A DNA stretch of 64,000 nucleotides, from assembly GCF_014489115.1 (NCBI RefSeq), contig NZ_JACTAH010000001.1:992001-1056000 (forward strand), given 5' to 3'. The notes below the pieces were generated by a model, which worked only from the letters and a program-made list of their open reading frames with translations, did not search any database and had not been told where the DNA came from. The DNA comes from Thauera sedimentorum (lineage in GTDB: Bacteria > Pseudomonadota > Gammaproteobacteria > Burkholderiales > Rhodocyclaceae). The position numbers and the translations under genes were made by a program. Below, one piece after another: positions 1 through 64,000 of the stretch (position 1 is its first letter; every line of letters begins with the position of its first letter).

Positions 1-1501
1 GCGGCAGCTTGACCGACAAGAAAGTGCGGGCCTCGCGGCCGTCGTGGGTCACGTTGTGTTCCTCGATCGCGACGCGCTCGCCCTGTTCGATCACCAGCCT
101 GTCGTTCTCCAGCAGGTTTTGGGCGGTGTCCGCGTCGAAGAAGGCGTCGTCGCCGCGCCCGATGACGGCATCGAGTTCGCAGCCGAACAGTTCGCGCACC
201 TGGCGGTTGGCGTAGCGATAGCGGTATTGGGGGTCCTTGATGTAGATGTAGGCTTCGACGCTATCCAGGATGGTGGCGAGTCTGTCCTCGCTCTCCCGCA
301 ATTTGCTGGCCTGCTGGCGCAGCGCCCCGCGCTGTGCGGAGTTCTCCTCGTGATAGGCGCGGAACAGGCGGCGGGACCATTGTGAAAAGAGCAGTGACCC
401 GCTCATGGCGATGAGCAGGACGACGCCGATGACGAGACCGAAGTTCAGCAGGCGGCCCCCGTTTACGGCCTCCGCGCTGAGGCGCTCGCGGGTGAGCTCG
501 TCGTGGAGTTCCTTCTCGGCGACCGTGGCGATCAGCGTCCAGTCCCAGGTCTCGGTCTTCTGTGCGAAAGCCAGTTTCGGTATCGAAGGACCTGCTTCCC
601 GCCCTGGCCATTCGTAACGCATTACCCCGCTGCCATCCCTGGCCTGGTCTACGATCACACCCAGCAGCTGTGCAACCGACGGCGGGATCTCGTCCAACCG
701 CTTGCCCTCCAGCTCGGGGGTGTCGGCCGACAGCAGCACGCGGCCGTCACGGTCGATCACCGAGAAACTCCCGCTGTCGCCAAATCGCAGGCTGCGCAGG
801 CGAGCCAGCACGGCGCGCTGTTGCCGGGCCTCCCATTCGTGGATGTAGTCACCGGTGCCGATCAGCCAGTCGAAGGGCTGGAAATGCCGGACGTAGGCAA
901 GCTTGTCCGCCATGCGCTCCGGGTCGTCCGGGCGGTACCAGCGGTAGCGGGAAAAGCTCTCCTCCCTTGGCTTGCGGGCCGCCTCGATGAGGCCGCGCAT
1001 GATGAAGTGACCGGTATCGTCGCGGTTGTCGGGCAACAGTCGGCCTTCCAGCTGCGGCGCGGTGGGCAGCAGGATGAAGCGGCCCTCCATGTCGTCGATG
1101 AAGTAGTAGCCGCGTCCGTCGAAGAAGCGCGCCGGACGCAGCGCCTCCACGATGAGCCGCCTGACGGCCTCGGGCGTGTGAGCTTCGGAAGCGCTCCGGT
1201 AAATGCCCTCGGCGATCGCTACCGCCTGATCGACTTGCCCCACCAGTTGGACGCGCAGCAGCTCTTCAGTGCCTGCGCGCGTGAAGCGCACATAGTCCAG
1301 TGCAAGGGCCATCTCCGATTGCAGGCGCTCGACCAGTTGCCGCGAAATGGCCTCGTCCAGGCGCTCGATGGACTGTTTCTGGTCGACCAGGTTCTGCCAG
1401 GTGAAGAAGCTGCCGAGCAACACCGTGAGCACGGTGACGATGGTCAGGGTGCCGAGCAGGTGGATGCGGGGAACGGTACGGGCTTTGTCGGAAAGGCTCA
1501 C
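1..1501 (-). CDS. Cache/PAS sensor protein, C-terminus cut by window edge
   Basis: The minus-strand frame is open from a GTG at 1501 (VSLSDKARTVP...) to the left edge, so the C-terminal part is missing. A first membrane segment lies near residues 12-35. Two Cache-type modules follow: the first contains GYYFIDDMEGRFILLP and GHFIMRG, the second FSVIDRDGRVLLSADTPELEG. A second membrane segment is near residues 345-365, followed by a PAS domain (ATILDSVEAYIYIKDPQYRYRYANRQV). This is a membrane receptor with periplasmic ligand-binding Cache domains. The output domain, probably GGDEF, EAL or a kinase, lies outside the window, so its activity cannot be named. A stop lies shortly upstream of the GTG; no strong ribosome binding site is visible. 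Confidence 0.85.
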   Translation of the reverse strand, partial: MSLSDKARTVPRIHLLGTLTIVTVLTVLLGSFFTWQNLVDQKQSIERLDEAISRQLVERLQSEMALALDYVRFTRAGTEELLRVQLVGQVDQAVAIAEGIYRSASEAHTPEAVRRLIVEALRPARFFDGRGYYFIDDMEGRFILLPTAPQLEGRLLPDNRDDTGHFIMRGLIEAARKPREESFSRYRWYRPDDPERMADKLAYVRHFQPFDWLIGTGDYIHEWEARQQRAVLARLRSLRFGDSGSFSVIDRDGRVLLSADTPELEGKRLDEIPPSVAQLLGVIVDQARDGSGVMRYEWPGREAGPSIPKLAFAQKTETWDWTLIATVAEKELHDELTRERLSAEAVNGGRLLNFGLVIGVVLLIAMSGSLLFSQWSRRLFRAYHEENSAQRGALRQQASKLRESEDRLATILDSVEAYIYIKDPQYRYRYANRQVRELFGCELDAVIGRGDDAFFDADTAQNLLENDRLVIEQGERVAIEEHNVTHDGREARTFLSVKLP

Positions 1502-1658
1502 TCGGCGGGCTCGCAGCGGATGCGTTTAGCACTAAAGGTATAGCGCAAGTCTAGCCCAGCGTAATCTTTCCGAAGTGACCGGCTTCACGTATCCAGATTG
1601 ATTGGCGCTTGTGCGGCAATTATGCCGGCGCCGGCAACTGGCCGGCGCGTGCGTGCGC

Positions 1659-2300
1659 TCAGCCCAGGGAGCGCAGACCGCCGGGCGTGCGGATCAGCGC
1701 CTCCAGCCCGGGGGCGCTGCCGGGCGCCGCGGCCTGGACGACGATGCGTTCGTCCGCCATGCCGATGGCGGCCAGCAGGCGGGTCATCCGCGCCGGCTCC
1801 GGGTGATGGATGAGCAGGCGTTCCAGCGACAGTCCGCTTTCTTCCATGCGGTCCGCCGGATGGACGTCCGCCGGCCATTCGATCAGCGCGGGGCCGACGC
1901 CGTCCACCGGCACCCGCCCATCGGCCGGGATGGTGATCAGCCATTCCAGCGCGCCGCGGCTCATCGCATCCACCGTGCCCAGGGTTTCCGTGCTGTGCCG
2001 GGCGGCGCTGCGGATGTCGTCCGCCCGCGCCACCCAGGCTGCCAGCGCGGGGGCGGCGCCGGCCGGGCGCTCGTCCAGACCGAACCAGCGCGGCCGGCCG
2101 GGTGCGGGCAAGTGCGGCGCGATGGCGATCACTTCCAGATAGGTCCGCCCGCCCAGGTTCAGCAGCAGGTTGTGCGTGCCCATGCGGGGATGCTCGCCGC
2201 CGGGCTGCGGTGTCACCCCGAGACGTTCGGCCACCCAGTCGGCCCCGGCTGCCAGCGTGGGGGCGGCAATCGCGAGATGGTCGATGCGGCAGGCGCTCAT
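1659..2300 (-). CDS. VOC / glyoxalase-like domain protein
   Basis: 213-residue cytosolic protein starting MSACRIDHLAIAAPTL, the typical opening of the vicinal-oxygen-chelate superfamily (DHLAIAAPTLAAGADWVAERLGV). The middle (GTHNLLLNLGGRTYLEVIAI) matches the second beta-strand set of the Glyoxalase_3 type, so dioxygenase- or isomerase-like chemistry on a small substrate is possible. It starts 7 bp after the stop of the upstream glutathione S-transferase gene, so the two are probably co-transcribed, which fits a detoxification role. The metal ligands cannot be assigned with certainty and the substrate is unknown. Confidence 0.8.
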   Translation of the reverse strand: MSACRIDHLAIAAPTLAAGADWVAERLGVTPQPGGEHPRMGTHNLLLNLGGRTYLEVIAIAPHLPAPGRPRWFGLDERPAGAAPALAAWVARADDIRSAARHSTETLGTVDAMSRGALEWLITIPADGRVPVDGVGPALIEWPADVHPADRMEESGLSLERLLIHHPEPARMTRLLAAIGMADERIVVQAAAPGSAPGLEALIRTPGGLRSLG

Positions 2301-2307
2301 GGCCGGC

Positions 2308-3003
2308 TCAGCGGTTCGGCTTGCGAAGGTCGGCGATCAGCGCCCCGGCAGCGAGGGCTTCCTGGTCGTGGCCTTCGTCGCGCCAGGGCTCGGCCAGCGC
2401 GGCAGCTTCCCATTCGCGCATCGCCGGCAGGCCCAGCAGTTGGTCGACGTAGGCGCGCGCGGGCGGCGACAGCGGCAGGTCGTAGGTCTGCACGCGGAAG
2501 GCGACCGGCGCGAAGAAGGCGTCCACCGCGGTGAAGCGCTCGCCGGTCAGGAAGGGGCCGCCAAAGCGCATCAAGCCTTCGCGCCACAACTCGTCCACGC
2601 GGTCGAGGTCATGGTGCAGGTCGGGGGCGACGGCGCGCATGCGGATGCGGAAGCCGCAATGCATCGGGCACTGCCCGCGCAAGGCGTTGAAGCCGCTGTG
2701 CATCTCGGCGGCCGCACAACGCGCCCAGGTGCGTGCGGCGGGGTCGGCCGGCCAGACGCCGGGGTGCTGTTCGGCCAGGTATTCGGCGATGGCCAGCGAG
2801 TCCCACACCAGCTGGCCGCCGTCATGCAGGCAGGGCACGCGCCCGTTGGGCGAGAAGGCGCGGAAGGCCGCCCAGTTGGAACCGGCCTCGAACGGGTGCA
2901 GGCTTTCGTCGAAATCGATGCCCAGCGCGCGCATCAGCACCCAGGGGCGCAGCGACCAGGACGAGTAGTTCTTGTTGCCAATGTGCAGGACGTAGCGGGA
3001 CAT
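2308..3003 (-). CDS. Glutathione S-transferase family protein
   Basis: 231 residues beginning MSRYVLHIGNKNYSSWSLRPW. The N-terminal thioredoxin-like domain has the NKNYSSWSLRPWVLM helix seen in one bacterial GST subfamily, then the cis-proline/glutathione-binding stretch GRVPCLHDGGQLVWDSLAIAEYLAE. The C-terminal all-helical domain includes ERFTAVDAFFAPVAFRVQTYDL. It probably conjugates or reduces electrophiles with glutathione in the cytoplasm. It is first in a two-gene unit with the downstream VOC protein (7-bp gap). Its start codon lies about 50 bp from a tandem REP array, so any promoter must lie in or beyond that array. Confidence 0.9.
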   Translation of the reverse strand: MSRYVLHIGNKNYSSWSLRPWVLMRALGIDFDESLHPFEAGSNWAAFRAFSPNGRVPCLHDGGQLVWDSLAIAEYLAEQHPGVWPADPAARTWARCAAAEMHSGFNALRGQCPMHCGFRIRMRAVAPDLHHDLDRVDELWREGLMRFGGPFLTGERFTAVDAFFAPVAFRVQTYDLPLSPPARAYVDQLLGLPAMREWEAAALAEPWRDEGHDQEALAAGALIADLRKPNR

Positions 3004-3054
3004 GGCTGCCTCTCTTGGTGGTGGCGGTTGCCGGGATCATACGCCGCTCCGCCG

Positions 3055-3421
3055 GCAGGAGCGGGCTTGCAGGCGATTGCGGCCTTCGTTCTTTCACCGG
3101 CCGCATCGCGGCCAAGGCCGCTCCTACAGGCCGCGTGGCCGGTTCTTCGGCGGTAGGAGCGGGCTTGCCCGCGATCGGGGCCTTCGTTCTCCCACCGGTC
3201 GCATCGCGGCCAAGGCCGCTCCTACAGGTGGCGCGGCCGGTTTTCCGGCGGTAGGAGCGGGCTTGCCCGCGATCGGGGCCTTCGATCATCCACCGGTCGC
3301 ATCGCGGCCAAGGCCGCTCCTACAGGTCGCGGGGCCGGTTTTCCGGCGGTAGGAGCGGGCTTGCCCGCGATTGCGGCGTCTGTTCATCCGCCGACGGCAT
3401 CGCGGCCAAGGCCGCTTCTAC
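3055..3421. repeat. 98-bp tandem REPIN array (about 3.75 units)
   Basis: Eight REP hairpins alternate between the GCGGGC-TT-GCCCGC type on the plus strand (starts 3055, 3153, 3251, 3349) and the GCGGCC-TT-GGCCGC type inverted (starts 3105, 3203, 3301, 3399). Both series repeat at exactly 98 bp, so the whole paired unit, linkers included, is duplicated in tandem. The first hairpin is degenerate (gcttgcaggcg) and the last carries one change (cttctac). This array fills the 414-bp gap between the GST gene and the Gate-domain gene; nothing else is visible there. The last copy supplies the stop codon of the gene at 3418. Confidence 0.95.
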
Positions 3422-4383
3422 GGAGTCTTCGCCGCGATGTCGGGGCTGGCGCGTTCGTTGCGCAGCAGGCGGGCCAGCGCCGCGGTGACCAGCACCGCAA
3501 AGGCCAGCCGTGCCCACAGGATGGCGGACAGGTCGGCGCCGATCAGCACGATCAGCAAGGTGTCCTCGATGAGGCTGTGGCACAGGCCGAGGAAACTCAT
3601 GGTGAGGAAGATGTCGCGGCGCGAGAGCTGGCCGGAGCGCGCTTCGCGGATCAGCAGGCCGGCGCCGAAGCTGATGCCCAGCGTGGCGCCGATGATGGTG
3701 ACGTTGGCCGCCTCGCGGCCGATGCCGATGACGCGCAGCAGCGGCGCGAGCAGCGCATGCATCAGGCGTTCGATGCCCAGCGCGCGCAGCAGGCGCAGCA
3801 GGGCCATCAGCGCGGCGATGATGAAGAACACCATGACCAGCATCTGTGCCTGTTCCAGTGCCCAGGCGGCCAGGGTGTCGGCCCGCGCGGCGGGCTGCCA
3901 CAGCAGGCGGGCCGGCTGCTGCAGGAAGTCGCCGGCGCGGTAGGCGAGGTTGAGCAGGGCGCCGAGCACCAGTGCGCCGCCCAGGCGCAGCGCCAGCGTG
4001 GCGCCCCAGGCCACGCCGGTGGCGCGCGCCACCGCGCCTTCCACCGGCAGCGAGTGCGCCACCAGGATCATCGTGCCTAGCACGCTGGCCTGCGCCACGG
4101 AAAGCGGCACGCTGGCCGCCACGTCCACGTACACCACCAGCGCGGTGTAGATGTTCACCAGCATGCCCGCCGCCCACACGATGCCCATCGCGTCCGGCAG
4201 ACCGACCAGCTGCATCAACGGCGACAGACCCTGCGCCAGCCAGGCGGTGGCACCGGCCATGTCCAGCGCCTTGACCACCACGAGCGCCGGCACCATGACG
4301 CGCAACAGGGTGAGGTAGACCCCGCCCACCTCGCGCAGGAAGCGGCCGGTGGCATGCAGCGCGGGGGCAAATCGGTGAAGCAT
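3418..4383 (-). CDS. Nucleoside-recognition (Gate) domain membrane protein
   Basis: 321 residues from ATG 4383 (MLHRFAPALHATGRFL), preceded by CAGGAG at good spacing; an upstream in-frame ATG at 4524 would lie in the AT-rich promoter region. Hydrophobic throughout, with about 8 membrane segments. It carries Gate-type helices (VVKALDMAGATAWLAQGLSPLMQLVGLP, and GIGREAANVTIIGATLGISFGAGLLI) as in spore-maturation/nucleoside-transporter-like proteins. It probably transports or gates a small molecule in the inner membrane; the substrate is unknown. It is divergent from an Lrp/AsnC regulator, its likely controller. Its TAG stop lies inside the last hairpin of the 98-bp REP array. Confidence 0.8.
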   Translation of the reverse strand: MLHRFAPALHATGRFLREVGGVYLTLLRVMVPALVVVKALDMAGATAWLAQGLSPLMQLVGLPDAMGIVWAAGMLVNIYTALVVYVDVAASVPLSVAQASVLGTMILVAHSLPVEGAVARATGVAWGATLALRLGGALVLGALLNLAYRAGDFLQQPARLLWQPAARADTLAAWALEQAQMLVMVFFIIAALMALLRLLRALGIERLMHALLAPLLRVIGIGREAANVTIIGATLGISFGAGLLIREARSGQLSRRDIFLTMSFLGLCHSLIEDTLLIVLIGADLSAILWARLAFAVLVTAALARLLRNERASPDIAAKTP

Positions 4384-4451
4384 GGTCAGGGCAACTCCTG
4401 CTGGACAAGGGTGCGGACGGATGGATTCATTGTATTCGGCGGGTGGATAAT

Positions 4452-4513
4452 AATTTCTCCTGAATCGGCGGACACTTTTCATAAAGTTTCCAAGATTCGA
4501 GCGTAGAGAAATT
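4452..4513. promoter_or_regulatory. AT-rich divergent region with inverted repeat, candidate Lrp/AsnC operator
   Basis: The 152-bp region between the Gate-domain gene and the Lrp-type gene contains a markedly AT-rich stretch in otherwise GC-rich DNA. AATTTCTC (4452-4459) is repeated inverted as GAGAAATT (4506-4513), with GAATC and GATTC nested inside. Regulators of the Lrp family often bind such AT-rich dyads next to their own gene. Operator function is inferred from position and symmetry only. Confidence 0.4.
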
Positions 4514-4535
4514 TTGTTTTTCAACGGAGCGCCGC

Positions 4536-5012
4536 ATGCCCGCCGAAACGCTGGACCGCCTGGATCGCCGCATCCTCGCCGAACTGCAGCAGGACTGCAG
4601 CCTGACCAACGCCGCGCTGGCCGAACGGGTGGGCTTGTCGCCGCCGGCCTGCCTCAAGCGGGTGCGCCGGCTCACCGAGCGCGGGGTGATCGCCCGCCAG
4701 GTGGCGCTGCTCGCGCCGGAAAAGCTCGGCCAGTGGCTGCACGTGGTGGTCGAGGTGCAGATGGAGCGCGACCGCAAGGATCTCTACCAGCAGTTCCTGC
4801 GCCGCGTGCACGCCGCGGCCGAGGTCAAGCAGTGCTACCAGGTGACCGGCGAGACCGACTTCGTGCTGATCGTGGTGGTGCCGGACATGGACGCCTACGA
4901 CCGCTTCTGCGACCGCGTGCTGTACGCCGACGGCAACATGCGCAAGTTCCGCACCATGGTCTCGCGCTTCCGCAACAAGTTCGACACCACGCTGGAGATC
5001 GACCACCCGTAG
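4536..5012 (+). CDS. Lrp/AsnC family transcriptional regulator
   Basis: 158 residues, the normal length for the family. The N-terminal winged helix-turn-helix is clear (LDRLDRRILAELQQDCSLTNAALAERVGLSPPACLKRVRRL), followed by the AsnC ligand-binding RAM domain (VQMERDRKDLYQQFLRRV... VKQCYQVTGETDFVLIVVVPDMDAYDRF). These proteins bind amino acids or related small molecules and form octamers. It is divergent from the Gate-domain membrane protein, so control of that gene and of itself is the simplest reading. The start follows CAACGGAGCGCCGC. Downstream is a tandem REP array. Confidence 0.93.
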   Translation: MPAETLDRLDRRILAELQQDCSLTNAALAERVGLSPPACLKRVRRLTERGVIARQVALLAPEKLGQWLHVVVEVQMERDRKDLYQQFLRRVHAAAEVKQCYQVTGETDFVLIVVVPDMDAYDRFCDRVLYADGNMRKFRTMVSRFRNKFDTTLEIDHP

Positions 5013-5059
5013 GCGCGCCCTTGGCCGCGACCGGGGGCCGCGGCAGACCAACCGCCGCA

Positions 5060-5455
5060 ATCGCGGGCAAGCCCGCTCCTACCGCAGGGAAACCGCCGGT
5101 GGAAATGTAGGAGCGGCCTTGGCCGCGATGCGGCGTGCGAAAGACCAAACGCCGCAATCGCGGGCAAGCCCGCTCCTACCGCAGGGGAACCGCCGGAGGC
5201 AATGTAGGAGCGGCCTTGGCCGCGATGCGGCGCACGCAAGGCCAAACGCCGCAATCGCGGGCAAGCCCGCTCCTGCCGCAGGGGAACCGCCGGGGGAAAT
5301 GCAGGAGCGGCCTTGGCCGCGATGCGGCGCACGCAAGACCAACCGCCGCAATCGCGGGCAAGCCCGCTCCTACCGCAGGGAAACCGCCGGTGGAAATGTA
5401 GGAGCGGCCTTGGCCGCGATGCGGCGTGCGCAAGACCAAACGCCGCAATCGCGGA
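5060..5455. repeat. 97-bp tandem REPIN array (about 4.1 units)
   Basis: REP hairpins alternate: inverted GCGGGC-type copies start at 5060, 5157, 5254, 5351 and a truncated one at 5448; direct GCGGCC-type copies start at 5107, 5204, 5301, 5398. Every step is exactly 97 bp, and linkers (GCAGGGAAACCGCCGG, CAAGACCAAACGCCGC) are conserved with few changes. The fifth unit is cut after ATCGCGG, two bases before the stop codon of the PAS-GGDEF gene. The array accounts for the 444-bp gap between the Lrp-type gene and that gene. Confidence 0.95.
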
Positions 5456-5456
5456 C

Positions 5457-8234
5457 TCAGGCGGGCGCGGACAGCAGCAGTTCGGCCTCCACCCGGTTGC
5501 GGCCGGCTTCCTTGGCGCGGTAGAGCGCGGCGTCCGCGCGGGCCAGCGGCAGGTCGCTGCCGGTGTCGCCGGGGTGCAGCAGGGTGATGCCGATGCTGAT
5601 GGTGACCTTCACCCGGGTCTCCCCGAGCTCGCACGGCGTTCCGGCGACCTTCAGGCGCAGGCGCTCGGCCAGCAGGCGCGCGCCGTCGGCGTCGGTGCCC
5701 GGTAGCAGGGCGGCGAACTCCTCGCCGCCCAGGCGGCCGAGCAGGTCGATGCGGCGCAGGCCGCTGCCGGCGATGTCGGCGAAGTGGCGCAATACCGCGT
5801 CGCCGGTGGCATGGCCGTGGCGGTCGTTGACCTGCTTGAAGTGGTCGATGTCTACCATCAGCAGCGCCGCCGGCGTGCCGAAGCGGCGGAAGCGGCCGAG
5901 TTCCTGGTCCACGCGCTCCAGGAAGTGGCGGCGGTTGGGCAGGCCGGTGAGGAGATCGGTGGTAGCCAGGCGGTGCAGTTCGCGCTCGCGCGTCTTGCGT
6001 TCGGTGATGTCGCGGTACAGCCACAGGTGGCCGAGGAAGCGCTCGCCATCCAGGATGGGCAGGCAGTCGCGCTCCAGCGCGCGGCCATCGGACATGAGCA
6101 GTTCCTCGCCCACCCGCGCCTCGCGGCGTTCCAGCAGCCGGGCGGTGCTCTCGGAGAACTGCTGCGGCGCGGCGAAGCGGCCGGTCGCACGGTCGAGCAC
6201 CTCGGCCGAGGGCGCACCGGTGAGCGTCTCGGGCGTGTCGAATGGGGCGAGCAGGTCGCAGAAGGTCTGGTTGGTGAGCAGGACCTTGCGCTGCTCGTCT
6301 TCCAGCAGGATGCCGCCGTGGAAGTTCTCGATCACCGTGGCCAGCCGCGCGCGGGCGGTGAGCAGGGCTTCCTCGGCGCGCTTGCGGGCGGAGATGTCGG
6401 TGTGTGTGCCGACCATGCGCACCGGCTCCTTGCCGTTCCACTGCACCACCTTGCCGCGGCTCTGCACCCACAGCCAGCCGCCGTCGGCGCAGCGGTAGCG
6501 GAACTCGGCCACGAAGACCTCGCCGCGCGCGAGCTGGCGGCGTACCGATTCGGTGGCCGGCTGCAGGTCGTCCGGGTGCAGCAGGTTCTGCCAGGTTTCG
6601 AAGGTGACCGGGAAGGCCTCTGCCGGATGGCCCAGCATGTGGAAGCTGCGCTCGTCCCAGAATACGGCGTTGGTGGGGATGTGCCAGTCCCACAGGCCGT
6701 CTTCCACCGCGGCGAAGGTGCTGCGGTAGCGTTCCTCGCTGGCGCGCAGTTCCAGTTCGACGCATTTGAGCGCGGTGACGTCCTGCACCGTGCCCAGCGC
6801 GGACACCAGCCGCCCGTGTTCGTCGCGCACCAGTTCGGCCATCTCGTGCACCCAGCGGGTCTCGCCATTGACCACGATGCGGTGTTCGATGTCGTAGGGG
6901 GCGCCAGCCAGCGCGGCGCGCCAGGCGGCATCGACCTCCGCGCGGTCGTCCGGGTGAACGTGCTCCAGGAAGGTGGGGTAGTCGGCCGGTGTGTCGGGCG
7001 GCAGGCCGAAGATGCGGTAGGTTTCCGCCGACCATTCCAGGCGCTTGTTGCGCGCGTCGACCTCCCAGCTGCCGAGCCGGGCGACCGACTGCGCGCGCCG
7101 CAGCATGTCTTCGGATACGCGCAGCGCCGCGGTGGCTTCGTCGATGCGCTGCAGCAGCCCCCGCCGGGTGGTGCGCAGCAGCCACAGCAGCAGGCCCTGA
7201 GACAGCAGATAGGCGCCGAACAGCATCGCGGCGGTCACGCGCTGGTGATCGCGCCAGGTGGCGAGCACCGCGGTCTTGTCGCGCCAGACCAGCACCGAAC
7301 CCACCGCCGCGCGGGCCGGATCGACCGAGCCGAGATAGTCGCGCAGCGGGAAGCGGGTCAGGTGCCAGTCCTTGCCTTCCCACCGCAGCACGTGGGAGAG
7401 GGTTTCCGCGGCCTGCAGACGGGGCAGGGCGGCGGCGGCCATCCAGGCGCGCACTTCGTCGCGCGAGGCCGCTTCCAGGTAGCACTTGCAGCCCTGTTCC
7501 TCGTGCGGGCCGTTGAGCGGGCGGAACTGGTTCCACACCGCGTCCTCAACGTGTTCCTGCTTGAGCAGTACCGCAAAACCCGCGCCCACCTGGCGGTCCA
7601 GCCGTTCGAGCTGCGTATCGAAGGAGGTGCCGGCTTCCAGCGCGCCGATGTAGCTGCGCGCGCCGTCGTCCGCGGTGGCCCACACCGGCACCACGCCGCG
7701 CACCCCGGAATAGATGCGCCCGGTCTCGAAGCCGACCCGCGCTTCGTGGTCGCGATTGACGTCCTCGATGATGTGGCGCAGGCCGTCCATGCGGTCGCCG
7801 AACTTCTGCGGGGTGTGCACCCGCAGGTAAGACAATGAACCCGGGCCGAACTGGAAGTGCAGCTGGCGCAGTCCGTACTGCTTCTGCATGTCGGACCAGG
7901 CCGGCGCGACATGGCGGTACAGCGCATCGCGCCACTGCGCCGCGCGCTCGCCGCCGGGGCCGCCGCCTTCCGCATCCACCGCGTCCTTGCCGCGCTGGAA
8001 CAGGCTGCGCACCTGCGGATCGGCCGCCACCATGGAGGCCAGGGTGAGCATCTGCTGCTGGAGGTCGGAAAGCGCTACTTCAAACGTGGTACGCAGCGCG
8101 CTCGACTCGTTGGCCAGGGCCTGGTCCAGTTCCTCGCGGTCGTGTTGCCACAGCAGTACGCCGAATGCGGCGTAGATCAGTGCCAGCAGGATGCTGGCGA
8201 GCGTGGCGACGACGGGGAAGGACAGACGGCGCAT
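5457..8234 (-). CDS. Membrane PAS-PAS-PAS-GGDEF diguanylate cyclase
   Basis: 925 residues from ATG 8234 (MRRLSFPVVATLAS), preceded by GCGGAG; an upstream ATG at 8264 is possible. A first membrane segment (about 7-28) is followed by a periplasmic Cache-like sensor of some 250 residues (LHFQFGPGSLSYLRVHTPQKFGDRM) and a second membrane segment (AMLFGAYLLSQGLLLWLL). Three PAS modules then lead to a C-terminal GGDEF domain with DLLTGLPNRRHF and an active GGEEF loop. The RRID inhibitory site lies five residues before GGEEF, so product feedback by c-di-GMP is likely. It makes c-di-GMP from GTP in response to an unknown periplasmic signal. Its stop abuts the truncated end of the 97-bp REP array. Confidence 0.93.
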   Translation of the reverse strand: MRRLSFPVVATLASILLALIYAAFGVLLWQHDREELDQALANESSALRTTFEVALSDLQQQMLTLASMVAADPQVRSLFQRGKDAVDAEGGGPGGERAAQWRDALYRHVAPAWSDMQKQYGLRQLHFQFGPGSLSYLRVHTPQKFGDRMDGLRHIIEDVNRDHEARVGFETGRIYSGVRGVVPVWATADDGARSYIGALEAGTSFDTQLERLDRQVGAGFAVLLKQEHVEDAVWNQFRPLNGPHEEQGCKCYLEAASRDEVRAWMAAAALPRLQAAETLSHVLRWEGKDWHLTRFPLRDYLGSVDPARAAVGSVLVWRDKTAVLATWRDHQRVTAAMLFGAYLLSQGLLLWLLRTTRRGLLQRIDEATAALRVSEDMLRRAQSVARLGSWEVDARNKRLEWSAETYRIFGLPPDTPADYPTFLEHVHPDDRAEVDAAWRAALAGAPYDIEHRIVVNGETRWVHEMAELVRDEHGRLVSALGTVQDVTALKCVELELRASEERYRSTFAAVEDGLWDWHIPTNAVFWDERSFHMLGHPAEAFPVTFETWQNLLHPDDLQPATESVRRQLARGEVFVAEFRYRCADGGWLWVQSRGKVVQWNGKEPVRMVGTHTDISARKRAEEALLTARARLATVIENFHGGILLEDEQRKVLLTNQTFCDLLAPFDTPETLTGAPSAEVLDRATGRFAAPQQFSESTARLLERREARVGEELLMSDGRALERDCLPILDGERFLGHLWLYRDITERKTRERELHRLATTDLLTGLPNRRHFLERVDQELGRFRRFGTPAALLMVDIDHFKQVNDRHGHATGDAVLRHFADIAGSGLRRIDLLGRLGGEEFAALLPGTDADGARLLAERLRLKVAGTPCELGETRVKVTISIGITLLHPGDTGSDLPLARADAALYRAKEAGRNRVEAELLLSAPA

Positions 8235-8362
8235 CGGATGGCTCCGCTGCAGGAAAATTAGCATTTTGCCTTATGACGTAGGGCACAGGAAGCGTACGCC
8301 TGTGGCTTGACGCCGCCGGCGCGGGCGCGGATCGTTGCGCTCTCGGCAAACGGAGGACGGGA

Positions 8363-9574
8363 ATGAAACTGGGAACACCGCTGTCGGTAAGCGCAGTGCG
8401 GGTCATGCTGCTGGGCGCCGGCGAACTGGGCAAGGAAGTCGTCATCGCGCTGCAGCGCCTGGGCGTGGAAGTGATCGCCGTGGACCGCTATCCCAACGCG
8501 CCCGGCCACCAGGTCGCCCACCGCGCGCACGTCATCCCGATGACCGACGGCGCCGCGCTGCGCGAACTGATCGAGCGCGAGCGCCCCCACCTGGTGGTGC
8601 CGGAGATCGAAGCCATCGCCACCGACATGCTGGTGCAGGTCGAGGCCGAGGGCCTGGCCGAAGTTATCCCCACCGCGCGCGCCGCCCAGCTCACCATGAA
8701 CCGCGAAGGCATCCGCCGCCTGGCCGCGGAAGAACTCGGCCTGCCCACCTCGCCCTACCGCTTCGCCGATTCGCTGGAGGACCTGCAGGCGGCCATCGAC
8801 GGCGGCATCGGCTACCCGTGCATCGTCAAGCCGGTGATGTCCTCCTCCGGCAAGGGCCAATCGACCGTGCGCGGCCCGGAAGACGTCGCCCGCGCCTGGG
8901 ACTACGCCGCCGCCGGCGGACGGGTGAATCAGGGTCGGGTCATCGTCGAAGGCTTCATCGACTTCGACTACGAAATTACCCTGCTCACCGTGCGCGCCTG
9001 CGACGAGGCCGGCACGGTGCAGACGTACTTCTGCGAGCCCATCGGCCACAAGCAGGTGGCCGGCGACTACGTCGAATCCTGGCAGCCGCAGCCGATGAGT
9101 GCGGTGGCGCTGGGCAAGGTGCGCGAGATCGCTGCCGCGGTCACCGGCAACCTGGGCGGGCGCGGCCTCTTCGGCGTGGAACTCTTCGTCAAGGGCGAGC
9201 AGGTGTGGTTCTCGGAAGTGAGCCCGCGCCCGCACGACACCGGCCTGGTTACCCTGTGCTCGCAGCGTTTCTCCGAATTCGAACTCCACGCCCGCGCAAT
9301 CCTCGGCTTGCCGGTGGACGTCGCCCTGCGCGAACCCGGTGCCTCCGCGGTGATCTACGGTGGCATGGACGAAGCCGGCGTGGCCTTCGAAGGCGTGGCC
9401 GACGCGCTCGCCGTGCCGCGCAGCGACCTGCGCCTGTTCGGCAAGCCGGAAGCCTTCACCAAGCGCCGCATGGGCGTGGCGGTGGCCAATGGCGACACGG
9501 TGGAGGAGGCGCGCGAGCGGGCGAAGCTGGCGGCGGGCCGGGTGCGGGTGGTGAAACCTGCGGCAGGAGACTAG
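8363..9574 (+). CDS. purT: Formate-dependent GAR transformylase (phosphoribosylglycinamide formyltransferase 2)
   Basis: 403 residues, close to the usual length of PurT (about 390-400). It opens with the pre-ATP-grasp fold ([31 protein letters not shown]), then the ATP-grasp domain with the flexible loop [16 protein letters not shown] and the metal-binding region [30 protein letters not shown]. It uses formate and ATP to formylate GAR in de novo purine synthesis, independent of folate. ATG is preceded by CGGAGGACGGGA. It stands alone, divergent from the PAS-GGDEF gene. Confidence 0.97.
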
Positions 9575-9654
9575 AGGCCGGTCAGCCGGAACGGACTAGG
9601 TAAGCACCGTCCGGCCGAAGGACGCTCACGAGGATTCGACGCGGGAGGGGACCC

Positions 9655-10461
9655 ATGCGGAAGCTTGCGCTGTTTGTTGTTCTGGGTATTGCGGTGTTTG
9701 CACCTGTGGCGAGCAGTGCTCCGATGGGTCTGCAACCCTGTGGCGATGCCTGGTATCGCTCGGTCGAGGCGCAGTTGCCGACCGGCGACGGGCAGGGCCA
9801 TGGGCCGGATGTCGGCTCCGCGGAATGGAAGTCGGTGGTCGAGTTCCGGCTGGGCGTCCGAGGCGAAGTCGGCATACCGCCCCGGGACGATGAAGCCTGG
9901 TGCCGCTTCGTGGAGGCGCGCCTGCAGCAGCGCGGTCCGTCTTTCGACTGCGGCGGCGTGGCGGCAGGCAGTGTCGAGGCGATGATCTGCGGGGACGGGG
10001 AGCTGTCGGCGTTCGACCGTGAACTGTCGGGCGTGTATGCGGCCGCTTCGCGCAAGGCGGTCAAGGAGCATCCGCCGCGCCTGAAGGCGGAACAACGCGG
10101 CTGGATCAAGGGCCGCGACGATTGCTGGAAGAGCGAGGACAGGCGTGCTTGCGTCCGCGATGCCTATCGTCTGCGCATCGCGGCGCTGCAGGCGAGCTAC
10201 CGGCTGGTGCCGGAGATCGGGCCAGTGCACTACATGTGTGACGGCAATCCGGCCAACGAGGTGGTGGTGACCTTCTTCCACACCGAACCGGCAACGCTCA
10301 TCGCCGAACGGGGCGACAGCGTTTCGCTGATGTACGCGGCGCCCAGCGCCAGCGGCGCGCGCTACCTGGGGCGCAACGAGTCTTTCTGGGAACACCAGGG
10401 CGAGGCGCGGGTGACCTGGGGATATGGCGCGCAGGAGATGCGCTGCGAGAAGGCCAAGTAG
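9655..10461 (+). CDS. Secreted LprI-like + MliC-like lysozyme inhibitor
   Basis: 268 residues with a signal peptide (MRKLALFVVLGIAVFAPVASSA). The middle (CGGVAAGSVEAMICGDGELS ... LKAEQRGWIKGRDDC ... ACVRDAYRLRIAALQA) is the LprI/DUF1311 fold with its conserved Cys, Trp and RD positions. The C-terminus (VHYMCDGNPANEVVVTFFHTEP ... SFWEHQGEARVTWGYG..EMRC) matches MliC inhibitors of C-type lysozyme, including the two Cys that form a disulfide. A periplasmic or outer-membrane protein protecting peptidoglycan from lysozyme is the best reading. There is no lipobox at the N-terminus. The first 80 residues after the signal peptide carry a weak internal repeat (WYRSVEAQL / WCRFVEARL) of unknown meaning. 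Confidence 0.8.
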   Translation: MRKLALFVVLGIAVFAPVASSAPMGLQPCGDAWYRSVEAQLPTGDGQGHGPDVGSAEWKSVVEFRLGVRGEVGIPPRDDEAWCRFVEARLQQRGPSFDCGGVAAGSVEAMICGDGELSAFDRELSGVYAAASRKAVKEHPPRLKAEQRGWIKGRDDCWKSEDRRACVRDAYRLRIAALQASYRLVPEIGPVHYMCDGNPANEVVVTFFHTEPATLIAERGDSVSLMYAAPSASGARYLGRNESFWEHQGEARVTWGYGAQEMRCEKAK

Positions 10462-10566
10462 GGCGGGGCCTTCGTCTGCGCACTGCCGTTCCGAGGCCCA
10501 CTGCGGATACCGGACCGCTATGCCGCTTCCGGGCATGCATCCACCCGTCCGGCTGCCGGGCGCCCC

Positions 10567-10613
10567 TACGCAACCTTGCGTATTCCGCGCATCCCCCCGC
10601 CTCCCTAATCTGT
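10567..10613 (+). promoter_or_regulatory. urtA promoter with 16-bp palindromic activator-type site
   Basis: The palindrome TACGCAACCTTGCGTA (10567-10582) is directly followed by TTCCG (10583-10587) and, 18 bp further, by TAATCT (10606-10611), then TGT. The same arrangement with the same spacing occurs before urtE (17253-17297). The palindrome is centred about 31 bp upstream of the -10, the usual place for a class II activator. The regulator is not identified. Confidence 0.65.
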
Positions 10614-10666
10614 GATCGTGCAATGCAGCAACGCGGTGCATCCGATCACTACCAGGGAGACCTTCC

Positions 10667-11923
10667 ATGCAGACCCGTCGCAACTTCCTCAAGGCACTGA
10701 CCCTTTCCGCTTCCATCGCCGCCATCGGCCTGCCGGTGGGCGCGCATGCGGCCGACACGATCAAGGTCGGCATCCTGCATTCGCTCTCGGGCACGATGGC
10801 GATCTCCGAGACTGCGCTGAAGAACGTGGCGCTGATGACCATCGAGGAGATCAACGCCGCCGGCGGGGTGATGGGCAAGAAGCTGGAGCCGGTGGTGGTG
10901 GACCCGGCCTCCAACTGGCCGTTGTTCGCCGAGAAGGCGCGCCAGCTGCTGACCCAGGACAAGGTGGCGGCGGTGTTCGGCTGCTGGACTTCCGTGTCCC
11001 GCAAGTCGGTGAACCCGGTGTTCAAGGAACTCAACGGCCTGCTGTTCTACCCGGTGCAGTACGAGGGCGAGGAGCTGGAGAAGAACGTGTTCTACACCGG
11101 CGCGGCGCCCAACCAGCAGGCGATTCCGGCGGTGGAATACCTGATGAGCGAAGAGGGCGGCGGCGCCAAGCGCTTCGTGCTGCTGGGCACCGACTACGTG
11201 TATCCGCGCACCACCAACAAGATCCTGCGCGCCTTCCTCAAGAGTAAGGGCGTGAGCGATGCGGACATCATGGAGGACTACACCCCCTTCGGCCACTCGG
11301 ACTACCAGACCATCATCGCCAAGATCAAGCAGTTCGCCGCGCAGGGCAAGAAGACCGCAGTGATCTCGACGATTAACGGCGACTCCAACGTGCCCTTCTA
11401 CAAGGAGCTGGGCAACGCGGGCCTGAAGGCGACCGACGTGCCGGTGGTGGCGTTCTCGGTGGGTGAGGAGGAACTGCGCGGCGTGGATACCAAGCCGTTG
11501 GTCGGCCACCTCGCGGCATGGAACTACTTCATGACCGTGGAGAACCCGCAGAACACCGCCTTCATCGACAAGTACAAGGCCTGGGCCAAGAAGAACGGCG
11601 TGCCCAACGCCGAGACCGTGGTCACCAACGATCCGATGGAAGCCACCTACGTGGGCATCCACATGTGGAAGCAGGCGGTGGAGCAGGCCAAGACCACCGA
11701 CGTGGATGCGGTGATCAAGGCCATGGGCGGACAGACCTTCACGGCGCCCAGCGGCTTCACCCTGACCATGGACAAGACCAACCACCACCTGCACAAGCCG
11801 GTGCTGATCGGCGAAGTGCGTCCGGACGGCCAGTTCGACGTGGTGTGGCAGACCAAGGAGCCGATCCGCGCCCAACCGTGGAGCCCGTTCATCGAGGGTA
11901 ACGAGGGCAAGCAGGGGCTTTGA
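10667..11923 (+). CDS. urtA: Urea ABC transporter, substrate-binding protein
   Basis: 418 residues. The N-terminus MQTRRNFLKALTLSASIAAIGLPVGAHA is a twin-arginine-type signal peptide. The mature part has the UrtA signature stretches DTIKVGILHSLSGTMAISETALKNVALMTIEEINAAGGVMG, ASNWPLFAEKARQLL and FGCWTSVSRKSVNPVFKE. It binds urea in the periplasm and hands it to UrtBC. It heads urtABCD; a REP cluster of about 130 bp separates it from urtB, which may lower expression of the membrane genes relative to this protein. Transcription probably starts from the palindrome-containing promoter at 10567. ATG follows CAGGGAGACC. Confidence 0.97.
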   Translation: MQTRRNFLKALTLSASIAAIGLPVGAHAADTIKVGILHSLSGTMAISETALKNVALMTIEEINAAGGVMGKKLEPVVVDPASNWPLFAEKARQLLTQDKVAAVFGCWTSVSRKSVNPVFKELNGLLFYPVQYEGEELEKNVFYTGAAPNQQAIPAVEYLMSEEGGGAKRFVLLGTDYVYPRTTNKILRAFLKSKGVSDADIMEDYTPFGHSDYQTIIAKIKQFAAQGKKTAVISTINGDSNVPFYKELGNAGLKATDVPVVAFSVGEEELRGVDTKPLVGHLAAWNYFMTVENPQNTAFIDKYKAWAKKNGVPNAETVVTNDPMEATYVGIHMWKQAVEQAKTTDVDAVIKAMGGQTFTAPSGFTLTMDKTNHHLHKPVLIGEVRPDGQFDVVWQTKEPIRAQPWSPFIEGNEGKQGL

Positions 11924-11939
11924 TGCAGGTTTGACTGCT

Positions 11940-12071
11940 GTAGGAGCGGGCTTGCCCGCGATATGCGGCCTCGGTCGCGGGCAAGCCCGCTCCTACGACG
12001 ATGCAGCCTTACCGCTGGCGAGGCCGCTTCTGCAGTGATTAACGCCGCATCGCGGCCAAGGCCGCTCCTGC
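11940..12071. repeat. Three REP hairpins between urtA and urtB
   Basis: A direct GCGGGC-type copy starts at 11940, an inverted GCGGGC-type copy at about 11975 and an inverted GCGGCC-type copy at 12049. The first two form a tight inverted pair with a short loop, giving a very stable mRNA structure right after the urtA stop. This position in the operon suits protection of the urtA message or partial attenuation before urtB. Confidence 0.9.
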
Positions 12072-12095
12072 ACGGCGGCCTTCACGAGTAGTGAC

Positions 12096-13718
12096 ATGAA
12101 AAAGAGCTCCCACTGGACACACCGCGCCTGGCTGATCCTGCCGCTGCTGGCAGCCTTGTTTCTGCTGATGGCGGCCGGCAAGGCGCGCGCGGCGCTGGAT
12201 GAGGCAGCGCTGCAGCAGCTGGCCACCGGCGACTTCGGCGCGCGCATCGCAGCCATCGAGGCCATCGGCGCGGGCGGCGGAGAGGATGCGCGCCGGCTGA
12301 TCGCCGCGCTGGAGGCGGGCGAGCTGGGCGTGCTGGACGGTCGTGTGGTGATCCTGACCGGCGGCACGGTAACCGACGCAGCCAGCGGCGCCACGCTGGA
12401 GGCCGCGGCGAATGCGGTCGATACCCTGCGGGTGAACAACCGCGTGCGCCGCGCAATCGGCACCGCCAAGGCGGCGCTGGATCTCACGGCGGGCGAGCGC
12501 GACACCCGTCTTGCTGCCGCCAACACCCTGCGCGACAACGCCTCCGAAACCCTGCTGCCGGTGCTCGAGCGCGCGCTGGAAACCGAGCAGGACGAGGCGA
12601 TCCGCGACATCGTGCTGCTCGCCGCCGCACGGGTGAACCTGAATGCCGCCGAACCGGCCAAGCGCCTGAAGGCGGTGAGCGCGCTCGGCCAGTCGTCCGA
12701 CCCGGCGGTGCGGACGATGCTGGAACCCTTCCTGCTGCCGGCCAACGAGCCCGACGCCCTGGTGCGCGAGGCCGCCGCCGATTCGATCAACGCCATCGAG
12801 CGCCGGGTGGCCTTCGCCCAGCACGTGGGCACGGTGTTCTCCGGCCTGTCGCTGGGCTCCATCCTGCTGCTCGCCGCGCTTGGCCTGGCGATCACCTACG
12901 GGGTGATGGGCGTCATCAACATGGCGCACGGCGAACTGCTGATGATCGGCGCCTACGCGGCCTACCTGGTGCAGGGCCTGTTCCGCACCCATCTGCCGGA
13001 GTGGGTGGACTGGTACGTGGTCGCCGCCATTCCCGCCGGCTTCTTCGCCGCCGCGGCGGTGGGCGTGCTCATGGAACGCAGCGTGCTGCGCTTCCTCTAC
13101 GGCCGGCCGCTGGAATCCTTGCTGGCCACCTGGGGCATCTCGCTGGTGCTGATCCAGGCCGCGCGGGTGATCTTCGGGCCGCAGAACGTGGAGCTGGCCA
13201 ACCCGAGCTGGATGTCCGGCGGGGTGGAGCTGGCCGCCGGCGTGGTGCTGCCCTACAACCGCATCGTCATCCTCGGCTTCGGCGTCTTCGTGCTGGTGCT
13301 GGTGTGGCTGATGATGAACCGCACCCGGCTCGGGATGTTCGTGCGTGCGGTCACCCAGAACCGCCCGATGGCCGGCTGCGTGGGTGTGCCCACCGCGCGG
13401 ATCGATACGTTGGCCTTCGCCATCGGCGCGGGCATCGCCGGGCTGGGCGGGGTGGCGCTGTCGCAGATCGCCAACGTGGGCCCGGCCATGGGCACCGGCT
13501 ACATCGTCGATTCCTTCATGGTGGTGGTGCTGGGCGGCGTCGGCCAGCTGGCCGGTGCTGTGTGGGCCGCGATGGGCCTGGGCATCGTCTCCAAGTTCCT
13601 GGAAGGCTGGGCCGGCGCGGTGATCGCCAAGATCCTGGTGCTGGTGTTCATCATCGCCTTCATCCAGAAGCGTCCGCAGGGCATCTTCGCCTTGAAGGGC
13701 CGCTTCGCAGACAGCTGA
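12096..13718 (+). CDS. urtB: Urea ABC transporter, permease UrtB
   Basis: 540 residues, the usual UrtB size. A signal or anchor segment (about 11-33) is followed by an extra-cytoplasmic alpha-helical region of about 200 residues rich in Ala and Arg, typical of UrtB and absent from LivH. From about residue 240 comes the LivH-like permease domain (LSLGSILLLAALGLAITYGVMGVINMAHGELLMIGAYAAYL ... GVPTARIDTLAFAIGAGIAGLGGVAL). It forms the inner-membrane channel with UrtC. It lies 22 bp before urtC. No strong ribosome binding site precedes ATG 12096. Confidence 0.96.
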   Translation: MKKSSHWTHRAWLILPLLAALFLLMAAGKARAALDEAALQQLATGDFGARIAAIEAIGAGGGEDARRLIAALEAGELGVLDGRVVILTGGTVTDAASGATLEAAANAVDTLRVNNRVRRAIGTAKAALDLTAGERDTRLAAANTLRDNASETLLPVLERALETEQDEAIRDIVLLAAARVNLNAAEPAKRLKAVSALGQSSDPAVRTMLEPFLLPANEPDALVREAAADSINAIERRVAFAQHVGTVFSGLSLGSILLLAALGLAITYGVMGVINMAHGELLMIGAYAAYLVQGLFRTHLPEWVDWYVVAAIPAGFFAAAAVGVLMERSVLRFLYGRPLESLLATWGISLVLIQAARVIFGPQNVELANPSWMSGGVELAAGVVLPYNRIVILGFGVFVLVLVWLMMNRTRLGMFVRAVTQNRPMAGCVGVPTARIDTLAFAIGAGIAGLGGVALSQIANVGPAMGTGYIVDSFMVVVLGGVGQLAGAVWAAMGLGIVSKFLEGWAGAVIAKILVLVFIIAFIQKRPQGIFALKGRFADS

Positions 13719-13740
13719 TTCTCAACGGAGGAAGCGCCGC

Positions 13741-14970
13741 ATGCGCACCCCATACACCGTCCGCCTGTTCACCAGCATGCCGCGCGCCGGCTGGGTGGCG
13801 CTCGTCCTCTTCGCCCTGTTCGCCTGGGTGTGGATGCCGATCGCCCACCTGGCGCTGCCGCCCGAGCATGCGCTGCATGTGTCGTCCTACTGGGTGAGCC
13901 TGCTCGGCAAGATCCTCTGCTACATGGTGGTGGCGGTGGCGATGGACCTGATCTGGGGCTACGCCGGCATCCTCAGCCTGGGGCACGGGCTGTTCTTCGC
14001 CCTCGGCGGCTACGCCTTCGGCATGTATCTGATGCGCCAGATCGGTCGTGACGGCTCCTACGGCGCGGAGCTGCCGGACTTCATGGTTTTCCTCGACTGG
14101 AAGGAGCTGCCCTGGTACTGGAGCGGGTCGGATTCTTTCCTGTGGGCGCTGTTCCTGGTGGTGGCGCTGCCGGGCGTGCTGGCCTGGGTGTTCGGCTTCT
14201 TCGCCTTCCGCTCGCGCATCAAGGGGGTGTATTTCGCCATCATCACCCAGGCGCTCACCTACGCCGCGATGCTGCTGTTCTTCCGCAACGAGACCGGCTT
14301 TGGCGGCAACAACGGCTTTACCGACTTCAAGCGCATCCTCGGCTACGGCATCACCACGCCGGAGATGCGGGTGGTGCTGTTCGGGCTCTCCGCCGCGCTG
14401 CTGGTCGGCGTGCTGCTGCTCGGGCGCTACCTGGTGACTTCGCGCTTTGGCCGCGTGCTGGCGGCGATCCGCGACGCCGAGAGCCGGGTGATGTTCATCG
14501 GCTACAACCCGCTGCACTACAAGCTCTTCATCTGGACGCTCTCGGCGGTGCTGTGCGGGCTGGCCGGCGCGCTCTACGTGCCGCAGGTGGGCATCATCAA
14601 CCCCTCCGAAATGAGCCCGGCCAACTCCATCGAGATCGCGGTGTGGGTGGCGGTGGGCGGGCGCGGCACGCTGGTGGGCGCGGTGCTCGGGGCCGGCATC
14701 GTCAATCTTGCCAAGAGCTGGTTCACCGTGTCCTTCCCGGAATACTGGCCCTTCTTCCTCGGCTTCCTGTTCATCGCGGTGACGCTCTTCCTGCCCAGGG
14801 GCGTGGTCGGGCTGTGGGAGCAGCTGCGCAGCCGGCGCGGCCCGCAGGCCGCCAGCGATCCGGCGCCGGAAGCCGCGCCTGCGCCCGTGTCCGCCGCGCA
14901 GGGGCCCCGGCCGCCGGATACGGTGGTCCCCGCGCAAGTTTCCGAATCCACCCGCGGAGCCACCGCATGA
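13741..14970 (+). CDS. urtC: Urea ABC transporter, permease UrtC
   Basis: 409 residues, LivM-like, with about ten membrane segments. Conserved stretches include MDLIWGYAGILSLGHGLFFALGGYAFGMYLMRQIG, RSRIKGVYFAIITQALTYAAML and SRFGRVLAAIRDAESRVMFIGYNPLHYKLFIW. It pairs with UrtB in urea uptake. ATG is preceded by GGAGGAAGC. The last 50 residues are a Pro/Ala-rich cytoplasmic tail. Its TGA overlaps the urtD ATG (ATGA), so the two are translationally coupled. Confidence 0.96.
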   Translation: MRTPYTVRLFTSMPRAGWVALVLFALFAWVWMPIAHLALPPEHALHVSSYWVSLLGKILCYMVVAVAMDLIWGYAGILSLGHGLFFALGGYAFGMYLMRQIGRDGSYGAELPDFMVFLDWKELPWYWSGSDSFLWALFLVVALPGVLAWVFGFFAFRSRIKGVYFAIITQALTYAAMLLFFRNETGFGGNNGFTDFKRILGYGITTPEMRVVLFGLSAALLVGVLLLGRYLVTSRFGRVLAAIRDAESRVMFIGYNPLHYKLFIWTLSAVLCGLAGALYVPQVGIINPSEMSPANSIEIAVWVAVGGRGTLVGAVLGAGIVNLAKSWFTVSFPEYWPFFLGFLFIAVTLFLPRGVVGLWEQLRSRRGPQAASDPAPEAAPAPVSAAQGPRPPDTVVPAQVSESTRGATA

Positions 14971-15815
14971 GCACCGTCATCGAGCGCGACGCCGCGCAAC
15001 AGGCCAACCAGCGCGAGCAATGGGAGGGCGAAGCCACCACCGCCCACCTGGTGCGCCCGGGCGAGCTGGACCTCTCGCACAATGTCATCCTCTACCTGGA
15101 CGACATCACGGTGAGCTTCGACGGCTTCCGGGCGCTCAACAAGCTCAGCCTGGCCATCGATGCCGGCGAGCTGCGCTGCATCATCGGCCCCAATGGCGCC
15201 GGCAAGACCACGATGATGGACGTCATCACCGGCAAGACCCGCCCGGACGAGGGCAAGGCCTTCTTCGGCCAGACCATAGACCTGACCCGCATGAGCGAGC
15301 CCGAGATCGCCCACGCCGGCATCGGGCGCAAGTTCCAGAAGCCCACGGTGTTCGAGCAGCACACGGTGTTCGAGAACCTGGAACTGGCGATGAAGGCCGA
15401 CAAGCGCGTGCGCCGCAGCCTGTTCGCGCGCCTGTCCAGCGAGGAGGGCGACCGCATCGCCGCGGTGCTGGACCGCATCCGCCTGGCAGGCGAGTCCGAC
15501 CGCGTCGCCGGGCTGCTCTCGCACGGCCAGAAGCAGTGGCTGGAGATCGGCATGCTGCTGATGCAGGAGCCCCGCCTGCTGCTGCTCGACGAACCGGTCG
15601 CCGGCATGACCGACGACGAGACCGAACGCACCGCGGAGCTCTTCGTCAGCCTCGCCGGCGAGCATTCGCTGGTGGTGGTCGAGCACGACATGGCCTTCGT
15701 CGAGGCGCTGGGCGGCACGGTCACCGTGCTGCATGAAGGCTCGGTGCTGGCCGAGGGCGATCTGGCCACGGTGCAGAACGACCCGCGGGTGATCGAGGTG
15801 TATCTGGGCCGCTGA
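14967..15815 (+). CDS. urtD: Urea ABC transporter, ATP-binding protein UrtD
   Basis: 282 residues from ATG 14967, overlapping the urtC stop by 4 bp. ABC signatures are all present: Walker A GPNGAGKTTMMD, a signature loop of the form LLSHGQKQWLEIGMLL (UrtD-type rather than LSGGQ), Walker B RLLLLDEPVAGMTDDE and H-loop VVVEHDMAFVE. It powers urea import together with UrtE. The first 40 residues are an extension before the ABC fold. Downstream is a REP array and then a peroxidase gene, so urtE is not directly linked as it is in most urt operons. Confidence 0.96.
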   Translation: MSTVIERDAAQQANQREQWEGEATTAHLVRPGELDLSHNVILYLDDITVSFDGFRALNKLSLAIDAGELRCIIGPNGAGKTTMMDVITGKTRPDEGKAFFGQTIDLTRMSEPEIAHAGIGRKFQKPTVFEQHTVFENLELAMKADKRVRRSLFARLSSEEGDRIAAVLDRIRLAGESDRVAGLLSHGQKQWLEIGMLLMQEPRLLLLDEPVAGMTDDETERTAELFVSLAGEHSLVVVEHDMAFVEALGGTVTVLHEGSVLAEGDLATVQNDPRVIEVYLGR

Positions 15816-15830
15816 GGCAAAACACCGACT

Positions 15831-16134
15831 GTAGGAGCGGCCTTGGCCGCGATGCGGCGGTCCCCGCACCAACGCACGAATCGCGGCCAAGGCCGCTCCT
15901 ACCAACCCATCGCAGGTCCCCGGCAGTAGGAGCGGGCTTGCCCGCGATGCGGCGGTTCCGGTACCAACGCACCAATCGCGGCCAAGGCCGCTCCTACCAA
16001 CCCATCGCAGGCCCCGGCGGTAGGAGCGGGCTTGCCCGCGATGCGGCGGTTCTTGTACCAACGCACGAATCGCGGCCAAGGCCCCCTACCAACCCATCGC
16101 AGGCCTCGGCTGTAGGAGCGGCCTTGGCCGCGAT
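15831..16134. repeat. 94/95-bp tandem REPIN array
   Basis: Direct copies start at 15831, 15926, 16020 and 16112; inverted GCGGCC-type copies start at 15880, 15975 and 16069. Steps are 95, 94 and 92-95 bp with conserved linkers (CCAACGCACGAATCGCGG, CCAACCCATCGCAGG). The first and last direct copies are GCGGCC type and the middle two GCGGGC type, so hairpin type changes inside a conserved unit. The copy at 16069 has lost part of its outer arm (aaggccccctacc). The array fills most of the 385-bp gap between urtD and the peroxidase gene. Confidence 0.93.
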
Positions 16135-16200
16135 GCGGCGGTTCAGACCATGCCGCCGGCCTTGGTTACAATCGCGGCTTTCGTTCTCCCGGAAGTTGCG

Positions 16201-17091
16201 ATGAGCTCACCGATCCCTGCCCAGCCGGGCGTTCTGGCGCCGATCCCGCCGCTGGCCCGTCACTTGTTCTTCAGCCTCGAATCGGTCGAGGCGCTGCCGC
16301 AGGCGCTCGACGCGCTCGCCACCCAGGTCGATGGCGGGCACTGCGTTGCCGGCCTTGGCATCTCGCTGCTGCAGGCGCTGGACGCGAAGGTGGACGGACT
16401 GAAGGCCTTCCCGGCGCTGAGCGGCGCGGGCGTGGATGTGCCGTCCACCCAGCACGCGCTGTGGTGCTGGCTGCGCGGTGACGACCGTGGCGAGCTGCTG
16501 CACCGCGGCCGGGCGCTGCAGGCCGCGCTGGCCCCGGCGCTGCGTCTGGTGCAGGCCACCGACGCCTTCCGCTACCGCAGCGGCCACGACCTGACCGGCT
16601 ACGAGGACGGCACCGAGAACCCGGAAGGCGAGGAAGCAGTGGCCGCAGCCTGCGCCACCGACGCGCCGGACGGCCTGCGGGGCGGCAGCTTTGCCGCCAT
16701 CCAGCACTGGTTGCACGACCTGGCCGGCTTCGAGACGCTGCCCGAGGCCGAGCAGGACGACATCGTCGGCCGCCGCAAGTCGGACAACGAGGAACTGGAC
16801 GACGCTCCCGAGTCGGCTCACGTCAAGCGCACCGCGCAGGAGAGCTTCGAGCCGGAGGCCTTCGTGCTGCGCCGCTCCATGCCGTGGGCGGACGAGCAGG
16901 GCGCCGGGCTGGTGTTCCTCGCCTTCGGGCACTCGCTGGACGCTTTCGAGGCGCAGATGCGCCGCATGGCCGGGCTGGACGACGGCATCGTCGACGCGCT
17001 GTTCCGCTTCAGCCGCCCGCTGACCGGCGGCTACTACTGGTGCCCGCCACTGCGCGAGGGGCATCTCGACCTGCGCGCCGTACTGCGCTGA
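16201..17091 (+). CDS. DyP-type heme peroxidase
   Basis: 296 residues from ATG 16201 (MSSPIPAQPGVLAPIPPLARHLFFSLE); earlier in-frame codons lie within or next to the REP array. The hallmark GxxDG motif occurs as GYEDGTENPEGEEA, the proximal heme-ligand His lies in PESAHVKRT and the distal Arg in FVLRRSMPW. The C-terminus GLDDGIVDALFRFSRPLTGGYYWCPPL is typical of cytosolic YfeX-like DyPs. It reduces peroxide with an unknown electron donor; there is no signal peptide. It sits between urtD and urtE, which is unusual for a urea transport locus. Transcription may read through from urtABCD. Confidence 0.93.
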   Translation: MSSPIPAQPGVLAPIPPLARHLFFSLESVEALPQALDALATQVDGGHCVAGLGISLLQALDAKVDGLKAFPALSGAGVDVPSTQHALWCWLRGDDRGELLHRGRALQAALAPALRLVQATDAFRYRSGHDLTGYEDGTENPEGEEAVAAACATDAPDGLRGGSFAAIQHWLHDLAGFETLPEAEQDDIVGRRKSDNEELDDAPESAHVKRTAQESFEPEAFVLRRSMPWADEQGAGLVFLAFGHSLDAFEAQMRRMAGLDDGIVDALFRFSRPLTGGYYWCPPLREGHLDLRAVLR

Positions 17092-17252
17092 AAACGCGTG
17101 AATAAATCTACTGCGCGGGCCGATGGCGGCGTTGCACGGTGCTCGCTTCCTCGCCTATCCATCTGATATGTCTCGGTCGCTGTGCGCCGCGCGCCTTGCC
17201 ACCGACCCGCTCGCTACGATTTCTTCACACGTTTTGAGCGCGTCGCGCCGGG

Positions 17253-17299
17253 TACGCAATCTGGCGTATTCCGGCGCCGGCGGGGCTTCCGTAGTCTGT
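17253..17299 (+). promoter_or_regulatory. urtE promoter matching that of urtA
   Basis: TACGCAATCTGGCGTA (17253-17268), TTCCG (17269-17273), an 18-bp spacer and TAGTCT (17292-17297), then TGT. Order and spacing are identical to the urtA promoter while the 18-bp spacers differ, which argues for functional conservation rather than recent duplication of the whole region. It lies about 70 bp before the urtE ATG. The rest of the 274-bp gap between the peroxidase gene and urtE shows no other feature except an inverted pair GTTCGCC / GGCGAAC at 17298-17345. Confidence 0.65.
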
Positions 17300-17365
17300 T
17301 CGCCATGATGCCTGGCGGCCGCTGAGCGTGCCGCTGCGGCGAACAGACCGGGAACTCCGCCAACC

Positions 17366-18058
17366 ATGCTGAAAGTCGACAACCTCAACCAGTACTACGG
17401 CGGCAGCCACATCCTGCGCAACCTGTCCTTCGAGGTGCCGGCGGGCAAGGTCACCACCCTGCTCGGGCGCAACGGCGTGGGCAAGACCACGCTGCTCAAG
17501 ACCCTGATGGGGCTGGTGCCCGCGGCCAGCGGCAGCGTCAGCTTCGACGGCCGCGAGATCACCCGGGCGCCATCCTACGAGCGGGTGCGCGCCGGCATCG
17601 GCTACGTGCCGCAGGGGCGCGAGATCTTTCCGCGCCTGACGGTGGAAGAGAACCTGCTGATGGGCCTGGCCACCCGTCCGCGCGGCGCCGCGGTGCCGGA
17701 GCGCGTGTTCGGCATGTTCCCGGTGCTGAAGCAGATGATGGCGCGGCGCGGCGGCGACCTCTCCGGCGGCCAGCAGCAGCAGCTGGCCATCGGCCGCGCG
17801 CTGGCCTTCGGCCCGCGTCTGCTGATCCTCGACGAACCCACCGAGGGCATCCAGCCGTCCATCATCAAGGACATCGGCAACGCCATCCGCCAGCTGGCCG
17901 GGACCGGCGAGATGTCCATCCTGCTGGTCGAGCAGTACTACGACTTCGCTCGCGACCTGTCCGATCACTACCTGGTGATGGAGCGCGGCGAGATCATCAT
18001 GCGCGGCGAGGGCGCGACGATGGACGCCGACGGCGTGCGCGAGGCGCTGGCGGTGTGA
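17366..18058 (+). CDS. urtE: Urea ABC transporter, ATP-binding protein UrtE
   Basis: 230 residues, LivF-like. Walker A is GRNGVGKTTLLK, the signature region DLSGGQQQQLAIGRAL, Walker B RLLILDEPTEGIQPS and the H-loop ILLVEQYYDFA. MLKVDNLNQYYGGSHILRNLSFEVPAGKVTTLLGRNG at the start is characteristic of UrtE. It is the second ATPase of the urea importer. Unlike the common urtABCDE order it is separated from urtD by an array and a peroxidase gene and has its own palindrome-bearing promoter, which probably keeps it co-regulated with urtA. Confidence 0.95.
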   Translation: MLKVDNLNQYYGGSHILRNLSFEVPAGKVTTLLGRNGVGKTTLLKTLMGLVPAASGSVSFDGREITRAPSYERVRAGIGYVPQGREIFPRLTVEENLLMGLATRPRGAAVPERVFGMFPVLKQMMARRGGDLSGGQQQQLAIGRALAFGPRLLILDEPTEGIQPSIIKDIGNAIRQLAGTGEMSILLVEQYYDFARDLSDHYLVMERGEIIMRGEGATMDADGVREALAV

Positions 18059-18221
18059 GCCGGACCGAGCACTGCTGCACGGATACGCAGTAATACCTGT
18101 TCGGCTTTCCCGGCGTACATCGTAAGATATAGCCCCTTCCAATTTGGGGTCATTGCGTCCGTGGGCGCCCCAGCCTTGCTTCTGCCGGCTGCATTGGCCC
18201 TGCGATCTTGCCGAACACACC

Positions 18222-19439
18222 GTGAACAAGCTCTGGAACACCATCACCGAGCACATCGTCGCGCCGACCCGGCTGACCGCCGACCAGCTGCTCGGCCTGC
18301 TCACGCCCATAGGCCGTTCGGTACATATGCGGCGTCATGCCGCTTCGGTCATCGTCGCCCGCGTGCAGCTCATCTCGGCGCTGTTCGCCCTGCTGGTGCC
18401 CCTGTGGGCGGTGGTGGACGTGCTGGTGTTCGACGGAATCACCGCGACCTGGCTGGTGCTGCTGCGCCTGGTTTCGGCGGGGGTGTTCGTCGCCCTGGCC
18501 TGGCCGCGCGAGGTGTCGGCGACCCGACCCTACACCCAGGCGGTGGTGATGCTGCTGATCATGCTGATGGTGCCGCCGCTGTTCTACCTGGTGTCGCTGC
18601 AGATCATCGATCCGGTGGGCCTCACCGACAGCCAGCGGCTGGTGGCGCAGCTCTACACCTTCATGCCCACCATCGTGCTCGGCGGGCTGGCCATCTTTCC
18701 GCTCACCGCGCTGGAAATCCTGCTGTTCTCGCTGCCGGTACTCGGCATCGCGCTCACCGGCATGACCAGCGGCGGCGCCGAACTGGCGCTCGACCAGCAC
18801 GGCGCGGCGCTGTGGTTCATGCTGATGATGATGGGCGTGGCGATGTTCTCCGGCATGAGCCAGTCGCACTACATGGAAAGCCTGGTGTACAAGGCGATGA
18901 CCGATCCGCTGACCGGCGCCTACACCCGGCGCTCCGGCACCGAGGCGCTGGAGCTGATGTTCCGCCTCTCGTCGATGTCGGGCAAGCCGCTGGCGGTGGC
19001 TTTCTTCGACCTCGACCATTTCAAGACCATCAACGACAACTACGGCCACGAGGCCGGCGACCACGCGCTGTGCACCCTGGTCGAACGCCTGCGCGGCACG
19101 CTGCGGCGCGGGGACGTGCTGGTGCGCTGGGGTGGCGAGGAGTTCATCGCGGTGCTGCCGGACATGCCGGCCGACCAGATGCCGGCCTTCCTGCAACGCC
19201 TGCGCGGTGCGGGCTTCGGCACCCGGCCGGACGGCACGCCGCTGACCGCGTCCATTGGCGTGGCCGAAAGCATGGCCGACGGCGTGATGGACTGGCCGGC
19301 CCTGGTGGAACTGGCCGATCAGCGCATGTACGCCGCCAAGCACGGCGGGCGCGACCGCGCGGTGCTGCCCGGCGAACTGACCGTGATGCTCGAAGGCGCC
19401 GCTACAGCGGCCACACCCACAGCAGCATCGGCAGGCTGA
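18222..19439 (+). CDS. Membrane-bound GGDEF diguanylate cyclase
   Basis: 405 residues from GTG 18222 (VNKLWNTITEHIVAPTRL); the in-frame ATG at 18144 would give a Cys/Trp-rich leader that looks untranslated. About six membrane segments fill residues 50-215 (QLISALFALLVPLWAVVDVLV ... LWFMLMMMGVAMFSGM). The C-terminal GGDEF domain begins DPLTGAYTRRSG and has an active loop RWGGEEF with the RRGD inhibitory site five residues before it. It synthesises c-di-GMP; the membrane part is the likely sensor. Its end overlaps the tail of the convergent SLC13 gene by 38 bp. The start is uncertain because no good ribosome binding site is visible. Confidence 0.88.
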   Translation: MNKLWNTITEHIVAPTRLTADQLLGLLTPIGRSVHMRRHAASVIVARVQLISALFALLVPLWAVVDVLVFDGITATWLVLLRLVSAGVFVALAWPREVSATRPYTQAVVMLLIMLMVPPLFYLVSLQIIDPVGLTDSQRLVAQLYTFMPTIVLGGLAIFPLTALEILLFSLPVLGIALTGMTSGGAELALDQHGAALWFMLMMMGVAMFSGMSQSHYMESLVYKAMTDPLTGAYTRRSGTEALELMFRLSSMSGKPLAVAFFDLDHFKTINDNYGHEAGDHALCTLVERLRGTLRRGDVLVRWGGEEFIAVLPDMPADQMPAFLQRLRGAGFGTRPDGTPLTASIGVAESMADGVMDWPALVELADQRMYAAKHGGRDRAVLPGELTVMLEGAATAATPTAASAG

Positions 19440-21276
19440 CCGCCACCACCAGGATCTCCAGCGGCAGCCCCAGGCGCCAGTAATCGCCGAAGCGGAAGCC
19501 GCCCGGCCCCAGGATCAGGGTGTTGTTCTGGTGGCCGATCGGGGTCAGGAAGGCGCACGAGGCGCCGACCGCCACCGCCATCAGGAAGGGATCGGCGCTC
19601 ACCCCCAGGCTGGCCGCGGTGCTCAGCGCGATCTGGCACATCACCGCCGCGGTGGCGGCGTTGTTCATCAGGTCCGACAAGGTCATGGTGACCACCAGCA
19701 CCACCGCCAGGGCGATGACCGGCTGGCCGCGGGCCAGGTCCTGCATCAGTGCGCCGGCGATCAGGTCGGCCGCGCCGGTTGTCTCCATGGCGCCGGCCAC
19801 CGGCAGCAGGGCCGCGAGCAGCACCACCACCGGCCAGTCCACCGAGGTATACACCGCGCGCAGCGGCACGGTGCGCAGCGCCATCGAAGCCAGCACACCG
19901 GCGGCCAGCGCGACATGCGCCGGCAGCAGGCCGAGCGCCGCGACGCCGATGGACAGCACCATGATCGCCGCCGCCCGCCAGGCCATGCCGTCCGCGGGCA
20001 GCCTCAGCGGACGCTGGGCCAGCGGCACGCAGCCGGTTTCGGCGGCGAAGTCGGCCACCGCGTCCGGGTGGCCCTGCATCAGCAACACATCGCCGGCCAT
20101 GAGACGCTGATGACGCAGACGGGCCACGCTGCGCTGGCCCTGGCGCGACAGCGCCAGCAGGTTGATGCTGTAGCGCGTGCGCAGCTGCAGCTCTCGCGGG
20201 CTGCGCTGGATCAGCGAAGACTGCGGCAACACCGCCAGTTCGGTGAGCGCCACCTCGTCGCCGTTGGCAGGGCGGGCGTCCTTTTCGGTTTCGTCCTTGT
20301 CGCCTTCGTCTTCCTTGTCCGACGCCTTGTCCTTGGCGCGTCCGCCGTCCTCCTTGTCCTCGTCTTTGTCCTCGTCCGGCTTGCGCGCCTCGGCCAGCTC
20401 CAGCCCAGCGGCCGACAGCGCCGCGGACAGGGTGTCGGCCTCTGCCTCGATCATCAGGATGTCGCCCGCGCGCACCCGGCGGCGCGGGTTGGGCGCGTGG
20501 ATGCGCAGCTCGTTGCGCACCATGCCGATGAGCTGCGCGTCGTCATTGCTGAACAGCGCCTCGATCTCGCCCAGCGTCATCCCCACCGCCTTGCCGTCCT
20601 CGGGTACGCGTGCTTCGGTGATGTAGGCGCCGGTCTCGAAGCTTTCGACGCCGGCCGCGCGCCGCGCCGGCACCAGGCGCCAGCCGAGCAGGGCGATGAA
20701 GGCCACGCCGCTGGCGGCCACCGCGAGGCCCACCGGGGTGAAGTCGAACACCCCGAAGCTGCCGGCGCCGCTGGCCTGGCGGAAACCGGCGACGATGAGG
20801 TTGGGCGGGGTGCCGACCATGGTGGTCATGCCGCCGAGGATGGAGCCGAAGGCCAGCGGCATCAGCACGCGGCCGGGCGGCAGGTCCAGCCGGCGGGCGA
20901 TCTGCACCGCCACCGGCATCAGCAGCGCCAGGGCGCCGACGTTGTTCATGAAGCCGGACAGCACCGCCGCCAGTGCGGTGAGTGCGGCGATGCTGGTCAT
21001 CGCCCCGGCCGAGGCGGGCAGCACCCGGCGGGTGAGGGCATCGACTGCCCCGGTGTGCTGCAGGGCGGCGCTGAGGATCAGCACGCAGGCCACGGTGACC
21101 ACTGCCGGATGGCCGAAGCCGGCGAAGGCGTCCTGGTAGCTCACCAGGCCGCTCAGCACGCAGGCGAGCAGGGCGCCGACCGCCACCATGTCGTGCCGCC
21201 AGCGTCCGAACAGGAACATCGCCATGGTGGCGAGCAGCACGGCAAGTATGGTGGCCTGGTCTGCGCTCATCGGCAT
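19402..21276 (-). CDS. SLC13-family permease with two RCK_C (TrkA-C) domains
   Basis: 624 residues ([26 protein letters not shown]). Membrane helices cover residues 1-200 and 420-624, with the family loop [21 protein letters not shown] and the mirror motif [21 protein letters not shown]. The cytoplasmic middle holds two RCK_C ligand-binding domains (about 215-300 and 345-420). These are joined by a linker of some 45 residues made almost only of Lys, Glu and Asp, which is unusual in length and composition. It is probably a sodium- or proton-coupled importer of an anion such as sulfate or a dicarboxylate; the substrate cannot be told. It is convergent with the GGDEF gene. Confidence 0.88.
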
Positions 21277-21382
21277 TCCATCTCCGCGGATGTGGCTGGC
21301 TGCGTCCCCGGCCGGCGGCTTTCCAGGCCGGCGGCGGCTGGGCTACCATCGAAAGCGTCGACACGCACGCGCGGAGGGCGCC

Positions 21383-21838
21383 ATGTTCAAACGCATCCTG
21401 GTGGCAATGGATGATACCGAACCGGGCCGGCATGCGCTCGGCAAGGCCATCGAGCTGGCCGCGGTGACCGGCGCGCAGCTGCGCGTGCTGCATGTGCTGG
21501 ATCTGGCCGACCTGGCGCGCGACGCCGAGTTCGTAAACTGGTCCGAGCAGTCGGCCGAGCGCATGAACGCCGGCCAGGCGCTGGTGGACGCCGCGGTGGC
21601 GCGCGCCCGCGAAGCCACGGTGGACGCCGACGGCGTGCTGCTGCCGGTGGAAACCAAGGAGCAGAAGGTGGACGAGACCGTGGTCGCCCAGGCCGCCGAC
21701 TGGTCCGCCGACCTGATCGTGCTCGGCACCCACGGCCGCAGCGGCCTCAGCCGCCTGCTGCACGGCAGCGTGGCCGAAGCGGTGCTGCGCGCCGCGGGGC
21801 GGCCGGTGCTGCTGTTCCCCCCGGAAAAGGACGAATAG
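21383..21838 (+). CDS. Universal stress protein (UspA family)
   Basis: 151 residues from ATG 21383, preceded by GCGGAGGGCGCC. The fold opens with [40 protein letters not shown] and ends with the nucleotide-binding [30 protein letters not shown], which matches G-2x-G-9x-G(S/T), so ATP binding is expected. Such proteins act in stress survival. It is divergent from the SLC13 gene and followed directly by the REPIN that flanks the RAYT gene. Confidence 0.95.
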
Positions 21839-21843
21839 CTGCT

Positions 21844-21916
21844 GTAGGAGCGGCCTTGGCCGCGATTGCGGTCTGCGGGAGAACCAAGGGCGTATCGCGG
21901 CCAAGGCCGCTCCTAC
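21844..21916. repeat. REPIN, left flank of RAYT gene (73 bp)
   Basis: A direct GCGGCC-type hairpin (21844-21866) and an inverted one (21894-21916) enclose a 27-bp loop. The same 73-bp element, with two differences in the loop, lies on the other side of the RAYT gene at 22432-22504 in the same orientation. Confidence 0.95.
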
Positions 21917-21958
21917 AGGGGGTTGCGGTGCATGCGATTGGCATTGAGAATGCCGCGC

Positions 21959-22435
21959 ATGTACGCATCTTCACTCCCCCATGCGAAACGCTTGCGTCAT
22001 GGCCGTGTTTCCGAGCCGGGACGTGTCTATCTGGTGACCACGGTCACCCGTCGCAGGCGGCCCGTATTCGCTGATCTGACCCTGGCGCGTCTGGCAATTG
22101 GTGAGCTACGCGCCTGCGATGCCGCGGGCGAGTGCGAAACCCTGGCTTTCGTGCTGATGCCCGATCACCTGCATTGGCTGCTGGCACTCCGCAGCGCGAA
22201 CCTTTCCGCCCTCGTCAGGCGCTTCAAGTCCAGTAGCGCGCGCCGCATCAATGCGGCCGGCGTGCCGGGCGATTGCGCACTCTGGCAACCCGGCTTCCAC
22301 GATCATGCGCTGCGACGGGAGGAAGACATGGCGCAGATCGCGCGTTACATCGTTGCCAACCCCTTGCGGGCGGGGCTGGCCGGGTCCGTGCGGGACTACC
22401 CCCACTGGGATGCCGTCTGGCTGCAGCCCCTGTAG
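21959..22435 (+). CDS. REP-associated tyrosine transposase (RAYT)
   Basis: 158 residues from ATG 21959 (MYASSLPHAKRLRHGRVSEPG); ATG 21932, preceded by AGGGGG, is an equally possible start. Related to IS200/IS605 TnpA. The HUH-type metal motif is MPDHLHWLLAL, after the strand RVYLVTTVTRRRRPVF. The nucleophile Tyr lies in the conserved helix MAQIARYIVANPLRAGLAG. RAYTs are single-copy, domesticated transposases thought to act on REP hairpins and spread them. The gene is enclosed by two nearly identical REPINs, and its TAG stop is the first TAG of the right one. Intact catalytic residues suggest it is functional. Confidence 0.92.
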   Translation: MYASSLPHAKRLRHGRVSEPGRVYLVTTVTRRRRPVFADLTLARLAIGELRACDAAGECETLAFVLMPDHLHWLLALRSANLSALVRRFKSSSARRINAAGVPGDCALWQPGFHDHALRREEDMAQIARYIVANPLRAGLAGSVRDYPHWDAVWLQPL

Positions 22436-22504
22436 GAGCGGCCTTGGCCGCGATTGCGGTCTGCGGGAGAACCACGGCCGTATCGCGGCCAAGGCCGCTC
22501 CTAC
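22432..22504. repeat. REPIN, right flank of RAYT gene (73 bp)
   Basis: Same structure as 21844-21916: a direct hairpin at 22432 and an inverted one at 22482, loops differing at two positions (accaagggc versus accacggcc). Its left end provides the RAYT stop codon (22433-22435) and its right end provides the pxpA stop codon on the opposite strand (22501-22503). Confidence 0.95.
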
Positions 22505-23277
22505 AGGTCGAGGACTTCCGGTAGCGGCACCACCTGCCAGCCCGCCGCCTGCAGCGCGGCGCGCAGTTGACGGGCGCTGTCGACTGCGCCGGGGGTGTCG
22601 CCGTGCACGCAGATGCTGTCCATGCGGCAGGGCAGCGTGCGGCCGCCGACGGTGACGATGCCGCCCGCGTCCAGCATGCGCAGCACGTGGGCGGTGAGCG
22701 CGTCGTGGTCGTGGATGACTGCGCCGGGCTGGCCGCGTGGCACCAGGGTGCCGGCGTCGGTGTAGGCGCGGTCGGCGAAGATTTCGGCGGCCACCCTCAG
22801 TCCGGCGCGCTCGCCCGCCTTGTGCAGTTCGGAGAGCGCGGGGGCGAGCAGGATCAGTGCCGCGTCGGCGGCCTTGACCGCACGCGCGATGGCGTCGGCC
22901 AGCGCGGCGTCCTCGCAGGCCTGGTTGTTCAGTGCGCCATGCGGCTTGACGTGGGTGACCCGGCTGCCTTCGGCCGCGGCGATGCCGGCGAGTGCGCCGA
23001 TCTGGTAGATCACCATCGCCTCCAGCTCGGCGGGCGCCATCTTCATCTGCCGTCGGCCGAAGCCTTGCAGGTCCGGCCAGGCGGGGTGGGCGCCCAGGCT
23101 GACTCCGGCATCCAGCGCGGTGCGCACCGTGCGGCGCATCACCAGCGGGTCACCGGCGTGGAAGCCGCAGGCGATGTTGGCGCTGGCCACCACCTGCAGC
23201 AGCGCCTCGTCCTCGCCCATCTTCCAGGGGCCGAAGGATTCGCCGAGGTCGGCATTGAGATTGATGCGTTTGTTCAT
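22501..23277 (-). CDS. pxpA: 5-oxoprolinase subunit A (LamB/YcsF family)
   Basis: 258 residues starting MNKRINLNADLGESFGPWKMGEDEALLQVVASANIACGFHAGDP, the diagnostic LamB/YcsF N-terminus, with the further signatures SLGAHPAWPDLQGFGRR and THVKPHGALNNQA. Together with PxpB and PxpC it cleaves 5-oxo-L-proline to glutamate using ATP, removing a metabolic damage product. It is last in the order marR-pxpB-pxpC-pxpA. The stop codon is the CTA (TAG on the coding strand) in the end of a REP hairpin. Confidence 0.95.
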   Translation of the reverse strand: MNKRINLNADLGESFGPWKMGEDEALLQVVASANIACGFHAGDPLVMRRTVRTALDAGVSLGAHPAWPDLQGFGRRQMKMAPAELEAMVIYQIGALAGIAAAEGSRVTHVKPHGALNNQACEDAALADAIARAVKAADAALILLAPALSELHKAGERAGLRVAAEIFADRAYTDAGTLVPRGQPGAVIHDHDALTAHVLRMLDAGGIVTVGGRTLPCRMDSICVHGDTPGAVDSARQLRAALQAAGWQVVPLPEVLDL

Positions 23278-23299
23278 GGCGTGCTCCTGCGGGCGGGTG

Positions 23300-24343
23300 T
23301 CAGTTCAGCGGGCGGTATTCCGGGGCGAGCGCGTGCACCGCGTCGCCCGCCAGGTTGGCCGCGTACAGCGCGGCGAGGTCGATGCCGCCGGCGAGCGGGC
23401 GGATGGCGGCGAGCAGGCGCCGGGTCGCGGCTTCGCGCTCGCGCGCGGCCGCTCCGCCGGCGGCGGCGTCGACGCGCGCGAAGCGCAGCGTGTCGCCCGG
23501 CCGGCACTGCGCCAGGCGCGGCAGGTCGGCGCCGATTACGGTGGCGATCTTCGGGTAGCCGCCGGCGGTCTGTGCGTCGGCCATCAGCACGATGGGCAGG
23601 CCGTTGCCGGGTACCTGCACCGAGCCGGGCACGGTGGCGTCGGAGATGATCTCGCGCGCGCCGAGGTGCGCGAGCGCGCTGCCTTCCAGGCGCACGCCCA
23701 TGCGGTCGGCCTGGGCGCTGACGCGGTAGTCGGCGGAGAAGAAGGTCTCCAGCGCCTCGCTGCTGAAGTGGTCGTCCTGCGGGCCGGGCATGGCGCGCAG
23801 CGGGCCGTCGTCGTCGGCGGGCGGGGTGCCGAGCACCCGTTCCAGGCCGCTGGGGGCTGCGGCCGGCAGGCGGGCGCCGGCAGCCAGCGCGCGACCATCC
23901 AAGCCGCCGAGCAGCGCACGCGGATAGGTGGCGGCGCTGCCCAGCACCGCCGGTACGGCCAGCCCGGCGACCGCGACCACCGCGATGCGCCCGCTGTTCA
24001 TGCGGCGGATGCGCAGCTGCTCGCCATCGTTCAGCGTCACCGAGCGCCAGGCGGCCAGCGGGCGGCGTTCGCCGCCGGACTCCAGTTCGACCGCGGCGTC
24101 GCCCGCCACCGCCACGCGCAGCGCGCCACCGCGCGCGGCCAGATGCAGGCCGCCGTCGAAGCATTCGATCACCGGGGCGTTCTCGGCATTGCCGGCCAGG
24201 GTGTTGGCGATGCGCATCAGGCGCACGTCGAGCACGCCCGCCCAGGGCACGCCGATGCGCCGCCAGCCGCGCCGGCCGGCATCCTGCAGCGAGGCGTAGG
24301 CACCGGGGGCGAGGATCTCGATGTGGGGGGCGGTGTCGGTCAT
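23300..24343 (-). CDS. pxpC: 5-oxoprolinase subunit C (biotin-dependent carboxyltransferase-like)
   Basis: 347 residues from ATG 24343 (MTDTAPHIEILAPGAYASLQDAGRRGWRRIGVPWAGVLD), the standard KipA/PxpC N-terminus; the frame is open further upstream but the ATGA overlap with pxpB fixes the start. Other signatures are NTLAGNAENAPVIEC, SADYRVSAQADRMGVRLEG and QVPGNGLPIVLMADAQTAGGYPKIATVI. It forms the PxpBC complex that phosphorylates 5-oxoproline or handles the intermediate from PxpA. 22 bp separate it from pxpA. Confidence 0.95.
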   Translation of the reverse strand: MTDTAPHIEILAPGAYASLQDAGRRGWRRIGVPWAGVLDVRLMRIANTLAGNAENAPVIECFDGGLHLAARGGALRVAVAGDAAVELESGGERRPLAAWRSVTLNDGEQLRIRRMNSGRIAVVAVAGLAVPAVLGSAATYPRALLGGLDGRALAAGARLPAAAPSGLERVLGTPPADDDGPLRAMPGPQDDHFSSEALETFFSADYRVSAQADRMGVRLEGSALAHLGAREIISDATVPGSVQVPGNGLPIVLMADAQTAGGYPKIATVIGADLPRLAQCRPGDTLRFARVDAAAGGAAAREREAATRRLLAAIRPLAGGIDLAALYAANLAGDAVHALAPEYRPLN

Positions 24344-25098
24344 GTCCCGGTCTCGTTTGCGGTTGCGGCGACGAGCCAGCGCTGCGGATCGATCTCGCCG
24401 GCAGCCAGTGCGGCGGCGAGGCGTTCGTATTCGGCCATCGTCACCGGCTCGAAGCGCACCCGGTCGCCGGCGGCGAGCAGCGAGGGCGCGGCACGCGTGG
24501 CGTCGAACAGCGGCACCGGGCAGCGGCCCAGCAGATGCCAGCCGCCGGGGCTCTCCCAGGGGTAGATCGCGGTCAGGCCGGTGGCGATGGCCACGCTGCC
24601 CGGCGGCACGCGCACCCGCGGCTCGGTGCGGCGCGGCAGGCGCAGGGCCTCGGGCAGGTCGCCCATGAAGGGGAAGCCGGGCAGGAAGCCGAGCATGTAC
24701 ACCAGGTATTCGCTGCCGCTGTGCAGCGCGATGACCTCGTCCGCGCTGCGGCCGATGGCGCGCGCGGTGTCGGCGAGGTCGGGGGCGGCCTCGCCTTCGT
24801 AGCACACCGGCAGGCGCCAGCGCCGCCCGGCCGGCGGCGCAGCGTGTTCGGCGGCGGCGAAGAGCGGCTGCAGTTCGGCGAGCAACCCGGCGCGCGAGGT
24901 GGCCAGCGGATCGAAGAACACCGTCAGCGAGCGGAAGGTGGGCATGGTCTCGATCACGCCGGCCAGCCCGCCGGCGGCCTGGCGTGCGGCGATGGCGGCG
25001 TCGAGCGCATTGACCGCGGCGAGCAGGCGCGGGTCGATGGCGTCGCCGAACTCGATGGTGAGCGCGGCGTCGCCAGCGTCGAGTATGCGGATGGTCAT
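24340..25098 (-). CDS. pxpB: 5-oxoprolinase subunit B (KipI family)
   Basis: 252 residues starting MTIRILDAGDAALTIEFGDAIDP. The KipI/PxpB core includes VIETMPTFRSLTVFFDPL, the strongly conserved EYLVYMLGFLPGFPFMGDLPEALRLPRRTEPRVRVPPGSVAIA and the end motif PWESPGGWHLLGRCPVPLFD. It lies 18 bp after the MarR-type gene and overlaps pxpC by 4 bp, so the four genes form one transcript. Confidence 0.95.
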   Translation of the reverse strand: MTIRILDAGDAALTIEFGDAIDPRLLAAVNALDAAIAARQAAGGLAGVIETMPTFRSLTVFFDPLATSRAGLLAELQPLFAAAEHAAPPAGRRWRLPVCYEGEAAPDLADTARAIGRSADEVIALHSGSEYLVYMLGFLPGFPFMGDLPEALRLPRRTEPRVRVPPGSVAIATGLTAIYPWESPGGWHLLGRCPVPLFDATRAAPSLLAAGDRVRFEPVTMAEYERLAAALAAGEIDPQRWLVAATANETGT

Positions 25099-25116
25099 GG
25101 TCGGCCCCGTGGGCGC

Positions 25117-25659
25117 TTACAGCACCGAAGTCGAGGCCGCGCGCGCGGCCTGGTCGTAGCGCCCGGAGAGGGTGCGCAGCAGGCGGGCGAGTTCGCCGAT
25201 CTGCGCGTTGTCCTCGGGCGTGCCGGTGAAGCCGGGCATCAGGCAGGCCTCGCGCACGTCGCGGTAGGCGAGGCAGATCTCGCGCCCCTGGTCGGTGACC
25301 GCGAAGAAGGCTTCCTTGCCGCGCTTGGCGCTGGAGACCAGGCCCAGCCCGGCGAGCTTGCGCAGCGAGTAGGACACCACATGGGTGTCCTCCACGTTGA
25401 GCACGAAGCAGATGTCGGCCAGTCGCTTCTCGCTGTCGCGGTGCGCGACGTGATGCAGCACCAGCACGTCGATCGGCGTCATGTCCTTGACGCCGGCGGC
25501 GGTCATGCAGCGCATCATCCAGCGCGCGAAGGCGTGCCACGCGATGATCAGGCCGAACTCGAGCTCCGACAGTTCCGGCGACTTGGGCGACACCAGATGC
25601 TGCGAGGAGACGATGCGGCTGCTGTCCGCGGCGGGGGTGGTCAGCGTCGGCTTGCTCAT
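25117..25659 (-). CDS. MarR-family winged-helix regulator
   Basis: 180 residues. The DNA-binding part is KDMTPIDVLVLHHVAHRDSEKRLADICFVLNVEDTHVVSYSLRKLAGLGLVSSAKRGKEAFFAVTDQGREI, a MarR-type winged helix with the wing at KRGKEAFFAVT. It is the first gene of the pxp operon and divergent from the dctPQM transporter. It most likely controls both, responding to the transported acid or to 5-oxoproline. The start ATG is preceded by GTGAGAAAAAA. The ligand is unknown. Confidence 0.88.
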   Translation of the reverse strand: MSKPTLTTPAADSSRIVSSQHLVSPKSPELSELEFGLIIAWHAFARWMMRCMTAAGVKDMTPIDVLVLHHVAHRDSEKRLADICFVLNVEDTHVVSYSLRKLAGLGLVSSAKRGKEAFFAVTDQGREICLAYRDVREACLMPGFTGTPEDNAQIGELARLLRTLSGRYDQAARAASTSVL

Positions 25660-25687
25660 TTTTTTCTCACGATACGTTTACGAATTC

Positions 25688-25716
25688 TTGACAATTTATA
25701 GACGAAATCCCAATCT
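25688..25716 (+). promoter_or_regulatory. Sigma70-like promoter for dctPQM in the MarR divergent region
   Basis: TTGACA (25688-25693), a 17-bp spacer and CAATCT (25711-25716) lie about 90 bp before the dctP ATG in an AT-rich island. On the other strand the same island offers TATAAAT as a -10 for the marR-pxp operon, so the two promoters overlap and a single bound MarR dimer could affect both. Confidence 0.5.
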
Positions 25717-25806
25717 TTCAACAGCGACGCATCCGTCGAGGCGGTTTCGTCGTTCTGTTTCACGTGCGAGAACACCCCTACAAGCCCTTTTCCGGAGACA
25801 CACACG

Positions 25807-26796
25807 ATGAACCTGAAGCACCGCATCCTGCAGGCCCTCGGTTGTTCCATGCTTGCGCTCGGCGTCGGCGGCGCCGCGCAGGCGCAGACCACCTGGGACA
25901 TGCCCACCCCGTACCCGGCCAGCAACTTCCACACGGAGAACATCCAGCAGTTCGCCAACGAGGTCGCCGAGGCCAGCGGTGGCAAGCTGAAGATCACCGT
26001 CCATCCGAACGGCTCGCTGTTCAAGGCCAACGAGATCAAGCGCGCGGTGCAGGCCGGGCAGGCGCAGATCGGCGAAGTGCTGCTCTCCAGCCTGGCCAAC
26101 GAGGACGCGCTCTACGCGCTCGATACCGTGCCTTTCCTCGCCACCAGCTATGCCGATTCGCTCAAGCTGTGGCAGGCCTCGCGCGCCGCGGTGGAAGCCC
26201 GCCTGGCGAAGAACGGCCTGAAGCTGCTGTATTCGGTGGCCTGGCCGCCGCAGGGCATCTACTCCAAGACCGCGCTCAGTTCGATGGCCGATCTCAAGGG
26301 CGTGAAGATCCGCTCCTACAGCCCGACCGTCGCCCGCATGATCGAACTGATGGGCGCGCAGCCGGTGACCGTGCAGGCCGCCGACCTGACCCAGGCGCTG
26401 TCCACCGGCGTGGTGTCGGCCAACATCACCTCCTCGTCCACCGGCTATGACTCCAAGAGCTGGGAGCAACTCGACTACTTCTTCGACGTGCAGGCCTGGC
26501 TGCCGAAGAACGTGGTGTTCGTGTCGAAGAAGGCCTTCGACGCGCTCGATCCCGCCACCCAGCAGGCGGTGAGCAAGGCTGCCGCCGCCGCCGAAGAACG
26601 CGGCTGGAAGGTCTCCGAGGAGAAGACTGCCTGGTACGTTGCCCAGCTCAAGGCCAACAACATGAAGGTGCTGCCGGCTTCCGACGCGCTGCAGGCCGAG
26701 CTGCTGAAGGTGGGCGAGAAGATGACCGCCGAGTGGGTGGAACGCGCCGGCGCCGACGGGCAGAAGATTCTCGACGCCTACCGCGCGGCCCGGTAA
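25807..26796 (+). CDS. dctP: TRAP transporter, substrate-binding protein DctP
   Basis: 329 residues with signal peptide (MNLKHRILQALGCSMLALGVGGAAQA). The mature protein has DctP features: TTWDMPTPYPASNFHTENIQQFANEVAEASGGKLKITVHPNGSLFK and the Arg-bearing LKGVKIRSYSPTVARMIELMGAQPVTVQAADLTQAL, whose Arg usually holds the carboxylate of the ligand. It binds an organic acid in the periplasm. Pairing with pxpABC suggests the ligand may be 5-oxoproline or a related acid, which is inference. A REP pair separates it from dctQ, as happens between urtA and urtB. Confidence 0.94.
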   Translation: MNLKHRILQALGCSMLALGVGGAAQAQTTWDMPTPYPASNFHTENIQQFANEVAEASGGKLKITVHPNGSLFKANEIKRAVQAGQAQIGEVLLSSLANEDALYALDTVPFLATSYADSLKLWQASRAAVEARLAKNGLKLLYSVAWPPQGIYSKTALSSMADLKGVKIRSYSPTVARMIELMGAQPVTVQAADLTQALSTGVVSANITSSSTGYDSKSWEQLDYFFDVQAWLPKNVVFVSKKAFDALDPATQQAVSKAAAAAEERGWKVSEEKTAWYVAQLKANNMKVLPASDALQAELLKVGEKMTAEWVERAGADGQKILDAYRAAR

Positions 26797-26811
26797 CGCG
26801 ACCGCCCCCCT

Positions 26812-26888
26812 GTAGGAGCGGCCTTGGCCGCGATCCGCCGCTTGGGTGCGGCGATGAACGCCGCTATCGCGGGCAAGCCCGCTCCTAC
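26812..26888. repeat. REPIN between dctP and dctQ
   Basis: A direct GCGGCC-type hairpin (26812-26834) faces an inverted GCGGGC-type hairpin (26866-26888). It occupies most of the 127-bp gap between the abundant binding protein gene and the membrane genes, the same position as the REP cluster in the urt operon. Confidence 0.92.
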
Positions 26889-26923
26889 GCGTTTTTTCTT
26901 GGTTCATCTGTCAGGAGTCCGCC

Positions 26924-27442
26924 ATGAGAGCGTTCCTCGATTCCCTCTACCGCCTGTCCGGCGCACTGGCCGCGGTCGGCATGGTCGCCACGCTCGTCAT
27001 GGTGTCCGCCGGCATCGTCAGCCGGCCGCTGGGCATCTACCTGCCCGGCACCGACGACTACGCGGGCTACGCCATGGCCGCCTGCGGCTTCCTGGCGCTG
27101 GCCTACACCTTCAAGCACGGCGAGCACATTCGCGTGAGCCTGGTCATCGAGCGTGCCGGCCCGCGCCTGCGCCGCGCCCTCGAATGCTTCTCGCTGGCCT
27201 CGGCCACCGCGGTGGTCGCCATGCTGGCCTGGTACTCGGTGCGCCTGGCCTGGCAATCGCACGAGTTCGAGGAGATCTCGCAGGGCGTCGATGCGACGCC
27301 GCTGTGGATCCCTCAGCTGTCGATGGCCTTTGGCGCGCTGGTGCTGCTGATCGCAGTAGTCGACGACCTGGTGCTCGCCACCCTGGGGCGCGAGCCGCGA
27401 CGCCTGGCCACGGCCGGCGGCGAAGCCGTGCGCATGGAGTGA
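26924..27442 (+). CDS. dctQ: TRAP transporter, small permease DctQ
   Basis: 172 residues with four membrane segments: ALAAVGMVATLVMVSAGIVSR, YAGYAMAACGFLALAYTFKHGEHIRVSL, SLASATAVVAMLAWYSVRLAW and SMAFGALVLLIAVVDDLVLA. The KHGEHIRVSLVIER motif is typical of DctQ. It forms the membrane complex with DctM and lies 7 bp before it. ATG follows CAGGAGTCCGCC. Confidence 0.93.
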   Translation: MRAFLDSLYRLSGALAAVGMVATLVMVSAGIVSRPLGIYLPGTDDYAGYAMAACGFLALAYTFKHGEHIRVSLVIERAGPRLRRALECFSLASATAVVAMLAWYSVRLAWQSHEFEEISQGVDATPLWIPQLSMAFGALVLLIAVVDDLVLATLGREPRRLATAGGEAVRME

Positions 27443-27449
27443 GCCGGAC

Positions 27450-28748
27450 ATGGAACTGACCATTGCTGCACTCCTGATCGGCCTGATGCTGGCGCTGCTG
27501 GCCGGCGGGCTGTGGATCGGCCTGGCGCTGATGGCCATCGGCATCCTCGGCACGCTCGGCTTCACCCCGCGTGCGCCGGGCGACGGCATGGCGGTCGCGA
27601 TCTGGGGGGCGAACTCCAGCTGGACGCTGACCGCGCTGCCGCTCTTCCTGTGGATGGGCGAGATCCTCTTCCGCACCAAGCTCTCCGAGGACATGTTCAA
27701 GGGCCTGTCGCCCTGGCTGGAGCGCCTGCCGGGCCGCCTGCTGCACACCAACATCATCGGCTGTACGCTGTTCGCCGCGGTGTCCGGCTCCTCGGCGGCC
27801 ACCTGCGCGACCATCGGCAAGATCGCGCTGCCCGAGCTCACCCGCCGCGGCTACCCGGAGTCGATGGCGCTGGGCACGCTGGCCGGCGCGGGTACGCTGG
27901 GGCTGCTGATCCCGCCGTCCATCATCATGATCGTCTACGGCGTGTCGGCCGACGTATCTATCGCCAAGCTGTTCATCGGCGGCGTGCTGCCCGGCATCCT
28001 GCTCGCCGGGCTGTTCATGGGCTGGGTGGTGGGCTGGTCGCTGCTGAACCATGCGCGCATCCCGCCGGCCGACCTGCGCACCAACTTCGTCGGCAAGCTG
28101 CGCGCCTCGCGCAACCTGATCCCGGTGATTCTGCTGATTGGCGGCGTGCTCGGCTCGATCTACGCCGGCATCGCCACCGCCACCGAGGCGGCGGCGATCG
28201 GCGTGGTCGGCAGCCTGATCATCGCCGCCAGCCAGAAGTCGCTCACCCGCAAGAGCTTCATCGATGCGCTGATGGGCGCCACCCGGCTGTACTGCATGAT
28301 CGCGCTCATCCTCGGCGGTTCGGCCTTCCTGACCCTGGCCATGGGTTATATCGGCCTGCCGCGCCATCTGGCCGAATGGATAGGTTCGCTCGGCCTGTCG
28401 CAGGGCATGCTGCTGGTGGCGCTGGCGGTATTCTTCGTGCTGCTCGGCTGCTTCCTCGACGGCATTTCCATCGTGGTGCTCACCATGGCGGTGCTGCTGC
28501 CCACCATCCACGCGGCGGGCATCGATCCGCTGTGGTTCGGCGTGTTCGTGGTGGTGGTGGTGGAGATGGCCCAGATCACCCCGCCTGTGGGCTTCAACCT
28601 GTTCGTGCTGCAGGGGCTCACCGGCAAGCAGATCACCGAGATCGCGCGTTACGCGCTGCCGTATTTCCTGCTGATGGTGCTGGCGGTGGTGCTGCTCTAC
28701 CTGTTCCCCGGCCTGGTGACCTGGCTCCCCGCCCATATGATGGGCTGA
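27450..28748 (+). CDS. dctM: TRAP transporter, large permease DctM
   Basis: 432 residues, fully hydrophobic with about 11-12 membrane segments. Signatures include NIIGCTLFAAVSGSSAATCATIGKIALPELTRRGYPESMALGTLAGAGTLGLLIPPSIIMIVYG and, near the end, VVVVEMAQITPPVGFNLFVLQGLTG. It is the sodium-coupled transport subunit. The gene is followed by a strong terminator at 28790. Confidence 0.95.
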   Translation: MELTIAALLIGLMLALLAGGLWIGLALMAIGILGTLGFTPRAPGDGMAVAIWGANSSWTLTALPLFLWMGEILFRTKLSEDMFKGLSPWLERLPGRLLHTNIIGCTLFAAVSGSSAATCATIGKIALPELTRRGYPESMALGTLAGAGTLGLLIPPSIIMIVYGVSADVSIAKLFIGGVLPGILLAGLFMGWVVGWSLLNHARIPPADLRTNFVGKLRASRNLIPVILLIGGVLGSIYAGIATATEAAAIGVVGSLIIAASQKSLTRKSFIDALMGATRLYCMIALILGGSAFLTLAMGYIGLPRHLAEWIGSLGLSQGMLLVALAVFFVLLGCFLDGISIVVLTMAVLLPTIHAAGIDPLWFGVFVVVVVEMAQITPPVGFNLFVLQGLTGKQITEIARYALPYFLLMVLAVVLLYLFPGLVTWLPAHMMG

Positions 28749-28770
28749 AACCGGGCACGACCCGAAGGTG

Positions 28771-28787
28771 TGCACTGCAATGGTGCA
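28771..28787 (+). promoter_or_regulatory. NtrC-like binding site upstream of urease operon
   Basis: TGCACTGCAATGGTGCA is a 17-bp near-perfect dyad matching the NtrC consensus TGCACC-N5-GGTGCA at 11 of 12 fixed positions. It is about 112 bp upstream of the sigma54-like promoter of ureD, a usual distance for an NtrC enhancer. It lies between the dctM stop and its terminator. Confidence 0.6.
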
Positions 28788-28789
28788 TG

Positions 28790-28823
28790 AACGGCCCGCG
28801 GCGCTTGCGTTGCGGGCCGTTTT
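28790..28823 (+). terminator. Rho-independent terminator of dctPQM
   Basis: A perfect 10-bp stem AACGGCCCGC / GCGGGCCGTT with a 12-base loop runs into TTTT. It ends the TRAP operon and insulates the urease operon downstream. Confidence 0.88.
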
Positions 28824-28882
28824 GCATCTGGAGTGGCTGGTTATTGAGGGCAAGATGCTGATCTGAAAGCATTTAGACGATC

Positions 28883-28898
28883 TGGCGCGCCGATTGCT
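28883..28898 (+). promoter_or_regulatory. Sigma54-like -24/-12 promoter of ureD
   Basis: TGGCGCGCCGATTGCT fits the TGGCACG-N4-TTGCW pattern, with GG and GC at the required spacing. Together with the NtrC-like site 112 bp upstream it indicates nitrogen-limitation control of urease. The expected transcription start falls at about 28908-28910, on or next to the ureD ATG, so the message would have almost no leader. Confidence 0.55.
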
Positions 28899-28909
28899 AA
28901 ATAGCCGGC

Positions 28910-29794
28910 ATGAACGCCGTCACCGAGCGCCCGGACCTCCTCGCCCAGCCCGCCGTCACGCCAGCCCGCGCCGGCTGGCATGCCGCGCTCGCGCTCGAGT
29001 ACCGGCGCCGCGGCGCGCGCACCCTGCTCGCCGCACGCCGCCACCATGGCCCCCTGGTGGTGCAGCGCCCGCTCTACCCGGAAGGCGAGGCGGTGTGCCA
29101 CACCATCCTGGTGCATCCGCCAGCCGGCATCGTCGGCGGCGACCATCTGAACTTCTCCGCCACGCTGGGCGAGGGCGCCCACGTACTGCTGACCACGCCC
29201 GGCGCCGGCAAGTGGTATCGCTCGGCCGGTGGCGATACGCCGCCGGGACGCTTCGACCAGCGCATCGAACTGGCCGCCGGCGCACTGTGCGAATGGCTGC
29301 CGCAGGAGAGCATCGTCTATGACGGTGCGCTGGGCGAGCAGACCCTGGCGGTGGAACTCGCCGGCGACGCCTGCTTCATCGGCAGCGAGATGCTGTGCCT
29401 GGGCCGCACCGGTTCCGGCGAGCGCTTCAACCGCGGCGCGCTGGCGCTGTCCACCCGCATCAGCCGCGACGGCCGTCCGCTGTGGCTGGAAGCCGGCCGC
29501 ATCGACGGCGGCGGCGCGCTGCTCGATTCCCCCGCCGGGCTCGCCGGCCAGCCGGTGGTCGGCACGCTGCTGGCCGCCAGCCCGCAAGTGGACGAGGCGC
29601 TGCGCGATGCCTGCCGGGAGATCCCGCCCGCTGCAGGCGAGGGCGGCGTGACCCTGCTGCCCGGGCTGCTGGTAGCGCGCTGGCTGGGGCCGCAGGCCGA
29701 AGCCGGGCAGCACTGGCTGCGTGCGTTGTGGCAGGTGTTGCGCCCGGCGCTCGCCGGCCGCGCGGCCGAGAAGCCGCGGATATGGAGTACCTAG
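28910..29794 (+). CDS. ureD: Urease accessory protein UreD
   Basis: 294 residues (MNAVTERPDLLAQPAVTPARAGWHAALALEY). UreD signatures are RRHHGPLVVQRPLYPEGEAVCHTILVHPPAGIVGGDHL, LTTPGAGKWYRS and ALCEWLPQESIVYDGA. It is the scaffold that, with UreF and UreG, brings nickel to apo-urease. No ribosome binding site precedes ATG 28910, and the predicted sigma54 start lies at the same place, so translation may be leaderless. A REPIN separates it from ureA. Confidence 0.95.
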   Translation: MNAVTERPDLLAQPAVTPARAGWHAALALEYRRRGARTLLAARRHHGPLVVQRPLYPEGEAVCHTILVHPPAGIVGGDHLNFSATLGEGAHVLLTTPGAGKWYRSAGGDTPPGRFDQRIELAAGALCEWLPQESIVYDGALGEQTLAVELAGDACFIGSEMLCLGRTGSGERFNRGALALSTRISRDGRPLWLEAGRIDGGGALLDSPAGLAGQPVVGTLLAASPQVDEALRDACREIPPAAGEGGVTLLPGLLVARWLGPQAEAGQHWLRALWQVLRPALAGRAAEKPRIWST

Positions 29795-29823
29795 TGTCAG
29801 GCGAGATTGCGCATGACGCGCCC

Positions 29824-29895
29824 GTAGGAGCGGCCTTGGCCGCGATCCGGCCTTTGTTGAGCCGAGCGCCGCATCGCGGCCAAGGCCGCTCCTAC
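29824..29895. repeat. REPIN between ureD and ureA
   Basis: A direct GCGGCC-type hairpin at 29824 and an inverted one at 29873 with a 26-bp loop. It lies inside the urease operon between an accessory gene and the structural genes. No promoter is obvious after it. Confidence 0.92.
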
Positions 29896-29944
29896 GGGGC
29901 AGGGCGCGCGTCTGGAACGCACAACTAAGAAACGAGGAGAACCC

Positions 29945-30247
29945 ATGGAACTGACCCCCCGCGAGAAGGACAAGCTGCTGCTGTTTACCGCCGGCCTGGT
30001 GGCCGAGCGCCGCCTCGCGCGCGGCGTGAAGCTGAACTACCCGGAGGCGGTGGCGCTGATCAGTTGCGCCATTCTGGAAGGCGCGCGCGACGGGCGCACG
30101 GTGGCCGAGCTGATGAGCTACGGCGCCACCTTGCTGACCCGCGAGCAGGTCATGGACGGCGTGCCGGAGATGATCCCCGAGATCCAGGTGGAGGCCACCT
30201 TCCCGGACGGCACCAAGCTGGTCACCGTGCATCACCCCATCCCCTGA
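29945..30247 (+). CDS. ureA: Urease subunit gamma
   Basis: 100 residues, exactly the family length: [60 protein letters not shown]... ending [18 protein letters not shown]. It is the small structural subunit of urease, which hydrolyses urea to ammonia and carbamate. ATG follows GAGGAGAACCC. It lies 14 bp before ureB. Confidence 0.98.
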
Positions 30248-30261
30248 AGGAGCGTGCAGCG

Positions 30262-30566
30262 ATGATTCCCGGAGAAATCCTCACCCGCGAGGGCGAGATC
30301 GAACTCAACGCCGGCCGCGCCACCGTGAGCCTGACGGTGACCAACACCGGCGACCGCCCGGTGCAGGTCGGTTCGCACTACCACTTTGCCGAAACCAATG
30401 CCGCGCTCGACTTCGACCGCGCCGCCGCCCGCGGCTGCCGGCTGGACATCGCCGCCGGCACCGCGGTGCGCTTCGAGCCCGGCCAGGCGCGCACTGTGCA
30501 ACTGGTGGAACTCGCCGGCGAGCGCGTGGTGTATGGCTTCAACGCCCAGGTGATGGGGAAACTCTG

Positions 30567-30567
<1 letters not shown>
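30262..30567 (+). CDS. ureB: Urease subunit beta
   Basis: 101 residues from ATG 30262 ([46 protein letters not shown]), the standard UreB start, preceded by AAGGAGCGTGCAGCG. The TGA shares its last base with the ureC ATG (TGATG), so translation is coupled. Confidence 0.98.
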
Positions 30568-32276
<1,709 letters not shown>

Positions 32277-32290
32277 ACCGGAGAACGACC

Positions 32291-32863
32291 ATGCTGACCA
32301 CTCACCATGCCCCGGCAAGCGCCGCGACCGCACCCGCCAGCGCCATTCCTGCCGACACCACTGTCCGGAACCCCGCCATGCTGCTGATCGAAACCCTGTA
32401 CACCGGCCACGCGGTGGCCAGCGAGCACCTCGAACTGTCCTTCGAATACCGTACCAAGAGCCGCCTGCGCGCCACCCTGAAGTCCGGCGAGGAGGTCGGC
32501 CTGTTCCTGCCGCGCGGCACCATCCTGCGCGGCGGCATGAAGCTCGCCGCGGCCGACGGGCGCATCGTCGAAGTGCTCGCCGCCCCCGAGGAGCTGCTCG
32601 AAGTGCGCTGCGCCGACGCGCTGGAACTGGCCCGCGCCGCCTACCACCTGGGCAACCGCCACGTCGCGGTGGAACTGGGCGAAGGCTGGCTGCGCATCCA
32701 GGCCGACCACGTGCTGGAAGGCATGCTCGCCGGTTTGGGCGCCACGGTGACCGCGGTCACCGCGCCCTTCGAGCCGGAAGCCGGCGCCTACGCGCATGGT
32801 CACCAGCATCCGGGCGAAGGCTCCAGCGCCGCGCGCATCCATGTGATGGGCGGCAGCTACTGA
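32291..32863 (+). CDS. ureE: Urease accessory protein UreE (nickel chaperone)
   Basis: 190 residues from ATG 32291, preceded by CCGGAGAACGACC. The conserved core starts about residue 30 ([31 protein letters not shown]), so there is an N-terminal extension of 29 residues with a single HH. Core motifs are [17 protein letters not shown] and [30 protein letters not shown], which contains the dimer-interface His. The C-terminal tail has only a short His cluster (AHGHQHPGE) rather than a long poly-His end. It delivers nickel to UreG/UreD. Confidence 0.95.
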
Positions 32864-32874
32864 GATCGCACGCC

Positions 32875-33582
32875 ATGCTGCCGCTCGTCCGCCTGCTGCA
32901 ACTGGTCAGTCCCGCGCTGCCGGTGGGTGCCTACACCTATTCGCAGGGCCTGGAATGGGCGGTGGAGGCCGGCACCGTGCGCACCGAGGCCGATGCCGCG
33001 CGCTGGATCGGTGACCTGCTCGAACACGGCACCGGCGCCTTCGAAGCGCCGCTCGCCGCCCGCCTGCTCGCCGCCTGGGCGCAGGCCGGGGAGGGCGGTG
33101 CGGAGGCGGGTGAGGCACTGGCCGAGGTCGCCGCACTGAACGCCGACTTCCTCGCCAGCCGGGAAACCGCCGAGCTGCGCGCCGAGACCGTGCAGATGGG
33201 GTACTCGCTGGTCCGCCTGCTCACCGGTCTGCCAGCTTTCGCGGCATTGCCCGGCTGGGTGGATCGGCTGGAAGCGATCGAAGAACCGGCCTTTCCCACC
33301 GCGTGGACGGCTGCCGCGGCCGCCTGGCAGGTGCCGCCGGGCGAGGCGGTGGCCGCCTACCTGTGGGCCTGGGCGGAGAATCAGGTGATGGCCGCGGTCA
33401 AGGCGGTGCCCTTGGGACAAAGCGCCGGGCAGCGTCTGCTGGCCACGCTGGGCGAGCGCATCCCGGCGGTGGCCGAGCGCGCGCTGGTGCTGCCGCGCGG
33501 CGCCTGGAGCAACTTCTCGCCCGCGCTGGCCATCGCCAGCAGCCGGCACGAAACCCAATACACCCGGCTGTTCCGCTCGTAG
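32875..33582 (+). CDS. ureF: Urease accessory protein UreF
   Basis: 235 residues from ATG 32875 (MLPLVRLLQLVSPALPVGAYTYSQGLEWAVEAGTV), the standard UreF opening. Further conserved parts are LNADFLASRETAELRAETVQMGYSL and YLWAWAENQVMAAVKAVPLGQSAGQRLL. It bridges UreD and UreG and controls the GTPase. It starts 11 bp after ureE. A REPIN of about 73 bp separates it from ureG. Confidence 0.96.
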   Translation: MLPLVRLLQLVSPALPVGAYTYSQGLEWAVEAGTVRTEADAARWIGDLLEHGTGAFEAPLAARLLAAWAQAGEGGAEAGEALAEVAALNADFLASRETAELRAETVQMGYSLVRLLTGLPAFAALPGWVDRLEAIEEPAFPTAWTAAAAAWQVPPGEAVAAYLWAWAENQVMAAVKAVPLGQSAGQRLLATLGERIPAVAERALVLPRGAWSNFSPALAIASSRHETQYTRLFRS

Positions 33583-33611
33583 AGACACGAATGAATACCC
33601 GAACCGGACCC

Positions 33612-33684
33612 GTAGGAGCGGCCTTGGCCGCGATGCGGTAGTGGGTGTCCTTACAGACCGTATCGCGGCCAAGGCCGCTCCTGC
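33612..33684. repeat. REPIN between ureF and ureG
   Basis: A direct GCGGCC-type hairpin at 33612 and an inverted one at 33662. It is the second REPIN inside the urease cluster. Confidence 0.92.
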
Positions 33685-33705
33685 AAACCGAAGGAGTCGT
33701 ACCCC

Positions 33706-34329
33706 ATGAACAACACCCAACCCCTGCGCGTCGGCATCGGCGGACCGGTCGGCTCCGGCAAGACCGCCCTGACCCTGGCGCTTTGCCTGGCGCTGCGCGA
33801 CAAGTACAACATCGCGGTGGTCACCAACGACATCTACACCGCCGAGGATGCGCAGTTCCTGGTGCGCAACGAGGCGCTCGCCCCGGAGCGCATCATCGGC
33901 GTGGAAACCGGCGGCTGCCCGCACACCGCGATCCGCGAGGACGCCTCGATCAACCTGGAGGCGGTGGACCGCCTGAACCGGCGTTTCCCGGGGCTGGACA
34001 TCATCTTCGTCGAGTCCGGCGGCGACAACCTGGCGGCGACCTTCTCGCCGGAGCTCTCCGACCTGACCCTCTACGTCATCGATGTGTCGGCCGGCGACAA
34101 GATCCCGCGCAAGGGCGGCCCCGGCATCACCCGCAGCGACCTGCTGGTGATCAACAAGATCGACCTCGCGCCGCTGGTCGGCGCCTCGCTGGAAGTCATG
34201 GACCGCGACGCGCGCAAGATGCGCGGCGAGCGTCCCTTCGTCTTCAGCAACCAGAAGACCGGCCAGGGCCTGGCCGAGATCATCGACTTCATCGAACGCC
34301 AGGGCCTGCTGCTGCCCGCGGCGGCCTGA
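33706..34329 (+). CDS. ureG: Urease accessory GTPase UreG
   Basis: 207 residues. P-loop [18 protein letters not shown], the metal-binding motif of UreG at [17 protein letters not shown] (CPH), the switch region [22 protein letters not shown] and the NKxD base motif [14 protein letters not shown] are all present. It hydrolyses GTP to load nickel into the urease active site. ATG follows AAGGAGTCGTACCCC. A short gap leads to ureJ. Confidence 0.98.
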
Positions 34330-34360
34330 ACGCCCAATCACCTCTCACCAAGGAGCGCAC

Positions 34361-34936
34361 ATGAACATCGCCCGTCTCGCCACCGCCGCCGGCCTCGCCC
34401 TGTGGGCCGGCGCCGCCGCCGCCCATCCGGGCCACGAATCCGCCAGCTTCTTCTCCGGTATCACGCACCCGTTGGGTGGCGCCGACCACCTGCTGGCCAT
34501 GCTCGCCGTCGGCCTCTACGCCGCGCGCCAGGCCGGCCGCCAGCGCTGGGCGCTGCCTGCAAGCTTCGTGCTGGCGATGCTGGCCGGTGCCGGGCTGGGC
34601 GCGCTGGGCATCATGCTGCCCGCGGTGGAAGCCGGCATCGCCGCCTCGGTGCTGGTGCTGGGCCTGCTGATCGCCTTCGCCGCCCGCCTGCCGGTGGCCG
34701 CCGCGCTGCCGCTGGTGGCGGGCTTCGCGCTGTTCCACGGCCATGCCCACCACGCCGAGATGGGCGAGGGCACGCTGGCCGCCTACGCCGCCGGCTTCGC
34801 GCTGGCCACCGCGGCGCTGCACGCTGCGGGCTATCTGGTCGGCCGCTGGCTGCCGCAGAGCCTGTGGGCGCAGCGTCTGCAGCGCGCCGCCGGCGCACTG
34901 ATCGCCGGCGCGGGGGCGGTGTTCCTGGGGGCCTGA
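34361..34936 (+). CDS. ureJ: HupE/UreJ family membrane protein
   Basis: 191 residues with about six membrane segments after a signal-like start (MNIARLATAAGLALWAGAAAAHPGHE). The HPGHES...GITHPLGGADHLLAMLAVGLYAARQ motif and later AGFALFHGHAHHAEM are typical HupE/UreJ metal-site residues. It probably takes up nickel for urease, as suggested by its place right after ureG (31-bp gap). Direct evidence for its substrate is absent from the sequence. Confidence 0.92.
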   Translation: MNIARLATAAGLALWAGAAAAHPGHESASFFSGITHPLGGADHLLAMLAVGLYAARQAGRQRWALPASFVLAMLAGAGLGALGIMLPAVEAGIAASVLVLGLLIAFAARLPVAAALPLVAGFALFHGHAHHAEMGEGTLAAYAAGFALATAALHAAGYLVGRWLPQSLWAQRLQRAAGALIAGAGAVFLGA

Positions 34937-34945
34937 AACCTTCCG

Positions 34946-34965
34946 GCGCAGCGCCTTCGCTGCGC
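34946..34965 (+). terminator. Hairpin after ureJ, probable weak terminator
   Basis: A perfect 8-bp stem GCGCAGCG / CGCTGCGC with loop CCTT lies 10 bp after the ureJ stop. It is followed by TGCAATATTTACG rather than a clear T-run, so termination would be partial. Confidence 0.4.
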
Positions 34966-35135
34966 TGCAATATTTACGACATCTTTACGCGCCGCTCACT
35001 AGCATCCGCTCACCAGTTGCCGGACCGGCCGGGCTCATCGGGCCGTCCGCCGCAACGCCCCCGACACGGTGAGACGCGTGCTAGGCAACAAGCAATACGC
35101 ATCCGCCGGCCTCCGTCGCTGAACGGGGCCGGCGC

Positions 35136-36593
35136 ATGCGCCCCTTCTTCCCAACCCTGAATGCGCTGGGCCTGATGCTGGGCCTGTTCGGCGCGGTCAT
35201 GGCCTTTCCGCTGGCGGTGTCGTGGTGGCTGGACGACGGCGCCACTTACGCCTACGACGAGGCGATCGCCATTACGCTGGCGGCCGGCTTCCTGCTGTGG
35301 GCGGCGACCCGCAATGGCCGGCGCGACCTGCGCACGCGCGACGGCTTCCTGCTGGTGGCCGGCACCTGGGTGGTGACCCCGGTGTTCGCCGCGCTGCCGC
35401 TGCTGTTCTACCTCCCCGGGCTGTCCTTTACCGACGCCTATTTCGAGGCAGCCTCGGGCCTGACCACCACCGGCGCCACGGTGCTCACCGGGCTGGATAC
35501 GCTGCCCATCTCGATCAATCTGTGGCGCACCTTCATGCACTGGATAGGCGGCATGGGGGTCATCGTGCTGATGGTGGCGGTGCTGCCGCTGCTGGGCATC
35601 GGCGGGCGCCAGCTGTTCAAGGCCGAAGCGCCCGGGCCATTGAAGGAAACCGGCCTCACGCCGCGCATCGCCGAAACCGCCAAGGGGCTGTGGACGGTCT
35701 ACCTGCTGCTCACCGTGGCCTGCGGCTTCAGCCTGTGGGCAGCGGGCATGGCGCCGTGGGAGGCGCTGATCCATTCCTTCACCATCACCGGGCTGGGCGG
35801 CTTCTCCAGCAAGGACGCCTCGCTGGGCTACTTCAACAGCGTGCCGGTCGAAATCGTCACCATGGTCTTCGCGCTGCTCGCCGGGTTGAACTACGCCACC
35901 CATTTTCTCGTGTGGCTCCGTCGCAGCCTGCAGCCCTACGCTGCCGACCCGGAGATTCCCTGGTTCTTCGCGGTCCTGGTCCTGAGTACCGCAATGATCA
36001 CGCTCTTCCTGCTGCCGTCCCACGCGCATGCCAGCCCCGCGGAAACCCTGCGCTACGTGTCCTTCCACGTGGTGTCCATTGCCACCTCGCTTGGCCTGGC
36101 GACCTACGACTACACGCTGTGGCCGATGTTCGCCCAGCTGTGGATTCTCTTCCTCGGCAGCTTCGCGCCCTGTTCGGGCTCCACCGGCGGCGGCATCAAG
36201 ATGATCCGCGCAATCATGCTCTACAAGCAGGTGTACCGTGAGGTCATCCGTTCGCTGCACCCGCGCGCCGAGGCGCCGGTGCGGGTGGGCGGCGCCAATG
36301 TGTCCGAGACCGTGCTGCATGCGGTGCTGGGTTTCAGCTTCCTCTACATGGTGTCCATCGTCGCGCTCACCCTGGTGCTCACCGCCAGCGGGCTGGACGT
36401 GGTGACCGCCTTCTCGGCGGTGGTGGCCTGCATCAACAACACCGGCCCCGGCCTGGGCGCGGTCGGGCCGGCGGGCAACTACCAGGGGCTGGGCGACTTC
36501 CAGATCTGGGTGCTGTCCTTCACCATGATCCTCGGTCGGCTGGAGATCTTCACCCTGCTGGTGGTGCTCACGCCGTCGTTCTGGCGGCGCTGA
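35136..36593 (+). CDS. trkH: Trk-type potassium uptake protein TrkH
   Basis: 485 residues, the usual TrkH length, with about 10-12 membrane segments. The four pore loops can be seen: EAASGLTTTGATVL, SFTITGLGGFSSKD, FAPCSGSTGGGIKMIRA and CINNTGPGLGAVG. The early motif HWIGGMGVIVLMVAVLPLLGIGGRQLFKAEAPG is characteristic. It conducts potassium inward, normally with a TrkA partner, which is not in this window. It is convergent with a KdpE/KdpD-like pair, which suggests that this potassium-responsive system may control trk rather than a Kdp ATPase. No good ribosome binding site is visible at ATG 35136. Confidence 0.94.
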   Translation: MRPFFPTLNALGLMLGLFGAVMAFPLAVSWWLDDGATYAYDEAIAITLAAGFLLWAATRNGRRDLRTRDGFLLVAGTWVVTPVFAALPLLFYLPGLSFTDAYFEAASGLTTTGATVLTGLDTLPISINLWRTFMHWIGGMGVIVLMVAVLPLLGIGGRQLFKAEAPGPLKETGLTPRIAETAKGLWTVYLLLTVACGFSLWAAGMAPWEALIHSFTITGLGGFSSKDASLGYFNSVPVEIVTMVFALLAGLNYATHFLVWLRRSLQPYAADPEIPWFFAVLVLSTAMITLFLLPSHAHASPAETLRYVSFHVVSIATSLGLATYDYTLWPMFAQLWILFLGSFAPCSGSTGGGIKMIRAIMLYKQVYREVIRSLHPRAEAPVRVGGANVSETVLHAVLGFSFLYMVSIVALTLVLTASGLDVVTAFSAVVACINNTGPGLGAVGPAGNYQGLGDFQIWVLSFTMILGRLEIFTLLVVLTPSFWRR

Positions 36594-36705
36594 ATCGCGG
36601 CCAAGGCCGCTCCTGCGCAGCACCCGCGACCTGTAGGAGCGGCCTTGGCCGCGATACGGACTTTGGGAAGACGACGGCCGCGATCGCGGGCAAGCCCGCT
36701 CCTAC
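36594..36705. repeat. Three REP hairpins between trkH and kdpE
   Basis: An inverted GCGGCC-type copy at 36594, a direct GCGGCC-type copy at 36633 and an inverted GCGGGC-type copy at 36683. The first begins on the base after the trkH TGA; the last contains the kdpE stop codon. With convergent genes on both sides it may act as a bidirectional terminator or stabiliser. Confidence 0.92.
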
Positions 36706-37397
36706 ACCAGGCGGTAGCCGATGCCGGTTTCGGTCAGCAGATGGCGCGGGAAGGCCGGCGTGGCTTCCAGCTTGCGCCGCAGGCTGGCCATGTGCACCCG
36801 CAGGTAGTGGGTGTGCTCCACGTGGTTGGGGCCCCAGACCTCGGCCAGCAGGTGGCGGTGGGTGAGCACCCGGCCGGCGTTGGCCACCAGGTGGGCAAGC
36901 AGCTTGTATTCGATCGGCGTCAGGTGCACCGCCTCGCCGGCGCGGCGCACGCTGCGCTGGGCGAGGTCCACCTCGACGTCGCCGAAGCGCGCTACCGCCG
37001 GCTCGCCGCTGCGCGCCAGCGCGGTGCGGCGCAGCAGGGCGCGCAGGCGGGCGAGCAGTTCGGCCACGCCGAAGGGCTTGGTCAGGTAGTCGTCGGCGCC
37101 GGCGTCGAGCGCGGCGACCTTGTCGGCTTCGTCGGTGCGCGCCGACAGGATCAGCACCGGCACCGTGCTCCAGCCGCGCAGCGTGCGGATCAGTTCGATG
37201 CCGTCCATGTCCGGCAGGCCGAGGTCGACGATCACCAGGTCGGGCTTGCGCGCGCGCGCCTCGATCAGCCCGCGCTCGCCGTTGGCCGCCTCCACCACCT
37301 GACAGTCGCTGGCGGCCAGCGCGCCGCGCAGGAAGCGGCGGATCTGCGGCTCGTCCTCGACCACGACCACCACCGGCGCGGGGGCGGCGCTCTTCAT
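36702..37397 (-). CDS. kdpE: OmpR-family response regulator, KdpE-like
   Basis: 231 residues from ATG 37397 (MKSAAPAPVVVVVEDEPQIRRFLRGALAAS), overlapping the stop of the kinase gene (ATGA). The receiver domain has DLVIVDLGLPDMDGIELIRTLRGWSTVPVLILSAR with the phospho-acceptor Asp, and KPFG with the conserved Lys. The winged-helix effector domain is VHLTPIEYKLLAHLVANAGRVLTHRHLLAEVWGPNHVEHTHYLRVHMASLRRKLEATPAFPRHLLTETGIGYRLV. It is closest to KdpE. The TAG stop is the first TAG of a REP hairpin. Confidence 0.93.
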   Translation of the reverse strand: MKSAAPAPVVVVVEDEPQIRRFLRGALAASDCQVVEAANGERGLIEARARKPDLVIVDLGLPDMDGIELIRTLRGWSTVPVLILSARTDEADKVAALDAGADDYLTKPFGVAELLARLRALLRRTALARSGEPAVARFGDVEVDLAQRSVRRAGEAVHLTPIEYKLLAHLVANAGRVLTHRHLLAEVWGPNHVEHTHYLRVHMASLRRKLEATPAFPRHLLTETGIGYRLV

Positions 37398-38905
37398 GCG
37401 GCCTCCTGCGGCAGCGCCGGGGCAGTGCCGCGCGGCAGGGCGATCTCGAAGCAGGCGCCGCCCTCCGTGCGGTTGAACGCGCGCACCCGGCCGCCGTGCG
37501 CGGCAACCACCGCCTGAACGATGGCCAGGCCGAGGCCGACGCCGCCGATGGCGGATTCCTTCTGGCCGCGGGTGAACTTGGCGAACAGCGCGTCGATGCG
37601 CCCCGGCGGCAGGCCGGGGCCGTTGTCGCACACCTGCAGGATCATCTCGTCCCCGTCGGCGCGGGCGCGGATCTCGATGCGCGAGCCGGGCGGGGTGTAC
37701 TTGGCGGCGTTTTCCAGCAGGTTGCACAGCACGCGCTCGAACAGCACGCTGTCGATGTCCACCAGCGGCAGCTCGGCGGGCAGGTCGATGAGCAGTTCAT
37801 GCCGCCCGAGCAGCGAGGCGCGCGCCTGCAACGCGGCGCCGACCACTTCTTCCAGCGGTTGCCACTCGCGGCGCAGGCGCACGCCGCCCGATTCGATGCG
37901 CGCCATGTCCAGCAGGTTGGCCACCTGCGCGCTGGAGCGCTGCGCCTCGGCGCCGATCGCCGCCACCATCTCGGCCTGCTCGGCGGACAGCGGCGGCGGA
38001 GTGAGCGCCACCGTGTCGGCCAGCCCGGCGATGGCGGTGAGCGGGGTGCGCAGGTCGTGGGAAAGGGCGGCGAGCAGCGAGTTGCGCAGGCGCTCGGACT
38101 CCATCGCCAGCTCGGTGCTGCGCGCCACGGCGACGTAGTGCAGGCGTTCCAGGGCGATCGCCAGCAGGCTGGCGAAGGCGTCCAGCAGCGGCGCCGGCGG
38201 GGGCTCGGCGGGGTCGCCGTGCAGCGCCAGCACACCGCGCACCCGCATCGGCGCGCGCAGCGGCAGCCAGCGGATCGGCTTGCCGGCGGCGTCGGTGGTG
38301 TGCTGCGCTTGCCCATTGCGCCAGGCGGCCTGCGCGGCCGGCGGCGCTTCGGCCGCGGGGTCGGGGCCGGCGTCGGCAGGCCGCAGGCGGTCCTGCTCGT
38401 CCGGCAGCCACAGCACGCAGTCGCAGCCGAATACCTCGCGGGTGAAGCGTTCGGCGTTCGCTGCGATCTGCTCGACCGCGAGCGCGGCCGACAACTCGCG
38501 CGCCAGGCCGTAGAGCGCCTGGGTCTGCCGCTCGCGCTGTTCGGCCGCGTCGCGCTGGCGGCGCAGGCGTGCGGCCAGCTCCGCGGTGGTCAGGGCGACC
38601 AGCAGCAGCACCGCGAAGGTGAGCAGGTACTGGACGTCGTGCACCCCCAGGGTGAAATGCGGCGGCACGAAGAACAGGTCGAACAGCGCCACCGACAGGA
38701 AGGCTGCGAGCACCGCCGGTCCGCGCCCCAGCCTGACCGCCGAGAACAGCACCGCGAGCGGGAACAGCATGGCGATGTTGGCGAGGTCGAGATGCCCGAG
38801 CAGCGGGGCGCCGACCGCCGCGATGGCGCCCACCGACAACACCGCCAGCCCATAGTCGCGCCAGCCGGCGCGGTGGGGAGGAGCGGAGGGAACGGAAGCG
38901 GGCAT
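37394..38905 (-). CDS. Short KdpD-like sensor histidine kinase without the N-terminal KdpD/Usp part
   Basis: 503 residues from ATG 38905 (MPASVPSAPPHRAGWRDYGLAVL), compared with about 900 in full KdpD. Four membrane helices of the DUF4118 type (DLANIAMLFPLAVLFSAVRLGRGPAVLAAFLSVALFDLFFVPP) are followed by a GAF-like region, HisKA (LLAALSHDLRTPLTAIAGLAD) and HATPase (NLLENAAKYTPPG ... CDNGPGLPPG ... GVGLGLAIVQAVVAAHGG). The KdpD and UspA-like cytoplasmic N-terminal domains are absent, not just unread, because the preceding DNA is a divergent promoter region. It phosphorylates the KdpE-like regulator; no kdpFABC genes are in the window. Confidence 0.9.
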   Translation of the reverse strand: MPASVPSAPPHRAGWRDYGLAVLSVGAIAAVGAPLLGHLDLANIAMLFPLAVLFSAVRLGRGPAVLAAFLSVALFDLFFVPPHFTLGVHDVQYLLTFAVLLLVALTTAELAARLRRQRDAAEQRERQTQALYGLARELSAALAVEQIAANAERFTREVFGCDCVLWLPDEQDRLRPADAGPDPAAEAPPAAQAAWRNGQAQHTTDAAGKPIRWLPLRAPMRVRGVLALHGDPAEPPPAPLLDAFASLLAIALERLHYVAVARSTELAMESERLRNSLLAALSHDLRTPLTAIAGLADTVALTPPPLSAEQAEMVAAIGAEAQRSSAQVANLLDMARIESGGVRLRREWQPLEEVVGAALQARASLLGRHELLIDLPAELPLVDIDSVLFERVLCNLLENAAKYTPPGSRIEIRARADGDEMILQVCDNGPGLPPGRIDALFAKFTRGQKESAIGGVGLGLAIVQAVVAAHGGRVRAFNRTEGGACFEIALPRGTAPALPQEAA

Positions 38906-38962
38906 GACGTGATCGACCGTGAAGACGGAGGGCGCGTGGCCGCGTATGGTAGCAAGCCGTGC

Positions 38963-38991
38963 TGTAATGTTCCGCGCCGCTGCCGCGACTG
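38963..38991 (+). promoter_or_regulatory. ECF-type promoter of arsS
   Basis: GCTGTAATG (TGTAATG at 38963-38969), a 16-bp spacer and CGACTG (38986-38991), 29 bp before the arsS ATG. It matches the elements found upstream of the ECF sigma gene, the bufferin operon and the TVP38-FAD operon. Confidence 0.55.
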
Positions 38992-39020
38992 AGCCACAAG
39001 CCCCCACAGGAGACCCGTAC

Positions 39021-40025
39021 ATGCACGCCACCTTGCCCCTGCTCCGGCAGACGGATTTTCCGCCGCTCGCGCGCGACACCCTGCAGACCCTGCAGGTCAA
39101 TCTCGGCTACCGCTGCAACCAGAGCTGTGTGCACTGCCATGTGAACGCCGGCCCCAAGCGCACCGAGGAGATGAGCGGCGAGACGGTGGATGCGCTGCTC
39201 GCCTTCCTCGATGCCAGCCCTCGGGTGAACACCCTGGACCTCACCGGCGGCGCCCCCGAACTGAACCCGCACTTCCGCCGCCTGGTGGTGGCTGCGCGCG
39301 CCCGCGGCCTGCATGTGATCGACCGCTGCAACCTCACCATCCTGTACGAGTCGGGGCAGGAGGGGCTGGCCGAGTTCCTCGCCGACCACCGCGTCGAGGT
39401 GGTCGCCTCGCTGCCCTGCTACCTGGAGGACAACGTCGACCGCCAGCGCGGCAAGGGCGTGTTCGCCACCAGCATCCGCGCGCTGCGCCGGCTCAACGAA
39501 CTTGGCTACGGGCAGGCCGGCGGCGAGCGCGTGCTGTCGCTGGTGTACAACCCGCAGGGCCCCAGCCTGCCGCCGCCCCAGGCGGCGCTGGAGGCGGCCT
39601 ACCGCGAGCATCTGGGCGAAGAGTTCGGCATCGTGTTCACCCGCCTGTTCACCCTGGCCAACATGCCCATCCAGCGTTTCGGCTCGATGCTGGTCAGCAA
39701 GGGCGAGTTCAACCGCTACCTGGACCTGCTGCGCGGCGCGCACCGCGACGAGAACCTCGCCGGGGTGATGTGCCGCAGCCTGGTGAGCGTGGACTGGCAG
39801 GGCTATCTGTACGACTGCGACTTCAACCAGCAGCTCGGCCTGCCCTTGGCCGCGCCGGACGGCAGCCCGCGCCTGCACATCACCCAGGCCACCGCTGCGG
39901 CCCTGGCCGGCCTGCCGATCCGGGTGGCGGCGCATTGCTGGGGCTGTACCGCGGGGCAGGGCTCGAGTTGCGGCGGCGCGCTGGACGACGGTACGGCCGC
40001 CGCCCCGGCCTGTGGCACGCGCTGA
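39021..40025 (+). CDS. arsS: Arsenosugar biosynthesis radical SAM protein ArsS
   Basis: 334 residues from ATG 39021, preceded by ACAGGAGACCC. The radical SAM cluster motif is NLGYRCNQSCVHCHVNAGPKR (CxxxCxxC), followed by LDLTGGAPELNPHFRRLV. The C-terminal DUF3641-type domain has further Cys pairs (MCRSLVSVDWQGYLYDCDFNQQLGL and HCWGCTAGQGSSCGG). ArsS attaches a 5-deoxyadenosyl group to dimethylarsenite as an early arsenosugar step. It is followed by a degenerate glycosyltransferase and a dehalogenase. No arsM methyltransferase was seen in the window. Confidence 0.93.
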   Translation: MHATLPLLRQTDFPPLARDTLQTLQVNLGYRCNQSCVHCHVNAGPKRTEEMSGETVDALLAFLDASPRVNTLDLTGGAPELNPHFRRLVVAARARGLHVIDRCNLTILYESGQEGLAEFLADHRVEVVASLPCYLEDNVDRQRGKGVFATSIRALRRLNELGYGQAGGERVLSLVYNPQGPSLPPPQAALEAAYREHLGEEFGIVFTRLFTLANMPIQRFGSMLVSKGEFNRYLDLLRGAHRDENLAGVMCRSLVSVDWQGYLYDCDFNQQLGLPLAAPDGSPRLHITQATAAALAGLPIRVAAHCWGCTAGQGSSCGGALDDGTAAAPACGTR

Positions 40026-40058
40026 GCGCCGCATGGGCGATGACGCCCGGGATGTGCA

Positions 40059-40718
40059 ATGAGCGCACCCCACGCTGACTGTGCCCCTGCGCCCGGCCGT
40101 GAGGACGGGCCTGCGCCGCGCCTCGCGGTGCTGCTGCCGATCGCGCAGGATGCCGCACGGGGCTACGCGCAGCTGCGCCTGATGGCACCGCTGCGCCGCT
40201 GCGGCGTGGAGCTGATCGCCACCACGGCCGACGCCGATGCGGGGGCCGTGCCGGTGCTGCGCCACATGGCCTCGCGCCTGCTCACCGTGCCGGGGGCGCT
40301 GCCCGCCCAGTACAACGCCGCGGCGGCCTTTGCGCGCGCCGACACCCTGCTTCTGCTGCCGGAAGGCGTGCTGTTGCCGTCCTTCGCCGATCAGCTGGTG
40401 GAGCGCGCGCTGGAGCAGGCCGGTAGCGACTGGGGCTGGTTCGACATGCGCTGCACCCGGGCGCTGAGCGGCTTGCTGGTCACTGCCTGGATCGGGCTGC
40501 GGGCGAGCTGGCGTGCCGGCCTGCACCGCACGCATCCGCTGTTCGTGCGCCGCAGCGCCTTCATGGCGGTGGGGGGCGTGCCGTCCGACGCGGCCTGCGT
40601 GCCCGCGGCCCTGGCGCGGCGGCTCGGGGCCTCGGCCCGCAGGCCGGTGCGCATCCGCACGCCTGCGCTCGCAGGCTATCGCTGGGTGGTCGAGCCCGCA
40701 GCGTTCGGCACCCGATGA
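40059..40718 (+). CDS. Degenerate TIGR04283-like glycosyltransferase
   Basis: 219 residues. It aligns along much of its length with the intact arsenosugar-type glycosyltransferase at 55466: PAQYNAAAAFARADTLLLLP matches SQMNAGAREASGRVLLFLH, GSDWGWFDMRC matches GREWGRFDVDI, and AFMAVGGVP matches AFDAVGGYP. However, the nucleotide-sugar-binding HADT is replaced by PEGV, the early VADGGSTD motif is missing, and the GDQ motif is lost (HPLFVRRSAFMA). The frame is intact, so it is not an obvious pseudogene; it may be non-catalytic or decaying. It sits right after arsS, where such a glycosyltransferase is often found. Confidence 0.65.
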   Translation: MSAPHADCAPAPGREDGPAPRLAVLLPIAQDAARGYAQLRLMAPLRRCGVELIATTADADAGAVPVLRHMASRLLTVPGALPAQYNAAAAFARADTLLLLPEGVLLPSFADQLVERALEQAGSDWGWFDMRCTRALSGLLVTAWIGLRASWRAGLHRTHPLFVRRSAFMAVGGVPSDAACVPAALARRLGASARRPVRIRTPALAGYRWVVEPAAFGTR

Positions 40719-40732
40719 TGAAGGAGAAGGCG

Positions 40733-41413
40733 ATGAAGCTCGAAGGAATCCAGGCTTGCGTGTTCGATGCCTATGGCACGCTGTTCGATGTGGCCGCGGT
40801 GGCGCGCGGCGCGGACGAGGCGCTGGGCGAGCATGCCCGCGCAATCGTGGAGCTGTGGCGCGCGAAGCAGCTGCAATACACCTGGCTGCGCGGACTGGCC
40901 GGGCACCATGCGGACTTCTGGCAGGTCACCGAAGACGCGCTGGGCTTTGCGCTGGCCAGCCATGGACTGGACGACGCGGCGCTGCGCGAACGCCTGATGG
41001 CCTGCTACCTGCGCATTCCGGTTTATCCCGAGGTGCCGGATGTGCTGCACAGGCTGCGCGCCGCGGGGATGAAGCTGGCCATCCTGTCCAACGGCACGCC
41101 GGCGATGCTTGAATCGGCGGTGGCGCACGCGGGGCTCTCGGACTGTTTCGACGCCGTGCTCTCGGTGGAGGCGGTGGGCGTGTTCAAGCCGCATCCCTCG
41201 GTCTACCGGCTGGGCGAGCAGGCCCTGGGCCATCCTGCGCAGGCCATGTGCTTCGTCTCTTCCAATGGCTGGGATGCCTGTTCGGCCCGGGCCTACGGCT
41301 ACCGGGTGATGTGGTGCAACCGCTTCGGCCAGCCGGCCGAGCGCATCCCGGCCGAGCCGGACGGCATGCTGCCGGATCTGAACGGACTGCCAGCGGTGCT
41401 GGGAGTGGCTTAG
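40733..41413 (+). CDS. (S)-2-haloacid dehalogenase, type II
   Basis: 226 residues from ATG 40733, which has AAGGAG 6 bp upstream; ATGs at 40715 and 40718 would lie over that site. L-DEX signatures are all present: nucleophile Asp in FDAYGTLFD, LAILSNGTPAML, the Lys in VFKPHPSVY, and the hallmark FVSSNGWDACSARAYGYRVMWCNR. It hydrolyses short 2-haloacids to 2-hydroxyacids by an Asp ester intermediate. It probably shares a transcript with arsS and the degenerate glycosyltransferase. Its end is 5 bp from the end of the convergent anti-sigma gene. Confidence 0.93.
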   Translation: MKLEGIQACVFDAYGTLFDVAAVARGADEALGEHARAIVELWRAKQLQYTWLRGLAGHHADFWQVTEDALGFALASHGLDDAALRERLMACYLRIPVYPEVPDVLHRLRAAGMKLAILSNGTPAMLESAVAHAGLSDCFDAVLSVEAVGVFKPHPSVYRLGEQALGHPAQAMCFVSSNGWDACSARAYGYRVMWCNRFGQPAERIPAEPDGMLPDLNGLPAVLGVA

Positions 41414-41418
41414 GCTGC

Positions 41419-41655
41419 TCAGGCCTCGTCCGTCTTCCGGTTCCCGCCAGCCGCGGAGCGGGCCTCGTCGCGCGCCGCCAGTTCGCCATGCGCGAAGCGC
41501 GTCGTCATGCGGCGGATGAAGGCCATCTGCTCCTGGTAGTTGCTGCACCCGGAGCACATCATCAGATGCATGCGCAGGGTGAGCCGCTCGCGCAGGGCGA
41601 GCTCGCGGTCCAGCGCTTCGGAGCACAGGCGGGTGGCTTCCTTGCAGTTCAGCAT
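41419..41655 (-). CDS. Zinc-finger (zf-HC2) anti-sigma factor
   Basis: 78 residues from ATG 41655, overlapping the sigma factor stop by 7 bp. [44 protein letters not shown] carries the HxxxCxxC motif of zinc-binding anti-sigma (ZAS) domains. There is no membrane segment, so it is a soluble anti-sigma factor, probably sensing metal or thiol stress through its zinc site and releasing the partner ECF sigma factor. Confidence 0.9.
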
Positions 41656-42287
41656 GTGCGGCACGCTCCCTTGACGAACCAGTTGCTCTCCAGGCAGCCG
41701 CGCAGGCCGGTGCGGGCGCGGTGCAGGATGACGTGGCAGTTGTTCGCGGTGATGCCCAGTTCGGTGCAGATCTCCGCGGTTTCCAGCCCGAGCATCTCGC
41801 GCATCATGAACACCCGCGCGATGTTCTCCGGCAGGTGATCCAGGCAGGCTTCGAACACCGCCCAGAACTGCTTGTTCTCCAGCGATTCCTCCGGCGCCGC
41901 CCAGGCCGCCGGGCGGCAGTCCGGGTGCCAGTGGCCATTGGCGCGGAACAGGGCGTCGATGGCGCCGTCCTCGTCCTCGCTCTCGCCGTTGCTGCCGATG
42001 ACCGTGCTCAGCGCAGGCGAGCGGCTGCCGCGGCGCAGGATGTCCACGATCTTGTTGCGCAGGATGCCGAACACCCAGGTCTTCAGCGCGGCCGTGCCGG
42101 CATAGCTGGCGGCATTCACCAGGGCCGCCTCGATGGCCTCCTGGACGGCGTCCTCGGCCAGCTCGGCGTCGCGCAGTTGCAGGCGGGCGAAGCGCAGCAT
42201 GTCCTGATGCAGGGCGGCGAGCCGGACCGGGTCGGACAGTTGCTGGGCTGCGCTCGCATGCGGCTCGGTGGCTTGGGCGCCGGTCAT
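41649..42287 (-). CDS. ECF RNA polymerase sigma factor
   Basis: 212 residues from ATG 42287, preceded by ACAGGAGATTCC. Region 2 is [57 protein letters not shown]; region 4 is [52 protein letters not shown]. An insertion of about 50 residues ([35 protein letters not shown]...) separates the two regions. It is co-transcribed with the zf-HC2 anti-sigma gene and divergent from the bufferin operon. A TGTAAGG-N16-CGACAT element before it indicates auto-regulation. Confidence 0.94.
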
Positions 42288-42396
42288 GGAATCTCCTGTG
42301 GACGGATCGGGTGTGCGGCCGCATTCCGGGGCGACATGTGCTGGCCCGCAGATGGTAACGCAGCCGGGCGGGGGCGACGCCGCGGCACCGCCGGAC

Positions 42397-42425
42397 ATGT
42401 CGCACGAGCTGCCCGGAACCTTACA
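42397..42425 (-). promoter_or_regulatory. ECF-type promoter of the sigma factor operon
   Basis: On the minus strand GCTGTAAGG (TGTAAGG at 42425-42419), a 16-bp spacer and CGACAT (42402-42397), about 110 bp before the sigma gene ATG. It faces the bufferin promoter, and the two TGTAAGG boxes form an inverted pair 57 bp apart. Confidence 0.6.
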
Positions 42426-42482
42426 GCACACATGCGCCGCAGCGCGATCCGGCGCGCGACCGGAAGAATTTCCGCAGGTCGC

Positions 42483-42510
42483 TGTAAGGAAGTGGCCGCA
42501 GCGACGACAC
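42483..42510 (+). promoter_or_regulatory. ECF-type promoter of the bufferin operon
   Basis: GCTGTAAGG (TGTAAGG at 42483-42489), a 15-bp spacer and CGACAC (42505-42510), about 70 bp before the precursor gene. The 294-bp region between the sigma gene and the precursor gene holds these two divergent promoters and no other recognised feature. Confidence 0.6.
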
Positions 42511-42581
42511 AGCCCATGCAAGCACACCGGCACCCGCCGGCGCGCCTGCACCCATCCCGGATCACCCACAAGGAGAGACAC

Positions 42582-42890
42582 ATGAACCGCACCGCTACCC
42601 GCCAGGCCACCGCCGCCGCCCTCGCGCTCGCCCTCGGCGCAGCACTCAGCATGTCGGCCGTGCCCGCTGCGGCGGCCGATGCCGACAAGGAAAAATGCTA
42701 CGGCGTGTCGATGAAGGGCAAGAACGACTGCGCCGCCGGCCCCGGCACCACCTGCGCGGGAACGTCCAAGATGGACTACCAGGGCAACGCCTGGAAGTAC
42801 GTGGCCAAGGGCTCCTGCGAGCAGATGAAGTCGCCGACCTCGCCCACCGGCCAGGGCCAGCTCGAAGCCTTCCAGGAAAAGAAATCCTGA
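42582..42890 (+). CDS. bufA1: Bufferin-type RiPP precursor (DUF2282)
   Basis: 102 residues from ATG 42582, preceded by AAGGAGAGACAC. An unusually long signal peptide covers residues 1 to about 32 (ending [10 protein letters not shown]). The mature peptide has four Cys at 39, 50, 58 and 79 in the family contexts [22 protein letters not shown] and GSCEQM. DUF2282 proteins have been described as precursors of bufferins, copper-sequestering peptides whose Cys are modified by a DUF692 (MNIO) enzyme before export by the general secretion route. The following genes are exactly that enzyme, its partner and a DoxX protein. Confidence 0.88.
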
Positions 42891-42913
42891 GCGGCCGGCG
42901 CGGAGCGTTCGCC

Positions 42914-43801
42914 ATGTCCACGGCCATCCATCCCGCCACGCATGCCGCGGGCGCAGCCGCGCTGCCGCCGCGGGCGGGTCTGGGGCTCAAGCCGGCGCAT
43001 GTCCGGCAGATCCTCGAGACCCGCCCGGCGGTGGGCTTCTTCGAAGTGCACGCCGAGAACTACATGGTCCCCGGCGGGCCTTTCCATGAACACCTGGGCC
43101 GTATCCGCGCCGACTTTCCGCTGTCGGTGCATGGCGTGGGGCTGTCGATCGGCGGGGAGGAGCCGCTGGACGAGGCCCATCTCGACCGCCTCGCGGCGCT
43201 GCTCGAGCGCTACGCGCCGCAGGCCTTCTCCGAGCACCTCGCGTGGTCCGGTCACGGCGGGGCCTTCTTCAACGACCTGCTGCCCCTGCCGTACACGCCG
43301 GCCACGCTCGCCCGCGTATGCGCGCATGTCGACCGCGTGCAGGAGCGCCTGCGCCGGCCGATGCTGCTGGAGAACCCGGCGACCTATGTGGAATTCGCCG
43401 AGTCCACGCTCGCCGAGACCGAGTTCATCGCCGAGGTGGTGCGCCGCACCGGCTGCGGTCTGCTGCTGGATGTGAACAATGCCTACGTGTCCTGCGTGAA
43501 CCACGGGCGCGAGCCGCGCGCCTACCTGCAGGCCCTGCCGCTTGCCGCGGTGGGCGAGATCCACCTGGCCGGTTTCGCCCGCCAGATGGACGCCGCCGGC
43601 GACGAGCTGCTGATCGACAGCCACGGCTCGCCGGTGGACCGCGCGGTGTGGGCGCTCTACGAGTTCGTGCTGGCACGGCTCGGCCCCACGCCGACGCTGA
43701 TCGAGCGCGACAACGACATTCCGCCCTTCGACGTGCTGCTGGGCGAGGCCGCCGAGGCCGGGCGCCTGCTCGCCGCGGTGCGCAGCGAGGTGACGGCATG
43801 A
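42914..43801 (+). CDS. bufB: DUF692 / MNIO-family RiPP-modifying oxidase (BufB)
   Basis: 295 residues from ATG 42914. It is a TIM-barrel multinuclear non-heme iron oxidase family member: [87 protein letters not shown] and [15 protein letters not shown] contain the His, Asp, Glu and Asn positions that bind the irons. It is expected to convert Cys residues of the precursor to heterocycles such as thiooxazole. Its TGA overlaps the next ATG. Confidence 0.92.
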
Positions 43802-44574
43802 GCGGCCAGGCCGGGTTCGCCGCCGCGCTGCTCGACGCCGGATTGCCCTGCCCGGACGGGCTGGTGGCGTGGAACGGCTCGGACCCCGCGCGGCGCTTCG
43901 CGGTGTATCGCAACAACGTGGTGGTGTCGCTGGTCGATGCGCTGGCAGAGGCTTTCCCGGTGGTGCATGCGCTGGTCGGCGGCGAGTTCTTCCGCGCCAT
44001 GGCGCAGGTCTTCGTCACCACGCGGCCGCCGCGCTCGCGCCTGCTGGCCTTCTACGGCGAGGGCTTCGCCGATTTCGTCGCCGCCTTCCCGCCGGCCGCG
44101 GAGCTGCCCTGGCTGGCCGACGTGGCGCGTCTGGAGATGCTGCGCGTGCGTGCCTACCACGCGGCCGATGCCGAGGCGCTGCCGCAGGCCGCCATCGGCG
44201 CGCTGCTGGCCGACCCGGCGCGCCTGCCGGGGGCGGGCTTCGGCCTTCATCCGGCGCTCGGCGTGCTGCGTTCGGCGCACGCGGTGGTGGATCTGTGGGC
44301 GGCGCACCAGGTCGATGCCCCGGACCTCTCCGGGCTGGACCCGGCGCGCCCGCAGGCCGCCCTGGTGATGCGCGAGCAAGATGCGGTGACGGTGACGGAA
44401 ATCCCCGTGCCGGCCGCAGCGTTCGTCGAATGCCTGCAGACCGGTGCGAACCTGGGTGAGGCCCTGGACGCGTGCAGCGCGCACGGGGGCTTCGACCCCG
44501 CAGCGGCGCTGGGCGCGCTGCTGCGGGCGCAGGCCATCGTGTCGATCCGCGAAGGAGACAAGGACCATGAATAG
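43798..44574 (+). CDS. bufC: DUF2063 partner protein (BufC)
   Basis: 258 residues from ATG 43798 (4-bp overlap with bufB). The N-terminus [68 protein letters not shown] is the DUF2063 domain, and [24 protein letters not shown] lies just after it. These proteins form a complex with MNIO enzymes and help bind the precursor leader. The end overlaps the DoxX gene by 8 bp. Confidence 0.92.
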
Positions 44575-45097
44575 TCGAACCGATGCAGCGGCTGCGACAG
44601 TTACGCCGTCGGTCGGGCCGGCCGCCCTGGTGCGCCGTTTCGTGGCGCTGTGCGAGTGCGTGCCGCATGCGCTGATCGCCTTCCTCGGACGCTTCTCGAT
44701 CGCCGCGGTGTTCTGGCAGTCCGGGCAGACCAAGGTCGAAGGGCTGGCGATCAACCTGGTCGCGGGCGAGTTCACCCTGGGCTGGCCGCGCCTGTCCGAC
44801 ACCGCGGTGTTCCTGTTCCGCGAGGAATACCGGTTGCCGTTGATCGCGCCGGAGATTGCCGCGCCGCTGGCGGCCTTTGCCGAGCACCTGTTTCCGCTAT
44901 TGCTGCTGCTCGGCCTGGCGACGCGCTTCTCCGCGCTGGCCCTGCTGGTGATGACGGCGGTGATCCAGCTGCTGGTCTATCCGGGGGCCTATCCCACCCA
45001 CGGCGTGTGGGCGGCGGTGCTGCTCTACCTGCTGGCGCGCGGGCCGGGCCGGCTGTCGCTGGATCACTGGATCGCGCGCCGCGCCGGCGGCGCCTGA
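44567..45097 (+). CDS. DoxX-family membrane protein
   Basis: 176 residues from ATG 44567, preceded by GAAGGAGACAAGGACC. Four membrane segments: LIAFLGRFSIAAVFWQSGQTKVEG, APLAAFAEHLFPLLLLLGLAT, RFSALALLVMTAVIQLLVYPG and HGVWAAVLLYLLARGPG. DoxX proteins are common fourth members of DUF2282/DUF692/DUF2063 operons; a redox role in the membrane is likely but not defined. Confidence 0.9.
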   Translation: MNSRTDAAAATVTPSVGPAALVRRFVALCECVPHALIAFLGRFSIAAVFWQSGQTKVEGLAINLVAGEFTLGWPRLSDTAVFLFREEYRLPLIAPEIAAPLAAFAEHLFPLLLLLGLATRFSALALLVMTAVIQLLVYPGAYPTHGVWAAVLLYLLARGPGRLSLDHWIARRAGGA

Positions 45098-45099
45098 GC

Positions 45100-45127
45100 A
45101 AGGCGCCGGCTTACTCGCCGGCGCCTT
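45100..45127. terminator. Bidirectional hairpin between DoxX and GGDEF genes
   Basis: A perfect 11-bp stem AAGGCGCCGGC / GCCGGCGCCTT with a 6-base loop TTACTC. The loop contains the stop codon (TAA on the minus strand) of the convergent cyclase gene. There is no long T-run on either side, so it may act as a Rho-dependent or partial terminator and as a 3' stabiliser for both messages. Confidence 0.5.
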
Positions 45128-46838
45128 CGGCGTACACCCGGAAGCTGTTCCTGCCCTCCAGCTTGGCGTGGTACATCGCGTTGTCGGCGTTGCTCAGCAG
45201 GTCGGTGGCTTCTTCGCCGTGGGTCGGGTAGAGGCTTACGCCGATGCTGGCGCCTATCATCGTTGGCTTGCCGTCGATCTGGAAGGGTTCGAGGAAGCAG
45301 TCGTGCAGCTTAGCGGCGACCAGCGCCGCGTCCTCGGGGCCTTCCAGATTCTCCTCGAGCACGGTGAATTCGTCGCCGCCCAGGCGGGCCACGGTGTCGT
45401 CGGCCCGCACATGGGCGCGCAGGCGGTTGGCGACCGCGCGCAGCACCTCGTCGCCCACCGCGTGGCCGCGCTCGTCGTTGATCTCCTTGAAGTGGTCCAG
45501 GTCGACGAAGAGCAGGGCAAACGGCTTGCCGCTGCGTCGCGCACGCGTGATGGCGGCTTCCAGGTAGATCTGGAACATGCGCCGGTTGGGCAGGCCGGTG
45601 AGCGAGTCGTGATGCGCCAGATGGTCGAGTTCGCTGCGGCGGTGTTCCAGTTCGTCCAGTTGCGAGGCGATCTGTTGCTGCATGTGTGCCACGCTGCGCG
45701 CGAGCACGCCCAGTTCGTCCTGGCGGTGAACCGGGAGCACACCCGCCTTCTCGCCACGCGAGATGGCCATGACCGCGTTTGCCATGGTGTTGACGGGGCC
45801 GGTTACCGCGCGGGCGACCAGCGCCGAGATGCCCACCGCGAGCAGGCTGAACAGCAGGACGAGTTCCAGCGTGCTCTGGCGCTGGCTGGTCGACAAGGCG
45901 AGCACTTCGTCCAGCGGCTGCGAGAGACCCAGCACCAGGAAGCGGCCGTCGTCGACGTCGCCGAAGGGCAGGCGCACGAAGGCCACCGCCTCGCCATCGC
46001 CGTTCCCGGAATCAGGGGTCACCACCACGCTGCCGCGGCGTCCTTCGATCAGCTCGGCGACGGGAGGATAGGTCTGCTGCACCAGCAGCGGCCTGCCGTG
46101 TTCGAAACCGAAGGTCTGAGCCGGGTCCGGGTGCACCAGGAAATCGCCACGGTGGTTGGCGAGATACACCCGGTAGCTGGCCGGCAGGTCCTGGTGCAAC
46201 TGACCGAAGTAACGCTGCAGGTCCAGGGTGATGACCGCGACGCCGAGTACGACGCCGTCGCCGTCGATCACCGGGCTGGCGACCCGCAGGATGGGCTGGC
46301 CGGCGACCGTCGGCGCGTCGTCCTCGCGGTTCAGGCCGATGTCCGAGAGGTAGACCTGGCCCGGGCCGCGGCGCAAGGTCTCGAATACATAGGGGGCGTG
46401 CCCCTTCTCCTGCAGTGCCAGTCCGGTCAGGCGCACGGTGCCGCTGCCGAGGCGGTCCACCCGCACCTGTTCCAGGCCGTGGTCCGCACCGCCGATCAGG
46501 CGGATGCGCGCGTAGCTGGGGTAGCTGGCCATCATTGCGGCGAAGCTCTCCGCGAGGCCGTCGCGCGCCGCCTGTGCGTCGGGGGTGTCCTCCGCGCCGA
46601 GCGCGCGAACCGCGTCAGGCAGGCGCGCGAGCACGCCAACATCGCGGGCCACCTTGCCCAACGAGATTTCCAGGCTGCGACCGAGTACTTGTGTCGCCGT
46701 GAGCAGATCGCGTTCGGCGGCCAGGCGCAGTCGCTGGCTGCCGTTCAGGTAGGTGTAGTAACCGGTCAGCACCACCGCCAGCACCCCGAATGCGGCCAGC
46801 AACAGGCCGAGGCGGGTGGCGATGCCGATGCGCGCCAT
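45111..46838 (-). CDS. Cache-HAMP-GGDEF diguanylate cyclase
   Basis: 575 residues. Membrane segment at about 8-28, then a periplasmic double-Cache domain (RLIGGADHGLEQVRVDRLGSG, VYLSDIGLNREDDAPTVAGQPILRVASPVIDGDGVVLGVAVITLDLQRYFGQL), a second membrane segment (TLELVLLFSLLAVGISALVARAV) and HAMP. The C-terminal GGDEF domain has DSLTGLPNRRMF and the active GGDEF loop, with the RADD inhibitory site five residues before. It starts 1 bp after the stop of the PotD-like gene, so the binding protein may feed its signal to this receptor. It makes c-di-GMP. Confidence 0.94.
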   Translation of the reverse strand: MARIGIATRLGLLLAAFGVLAVVLTGYYTYLNGSQRLRLAAERDLLTATQVLGRSLEISLGKVARDVGVLARLPDAVRALGAEDTPDAQAARDGLAESFAAMMASYPSYARIRLIGGADHGLEQVRVDRLGSGTVRLTGLALQEKGHAPYVFETLRRGPGQVYLSDIGLNREDDAPTVAGQPILRVASPVIDGDGVVLGVAVITLDLQRYFGQLHQDLPASYRVYLANHRGDFLVHPDPAQTFGFEHGRPLLVQQTYPPVAELIEGRRGSVVVTPDSGNGDGEAVAFVRLPFGDVDDGRFLVLGLSQPLDEVLALSTSQRQSTLELVLLFSLLAVGISALVARAVTGPVNTMANAVMAISRGEKAGVLPVHRQDELGVLARSVAHMQQQIASQLDELEHRRSELDHLAHHDSLTGLPNRRMFQIYLEAAITRARRSGKPFALLFVDLDHFKEINDERGHAVGDEVLRAVANRLRAHVRADDTVARLGGDEFTVLEENLEGPEDAALVAAKLHDCFLEPFQIDGKPTMIGASIGVSLYPTHGEEATDLLSNADNAMYHAKLEGRNSFRVYAEGAGE

Positions 46839-46839
46839 G

Positions 46840-47910
46840 TCAGAAGGTCTCCGGCCGGTCGCCGGCCATGATGCGCTGCCACAGACGGGCGCGGCGCGCG
46901 TCGTCCTCGACCGGTTCGAGCCAGATCAGGCGCTTGTCCTCGGCCGGCGCGCTGTCTTGCTCGGTGGTGTTGCCCAGTCCGTGGCGTTCGGTGAGCGCCC
47001 GGCTTGCGGCCGGTTCGAGCATGAAGTCTATCCAGCGTTCGGCCAGGACCACATCGCGGGCACCGCGCGAGATCGCCCAGCAGTCCAGCCAGGCCAGCGC
47101 ACCCTCGCGCGGGATGGCGTAGCCGACGTTCAGGCCGGCGTCGCGCAACTGCTTGAGCTGCTGGGTGCCGTAGTTGGCGAACAGCAGCACCGCGCGGTGG
47201 CGGCGGAAGAGTTCTACCGAATCCTCGGGCAGGGTGTAGAAGGCCAGCACGTTGCGGCGCAGTTCGATCAGGCTGCGGACGAGGCGGGGAAAGTCGGCGT
47301 CGGCGATGCGGAAGGGGTCGATGTCCTCGCGGATCGCCGCCAGCGAGAAGGCATGCGTGCTGCCGTCGTAGGCCAGCACCCGCCCGCGGTAGAGCGGGTT
47401 CCACAGTACCGCCAGCGTGTCCGGCGGGGCGGGGAAGGCCTGGCGGTCGTAGATCAGCCCCATCTCCGCATAGGTGTAGGGCACGGCATGGCGCTTGCCG
47501 TCGCGCACGATGCCGTCCAGTCCCTGCAGGTCGCGGAAGCGTGGCAGCTGGCGGGCGATGCCGGGAATATGTGCGGCTTCGATCGGCTGCAGCAGGCCAT
47601 CGGCAATGAAGCGCTCGATCTCGGCGGTATTGGCCGCGACCACGTCGAAATCGCCGCCCGCCCGGGTGGCCAGATGCGCGCGCAGCTGGTCGTCGGAGCC
47701 GACCAGGGTGATCTCCACCCGCGCGCCGGTACGCCGTTCGAATATCTCGACGAGATCATCGTCCGCGTAGCCCGGCCAGCTGAGTACCCGGAGTACGCTT
47801 TCGGCGTAGGCTGCTCCGCCGCCCAGGCAGCAGCATGCCGCCACCGCGAAGCTCAGCAAGCCGCGCAGCAGCGGGTAGGAATGCAGGGCCGGACAGCGTT
47901 TGGTGTCCAT
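46840..47910 (-). CDS. PotD-like periplasmic substrate-binding protein
   Basis: 356 residues from ATG 47910 (MDTKRCPALHSYPLLRGLLSFAVAACCCLGGGAAYAESVLRVLSWPGYADDDLVEIFERRTG), with a signal peptide. The fold is that of polyamine- and iron-type binding proteins (DFDVVAANTAEIERFIADGLLQPIEAAHIPG, VPYTYAEMGLIYDRQAF, LLFANYGTQQLKQLRDAGLNVGYAIPREGALAWLDCWAISRGA). No ABC permease or ATPase follows; the next gene is a diguanylate cyclase. A sensory role, handing a ligand such as a polyamine to the Cache receptor, is therefore more likely than transport. The ligand is inferred only from fold. Confidence 0.87.
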   Translation of the reverse strand: MDTKRCPALHSYPLLRGLLSFAVAACCCLGGGAAYAESVLRVLSWPGYADDDLVEIFERRTGARVEITLVGSDDQLRAHLATRAGGDFDVVAANTAEIERFIADGLLQPIEAAHIPGIARQLPRFRDLQGLDGIVRDGKRHAVPYTYAEMGLIYDRQAFPAPPDTLAVLWNPLYRGRVLAYDGSTHAFSLAAIREDIDPFRIADADFPRLVRSLIELRRNVLAFYTLPEDSVELFRRHRAVLLFANYGTQQLKQLRDAGLNVGYAIPREGALAWLDCWAISRGARDVVLAERWIDFMLEPAASRALTERHGLGNTTEQDSAPAEDKRLIWLEPVEDDARRARLWQRIMAGDRPETF

Positions 47911-48005
47911 CGTCCGCCAAAGGACATAGTGCGCACCATTATTGGCAGTTCCGCGCGAAATGGGAACGGGCCGCGCCGATAAATTGTTACCCATTTCGGG
48001 CAGGC

Positions 48006-48230
48006 TCACGCGTCCTTGTCCGGCGCTGGCGCATGGCCGTCCTGCAGCCAGCAAACCCATTGCCCGCAGGCATTGCGCGGACCGCGCAGGCTGCCGTGCC
48101 ACGGGCCTTCGACGCAGGGGCCGCGCAGGCGCTGGGGGTCGGGCAGCACGGTAGCGCCATCGCCGGCATGCTCGCGTACGCCGCCCCAGCGCTTGCAGGT
48201 GGGGCAGCGCCCCGTTTCGGCAGGCTGCAC
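48006..48230 (-). CDS. Small Cys-rich hypothetical protein
   Basis: 74 residues from GTG 48230, with AGGAG about 8 bp upstream; that AGGAG begins at the stop codon of the yitT gene 10 bp away, so the two may be coupled. The sequence MQPAETGRCPTCKRWGGVREHAG ... GPCVEGPWHGS ... NACGQWVCWLQ has a CxxC pair and three more Cys in Trp/Gly-rich contexts, which looks like a small metal-binding or zinc-ribbon protein. There is no signal peptide or membrane segment. No function can be given. Confidence 0.5.
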   Translation of the reverse strand: MQPAETGRCPTCKRWGGVREHAGDGATVLPDPQRLRGPCVEGPWHGSLRGPRNACGQWVCWLQDGHAPAPDKDA

Positions 48231-48240
48231 CGGGCCGCTC

Positions 48241-48852
48241 CTAGACGCCGAAGTAGCGGCCGGGGCGGTGGTTGATGGCGATGACCAGGTTCACCGCCAG
48301 GGCGCCCAGCACCGAGAGGGCGACCAGCCACGGAGCGATCCAGATCAGCGCGGCGCCCAGGATCAGCACGTCGGCGATCATCTGCACGGTGCCGGCGCGC
48401 CAGCCCTTGTTGCGCTGCAGCCAGATGGCCAGCACACCGATGCCGCCCAGACTGGCGTGGTGACGGATCAGCATCAGCAGGCCGGTGCCGGCGAGCAGGC
48501 CGCCCATCACCGCGCCGAAGGCCGGGTGCAGCGTGCCCAGGCTGATCACCTGGGGCAGGACCTCGGTATACACGGACAGCAGCAGCACCGCGCAGAAGGT
48601 CTTGATGGTGAACTCCCAGCCCATCGCGCGGACCGCGAACACATAGAAGGGGATGTTGATCAGGAAGTAGATCAGGCCGAAGTTGTGGCCGCTGGCGTAG
48701 TGCACCAGCAGGGTCAGCCCCGCGGTGCCGCCGATCAGCAGCCCGGCGTGCTTGAAGAAGAGCACCGACAGGGCGACGAACAGAGAGCCGGCGAGCAGGC
48801 CCTGGGCGTCTTCGAGCAGGTTGTGGCGGGCGGAGGAACTGGCTGAGGGCAT
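48241..48852 (-). CDS. YitT-family membrane protein
   Basis: 203 residues from ATG 48852 (MPSASSSARHNLLEDAQGLLAGSLFVALSVLFFKHAGLLIGGTAGLTLLVHYASG) with about six membrane segments. The motif HHASLGGIGVLAIWLQRNKGWRAGTVQMIADVLIL is typical for DUF161/YitT proteins, whose transport role is not settled. The C-terminal DUF2179 domain of longer members is missing, so this is the short form. Its TAG stop lies in a REP-like remnant (TAGGAGCGGCC). Confidence 0.88.
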   Translation of the reverse strand: MPSASSSARHNLLEDAQGLLAGSLFVALSVLFFKHAGLLIGGTAGLTLLVHYASGHNFGLIYFLINIPFYVFAVRAMGWEFTIKTFCAVLLLSVYTEVLPQVISLGTLHPAFGAVMGGLLAGTGLLMLIRHHASLGGIGVLAIWLQRNKGWRAGTVQMIADVLILGAALIWIAPWLVALSVLGALAVNLVIAINHRPGRYFGV

Positions 48853-48998
48853 GGGCGCGGAAATCCGGTGTATCGCCGCGGGTGGCGGCTCGTGACGGCG
48901 CCCGCGAAGGCCGCGATAGGCGGCGTCCGGGGCGCGGCGATCATAACGCGCCGGGCCGGCCGCAGGTAAGCGCGGGTTTCCCCGCAGACGCGCTTGTC

Positions 48999-50372
48999 CT
49001 ACTCCCCGTGTTCGGTCAGGCGCGACAGCTTCCAGGCCATGGCGCCGAGTACCGCCACGGCGGTGAGCAGACTGGCCCACAACATCCAGCGCCGTGCGTC
49101 CACCGGGGCGGCCAGGCGATCGGGGCCGCCGGCGGCGACCGCTTCGCCGAGTGCGGCGTCGGCGATCGGCAGATGGCTCTGGTCTTCGCGCTCGTAGCCG
49201 GGCACCAGGCCGTCGATGGCAAATGCCGCGTTGCCGGCGCGATGGCGGCCATAGGCCAGCGTGAAGGGCGGGTTGCCGCGCGCAGCGAACACCAGGGCGT
49301 GCGGCACCCAGCCAATCTCGACCACCGGCGTGCCAGTGCCGAAGCCGCCGCCGCGCGCGTCGGCGCGCAGCATCAGTTCGGCCGCCGGCCGCACCGGCAG
49401 GTCCGGGTTGCGCCGCTCGCCGCCGTCCTCGCTCAGGCGGTACACGCTGTGGCGGCCGAGCGAGCGCCAGGGCGCGTCGCCGTGGGCGCGGGTGAACAGC
49501 TCCACCGGCACCACGCTGTTGGCCTGCGGCAGGTCCACCCGCAGGCGGTCGGCGGGCATTGCGCCCGGTACCGCGAACACGTATTCGGCATGATCGCCGA
49601 CCTTGCGCACCGCAGGCGCCTCCAGCGCGAGCCAGGTGCGCGGCACCTCGACCGCGGCGGGCACCGGTTCGACGCGGGCCGCTTCGAACACCCGCTCGCG
49701 CATGCCCTCCGGCGGTGCGCCCGACCAGGTCAGGCGCAGGTAGCGTGCCTCGGTGGCCGGCCAGTCGATGCGCAGGCGGGCGAGTTCGTGATCTTCGGCC
49801 TGCAGTTGCAGCAGCGGCGCGCTGGCCACCAGGGTGCGCCATTGCGCCAGGTCCTTGCTGGCCTCCACCCGCATGCGCCCGGAAAACTGGCGCTCGCGGT
49901 CGGCCACCACCAGTTCCAGTGCGCGGATGCGCTGGCCGATCTGGCTGGCGTCCACCAGCCAGGCACCGGCGGGGCCGCGCGCGCGGGCGGACTCCGGCCC
50001 CAGGTTGACCACCGCGCCGCGCTCGTTGGTCTCGATGCGCAGGTTGAGCGCGCGCCCGCTGTCGGCTGCGGCGCCGAGCACGAACAATGGCACGGCGACC
50101 GGCGTGCCCGGCAGGTTGCGCTCCAGCGTGCGTGGCTCCAGCGCGTGGGGCACGACCTCGCCGTCGGCGTTGAACACGCGCAGGTCGGAGAGGTCGTCGT
50201 GGGTCAGGCTGCGGTATACCGTGGGCGGCAGTTCGACGCGCTGGAAGGGCGCCTGGCGGGCAATGCTCACCGGCGCGGCGTAGGCGTAGTCGTCGATCTC
50301 CTCGGCCTGTGCGCCCGCGGCGAACAACACGCCGAGCAGGGCGCAGCAACGGCGGGCCAGGTTTCCAGTCAT
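48999..50372 (-). CDS. DUF3999 family membrane-anchored protein
   Basis: 457 residues from ATG 50372 (MTGNLARRCCALLGVLFAAGAQAEEIDDYAYAAPVSI), with a signal peptide and a C-terminal membrane segment (WMLWASLLTAVAVLGAMAWKL) followed by a short tail. The long periplasmic part matches DUF3999 (FQRVELPPTVYRSLTHDDLSDLRVFNADGEVVPHAL). Function unknown. Its ATG overlaps the stop of the DUF2339 gene by 4 bp; the two families are often paired, which suggests a common envelope complex. Confidence 0.88.
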   Translation of the reverse strand: MTGNLARRCCALLGVLFAAGAQAEEIDDYAYAAPVSIARQAPFQRVELPPTVYRSLTHDDLSDLRVFNADGEVVPHALEPRTLERNLPGTPVAVPLFVLGAAADSGRALNLRIETNERGAVVNLGPESARARGPAGAWLVDASQIGQRIRALELVVADRERQFSGRMRVEASKDLAQWRTLVASAPLLQLQAEDHELARLRIDWPATEARYLRLTWSGAPPEGMRERVFEAARVEPVPAAVEVPRTWLALEAPAVRKVGDHAEYVFAVPGAMPADRLRVDLPQANSVVPVELFTRAHGDAPWRSLGRHSVYRLSEDGGERRNPDLPVRPAAELMLRADARGGGFGTGTPVVEIGWVPHALVFAARGNPPFTLAYGRHRAGNAAFAIDGLVPGYEREDQSHLPIADAALGEAVAAGGPDRLAAPVDARRWMLWASLLTAVAVLGAMAWKLSRLTEHGE

Positions 50373-53119
50373 CTTGCGGTCTCCGCTGCTTTCGGGGGAA
50401 CGGGGGCGAACCAGCCGATCACCAGCATCAGCAGGCCGACGCCGAGGAAGGACACCACGCGTTCGATGCCGCCAATGTTGGACAGGTCCACCAGGAAGAG
50501 TTTTACCACCACCACGCCCATCAGCGCAGCGCCGGCGATCCATGGCGCCCGCCGGGCACGCCGCGCACCGAACACCATCACCGCCAGCGCGATCAGCGTC
50601 CAGAACAGGGCCAGCGCGGCATGCACCAGCCGCGAGTCGATCAGCAGATCGAAGTCCCAGGGGATGCCGGCATAGTGGTGCAGGCTGCGCAGCAGCACGC
50701 CGTTGGCGAGCGCGAAGGCCAGCGCGGCGAAGACGCCCAGCACCAGGCGGTGGCCTTGTGCGGTGCCGGCGATCAGCCCTTCGCGGCGCAGCGCCGCGTA
50801 CCACCAGGCGGCGAGCAGCAGCGCGGCGGCCAGGCCGAGTTCCAGCGGGTTGAGCAGCGGCAGGTAGGGCAGCGGGTCGGCGCGCCCGTCGTTGGCCCAG
50901 TTGGCGAGCTGGCTCCAGGCGAGCAGGAAGGCCGCCAACGGCGCGCCGCCCAGCAGCAGGTAGCCGCGCCGCTGGGTGCCCAGCGGCCAGCGCGTGCTGC
51001 GGAGGGAAGCGAGGCCGGCGATCAGCGCGCCCGGCACCAGCGCGATGCCCACCAGCGACCACGCCGAGGCACCGTCCACCAGCCGGTCGATGCCGCGCGC
51101 TGCGGCCAGCCCGCCGACCAGCGCGAACACCCACAGGCCGAGCGCGTGCAGCCAGGGCGCGGCGCGCGGGTGGGCGGCCTCGCGGCAGCGCAGGGCGAAC
51201 AGATGCGCACCAAGCGCTGCCGGCCAGGCCAGCCAGCCCAGCGCGGCGAGCGGGTTGCGGGAGGTGTCCAGCGTGCCGAGCGCGGCCAGCGCGATCACCG
51301 GGCTGATCGCCAGGCTGGCCGTGCCGCCGTGCGCCCACGCGGTGCGCCGTGCGAAGGCCGCCAGCACGGCCGCCGAGGCGGCGAGGAAGAGCAGCAAGGC
51401 GTTGGCTTCCAGCGGATAGGCCAGGTGGCGGTCGATCTGCAGCGCGCCGGCCGCCGCCCACCAGCCCAGGCCCCAGGCCAGCAGCACTGGCGCCACGACG
51501 CGTTCGTACCGATGGACCGTCCCGCGCATGCGGTCGAGATACCAGGCGCAGAACAGCCCGGCGAAGGCGATCAGCGCGCAGCCGAGGAATTGCGCATTGA
51601 GCACCGGCAGCGCGCCGCCGCCCGGCAGGTCGAGCAGGAAGGCCGCGCCCGCGCCCAGCTGCAGCAGCACCGCGAAGGCGCGCGCCGGCAGCCGCGCCTG
51701 GCGCACGCCGATCCACAGGATGGCCGCGGCTTCCAGCGCCCACGCGGCGGCGGTCCACCGGCCTTCGAAAGCCAGCGGAATGGCCAGCGTGGCGAACACG
51801 ATGCCCAGCGCGTAGTAGGCATCGACCAGCAGGCGCAGGCGCGCGCCGCTGCGCGCCCACAGCGTGCGCGCGAGCAGCAGGTAGAGCGCACCGAGCGCCA
51901 CCGCGCTGAAGGCCGCGCCGTATTCGAAGGCGCTCACCAGGCGCAGCTGCAGGCCGAAGGCGACCAGCGGCACGCCGAACACCAGCGAGGCGTCGACGTA
52001 GGCCTGTACCCGGCCCGGTGCGGGCGGCGCATCGTCCGCTTCGCCCAGGCGGCGCAGCGCGTAGCCCACCGGTACCGCGAGGTACATCAGGAAGAACAGC
52101 AGCAGGAAGGGCTCGACGCTGGCGAACAGCTCCGCGCGGTAGTAGCGCGCGCCCCACAGCGCGCCGATGACGAAGGTGAAGGCGAAGCCGAGCAGGTTGA
52201 ACTCGCGCCAGGTGCGCCGCCAGGCCAGCGCCAGCACGCCGGTGTTGAGCACCGCGTAGTAGGAGAACAGCGCCACGTGGCTGCCGCTGCCGGTGGACGC
52301 GAGCAGCGGGGCGAGGAAGCCGCCGCAGGTGCCCAGCACTGCAAGGGAGCGGCCGTTCTGCAGCAACGCCAGCACGCCGGAGAAGGCCGCGATGGCCACC
52401 AGCGCGGCGAAGGCCGCCGGGGCGGGGATCAGCTGGTAGAGGCGCAGCGCGGCGAACACGGTGAGGTAGAGCAGGCCGACCGCGCCGCCCTGCAGGGCCA
52501 GCGCGTAGCCTTCGCGCCGGGTGCGCAGCCGCCAGCCGAGCACCAGCATGACGATGGCGCCGAGCGCCACGCCGCTCAGGCGCAGCTCGATCGGCACCTG
52601 CACGCGCTCGTAGGCGTACTTGAGCAGGAAGGCGACGCCGAAGAACAGGATCACGATGCCGATGCGCACCACCATGTTGCCGCCGAACAGCCAGTGGTGC
52701 AGCCAGTCGGGCAGGGCGGGGGCGCGGATGGACGGCGGCTGCGGCAGCGGGGTGGGGCGCGGCAGGGACGCGTCGGTGGGCGTTCCGGCGGCGGGCCGGG
52801 GCAGCTGTTCCGGCGGCAGGCTGAGATCGAGCTCCAGCGCCGGCGAGGGGGGCGGGGCGGGCGGATGAGCTGCGGCGATTTCGGCCGGCGGTGCCGCGGG
52901 CCTCGCCGCGGCCGGTGTGGCGGGCACGGTTTCCAGGGCCGCCACCCGGCGGGCGAGCGCCTCCTGGGTGTGCTGCAGGGCGTCCAGCCGCTCGGCCAGG
53001 CGCTGCAACTGCCCGGCGTCGGCCGACGCGCCGCGGCGCGCCAGACGTCCGCCGAGCAGGCCGCCGACGAAGCCGACCAGCAGGATGCCGCCGATGACTG
53101 CGAGAACGATGCCTTCCAT
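50369..53119 (-). CDS. DUF2339 family polytopic membrane protein
   Basis: 916 residues from ATG 53119 (MEGIVLAVIGGILLVGFVGGLLGGRLARRGA); the frame is open further upstream but that part is in the divergent promoter region. After the first membrane helix comes a coiled-coil (LQRLAERLDALQHTQEALARRVAALE), then a Pro/Ala-rich linker, then more than 20 hydrophobic segments, the usual DUF2339 build. The core motif NMVVRIGIVILFFGVAFLLKYAYER is clear. Function unknown; possibly a large envelope transport or cell-wall factor. It is first in a two-gene operon with DUF3999. Confidence 0.9.
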   Translation of the reverse strand: MEGIVLAVIGGILLVGFVGGLLGGRLARRGASADAGQLQRLAERLDALQHTQEALARRVAALETVPATPAAARPAAPPAEIAAAHPPAPPPSPALELDLSLPPEQLPRPAAGTPTDASLPRPTPLPQPPSIRAPALPDWLHHWLFGGNMVVRIGIVILFFGVAFLLKYAYERVQVPIELRLSGVALGAIVMLVLGWRLRTRREGYALALQGGAVGLLYLTVFAALRLYQLIPAPAAFAALVAIAAFSGVLALLQNGRSLAVLGTCGGFLAPLLASTGSGSHVALFSYYAVLNTGVLALAWRRTWREFNLLGFAFTFVIGALWGARYYRAELFASVEPFLLLFFLMYLAVPVGYALRRLGEADDAPPAPGRVQAYVDASLVFGVPLVAFGLQLRLVSAFEYGAAFSAVALGALYLLLARTLWARSGARLRLLVDAYYALGIVFATLAIPLAFEGRWTAAAWALEAAAILWIGVRQARLPARAFAVLLQLGAGAAFLLDLPGGGALPVLNAQFLGCALIAFAGLFCAWYLDRMRGTVHRYERVVAPVLLAWGLGWWAAAGALQIDRHLAYPLEANALLLFLAASAAVLAAFARRTAWAHGGTASLAISPVIALAALGTLDTSRNPLAALGWLAWPAALGAHLFALRCREAAHPRAAPWLHALGLWVFALVGGLAAARGIDRLVDGASAWSLVGIALVPGALIAGLASLRSTRWPLGTQRRGYLLLGGAPLAAFLLAWSQLANWANDGRADPLPYLPLLNPLELGLAAALLLAAWWYAALRREGLIAGTAQGHRLVLGVFAALAFALANGVLLRSLHHYAGIPWDFDLLIDSRLVHAALALFWTLIALAVMVFGARRARRAPWIAGAALMGVVVVKLFLVDLSNIGGIERVVSFLGVGLLMLVIGWFAPVPPKAAETAR

Positions 53120-53232
53120 GGGTCGCTGTTTCTTTCCGGTCTGAGGGAGAAGACCCGCGTCATGCGTCGATGACAGACGGGCTTGCCGCCGGCATGGCCG
53201 GCGCACGGTGGCGCAAGAATACCCCGGCTTGC

Positions 53233-53261
53233 TGTAACGTATCCGCCTGTCGCGACGACAA
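53233..53261 (+). promoter_or_regulatory. ECF-type promoter of the TVP38-FAD operon
   Basis: GCTGTAACG (TGTAACG at 53233-53239), a 16-bp spacer and CGACAA (53256-53261), 41 bp before the ATG. It matches the elements at 38963, 42397 and 42483. Confidence 0.55.
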
Positions 53262-53302
53262 CAGGTCAGGTTCCACTCTTCCGGCCATCCGGTATCGCCT
53301 CC

Positions 53303-55462
53303 ATGCACTCGAAACGTCTGCTGATCCTTGCGGTATTGCTTGCAGCCATCGCGCTGTTCTTCGCGCTCGACCTCGGCCAGTACCTCACGCTGGAGGCCTT
53401 CAAGACCCGTCAGGCGGAGATCGAGGCCTGGCGGGCGGCCAATCCGTGGCTGGCCGCGGGGGTGTTCTTCGCGGTGTATGTGGCGGTCACCGCGCTGTCG
53501 CTGCCCGGCGCGGCGGTGATGACGCTGGCGGTGGGGGCGGTGTTCGGGCTGCTGTGGGGCACCTTGCTGGTGTCCTTCGCGTCCACCATCGGCGCCACGC
53601 TGGCCTTCCTGGTCTCGCGCTTCCTGCTGCGCGACTGGGTGCAGGCGCGCTTCGGCGAGCGTCTGCGGGCGGTCAACGCCGGGGTGGAGAGGGACGGCGC
53701 CTTCTATCTGTTCACCCTGCGCCTGGTGCCGCTCTTTCCCTTCTTCGTCATCAACCTGGTGATGGGGCTCACGCCGATGCGCGCGCGCACCTTCTACTGG
53801 GTGAGCCAGCTCGGCATGCTGGCCGGCACCGTAGTGTATGTGAATGCCGGCACCCAGCTCGCGCAGATCGACTCACCCGCCGGCATTCTGTCGCCCGGCC
53901 TGCTCGGCGCCTTCGTGCTGCTGGGGGTGTTTCCGCTGCTCGCGCGCAAGGCGGTGGACTGGGTGCGGGCGCGCCGGGTGTATGCCGGCTGGCTGCGCCC
54001 CTCGCGTTTCGAGCGCAACCTGGTGGTGATCGGCGCCGGCAGCGCCGGGCTGGTGACCGCCTACATCGCCGCCGCGGTGAAGGCCAAGGTGACCCTGGTG
54101 GAGAAGCACCGCATGGGCGGCGACTGCCTGAACACAGGCTGCGTGCCGTCGAAGACGCTGATCCGCAGCGCGCGCCTGGTCGCCGAACTGCGCCGCGCGG
54201 GCGAGTTCGGCATCGAGGCCGGTACGCCGCGGGTGGACTTCGCCGCGGTCATGGAGCGCGTGCAACGCGTGGTGCGCGCGATCGAGCCGCACGACTCGGT
54301 GGAACGCTATACCGGGCTGGGCGTGGAGGTGCTGCAGGGCGAGGCGCGCATCGTCTCGCCCTGGGAGGTCGAGGTGCGCGACGCGGAAGGCGGCGCGCGC
54401 CGGCTGAGTACGCGCAGCATCGTCATCGCCACCGGGGCGCGGCCTTTCGTGCCGCCGATACCCGGGTTGGCGGAGACGGGTTATCTGACCTCCGATACCG
54501 TGTGGTCCCTGCGGGAACTGCCGGCGCGCCTGCTGGTGCTGGGCGGCGGGCCGATCGGCTGCGAGCTCGCCCAGGCCTTCGCGCGGCTTGGTTCGCAGGT
54601 CGCCCAGGTGGAGATGCTGCCGCGCCTGATGGCGCGCGAGGACGAGGAGGTTTCGGCGCTGGTCGAGGAAGGCTTCCGTGCCGAGGGCATCGCGCTCTAC
54701 CTGCAGCACGAGGCGGTGCGGGTGGTGGCGGATGCGCAGGGCAAGCGCATGGTGGTGCGCGACCTTTCGCGTGACGGCGCCGAGGCCGAGATCGCCTTCG
54801 ACGCGGTGCTGGTTGCGGTGGGCCGCGCCGCCAACCTCAAGGGTTATGGGCTGGAGGAACTGGGCATTCCCGCCGGGCGCACGGTGGAGGTGAACGAGTT
54901 CCTGCAGACCAGGTATCCGAACATCTACGCCGCCGGTGACGTGGCCGGTCCCTACCAGTTCACCCACACTGCGGCGCACCAGGCCTGGTACGCGGCGGTC
55001 AATGCGCTGTTCGATCCGCTGAAGAAGTTCCGCGCCGACTACTCGGTGATCCCCTGGGCCACCTTCACCGACCCTGAGGTCGCGCGCGTCGGCCTGAACG
55101 AGCAGGACGCCAAGGCCGCCGGCGTGAAGTATGAAGTCACCCGCTACGGCATCGACGACCTCGACCGCGCGATCGCCGAGGGGGCGGCCGAAGGCTTCGT
55201 CAAGGTGCTCACCGAACCGGGGCGCGACCGCATCCTCGGTGCGACCATCGTCGGCGCACACGCCGGCGAGCTGATTGCCGAGTTCGTGCTGGCGATGCGC
55301 CACCGCATCGGTCTGAACAAGCTGCTCGGCACCATCCACATCTACCCGACGATGGCCGAGGCCAACAAGTACGCCGCCGGCGCGTGGAAGCGCGCGCACG
55401 CCCCGCAGCGCCTGCTCGCCTGGGTGGCGCGTTTCCACGCCTGGCGGCGCGGGAGCGCCTGA
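53303..55462 (+). CDS. TVP38/TMEM64 membrane domain fused to mercuric-reductase-like FAD disulfide oxidoreductase
   Basis: 719 residues from ATG 53303. Residues 1-235 form a TVP38/SNARE-associated membrane domain (LPGAAVMTLAVGAVFGLLWGTLLVSFASTIGATLAFLVSRFLLRDW ... FTLRLVPLFPFFVINLVMG). From about residue 240 comes a flavin disulfide reductase: FAD motif LVVIGAGSAGLVTAYIAAA, redox-active GGDCLNTGCVPSKTLIRSA, NAD motif LLVLGGGPIGCELAQAF, YAAGDVAG and the C-terminal HIYPTMAEA. The mercury-binding N-terminal HMA domain and the C-terminal Cys pair of MerA are absent. It is probably a membrane-bound redox enzyme for thiol or metal stress. It heads an operon with two arsenosugar-type glycosyltransferase genes. 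Confidence 0.9.
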   Translation: MHSKRLLILAVLLAAIALFFALDLGQYLTLEAFKTRQAEIEAWRAANPWLAAGVFFAVYVAVTALSLPGAAVMTLAVGAVFGLLWGTLLVSFASTIGATLAFLVSRFLLRDWVQARFGERLRAVNAGVERDGAFYLFTLRLVPLFPFFVINLVMGLTPMRARTFYWVSQLGMLAGTVVYVNAGTQLAQIDSPAGILSPGLLGAFVLLGVFPLLARKAVDWVRARRVYAGWLRPSRFERNLVVIGAGSAGLVTAYIAAAVKAKVTLVEKHRMGGDCLNTGCVPSKTLIRSARLVAELRRAGEFGIEAGTPRVDFAAVMERVQRVVRAIEPHDSVERYTGLGVEVLQGEARIVSPWEVEVRDAEGGARRLSTRSIVIATGARPFVPPIPGLAETGYLTSDTVWSLRELPARLLVLGGGPIGCELAQAFARLGSQVAQVEMLPRLMAREDEEVSALVEEGFRAEGIALYLQHEAVRVVADAQGKRMVVRDLSRDGAEAEIAFDAVLVAVGRAANLKGYGLEELGIPAGRTVEVNEFLQTRYPNIYAAGDVAGPYQFTHTAAHQAWYAAVNALFDPLKKFRADYSVIPWATFTDPEVARVGLNEQDAKAAGVKYEVTRYGIDDLDRAIAEGAAEGFVKVLTEPGRDRILGATIVGAHAGELIAEFVLAMRHRIGLNKLLGTIHIYPTMAEANKYAAGAWKRAHAPQRLLAWVARFHAWRRGSA

Positions 55463-55465
55463 GGC

Positions 55466-56161
55466 ATGGCGGCGGCGCTGTCCATCATCCTGCCGGTGCT
55501 CGACGAGGCCGCGGGCATCGAAGCCTGCCTCGCCCGCCTGCAGGCGCTGCGCGCGCGCGGCGTGGAGGTGATCGTCGCCGACGGCGGCAGCACGGACGAC
55601 ACCCTGCGCCTGGCCCGCCCGCTGGCCGACCGGGTGGTGGCGGCGCCGCGCGGGCGCGCCAGCCAGATGAACGCCGGCGCACGCGAGGCGAGCGGCCGGG
55701 TGCTGCTCTTCCTGCATGCCGACACCGCACTGCCCGAGGCGGCCGACCGCCTGATCGCCGGCGCGGTGGGGGCAGGGCGCGAGTGGGGGCGCTTCGACGT
55801 GGACATCGTCGGCCGCCACCGCATGCTGCCGGTGATCGCCGCGCTGATGAACTGGCGCTCGCGCCACACCGGCATCGCCACCGGCGACCAGGCCATCTTC
55901 GTCACCCGCAAGGCCTTCGACGCGGTGGGCGGCTATCCGGACATCGCGCTGATGGAAGACATCGCGCTGTCGCGCGCACTGCTGCGGCGTTCCGAACCCG
56001 CCTTTATCGCCGCCCGCGTTCACACCTCCGGCCGCCGTTGGGAGCAGCACGGCGTGTGGCGCACCATCTGGCTGATGTGGCGCCTGCGCGCGGCCTACCG
56101 CCTGGGGGCGGACCCGGCCGAACTGGCGCGGCGCTACGGCTACCGGCCGCGCGAGGAGTAA
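55466..56161 (+). CDS. TIGR04283-family arsenosugar-type glycosyltransferase
   Basis: 231 residues, family 2 glycosyltransferase fold. MAAALSIILPVLDEAAGIEACLARL, EVIVADGGSTDDT, the DxD-like FLHADTALP and FVTRKAFDAVGGYPDIALMEDIALSRALLR match the TIGR04283 group linked to arsenosugar synthesis. It starts 3 bp after the TVP38-FAD gene. The paralogue after arsS (40059) has lost the key motifs seen here, so this is probably the working copy. Confidence 0.9.
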   Translation: MAAALSIILPVLDEAAGIEACLARLQALRARGVEVIVADGGSTDDTLRLARPLADRVVAAPRGRASQMNAGAREASGRVLLFLHADTALPEAADRLIAGAVGAGREWGRFDVDIVGRHRMLPVIAALMNWRSRHTGIATGDQAIFVTRKAFDAVGGYPDIALMEDIALSRALLRRSEPAFIAARVHTSGRRWEQHGVWRTIWLMWRLRAAYRLGADPAELARRYGYRPREE

Positions 56162-56164
56162 CCG

Positions 56165-56806
56165 GTGACGGTAGAAGCCCCCATCGTTCACATCGCCGTC
56201 TTCGCCCGCGCCCCGTTGCCGGGGCAGGCCAAGACCCGGCTGATCCCGGCGCTCGGCGCGGCGGGCGCGGCACGCCTGCACCGCCGCCTGGTGCTGCATG
56301 CGCTGGCGGCCGCGCGGGCCGCGGCGCTGGGGCCGGTGACGCTGTGGTGCGCGCCGGATGCCGGGCAGCGCTTCTTCCGCGCGCTGGCCCGCCGCGGGGT
56401 GAACTGCCGGGTACAGGCCGCGGGCGACCTGGGCGCACGCATGCGTGCGGCGCTGCAGGCCACGCCGCCCGCGCCGACCTTGCTGATCGGCAGCGACTGC
56501 CCGGCGCTCGAACCCGCACACTTGCACGCGGCGGCCGACTGCCTGCGCCGCGGCGACGACGCGGTGTTCCTGCCTGCCGAGGACGGCGGCTACGTGCTGG
56601 TGGGGCTGGCCGGTGAGGCGCCGGCCGCCCTGTTCGAGGACATGCCCTGGGGCGGCGACCAGGTGATGGCCGAAACCCGAGTCCGCCTGCAGGCTGCCGG
56701 CCTGCGCTGGAGCGAACCGGCCCGCCTGTGGGACGTGGACCGGCCGGGGGATCTGGCGCGTCTGGCGGAGCTGGAGGCCGTGCGCGCGGAAGGAGCTTGC
56801 ACATGA
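56165..56806 (+). CDS. TIGR04282-family arsenosugar-type glycosyltransferase / nucleotidyltransferase-like
   Basis: 213 residues from GTG 56165 (VTVEAPIVHIAVFARAPLPGQAKTRLIPALGAAGAARLHRRL), 3 bp after the previous gene. APLPGQAKTRLIP, TLLIGSDCPALEPAHLHAA and FLPAEDGGYVLVGL are characteristic of this DUF2064/TIGR04282 group, a GT-A fold often paired with TIGR04283 proteins. The exact reaction is not established. TGA overlaps the next ATG. Confidence 0.9.
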   Translation: MTVEAPIVHIAVFARAPLPGQAKTRLIPALGAAGAARLHRRLVLHALAAARAAALGPVTLWCAPDAGQRFFRALARRGVNCRVQAAGDLGARMRAALQATPPAPTLLIGSDCPALEPAHLHAAADCLRRGDDAVFLPAEDGGYVLVGLAGEAPAALFEDMPWGGDQVMAETRVRLQAAGLRWSEPARLWDVDRPGDLARLAELEAVRAEGACT

Positions 56807-57546
56807 ACGGACGAGGGCTCATCGGCGCGATCCTCTTGGTGCTGTCCGCCACCGCGCTGGCGCAGGCGCCGCCGGCCGTGATCGCACCGTTCTCGCTTGC
56901 CGCCCCCGGCGCTACCCCGCCGGCACCCTGGCAGCATCAGCCGCTGCCCAAGGTCGAGCGCGAGAACCGCTTCACCTTGGTCGAGGACACCCCCGGCGGC
57001 CGGGCGCAGACCGTGTTGCGCATCGATTCCGAAGCCGCCGCCTCCACGCTGGCCCATCCGCTGTCCGTCGATCCGGGCGAGCGCCCCTGGCTGAGCTGGC
57101 GCTGGAAGGTGTCGGCGCCGGTGGCCGGCTCGGACTTCCGCCGCAAGGAGGGCGACGACTACGCAGCGCGGGTGTATGTGCTGTTCGACTATCCGGTGGA
57201 ACGCCTGTCCTTCGGCGAACGCGCCGCGATTGCCCTGGCGCGCGTGCTGCACGGCGCCGAACTGCCCACCGCGGCGCTCGCCTACGTGTGGGGTACGGCG
57301 CAGGCGGCCGGGGCGATCGGCCCCAATCCCTACACCGACCGGGTGCGCATGGTGGTGGTCGACAGCGGCGCGGTGCGCGCCGGGCAGTGGGTGGGCGTGC
57401 GGCGCAACGTCGCCGAGGACTTCCGCGCCGCCTTCGGCGAGGAGGCCCCGCCCATCACCGGCATCGCCGTCGCTGCCGACACCGACAACACTGGCGAGGC
57501 GGTCACCGCCTGGTTCGAGGACCTGCGGCTCGAGGCCGCGCGATGA
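56803..57546 (+). CDS. DUF3047 domain secreted protein
   Basis: 247 residues from ATG 56803 (ATGA overlap), with signal peptide (MNGRGLIGAILLVLSATALAQA). The DUF3047 core includes NRFTLVEDTPGGRAQTVLRIDSEAAASTL, WLSWRWKVS, DDYAARVYVLFDYP, TAALAYVWGT and VAADTDNTGEAVTAWFEDL. It is periplasmic with unknown function; the beta-sandwich-like sequence suggests ligand or carbohydrate binding. Co-transcribed between a glycosyltransferase and a flavoprotein. Confidence 0.85.
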   Translation: MNGRGLIGAILLVLSATALAQAPPAVIAPFSLAAPGATPPAPWQHQPLPKVERENRFTLVEDTPGGRAQTVLRIDSEAAASTLAHPLSVDPGERPWLSWRWKVSAPVAGSDFRRKEGDDYAARVYVLFDYPVERLSFGERAAIALARVLHGAELPTAALAYVWGTAQAAGAIGPNPYTDRVRMVVVDSGAVRAGQWVGVRRNVAEDFRAAFGEEAPPITGIAVAADTDNTGEAVTAWFEDLRLEAAR

Positions 57547-58685
57547 AGCGCCTGGTGCTGCTCGGGGGCGGCCATGCGCATGTATACGTGCTCGATCGCC
57601 TGGCCCGGGAAAGGCTCGCGGACACCGAGGTGGTGCTGGTTTCGCCCTACGCGCGCCAGGTGTACTCGGGCATGTTGCCCGGCTGGATCGCCGGCCGCTA
57701 CGCGCTGCGCGACTGCGTGCTGCCGCTCGATGCGCTGGCTGACCGCGCCGGCGTGCAGCGGGTGGAGCAGGCCTGCGTGGCGCTGGATGTTGACGCCCGC
57801 GAGCTGAGGCTGGCCGACGGCAGCCGGCTCGGCTTCGACCTGCTGTCCATCGATGCCGGCCCGGCCACCGACATCGCGGCGCTGCCGGGTGCGGCGGAGC
57901 ATGCGCTGCCGGTGCGCCCGATCGAGACCTTCATCGCCGCCATCGACGGCTGGCTGGACGCCTATGGCCGTGGCGAGGCGGGTGATCTGGCCATCGTCGG
58001 CGGCGGTGCCGCCGGGGTGGAACTGGCCTTCGCGCTGGACGCACGCCTGCGCGCCCTGGGCCTGCGCGGCGCGGCCGGCAGCGGGCCGGCCTTGCGGGTG
58101 ATCGGTGGCGCAGTGCGACCGCTCGCCGGCCTGCCGCGCGTGCTGCAGTGGCGGGCGGCGGCGCTGCTGCGCGCGCGCGGCATCGAATGGCTGGGCGGGC
58201 GGCGGGTCGAGGCGGTGGGCGCCGGATTCGTGCGCCTGGACGACGGCCGCGAACTGCCCGCACGCCACACCCTGCTGGTCACCGGCGCGGCGGCCCATCC
58301 CTGGCTGGCGGCCAGCGGGCTGGCGGTGGACGAGGGCGGCTTCGTGCGCGTGTCGCGCAGCCTGCGGTCCTTGTCACATCCGGCGGTGTTCGCCGCCGGC
58401 GACTGCGCCGCCTACGCCGACGCACGCCCCAAGTCCGGCGTCTATGCGGTACGCGCCGGCCCGCCGCTGGCGGAAAACCTGCTGCGCGCGCTGCGCGGCG
58501 AAGCGCTGGAAGACTGGACCCCGCAGCGCCGCGCGCTCTACCTGATCAACACCGCGGACGGCAGCGCGCTTGCGGCCTGGGGCGCGCTGGCCTGGTGGGG
58601 CGGCTGGGTGTGGCGCTGGAAGGACCGCATCGACCGCGCCTTCATGGCGCGCTTCACGCCGGACGGCGATCCGCCATCCGTGTAG
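57543..58685 (+). CDS. NDH-2-like FAD-dependent oxidoreductase
   Basis: 380 residues from ATG 57543, overlapping the DUF3047 stop (ATGA). FAD motif RLVLLGGGHAHVYVLDRLA, NAD(P)H motif LAIVGGGAAGVELAFALDARL and the second FAD motif HPAVFAAGDCAAY. GGGHAHVYVL and YSGMLPGWIAGRY place it in the group resembling the flavoprotein domain fused to some SelD proteins. It probably passes electrons from NAD(P)H to a quinone or another acceptor. Its TAG stop falls in GTGTAGGAGCG, a REP remnant. It overlaps the convergent PLP gene by 32 bp. Confidence 0.87.
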   Translation: MKRLVLLGGGHAHVYVLDRLARERLADTEVVLVSPYARQVYSGMLPGWIAGRYALRDCVLPLDALADRAGVQRVEQACVALDVDARELRLADGSRLGFDLLSIDAGPATDIAALPGAAEHALPVRPIETFIAAIDGWLDAYGRGEAGDLAIVGGGAAGVELAFALDARLRALGLRGAAGSGPALRVIGGAVRPLAGLPRVLQWRAAALLRARGIEWLGGRRVEAVGAGFVRLDDGRELPARHTLLVTGAAAHPWLAASGLAVDEGGFVRVSRSLRSLSHPAVFAAGDCAAYADARPKSGVYAVRAGPPLAENLLRALRGEALEDWTPQRRALYLINTADGSALAAWGALAWWGGWVWRWKDRIDRAFMARFTPDGDPPSV

Positions 58686-59829
58686 GAGCGTCCAGCGCCT
58701 GGTCCAGGTCGGCGAGCAGGTCGTCCACCGCCTCGATGCCGATCGACAGGCGCAGCAGGTCGGGCGGGCAAAGCGTGCCGGGGCCCTCGACGCTGGCGCG
58801 GTGCTCGACCAGGCTCTCCACCGAGCCGAGCGAGGTGGCGCGCTTGAACACCTGCAGCCGGCCGGCGACGGCCATCGCCGCGGCTTCGCCGCCTGCCACG
58901 CGGATCGACAGCATGCCGCCAAAGCCGCCCTGCATCTGCGCGGCGGCCACTGCGTGGCCGGGGTGGCTGGGCAGGCCGGGGTAGAGCACCTGGGCGACGC
59001 GTGCGTCGCCGTGCAGGGTCTCGGCGATGCGCTGCGCCGAGGCGCAGGCCTGGCGCACGCGCAGCGGCAGGGTGCGCATGCCGCGCAGCAGCAGCCAGGC
59101 TTCGAAGGGGCCGAGCACCGCGCCGCCCTGGGCGCGGTTCTGCCGCACCCGCTGCCATACCGGCGAGTCCTCGCGGCATACCAGTGCGCCGGCCACCACG
59201 TCGGAGTGGCCGTTGAGGTACTTGGTGGCCGAATGCATGACGAAGTCCGCGCCCAGCGCCAGCGGGCGGGTGAGCAGCGGCGTGGGCACGGTGGAATCCA
59301 CCGCCACCAGGGTGCCGGCGGCGCGCGCGGCGGCGCAGGCGGCGGCAATGTCGGTGACTTCCCAGGTGGGGTTGGCCGGGGTTTCGATCCACAGCAGGCG
59401 CGGCGGCATGGTGCGCAGCACCGCGGCCAGCGCCTCGCCGTCGGCGTTGTCGTAGAAATCCAGCGCGATCTGGCGGCGGGTGGCGAGCTCCTGCAGCCAG
59501 TTGCGCAGCCCCCAGTACATGGCGTGCGGGGCCAGCACGCGCGCCCCCGGTTCCAGGGCCTGGACCAGGGCGGTGGCGGCGGCCATGCCGGAGGGGAAGA
59601 GTAGGGCCTGGTGGCCGCCTTCGAGGGCGGCGAGCAGGGTTTCGGCCTGGTCGTAGGCCGGGCTCTGGTCGCGTGAGTAGAGGCGGCCGCCGGGGTAGCT
59701 GCCGTCGGCGGCGCGTTCGAAGGTGCTGGCCGGGTGGATGGTGGGGGCGAGGTCGCGGTGCTGGGGAGCGATCCAGCCCAGGGCCTGGGCGGCGAGGGTG
59801 TCTGGCGAGAGTGTCCGGGGAGCGTTCAT
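58654..59829 (-). CDS. PLP-dependent trans-sulfuration enzyme (cystathionine gamma-synthase/beta-lyase family)
   Basis: 391 residues from ATG 59829 (MNAPRTLSPDTLAAQALGWIAPQHRDLAPTIHPASTFERAADGSYPGGRLYSRDQSPAYDQAETLLAALEGG). The PLP-binding Lys is in FVMHSATKYLNGHSDVVAGAL; LLFPSGMAAATALVQAL and SLGSVESLVEHRAS are family signatures. It breaks or makes C-S bonds in Met/Cys metabolism; whether synthase or lyase cannot be decided from motifs alone. Its tail overlaps the end of the flavoprotein gene. Confidence 0.9.
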   Translation of the reverse strand: MNAPRTLSPDTLAAQALGWIAPQHRDLAPTIHPASTFERAADGSYPGGRLYSRDQSPAYDQAETLLAALEGGHQALLFPSGMAAATALVQALEPGARVLAPHAMYWGLRNWLQELATRRQIALDFYDNADGEALAAVLRTMPPRLLWIETPANPTWEVTDIAAACAAARAAGTLVAVDSTVPTPLLTRPLALGADFVMHSATKYLNGHSDVVAGALVCREDSPVWQRVRQNRAQGGAVLGPFEAWLLLRGMRTLPLRVRQACASAQRIAETLHGDARVAQVLYPGLPSHPGHAVAAAQMQGGFGGMLSIRVAGGEAAAMAVAGRLQVFKRATSLGSVESLVEHRASVEGPGTLCPPDLLRLSIGIEAVDDLLADLDQALDAPTRMADRRPA

Positions 59830-60021
59830 CGGTGTGGGGTCCTGCGTGGCGGCCCGCTGCGGGCCTGGGGTAAGGGTTGCGCCGCCTGCTTCGGGGCGGC
59901 GCCACCCCTGCAGCATAGCCGCTCGCGCGCGGCCTGCGGCGCGCAGGCGTCGCGGATCCGGCAAACGCATCCTAGAATGTCGCCCTTCTCAACGCTGCCG
60001 CCGCCCGGCAATCGTCATCCC

Positions 60022-60963
60022 ATGCCCTTGTCCCCCCAGGCCCGAGCCCTGCTCGACATGGTGTACCGCGTCGGTGCGCCCCGCTTTCATGACTTGTCGG
60101 TGGCGCAGGCCCGCCATTCCTTCCAGAAGCTGCAGTTCGCCTTCCGCCCCGAGGCGCCGGCGGTGGCCTCGGTGACCGAGGTGCCGGTGCCCCGCCCGGA
60201 CGGCAGCGTGCTGCTGGCCCGCCTGTACCGCCCGCTGTCGGCCGGGCCGGACGAGGTGCTGGGCCTGCTGGTGTATTTCCACGGCGGCGGCTGGTGCGTG
60301 GGCGATGTGGAGAGCTACGACGTGCTGTGCCGCGAGCTGGCCAACGGCGCCGGCTGCGCGGTGCTGTCGGTGGATTACCGCCTGGCGCCCGAGCACCCCT
60401 TTCCGGCCGCGGTCAATGACGCGCGCCTGGCCTTCGACTGGGCGGCGGAGCATGCCGGGCTGCTCGGCATCGATCCGCAGCGCATCGCGCTGGGCGGCGA
60501 CAGTGCCGGCGGCAACCTGTCCATCGTCACCGCGCTGGCCCTGCGCGACGCGGACGGCTGCCAGCCGTGCTTCCTGCTGCTGGTCTATCCGAGCACCGAG
60601 ATCCTCAGCGAACGGCCGTCCCGCCAGACCTACGGCGACGGCTACTTCCTGGATCGCGAGAGCCTGCAGTGGTTCTTCGAGCGCTACCTGCCCGGCGGCG
60701 AAACCGAGGACTGGCGTGCCTCGCCGATGCGCGCGGCCTCGCTCGCCGGCCTGCCGCCCATGCTGCTGGTGACCGCGGAATGCGACCCGCTCACCGACGA
60801 CTGCCTGGCCTTTGCCGAACGGGTGCGTGCCGAAGGCGGCGAGCTGACGCATCTGCCGGTGGCCGGCATGGTGCATGGCTTTCTCACCCTGGGTAAGTTC
60901 TTTCCGGAAGCCAGGGACACGGTCGCCGCCGCCGCGGCGGCCTTGCGGCGCGTGCTCGCGTAG
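60022..60963 (+). CDS. HSL-family alpha/beta hydrolase (carboxylesterase)
   Basis: 313 residues from ATG 60022 (MPLSPQARALLDMVYRVGAP). Oxyanion motif VYFHGGGWCVGD, nucleophile Ser in ALGGDSAGGNLS, acid Asp in VTAECDPLTDD and His in GMVHGFLTLG form the full catalytic set of the hormone-sensitive-lipase family. It hydrolyses short acyl esters; natural substrate unknown. It stands alone and is followed by REPINs. Confidence 0.94.
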   Translation: MPLSPQARALLDMVYRVGAPRFHDLSVAQARHSFQKLQFAFRPEAPAVASVTEVPVPRPDGSVLLARLYRPLSAGPDEVLGLLVYFHGGGWCVGDVESYDVLCRELANGAGCAVLSVDYRLAPEHPFPAAVNDARLAFDWAAEHAGLLGIDPQRIALGGDSAGGNLSIVTALALRDADGCQPCFLLLVYPSTEILSERPSRQTYGDGYFLDRESLQWFFERYLPGGETEDWRASPMRAASLAGLPPMLLVTAECDPLTDDCLAFAERVRAEGGELTHLPVAGMVHGFLTLGKFFPEARDTVAAAAAALRRVLA

Positions 60964-60999
60964 CAGGCGCAAGCGGGCAGCGGAAACTCGAGAAAACGT

Positions 61000-61071
61000 G
61001 TAGGAGCGGCCTCGGCCGCGATCACGGCGTCGCTTCTCCGGCGGACGCATCGCGGCCAAGGCCGCTCCTAC
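61000..61071. repeat. REPIN after esterase gene
   Basis: A direct GCGGCC-type hairpin at 61000 (loop CTC instead of CTT) and an inverted one at 61049, enclosing a 26-bp loop. Confidence 0.9.
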
Positions 61072-61154
61072 GGAAAACCCCGTGCCTGGGGGTACAGCCG
61101 GACACGCGTCCGATGGACGTGAAGCGGGCGGGGGTGGTTGGTTCAGGAGACCGT

Positions 61155-61226
61155 GTAGGAGCGGCCTTGGCCGCGATTGCGGCGTCGTTTCATCAGCGCA
61201 CGCATCGCGGCCCAGGGGTGCTGCTA
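61155..61226. repeat. Second REPIN, right half degenerate
   Basis: A direct GCGGCC-type hairpin at 61155 and an inverted copy from 61204 that has mutated (gcggcccaggggtgctgctac), so it no longer folds well. It lies just after the stop of the HD-GYP gene. Confidence 0.85.
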
Positions 61227-61237
61227 CGGAGCGCGGT

Positions 61238-62365
61238 TCAGCCAGCCGTTGGCGGGGCGCCGGTGGCGTGCTGCTGCCAGATCGCTTCGATCCGTTTGCG
61301 GGCGTGGAACATGGCGTCCACGCAGTCGCGGTCCAGCTTGTCGCCGGCCAGCGTCTGCAGCTGGGTGAGGGCGTCGTCCAGGCTCCAGGGGCGCTTGTAG
61401 GGCCGTTGGCAGGTCAGTGCGTCGAACACGTCGGCGGTGCTGACGATGCGGGCGCTCATCGGGATGGCGTCGCCGTGGATGCCGTAGGGGTAGCCGCTGC
61501 CGTCCAGGCATTCGTGGTGCCAGGCCACCACGTCGTGCAGGGTCTGCATGCCGGGCGTGTCGTGCAGGCGGAAGTCCTGGATCAGGCGCTCGACCATGCT
61601 GTGGCCGAGGGTGACGTGTTCCTTCATCAGCTCCCACTCGTGGGCCTCGAAGCGCCCCGGCTTGAGGAGGATGGCGTCCGGGATGCCGACCTTGCCGATG
61701 TCGTGCAGCGGGCCGAAGAGGGCGAGTTCGGCGATGAACTCCTCGCCCAGCCCGTGCGCGGCGGACAGCTCGGTGGCGAGCGCGAGGATGTAGTCGCGCA
61801 GGCGCAGCTGGTGCTCCCCGGTTTCGCGGTCGCGGGTAAGGGTGAAATCCAGCGCGAAACGCGTGGTGCCGATCAGCGTGTGCACCGACTCGATGCTCTG
61901 CGCCAGCAGGCTGGCGGCCAGCGGCCCCCAGGCGAGCAGTTCGCGGATGTCGTGGGCGGGCAGCGCCACCGCCGGGTCGGATTCGATCACCAGGAAGCCG
62001 TAGAAGCTGCGACCGCGGCTCACCGGCATGGCGATCAGCGGGCAGGTGCGCTCGCCGGCGGCCCATTCCAGCGCCGGATCGATGCGGATGAAGGTGGTCT
62101 GGGCGCTGCCGCTGGCGCCGCAACGCGACAGGGCCGGATTGCCCGGCAGGCTGGCCAGACCGCTGGGGCAGGGCAGCACGCGGTCCTCGCTGTCGGCCCA
62201 GGTGGTCAGCCGGGCCTGGTCCGCATCCACCAGGAACACACCGACGCGGACGATGTCGGGCAGCACGTTGGCGATCTGCTGGTGCAGGTCCTTGAGGCGG
62301 GCGGGCAGGGTGCCGGCCAGGAAGGTGTCGGCGATCTGCGGGTCGGTGCGAACGTAGGTGGTCAT
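61238..62365 (-). CDS. GAF-HD-GYP domain phosphodiesterase
   Basis: 375 residues. An N-terminal GAF-like region (ANVLPDIVRVGVFLVDADQARLTTWAD ... PLIAMPVSRGRSFYGFLVIESD) is followed by the HD-GYP domain: LFGPLHDIGKVGIPDAILLKPG, MKEHVTLGHSMVERLI, WHHECLDGSGYPYGIHGDAIPMSARIVSTADVFDALTCQRPYK. The metal-binding HD, the later His residues and the GYP triad are intact, so c-di-GMP hydrolysis is expected. It counterbalances the three GGDEF proteins in the window. ATG follows GGGAGAGCGCC. Confidence 0.93.
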   Translation of the reverse strand: MTTYVRTDPQIADTFLAGTLPARLKDLHQQIANVLPDIVRVGVFLVDADQARLTTWADSEDRVLPCPSGLASLPGNPALSRCGASGSAQTTFIRIDPALEWAAGERTCPLIAMPVSRGRSFYGFLVIESDPAVALPAHDIRELLAWGPLAASLLAQSIESVHTLIGTTRFALDFTLTRDRETGEHQLRLRDYILALATELSAAHGLGEEFIAELALFGPLHDIGKVGIPDAILLKPGRFEAHEWELMKEHVTLGHSMVERLIQDFRLHDTPGMQTLHDVVAWHHECLDGSGYPYGIHGDAIPMSARIVSTADVFDALTCQRPYKRPWSLDDALTQLQTLAGDKLDRDCVDAMFHARKRIEAIWQQHATGAPPTAG

Positions 62366-62502
62366 GGCGCTCTCCCGGATTCACGGCGTGTTCCGGAGTG
62401 GGACCGACCTGTCGGCGCTGAATTCCCCGGAATGGGGAGTTTGTGCGATTTCCCTGCAGGAGAGCAGGAACTGCTTCGCAGTGCGGTGCGTTCTAGGCCG
62501 TC

Positions 62503-63363
62503 TCAGCCCACCACTGCGGCCAGCAGTTCCTGTCGGCCGGCCCGCGCCGCGTCGATCAGCTCGTCGTACTTGCTGCGGTCGATGCCGGCGATGCAGGTTT
62601 CCAGCAGCGCCGCGCGGTTGTCCAGGCCGAGCAGCGAATCGAAGGGATTTGGCATCTCGGCCGCCAGGCCGGCGATGAAGACGATGTCGGAGAGGTCCTC
62701 GGGCGGCCAGTTGCCGCCGTAGGGGTCTTCGTACTGGAAGGCGTCGAGGATGGCCGGGGGCAGCTCGAAGGCTTCCAGGATGGCGCGGCCCACCGGTTCG
62801 TCCCAGGTGGAGACGAATTCCGCGAAGCGGTTCATGTTGCCCTCCAGCGCCGGGTAGTCGGCGGCGCGAGCGAGCAGGAAGAACTGGCCGATGTCGACCA
62901 TCATCCCGGCGAGCATCGCGGTATCCGGATTGACCGTGCGCAAGTGGCGGGCAAAGGCGTAGGACCAGGCCGCCACGTCCACCGAGTGCATCCACAGGCC
63001 GGAGGCCACCAGGCGCATCTCGCGCGAACGGTGGTCCTGGGCCAGCTGCTCGGCGGCCACCGCGAAGGCCAGGCAGCGCAGCGCGGACAGGCCGATGCGC
63101 TTGACCGCCTCATTGACCGCGGTGACCGGCTTGCCATAGGGGTTGAGCAGCACCGCGTTGGCCATGCGCACTGCCTTGGCGCTCAGCACCGGCTCGGCGC
63201 GGACGACGGCGGCGATCTCGTCCATGGTCGACTCGGGGTTGTCCGCCAGGCGCTTGATGCGCAGCGACACGTCGAGGGCAGTGGGAAAATTCAGCCGGCC
63301 TTCCTGCAACTCCTCCTCGATCTGGGAGGCGAAGGCCTGGGCCTGCTGTTCGAATTCCTGCAT
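62503..63363 (-). CDS. HDOD domain protein
   Basis: 286 residues (MQEFEQQAQAFASQIEEELQEGRLNFPTALDVSLRIKRLADNPESTMDEIAAVVRAEPVLSAKAVRMANAVLLN). The HDOD signature runs LRCLAFAVAAEQLAQDHRS ... LWMHSVDVAAWSYAFARH ... AMLAGMMVDIGQFFLLARAA. Such proteins lack HD metal residues and act as signalling scaffolds. It lies 137 bp upstream of the HD-GYP gene on the same strand, so joint function in c-di-GMP signalling is possible. Confidence 0.92.
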   Translation of the reverse strand: MQEFEQQAQAFASQIEEELQEGRLNFPTALDVSLRIKRLADNPESTMDEIAAVVRAEPVLSAKAVRMANAVLLNPYGKPVTAVNEAVKRIGLSALRCLAFAVAAEQLAQDHRSREMRLVASGLWMHSVDVAAWSYAFARHLRTVNPDTAMLAGMMVDIGQFFLLARAADYPALEGNMNRFAEFVSTWDEPVGRAILEAFELPPAILDAFQYEDPYGGNWPPEDLSDIVFIAGLAAEMPNPFDSLLGLDNRAALLETCIAGIDRSKYDELIDAARAGRQELLAAVVG

Positions 63364-63419
63364 GAGCCTGACTCCTGGACGCGGAGTCCGCAGTGTAGCG
63401 CGAGAAGCCCCGGTGGGGC

Positions 63420-64000
63420 TCAGGCCTGCGGCTGACGCAACACGGCCTTGCCGTGCTCCAGGCGCTCGACCTGGGCCAGCGTGGCCACCGGCACGCCGAG
63501 CGCTTCGACCGCCTCATGGCCGCGCTTGAAGCGTTTTTCGACGATGAAGCCGGCGGCCAGCACCTCGGCGCCGGCCTCGCGCGCCATCTCCACCAGGGCC
63601 ACCGCGGTGCGCCCGTTGGACAGGAAGTCGTCCACCAGCACCACGCGGGCGCCGGGTTGCACGTAGCGCTGGGACATCACCAGCTTGGTCTCGCCGCCCT
63701 TGGTGGGCGAGGGGATCACCCGCGAGATGAAGGGCGATTCGACCTGCGGCGCGTACTTCTTGGCATACACCAGCGGCACGTTGAGTACCTGTGCCACCAC
63801 CAGGCCCGGCGCGATGCCGCTGGCCTCAGCGGTGAGGATCATCGTGGGATGAAAGGCGGACATGCGCCGCGCCAGTTCACGGCCCATGTCCACGATGAAG
63901 GCCGGTTCGATGCGATGGTTGAGGAAGTGGTCGATCCGGAGGATCTGGTCGCCGATCACCGTCGCCTCGGCCTCGATGCGGCGGACCAGGGGTTCGTGGG
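63420..64000 (-). CDS. xpt: Xanthine phosphoribosyltransferase, N-terminus cut by window edge
   Basis: At least 193 residues are in the window; the frame continues to the right edge (EPLVRRIEAEATVIGDQILRIDHFLNHRIEP), so only the first few residues are missing. The type I PRTase PRPP motif is RVVLVDDFLSNGRTAVAL, and ILTAEASGIAPGLVVAQVLNVPLVYAKK is typical for Xpt. It converts xanthine and PRPP to XMP in purine salvage. GTG 63959 is an internal Val, not the start. Confidence 0.9.
   Translation of the reverse strand, partial: HEPLVRRIEAEATVIGDQILRIDHFLNHRIEPAFIVDMGRELARRMSAFHPTMILTAEASGIAPGLVVAQVLNVPLVYAKKYAPQVESPFISRVIPSPTKGGETKLVMSQRYVQPGARVVLVDDFLSNGRTAVALVEMAREAGAEVLAAGFIVEKRFKRGHEAVEALGVPVATLAQVERLEHGKAVLRQPQA

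Follow-up and report, generated by a model that had tools for sequence, protein, structure and literature searches.

Bufferins are copper-buffering peptides, and bufferin-type operons are already known, together with methionine sulfoxide reductases, as targets of sigma factors in Neisseria, Haemophilus and Caulobacter. As described in those portions of the published reports on which our comparisons draw, σE of Neisseria meningitidis acts on msrAB and on the DoxX operon to which it belongs, from promoters with a −35 box of GTMAGBWTT, a spacer of 12-13 and a −10 box of CGTCTAAH, and MseR needs Cys4, Cys34 and Cys37, but not His30, for full activity (PMC2893595). In Haemophilus influenzae, RpoE2 has msrAB, MtsZ and a DoxX/DUF2063 operon as targets (PMC7907618), and in Caulobacter crescentus σF controls the DUF2282/DUF692/DUF2063 operons CC2907-2905 and CC3254-3257 along with the YedY gene CC2748, the σF gene and its neighboring CC3254 operon having a promoter motif in common (PMC3511200). 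A DUF2063/DoxX-type operon, gigPABT, also lies divergent from the ECF sigma and anti-sigma genes rpoQ-rsqA of Cupriavidus metallidurans, where it is induced by copper (PMC10304878). Sigma factors in Buf1 clusters are noted in a survey of MNIO clusters, whose text does not use the word "promoter".

Comparison with these systems points to the same logic in the 64-kb stretch of DNA analyzed here (the window), with a CGAC −10 box, a sigma factor of family TIGR02943 and an ArsS/TVP38 arm; the box and the arm look new within the literature searched, and the arm is not seen in the portion of the neisserial report used. The ECF sigma gene (41649-42287, minus strand) scores 253.7 bits with NCBIfam model TIGR02943 (cut-off 162.2) and encodes the Pfam domains Sigma70_r2 and Sigma70_r4_2. 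Overlapping it on the same strand is the gene for a zinc-finger anti-sigma factor (41419-41655; NF052368, 79 bits against a cut-off of 50; zf-HC2) with cysteines at positions 4, 11, 34 and 37 and histidines at 30 and 56. The locus shares with neisserial σE/MseR (NMB2140-2145, msrAB) both the pairing of an ECF sigma factor with a small ZAS anti-sigma factor and the residues Cys4, His30, Cys34 and Cys37; the DoxX operon and the methionine sulfoxide reductase genes, targets in Neisseria, are candidate targets here by the motif before them. Haemophilus RpoE2/HrsE is alike in having a small ZAS anti-sigma factor beside its ECF sigma factor, and its msrAB and DoxX/DUF2063 targets have counterparts among the candidate targets here. 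In contrast to the zf-HC2 protein of the window, the negative regulator CC3252 of Caulobacter is a DUF1109 protein (NrsF) with six transmembrane segments, and RsqA of C. metallidurans is predicted to be membrane-bound.

Divergent from the sigma gene, on the plus strand, lie genes for a bufferin precursor (42582-42890; Pfam DUF2282, 86.9 bits, with only 27.4 bits in the NCBIfam BufA2 model, under its cut-off of 60), the MNIO bufferin maturase BufB (42914-43801; NF050167, 386.7 bits, cut-off 310), a DUF2063 partner protein of the BufC/HvfC type (43798-44574; Pfam DUF2063) and a DoxX-family membrane protein (44564-45097; Pfam DoxX). The NCBIfam HvfC and HvfX models both stay under cut-off in this operon; with DUF2282, BufB, DUF2063 and DoxX all present it is, judged by its predicted products, a bufferin-type cluster. 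The arrangement resembles that in C. metallidurans, whereas in Neisseria the sigma gene and the DoxX genes share a single operon.

The 294-bp gap between the two start codons (42288-42581) had been described in a first-pass annotation as carrying the same two-box element on both strands, at plausible distances from the starts, and our reading of the sequence agrees. Facing the sigma ATG at 42287 is a minus-strand copy, GCTGTAAGG-N16-CGACAT; the plus-strand copy, GCTGTAAGG-N15-CGACAC (42481-42510), faces the DUF2282 ATG at 42582. The two candidate ECF promoters are exact matches to GCTGTAAGG-N16-CGAC (42399-42427, minus strand, toward the sigma and anti-sigma genes) and to GCTGTAAGG-N15-CGAC (42481-42508, plus strand, toward the bufferin operon), and the end of CGAC lies 111 and 73 bp, respectively, from the start codon. 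Set against the neisserial consensus GTMAGBWTT-N12/13-CGTCTAAH (PMC2893595), the spacing is equal and the boxes are nearly so. The −10 box is CGTCTAAH there and CGAC here, CGAC having been required by the search pattern; when CGWC was admitted behind a −35 box of TGTAAG, CGTC was added at only two places in the source genome, both in coding-like ORFs. The σF promoter of Caulobacter, GTAACC-N16-CGAA, differs from the TGTAANG-N15/16-CGAC of the two sites here. Within the parts of the sources used, no promoter motif is given for Haemophilus RpoE2, whose autoregulation is weak, and a sigma-dependent promoter is not shown for C. metallidurans.

Four matches to GCTGTAANG-N15/16-CGAC occur in the window, whereas 100 dinucleotide shuffles gave a mean of 0.00. 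The third candidate promoter, GCTGTAATG-N16-CGAC (38961-38989, plus strand), stands 31 bp before the ATG at 39021 of a radical SAM protein named ArsS (39021-40025; TIGR04167, DUF3641; 445.3 bits, cut-off 300). Behind arsS, on the same strand, follow a divergent TIGR04283-like glycosyltransferase gene (40059-40718; 44.8 bits, under the cut-off of 182) and a HAD-family hydrolase gene (40715-41413; haloacid dehalogenase type II, TIGR01428, 220.5 bits, cut-off 125.4). The fourth, GCTGTAACG-N16-CGAC (53231-53259, plus strand), is 43 bp from the ATG at 53303 of a gene fusing a TVP38/VTT membrane domain to a MerA/Lpd-like flavoprotein (53303-55462, plus strand; Pfam VTT_dom, Pyr_redox_2), and co-directional genes for TIGR04283, TIGR04282, DUF3047 and TIGR03169 (SelD-associated oxidoreductase) proteins occupy 55466-58685. 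The TIGR04283 protein encoded at 55466-56161 scores over the cut-off of its model, the one between arsS and the HAD hydrolase gene far under it.

These two copies had been proposed to extend the pair in the divergon to a regulon motif; both were confirmed, and further sites were found elsewhere in the genome. TGTAANG-N15/16-CGAC matches six times in the 3.96-Mb genome, against eight times for the reversed control. The fifth site is 32 bp before DUF1223-msrB-msrA (DUF1223, 171.9 bits, Pfam; MsrB, 145.5 bits against a cut-off of 113; MsrA, 194.6 against 108), and the sixth is 30 bp before msrP (464 bits, cut-off 207), MsrP being the protein also named YedY. All six sites lie 30-111 bp before a start codon when the starts are those supported by homology and ribosome-site-like sequence; an ORF listing by farthest upstream start put four of the six inside genes. 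Of the eight reversed-control matches, judged by ORF composition alone, seven fall inside coding-like ORFs (five called by filter, two on looser inspection) and one just beyond an ORF end. Occurrence at random density inside genes, which would have spoken against a regulon, is not what the six sites show. Raw genome-wide counts do not set the motif apart from chance, since they do not exceed those of the reversed control (5 versus 5 for GCTGTAANG-N15/16-CGAC, 6 versus 8 for TGTAANG-N15/16-CGAC), and we dropped them as proof. Position, clustering (four of the five matches to GCTGTAANG-N15/16-CGAC fall within 14.3 kb) and conservation do separate it from chance. The looser TGTAAG-N16/17-CGWC, which the arsS and TVP38 sites of the window do not fit, gave 8 matches in the same genome and 16 for its control. 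Four of the eight are the sigma, bufferin, DUF1223-msrBA and msrP sites; the other four, three in coding-like ORFs and one upstream of the ribosomal protein S6 gene, were kept out of the regulon.

As a whole, these observations are very probably best explained by the motif being the promoter of the TIGR02943 sigma factor, which would be held by its anti-sigma factor and direct an envelope-stress regulon of six targets. TGTAANG-N15/16-CGAC would be the −35/−10 promoter recognized by the sigma factor encoded at 41649-42287, and the zinc anti-sigma factor encoded by the overlapping gene, presumably a sensor of redox state or metal, would keep it inactive until copper, thiol or oxidative stress in the envelope, the likely inducing signals, released it. 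The freed sigma factor would then transcribe its own operon, the bufferin operon, arsS-glycosyltransferase-HAD, the TVP38-flavoprotein/glycosyltransferase operon, DUF1223-msrB-msrA and msrP. This reading draws on evidence at the level of sequence, namely the motif, its positions, the gene identities, conservation and the co-occurrence of motif and sigma factor; we infer the operon extents and the chemistry of the ArsS arm. It offers a regulon that can be tested for TIGR02943, a sigma family known in NCBIfam by number only, and would link bufferins with the repair of methionine sulfoxide in this bacterial family, as is the case in Neisseria, Haemophilus and Caulobacter. A radical SAM cluster whose annotation is doubtful would also come under this control, which suggests copper, hypochlorite and thiol oxidants as inducers for a search for its product.

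We examined the association of motif and sigma factor across 199 genomes of the family, 93 of which have a TIGR02943 match over cut-off. In these relatives the unit often reads TGTAAGGA...CGACYAA and measures 26-27 bp between T and C, and the strict motif used for them, TGTAAG-N16/17-CGACYAA, has no match in the source genome itself. It occurs at 110 sites in the 93 sigma-bearing genomes versus 13 in the 106 sigma-lacking ones, and at least one site is present in 51 of the 93 versus 10 of the 106 (Fisher odds ratio 11.7, p = 2e-12; because relatives share ancestry, this and the other p values overstate independence and are too small by an unknown factor). The reversed control is evenly spread (30 versus 31 sites in 24 versus 29 genomes, p = 0.87). 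No strict site was found in the remaining 42 of the 93 sigma-bearing genomes. Two of the 110 sites (in G007 and G050) sit inside the sigma gene and are not promoters, the positions of the other 108 having been checked in part. Of the 10 sigma-lacking genomes in which strict sites occur, two (G015 and G132) hold, on the contig of those sites, a relative that is truncated or scores under cut-off, so the label "sigma-lacking" depends in part on threshold and assembly. Among the best 80 of 148 sigma loci, those of the Burkholderia sigma relatives showed almost no site of this pattern.

In other genomes the −35/−10 unit stands in front of bufferin operons, arsS, and TVP38-flavoprotein and DUF3047 genes, among others. 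Homologues of bufA follow the motif at 11 loci (L006, L009, L012, L052, L074, L080, L083, L153, L180, L241 and L248), with CGAC as the −10 box on the bufA side, or CGTC at L083, and TVP38-FAD homologues follow it at L160, L162, L163, L225, L226, L227, L229 and L231. At L153, L154 and L180 arsS and the bufferin operon diverge from each other with a motif on each side, that on the arsS side of L154 being of the TGTAAT form. We read 29 of the 30 strict-motif loci returned from relatives (L251 was left out), five of them from genomes without TIGR02943 over cut-off (G015, G100, G111, G123 and G153). Within ∼0.5 kb downstream these loci have TVP38-FAD (five), bufferin genes (four, two of which have only 36% identity to BufB), MsrP (three), ArsS (two), and DUF1223, MsrB-MsrA and a TIGR04283-like glycosyltransferase (one each); eight are unnamed, and four more were read, from sequence alone, as a membrane protein, a thioredoxin-like protein and two small secreted peptides rich in Cys.

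ArsS, too, follows the sigma factor. It scores over cut-off in 53 of the 199 genomes, 42 of the 93 that bear the sigma factor and 11 of the 106 that lack it (p = 2.5e-8), and in 17 of the 42 genomes that have both, no more than 15 kb separates arsS from the sigma gene. We looked for TGTAAN-N16/17-(CGAC/CGTC/GGTC) in the 200 bp upstream of arsS in 52 of the 53 ArsS genomes, leaving out G192, where the contig begins just before arsS. This looser motif is present in 35 of 41 sigma-bearing genomes, the source genome included, versus 3 of 11 sigma-lacking ones (p = 4e-4), and in 3 of 52 on the opposite strand and 0 of 52 for the reversed pattern. It is absent before arsS in six of the 41 (G174, G028, G121, G079, G070 and G008), and the two weakest sigma matches are those of G028 and G070. 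In G174, a genome of the same genus as the window, arsS (L164) lies beside GT2 and T1 homologues without the motif, and the sigma/bufferin divergon (L197) has it. At L148, L150, L156 and L161 (genus g60) and L171, L174 and L175 (genus g50), GGTC replaces CGAC before arsS with spacing unchanged, which suggests, from sequence comparison, a lineage-specific shift of −10 specificity.

These data also bear on whether some of the sites, those before arsS and TVP38 above all, are read by another ECF sigma factor, leaving the divergent sigma/bufferin pair as the sole true target. The three sigma-lacking genomes that keep the motif before arsS (G009, G037 and G049) agree with such a division. At 1e-15 TIGR02943 has no match in G009 and G037, and its matches in G049 are all far under cut-off; for these genomes, as for the 10 with strict sites, either another sigma factor can read the motif or the assemblies are incomplete. 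The window sites are likewise TGTAATG before arsS and TGTAACG before TVP38 rather than TGTAAGG. However, both motif abundance and ArsS follow TIGR02943, and TGTAAGG or TGTAAGA stands before arsS and TVP38 at equal spacing in many relatives, and we regard a second sigma factor as improbable. Less probable by a clear step is that a repressor or activator uses the boxes as its operator and the promoter is an ordinary σ70 one. The part of the C. metallidurans report used here describes rpoQ-rsqA as dependent on the main sigma factor RpoD (PMC10304878), but the boxes and the unit length of 26-27 bp match the neisserial σE consensus, and orientation and start-codon distance fit a promoter. A chance occurrence, which would accord with raw genome counts no higher than those of the reversed pattern, is scarcely credible for six sites that all lie 5′ of coherent genes, four of them within 14.3 kb, and are conserved in relatives.

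With the sites read as promoters of the TIGR02943 sigma factor, the product of the ArsS arm remains to be considered. The arsenosugar pathway needs the arsenite methyltransferase ArsM to supply methylated arsenic. ArsM (NF008823) is over cut-off in none of the 53 ArsS genomes, and relatives under cut-off occur in 15; in the source genome, no NF008823 match at E ≤ 1e-40 appeared among the 12 of 26 first-look candidates that were scored, and the window has no ArsM-like methyltransferase beside arsS. In 8 of the 15 genomes (G137, G167, G019, G066, G044, G041, G113 and G177) the sub-cut-off ArsM-like gene adjoins arsS, so a divergent methyltransferase may take part there. Five ArsM-like matches (in G053, G071, G121, G132 and G142) contain a single in-frame TGA, which could be a selenocysteine codon or mark a broken gene. 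On this distribution the arsenosugar label of the ArsS arm appears weak here. If the arm is controlled together with bufferins and Msr enzymes, it may act in redox or soft-metal defense of the envelope. We tentatively propose, with rather less than even confidence, that the ArsS/TIGR04283/04282/TVP38-flavoprotein/DUF3047/SelD-associated oxidoreductase cluster is a conserved arm of an envelope copper and oxidative-stress regulon that includes bufferins and Msr, and that its product would serve periplasmic redox or soft-metal defense instead of dedicated arsenic handling. No precedent for a link of ArsS to an ECF sigma factor or to bufferins was found in the open-access literature searched.

The divergon had originally been interpreted as an autoregulated ECF sigma factor driving the bufferin operon. 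Comparative evidence supports this for the window, since motif abundance tracks TIGR02943 over the 199 genomes as its reversed control does not, and since the six sites precede coherent genes, with msrBA and msrP being target types known for related sigma factors. Autoregulation is not general, however, as only 11 of 129 scanned sigma loci (duplicates included), from eight distinct genomes counting that of the window, have a site in the 350 bp before the sigma gene. The sigma-upstream site of L006, a near relative, differs from that of the window at 3 of 30 bases, and L008, L009, L083, L120, L122 and L146 have other motif forms in this position.

The motif also occurs inside the sigma gene at 11 of the 129 loci (L020, L051, L052, L074, L080, L123, L130, L135, L138, L140 and L159), in every case in frame 0 over one conserved peptide, which resembles CKE...S-P/T-T-N. 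An internal promoter before the anti-sigma gene was rejected as an explanation, the in-frame position over a conserved peptide probably making this a coding coincidence. Just 3′ of the motif at L228 (G137) and L230 (G044) are small, secreted-looking peptides with Cys repeats of the NPCA type, which from their sequences are candidate metallophore or RiPP precursors.
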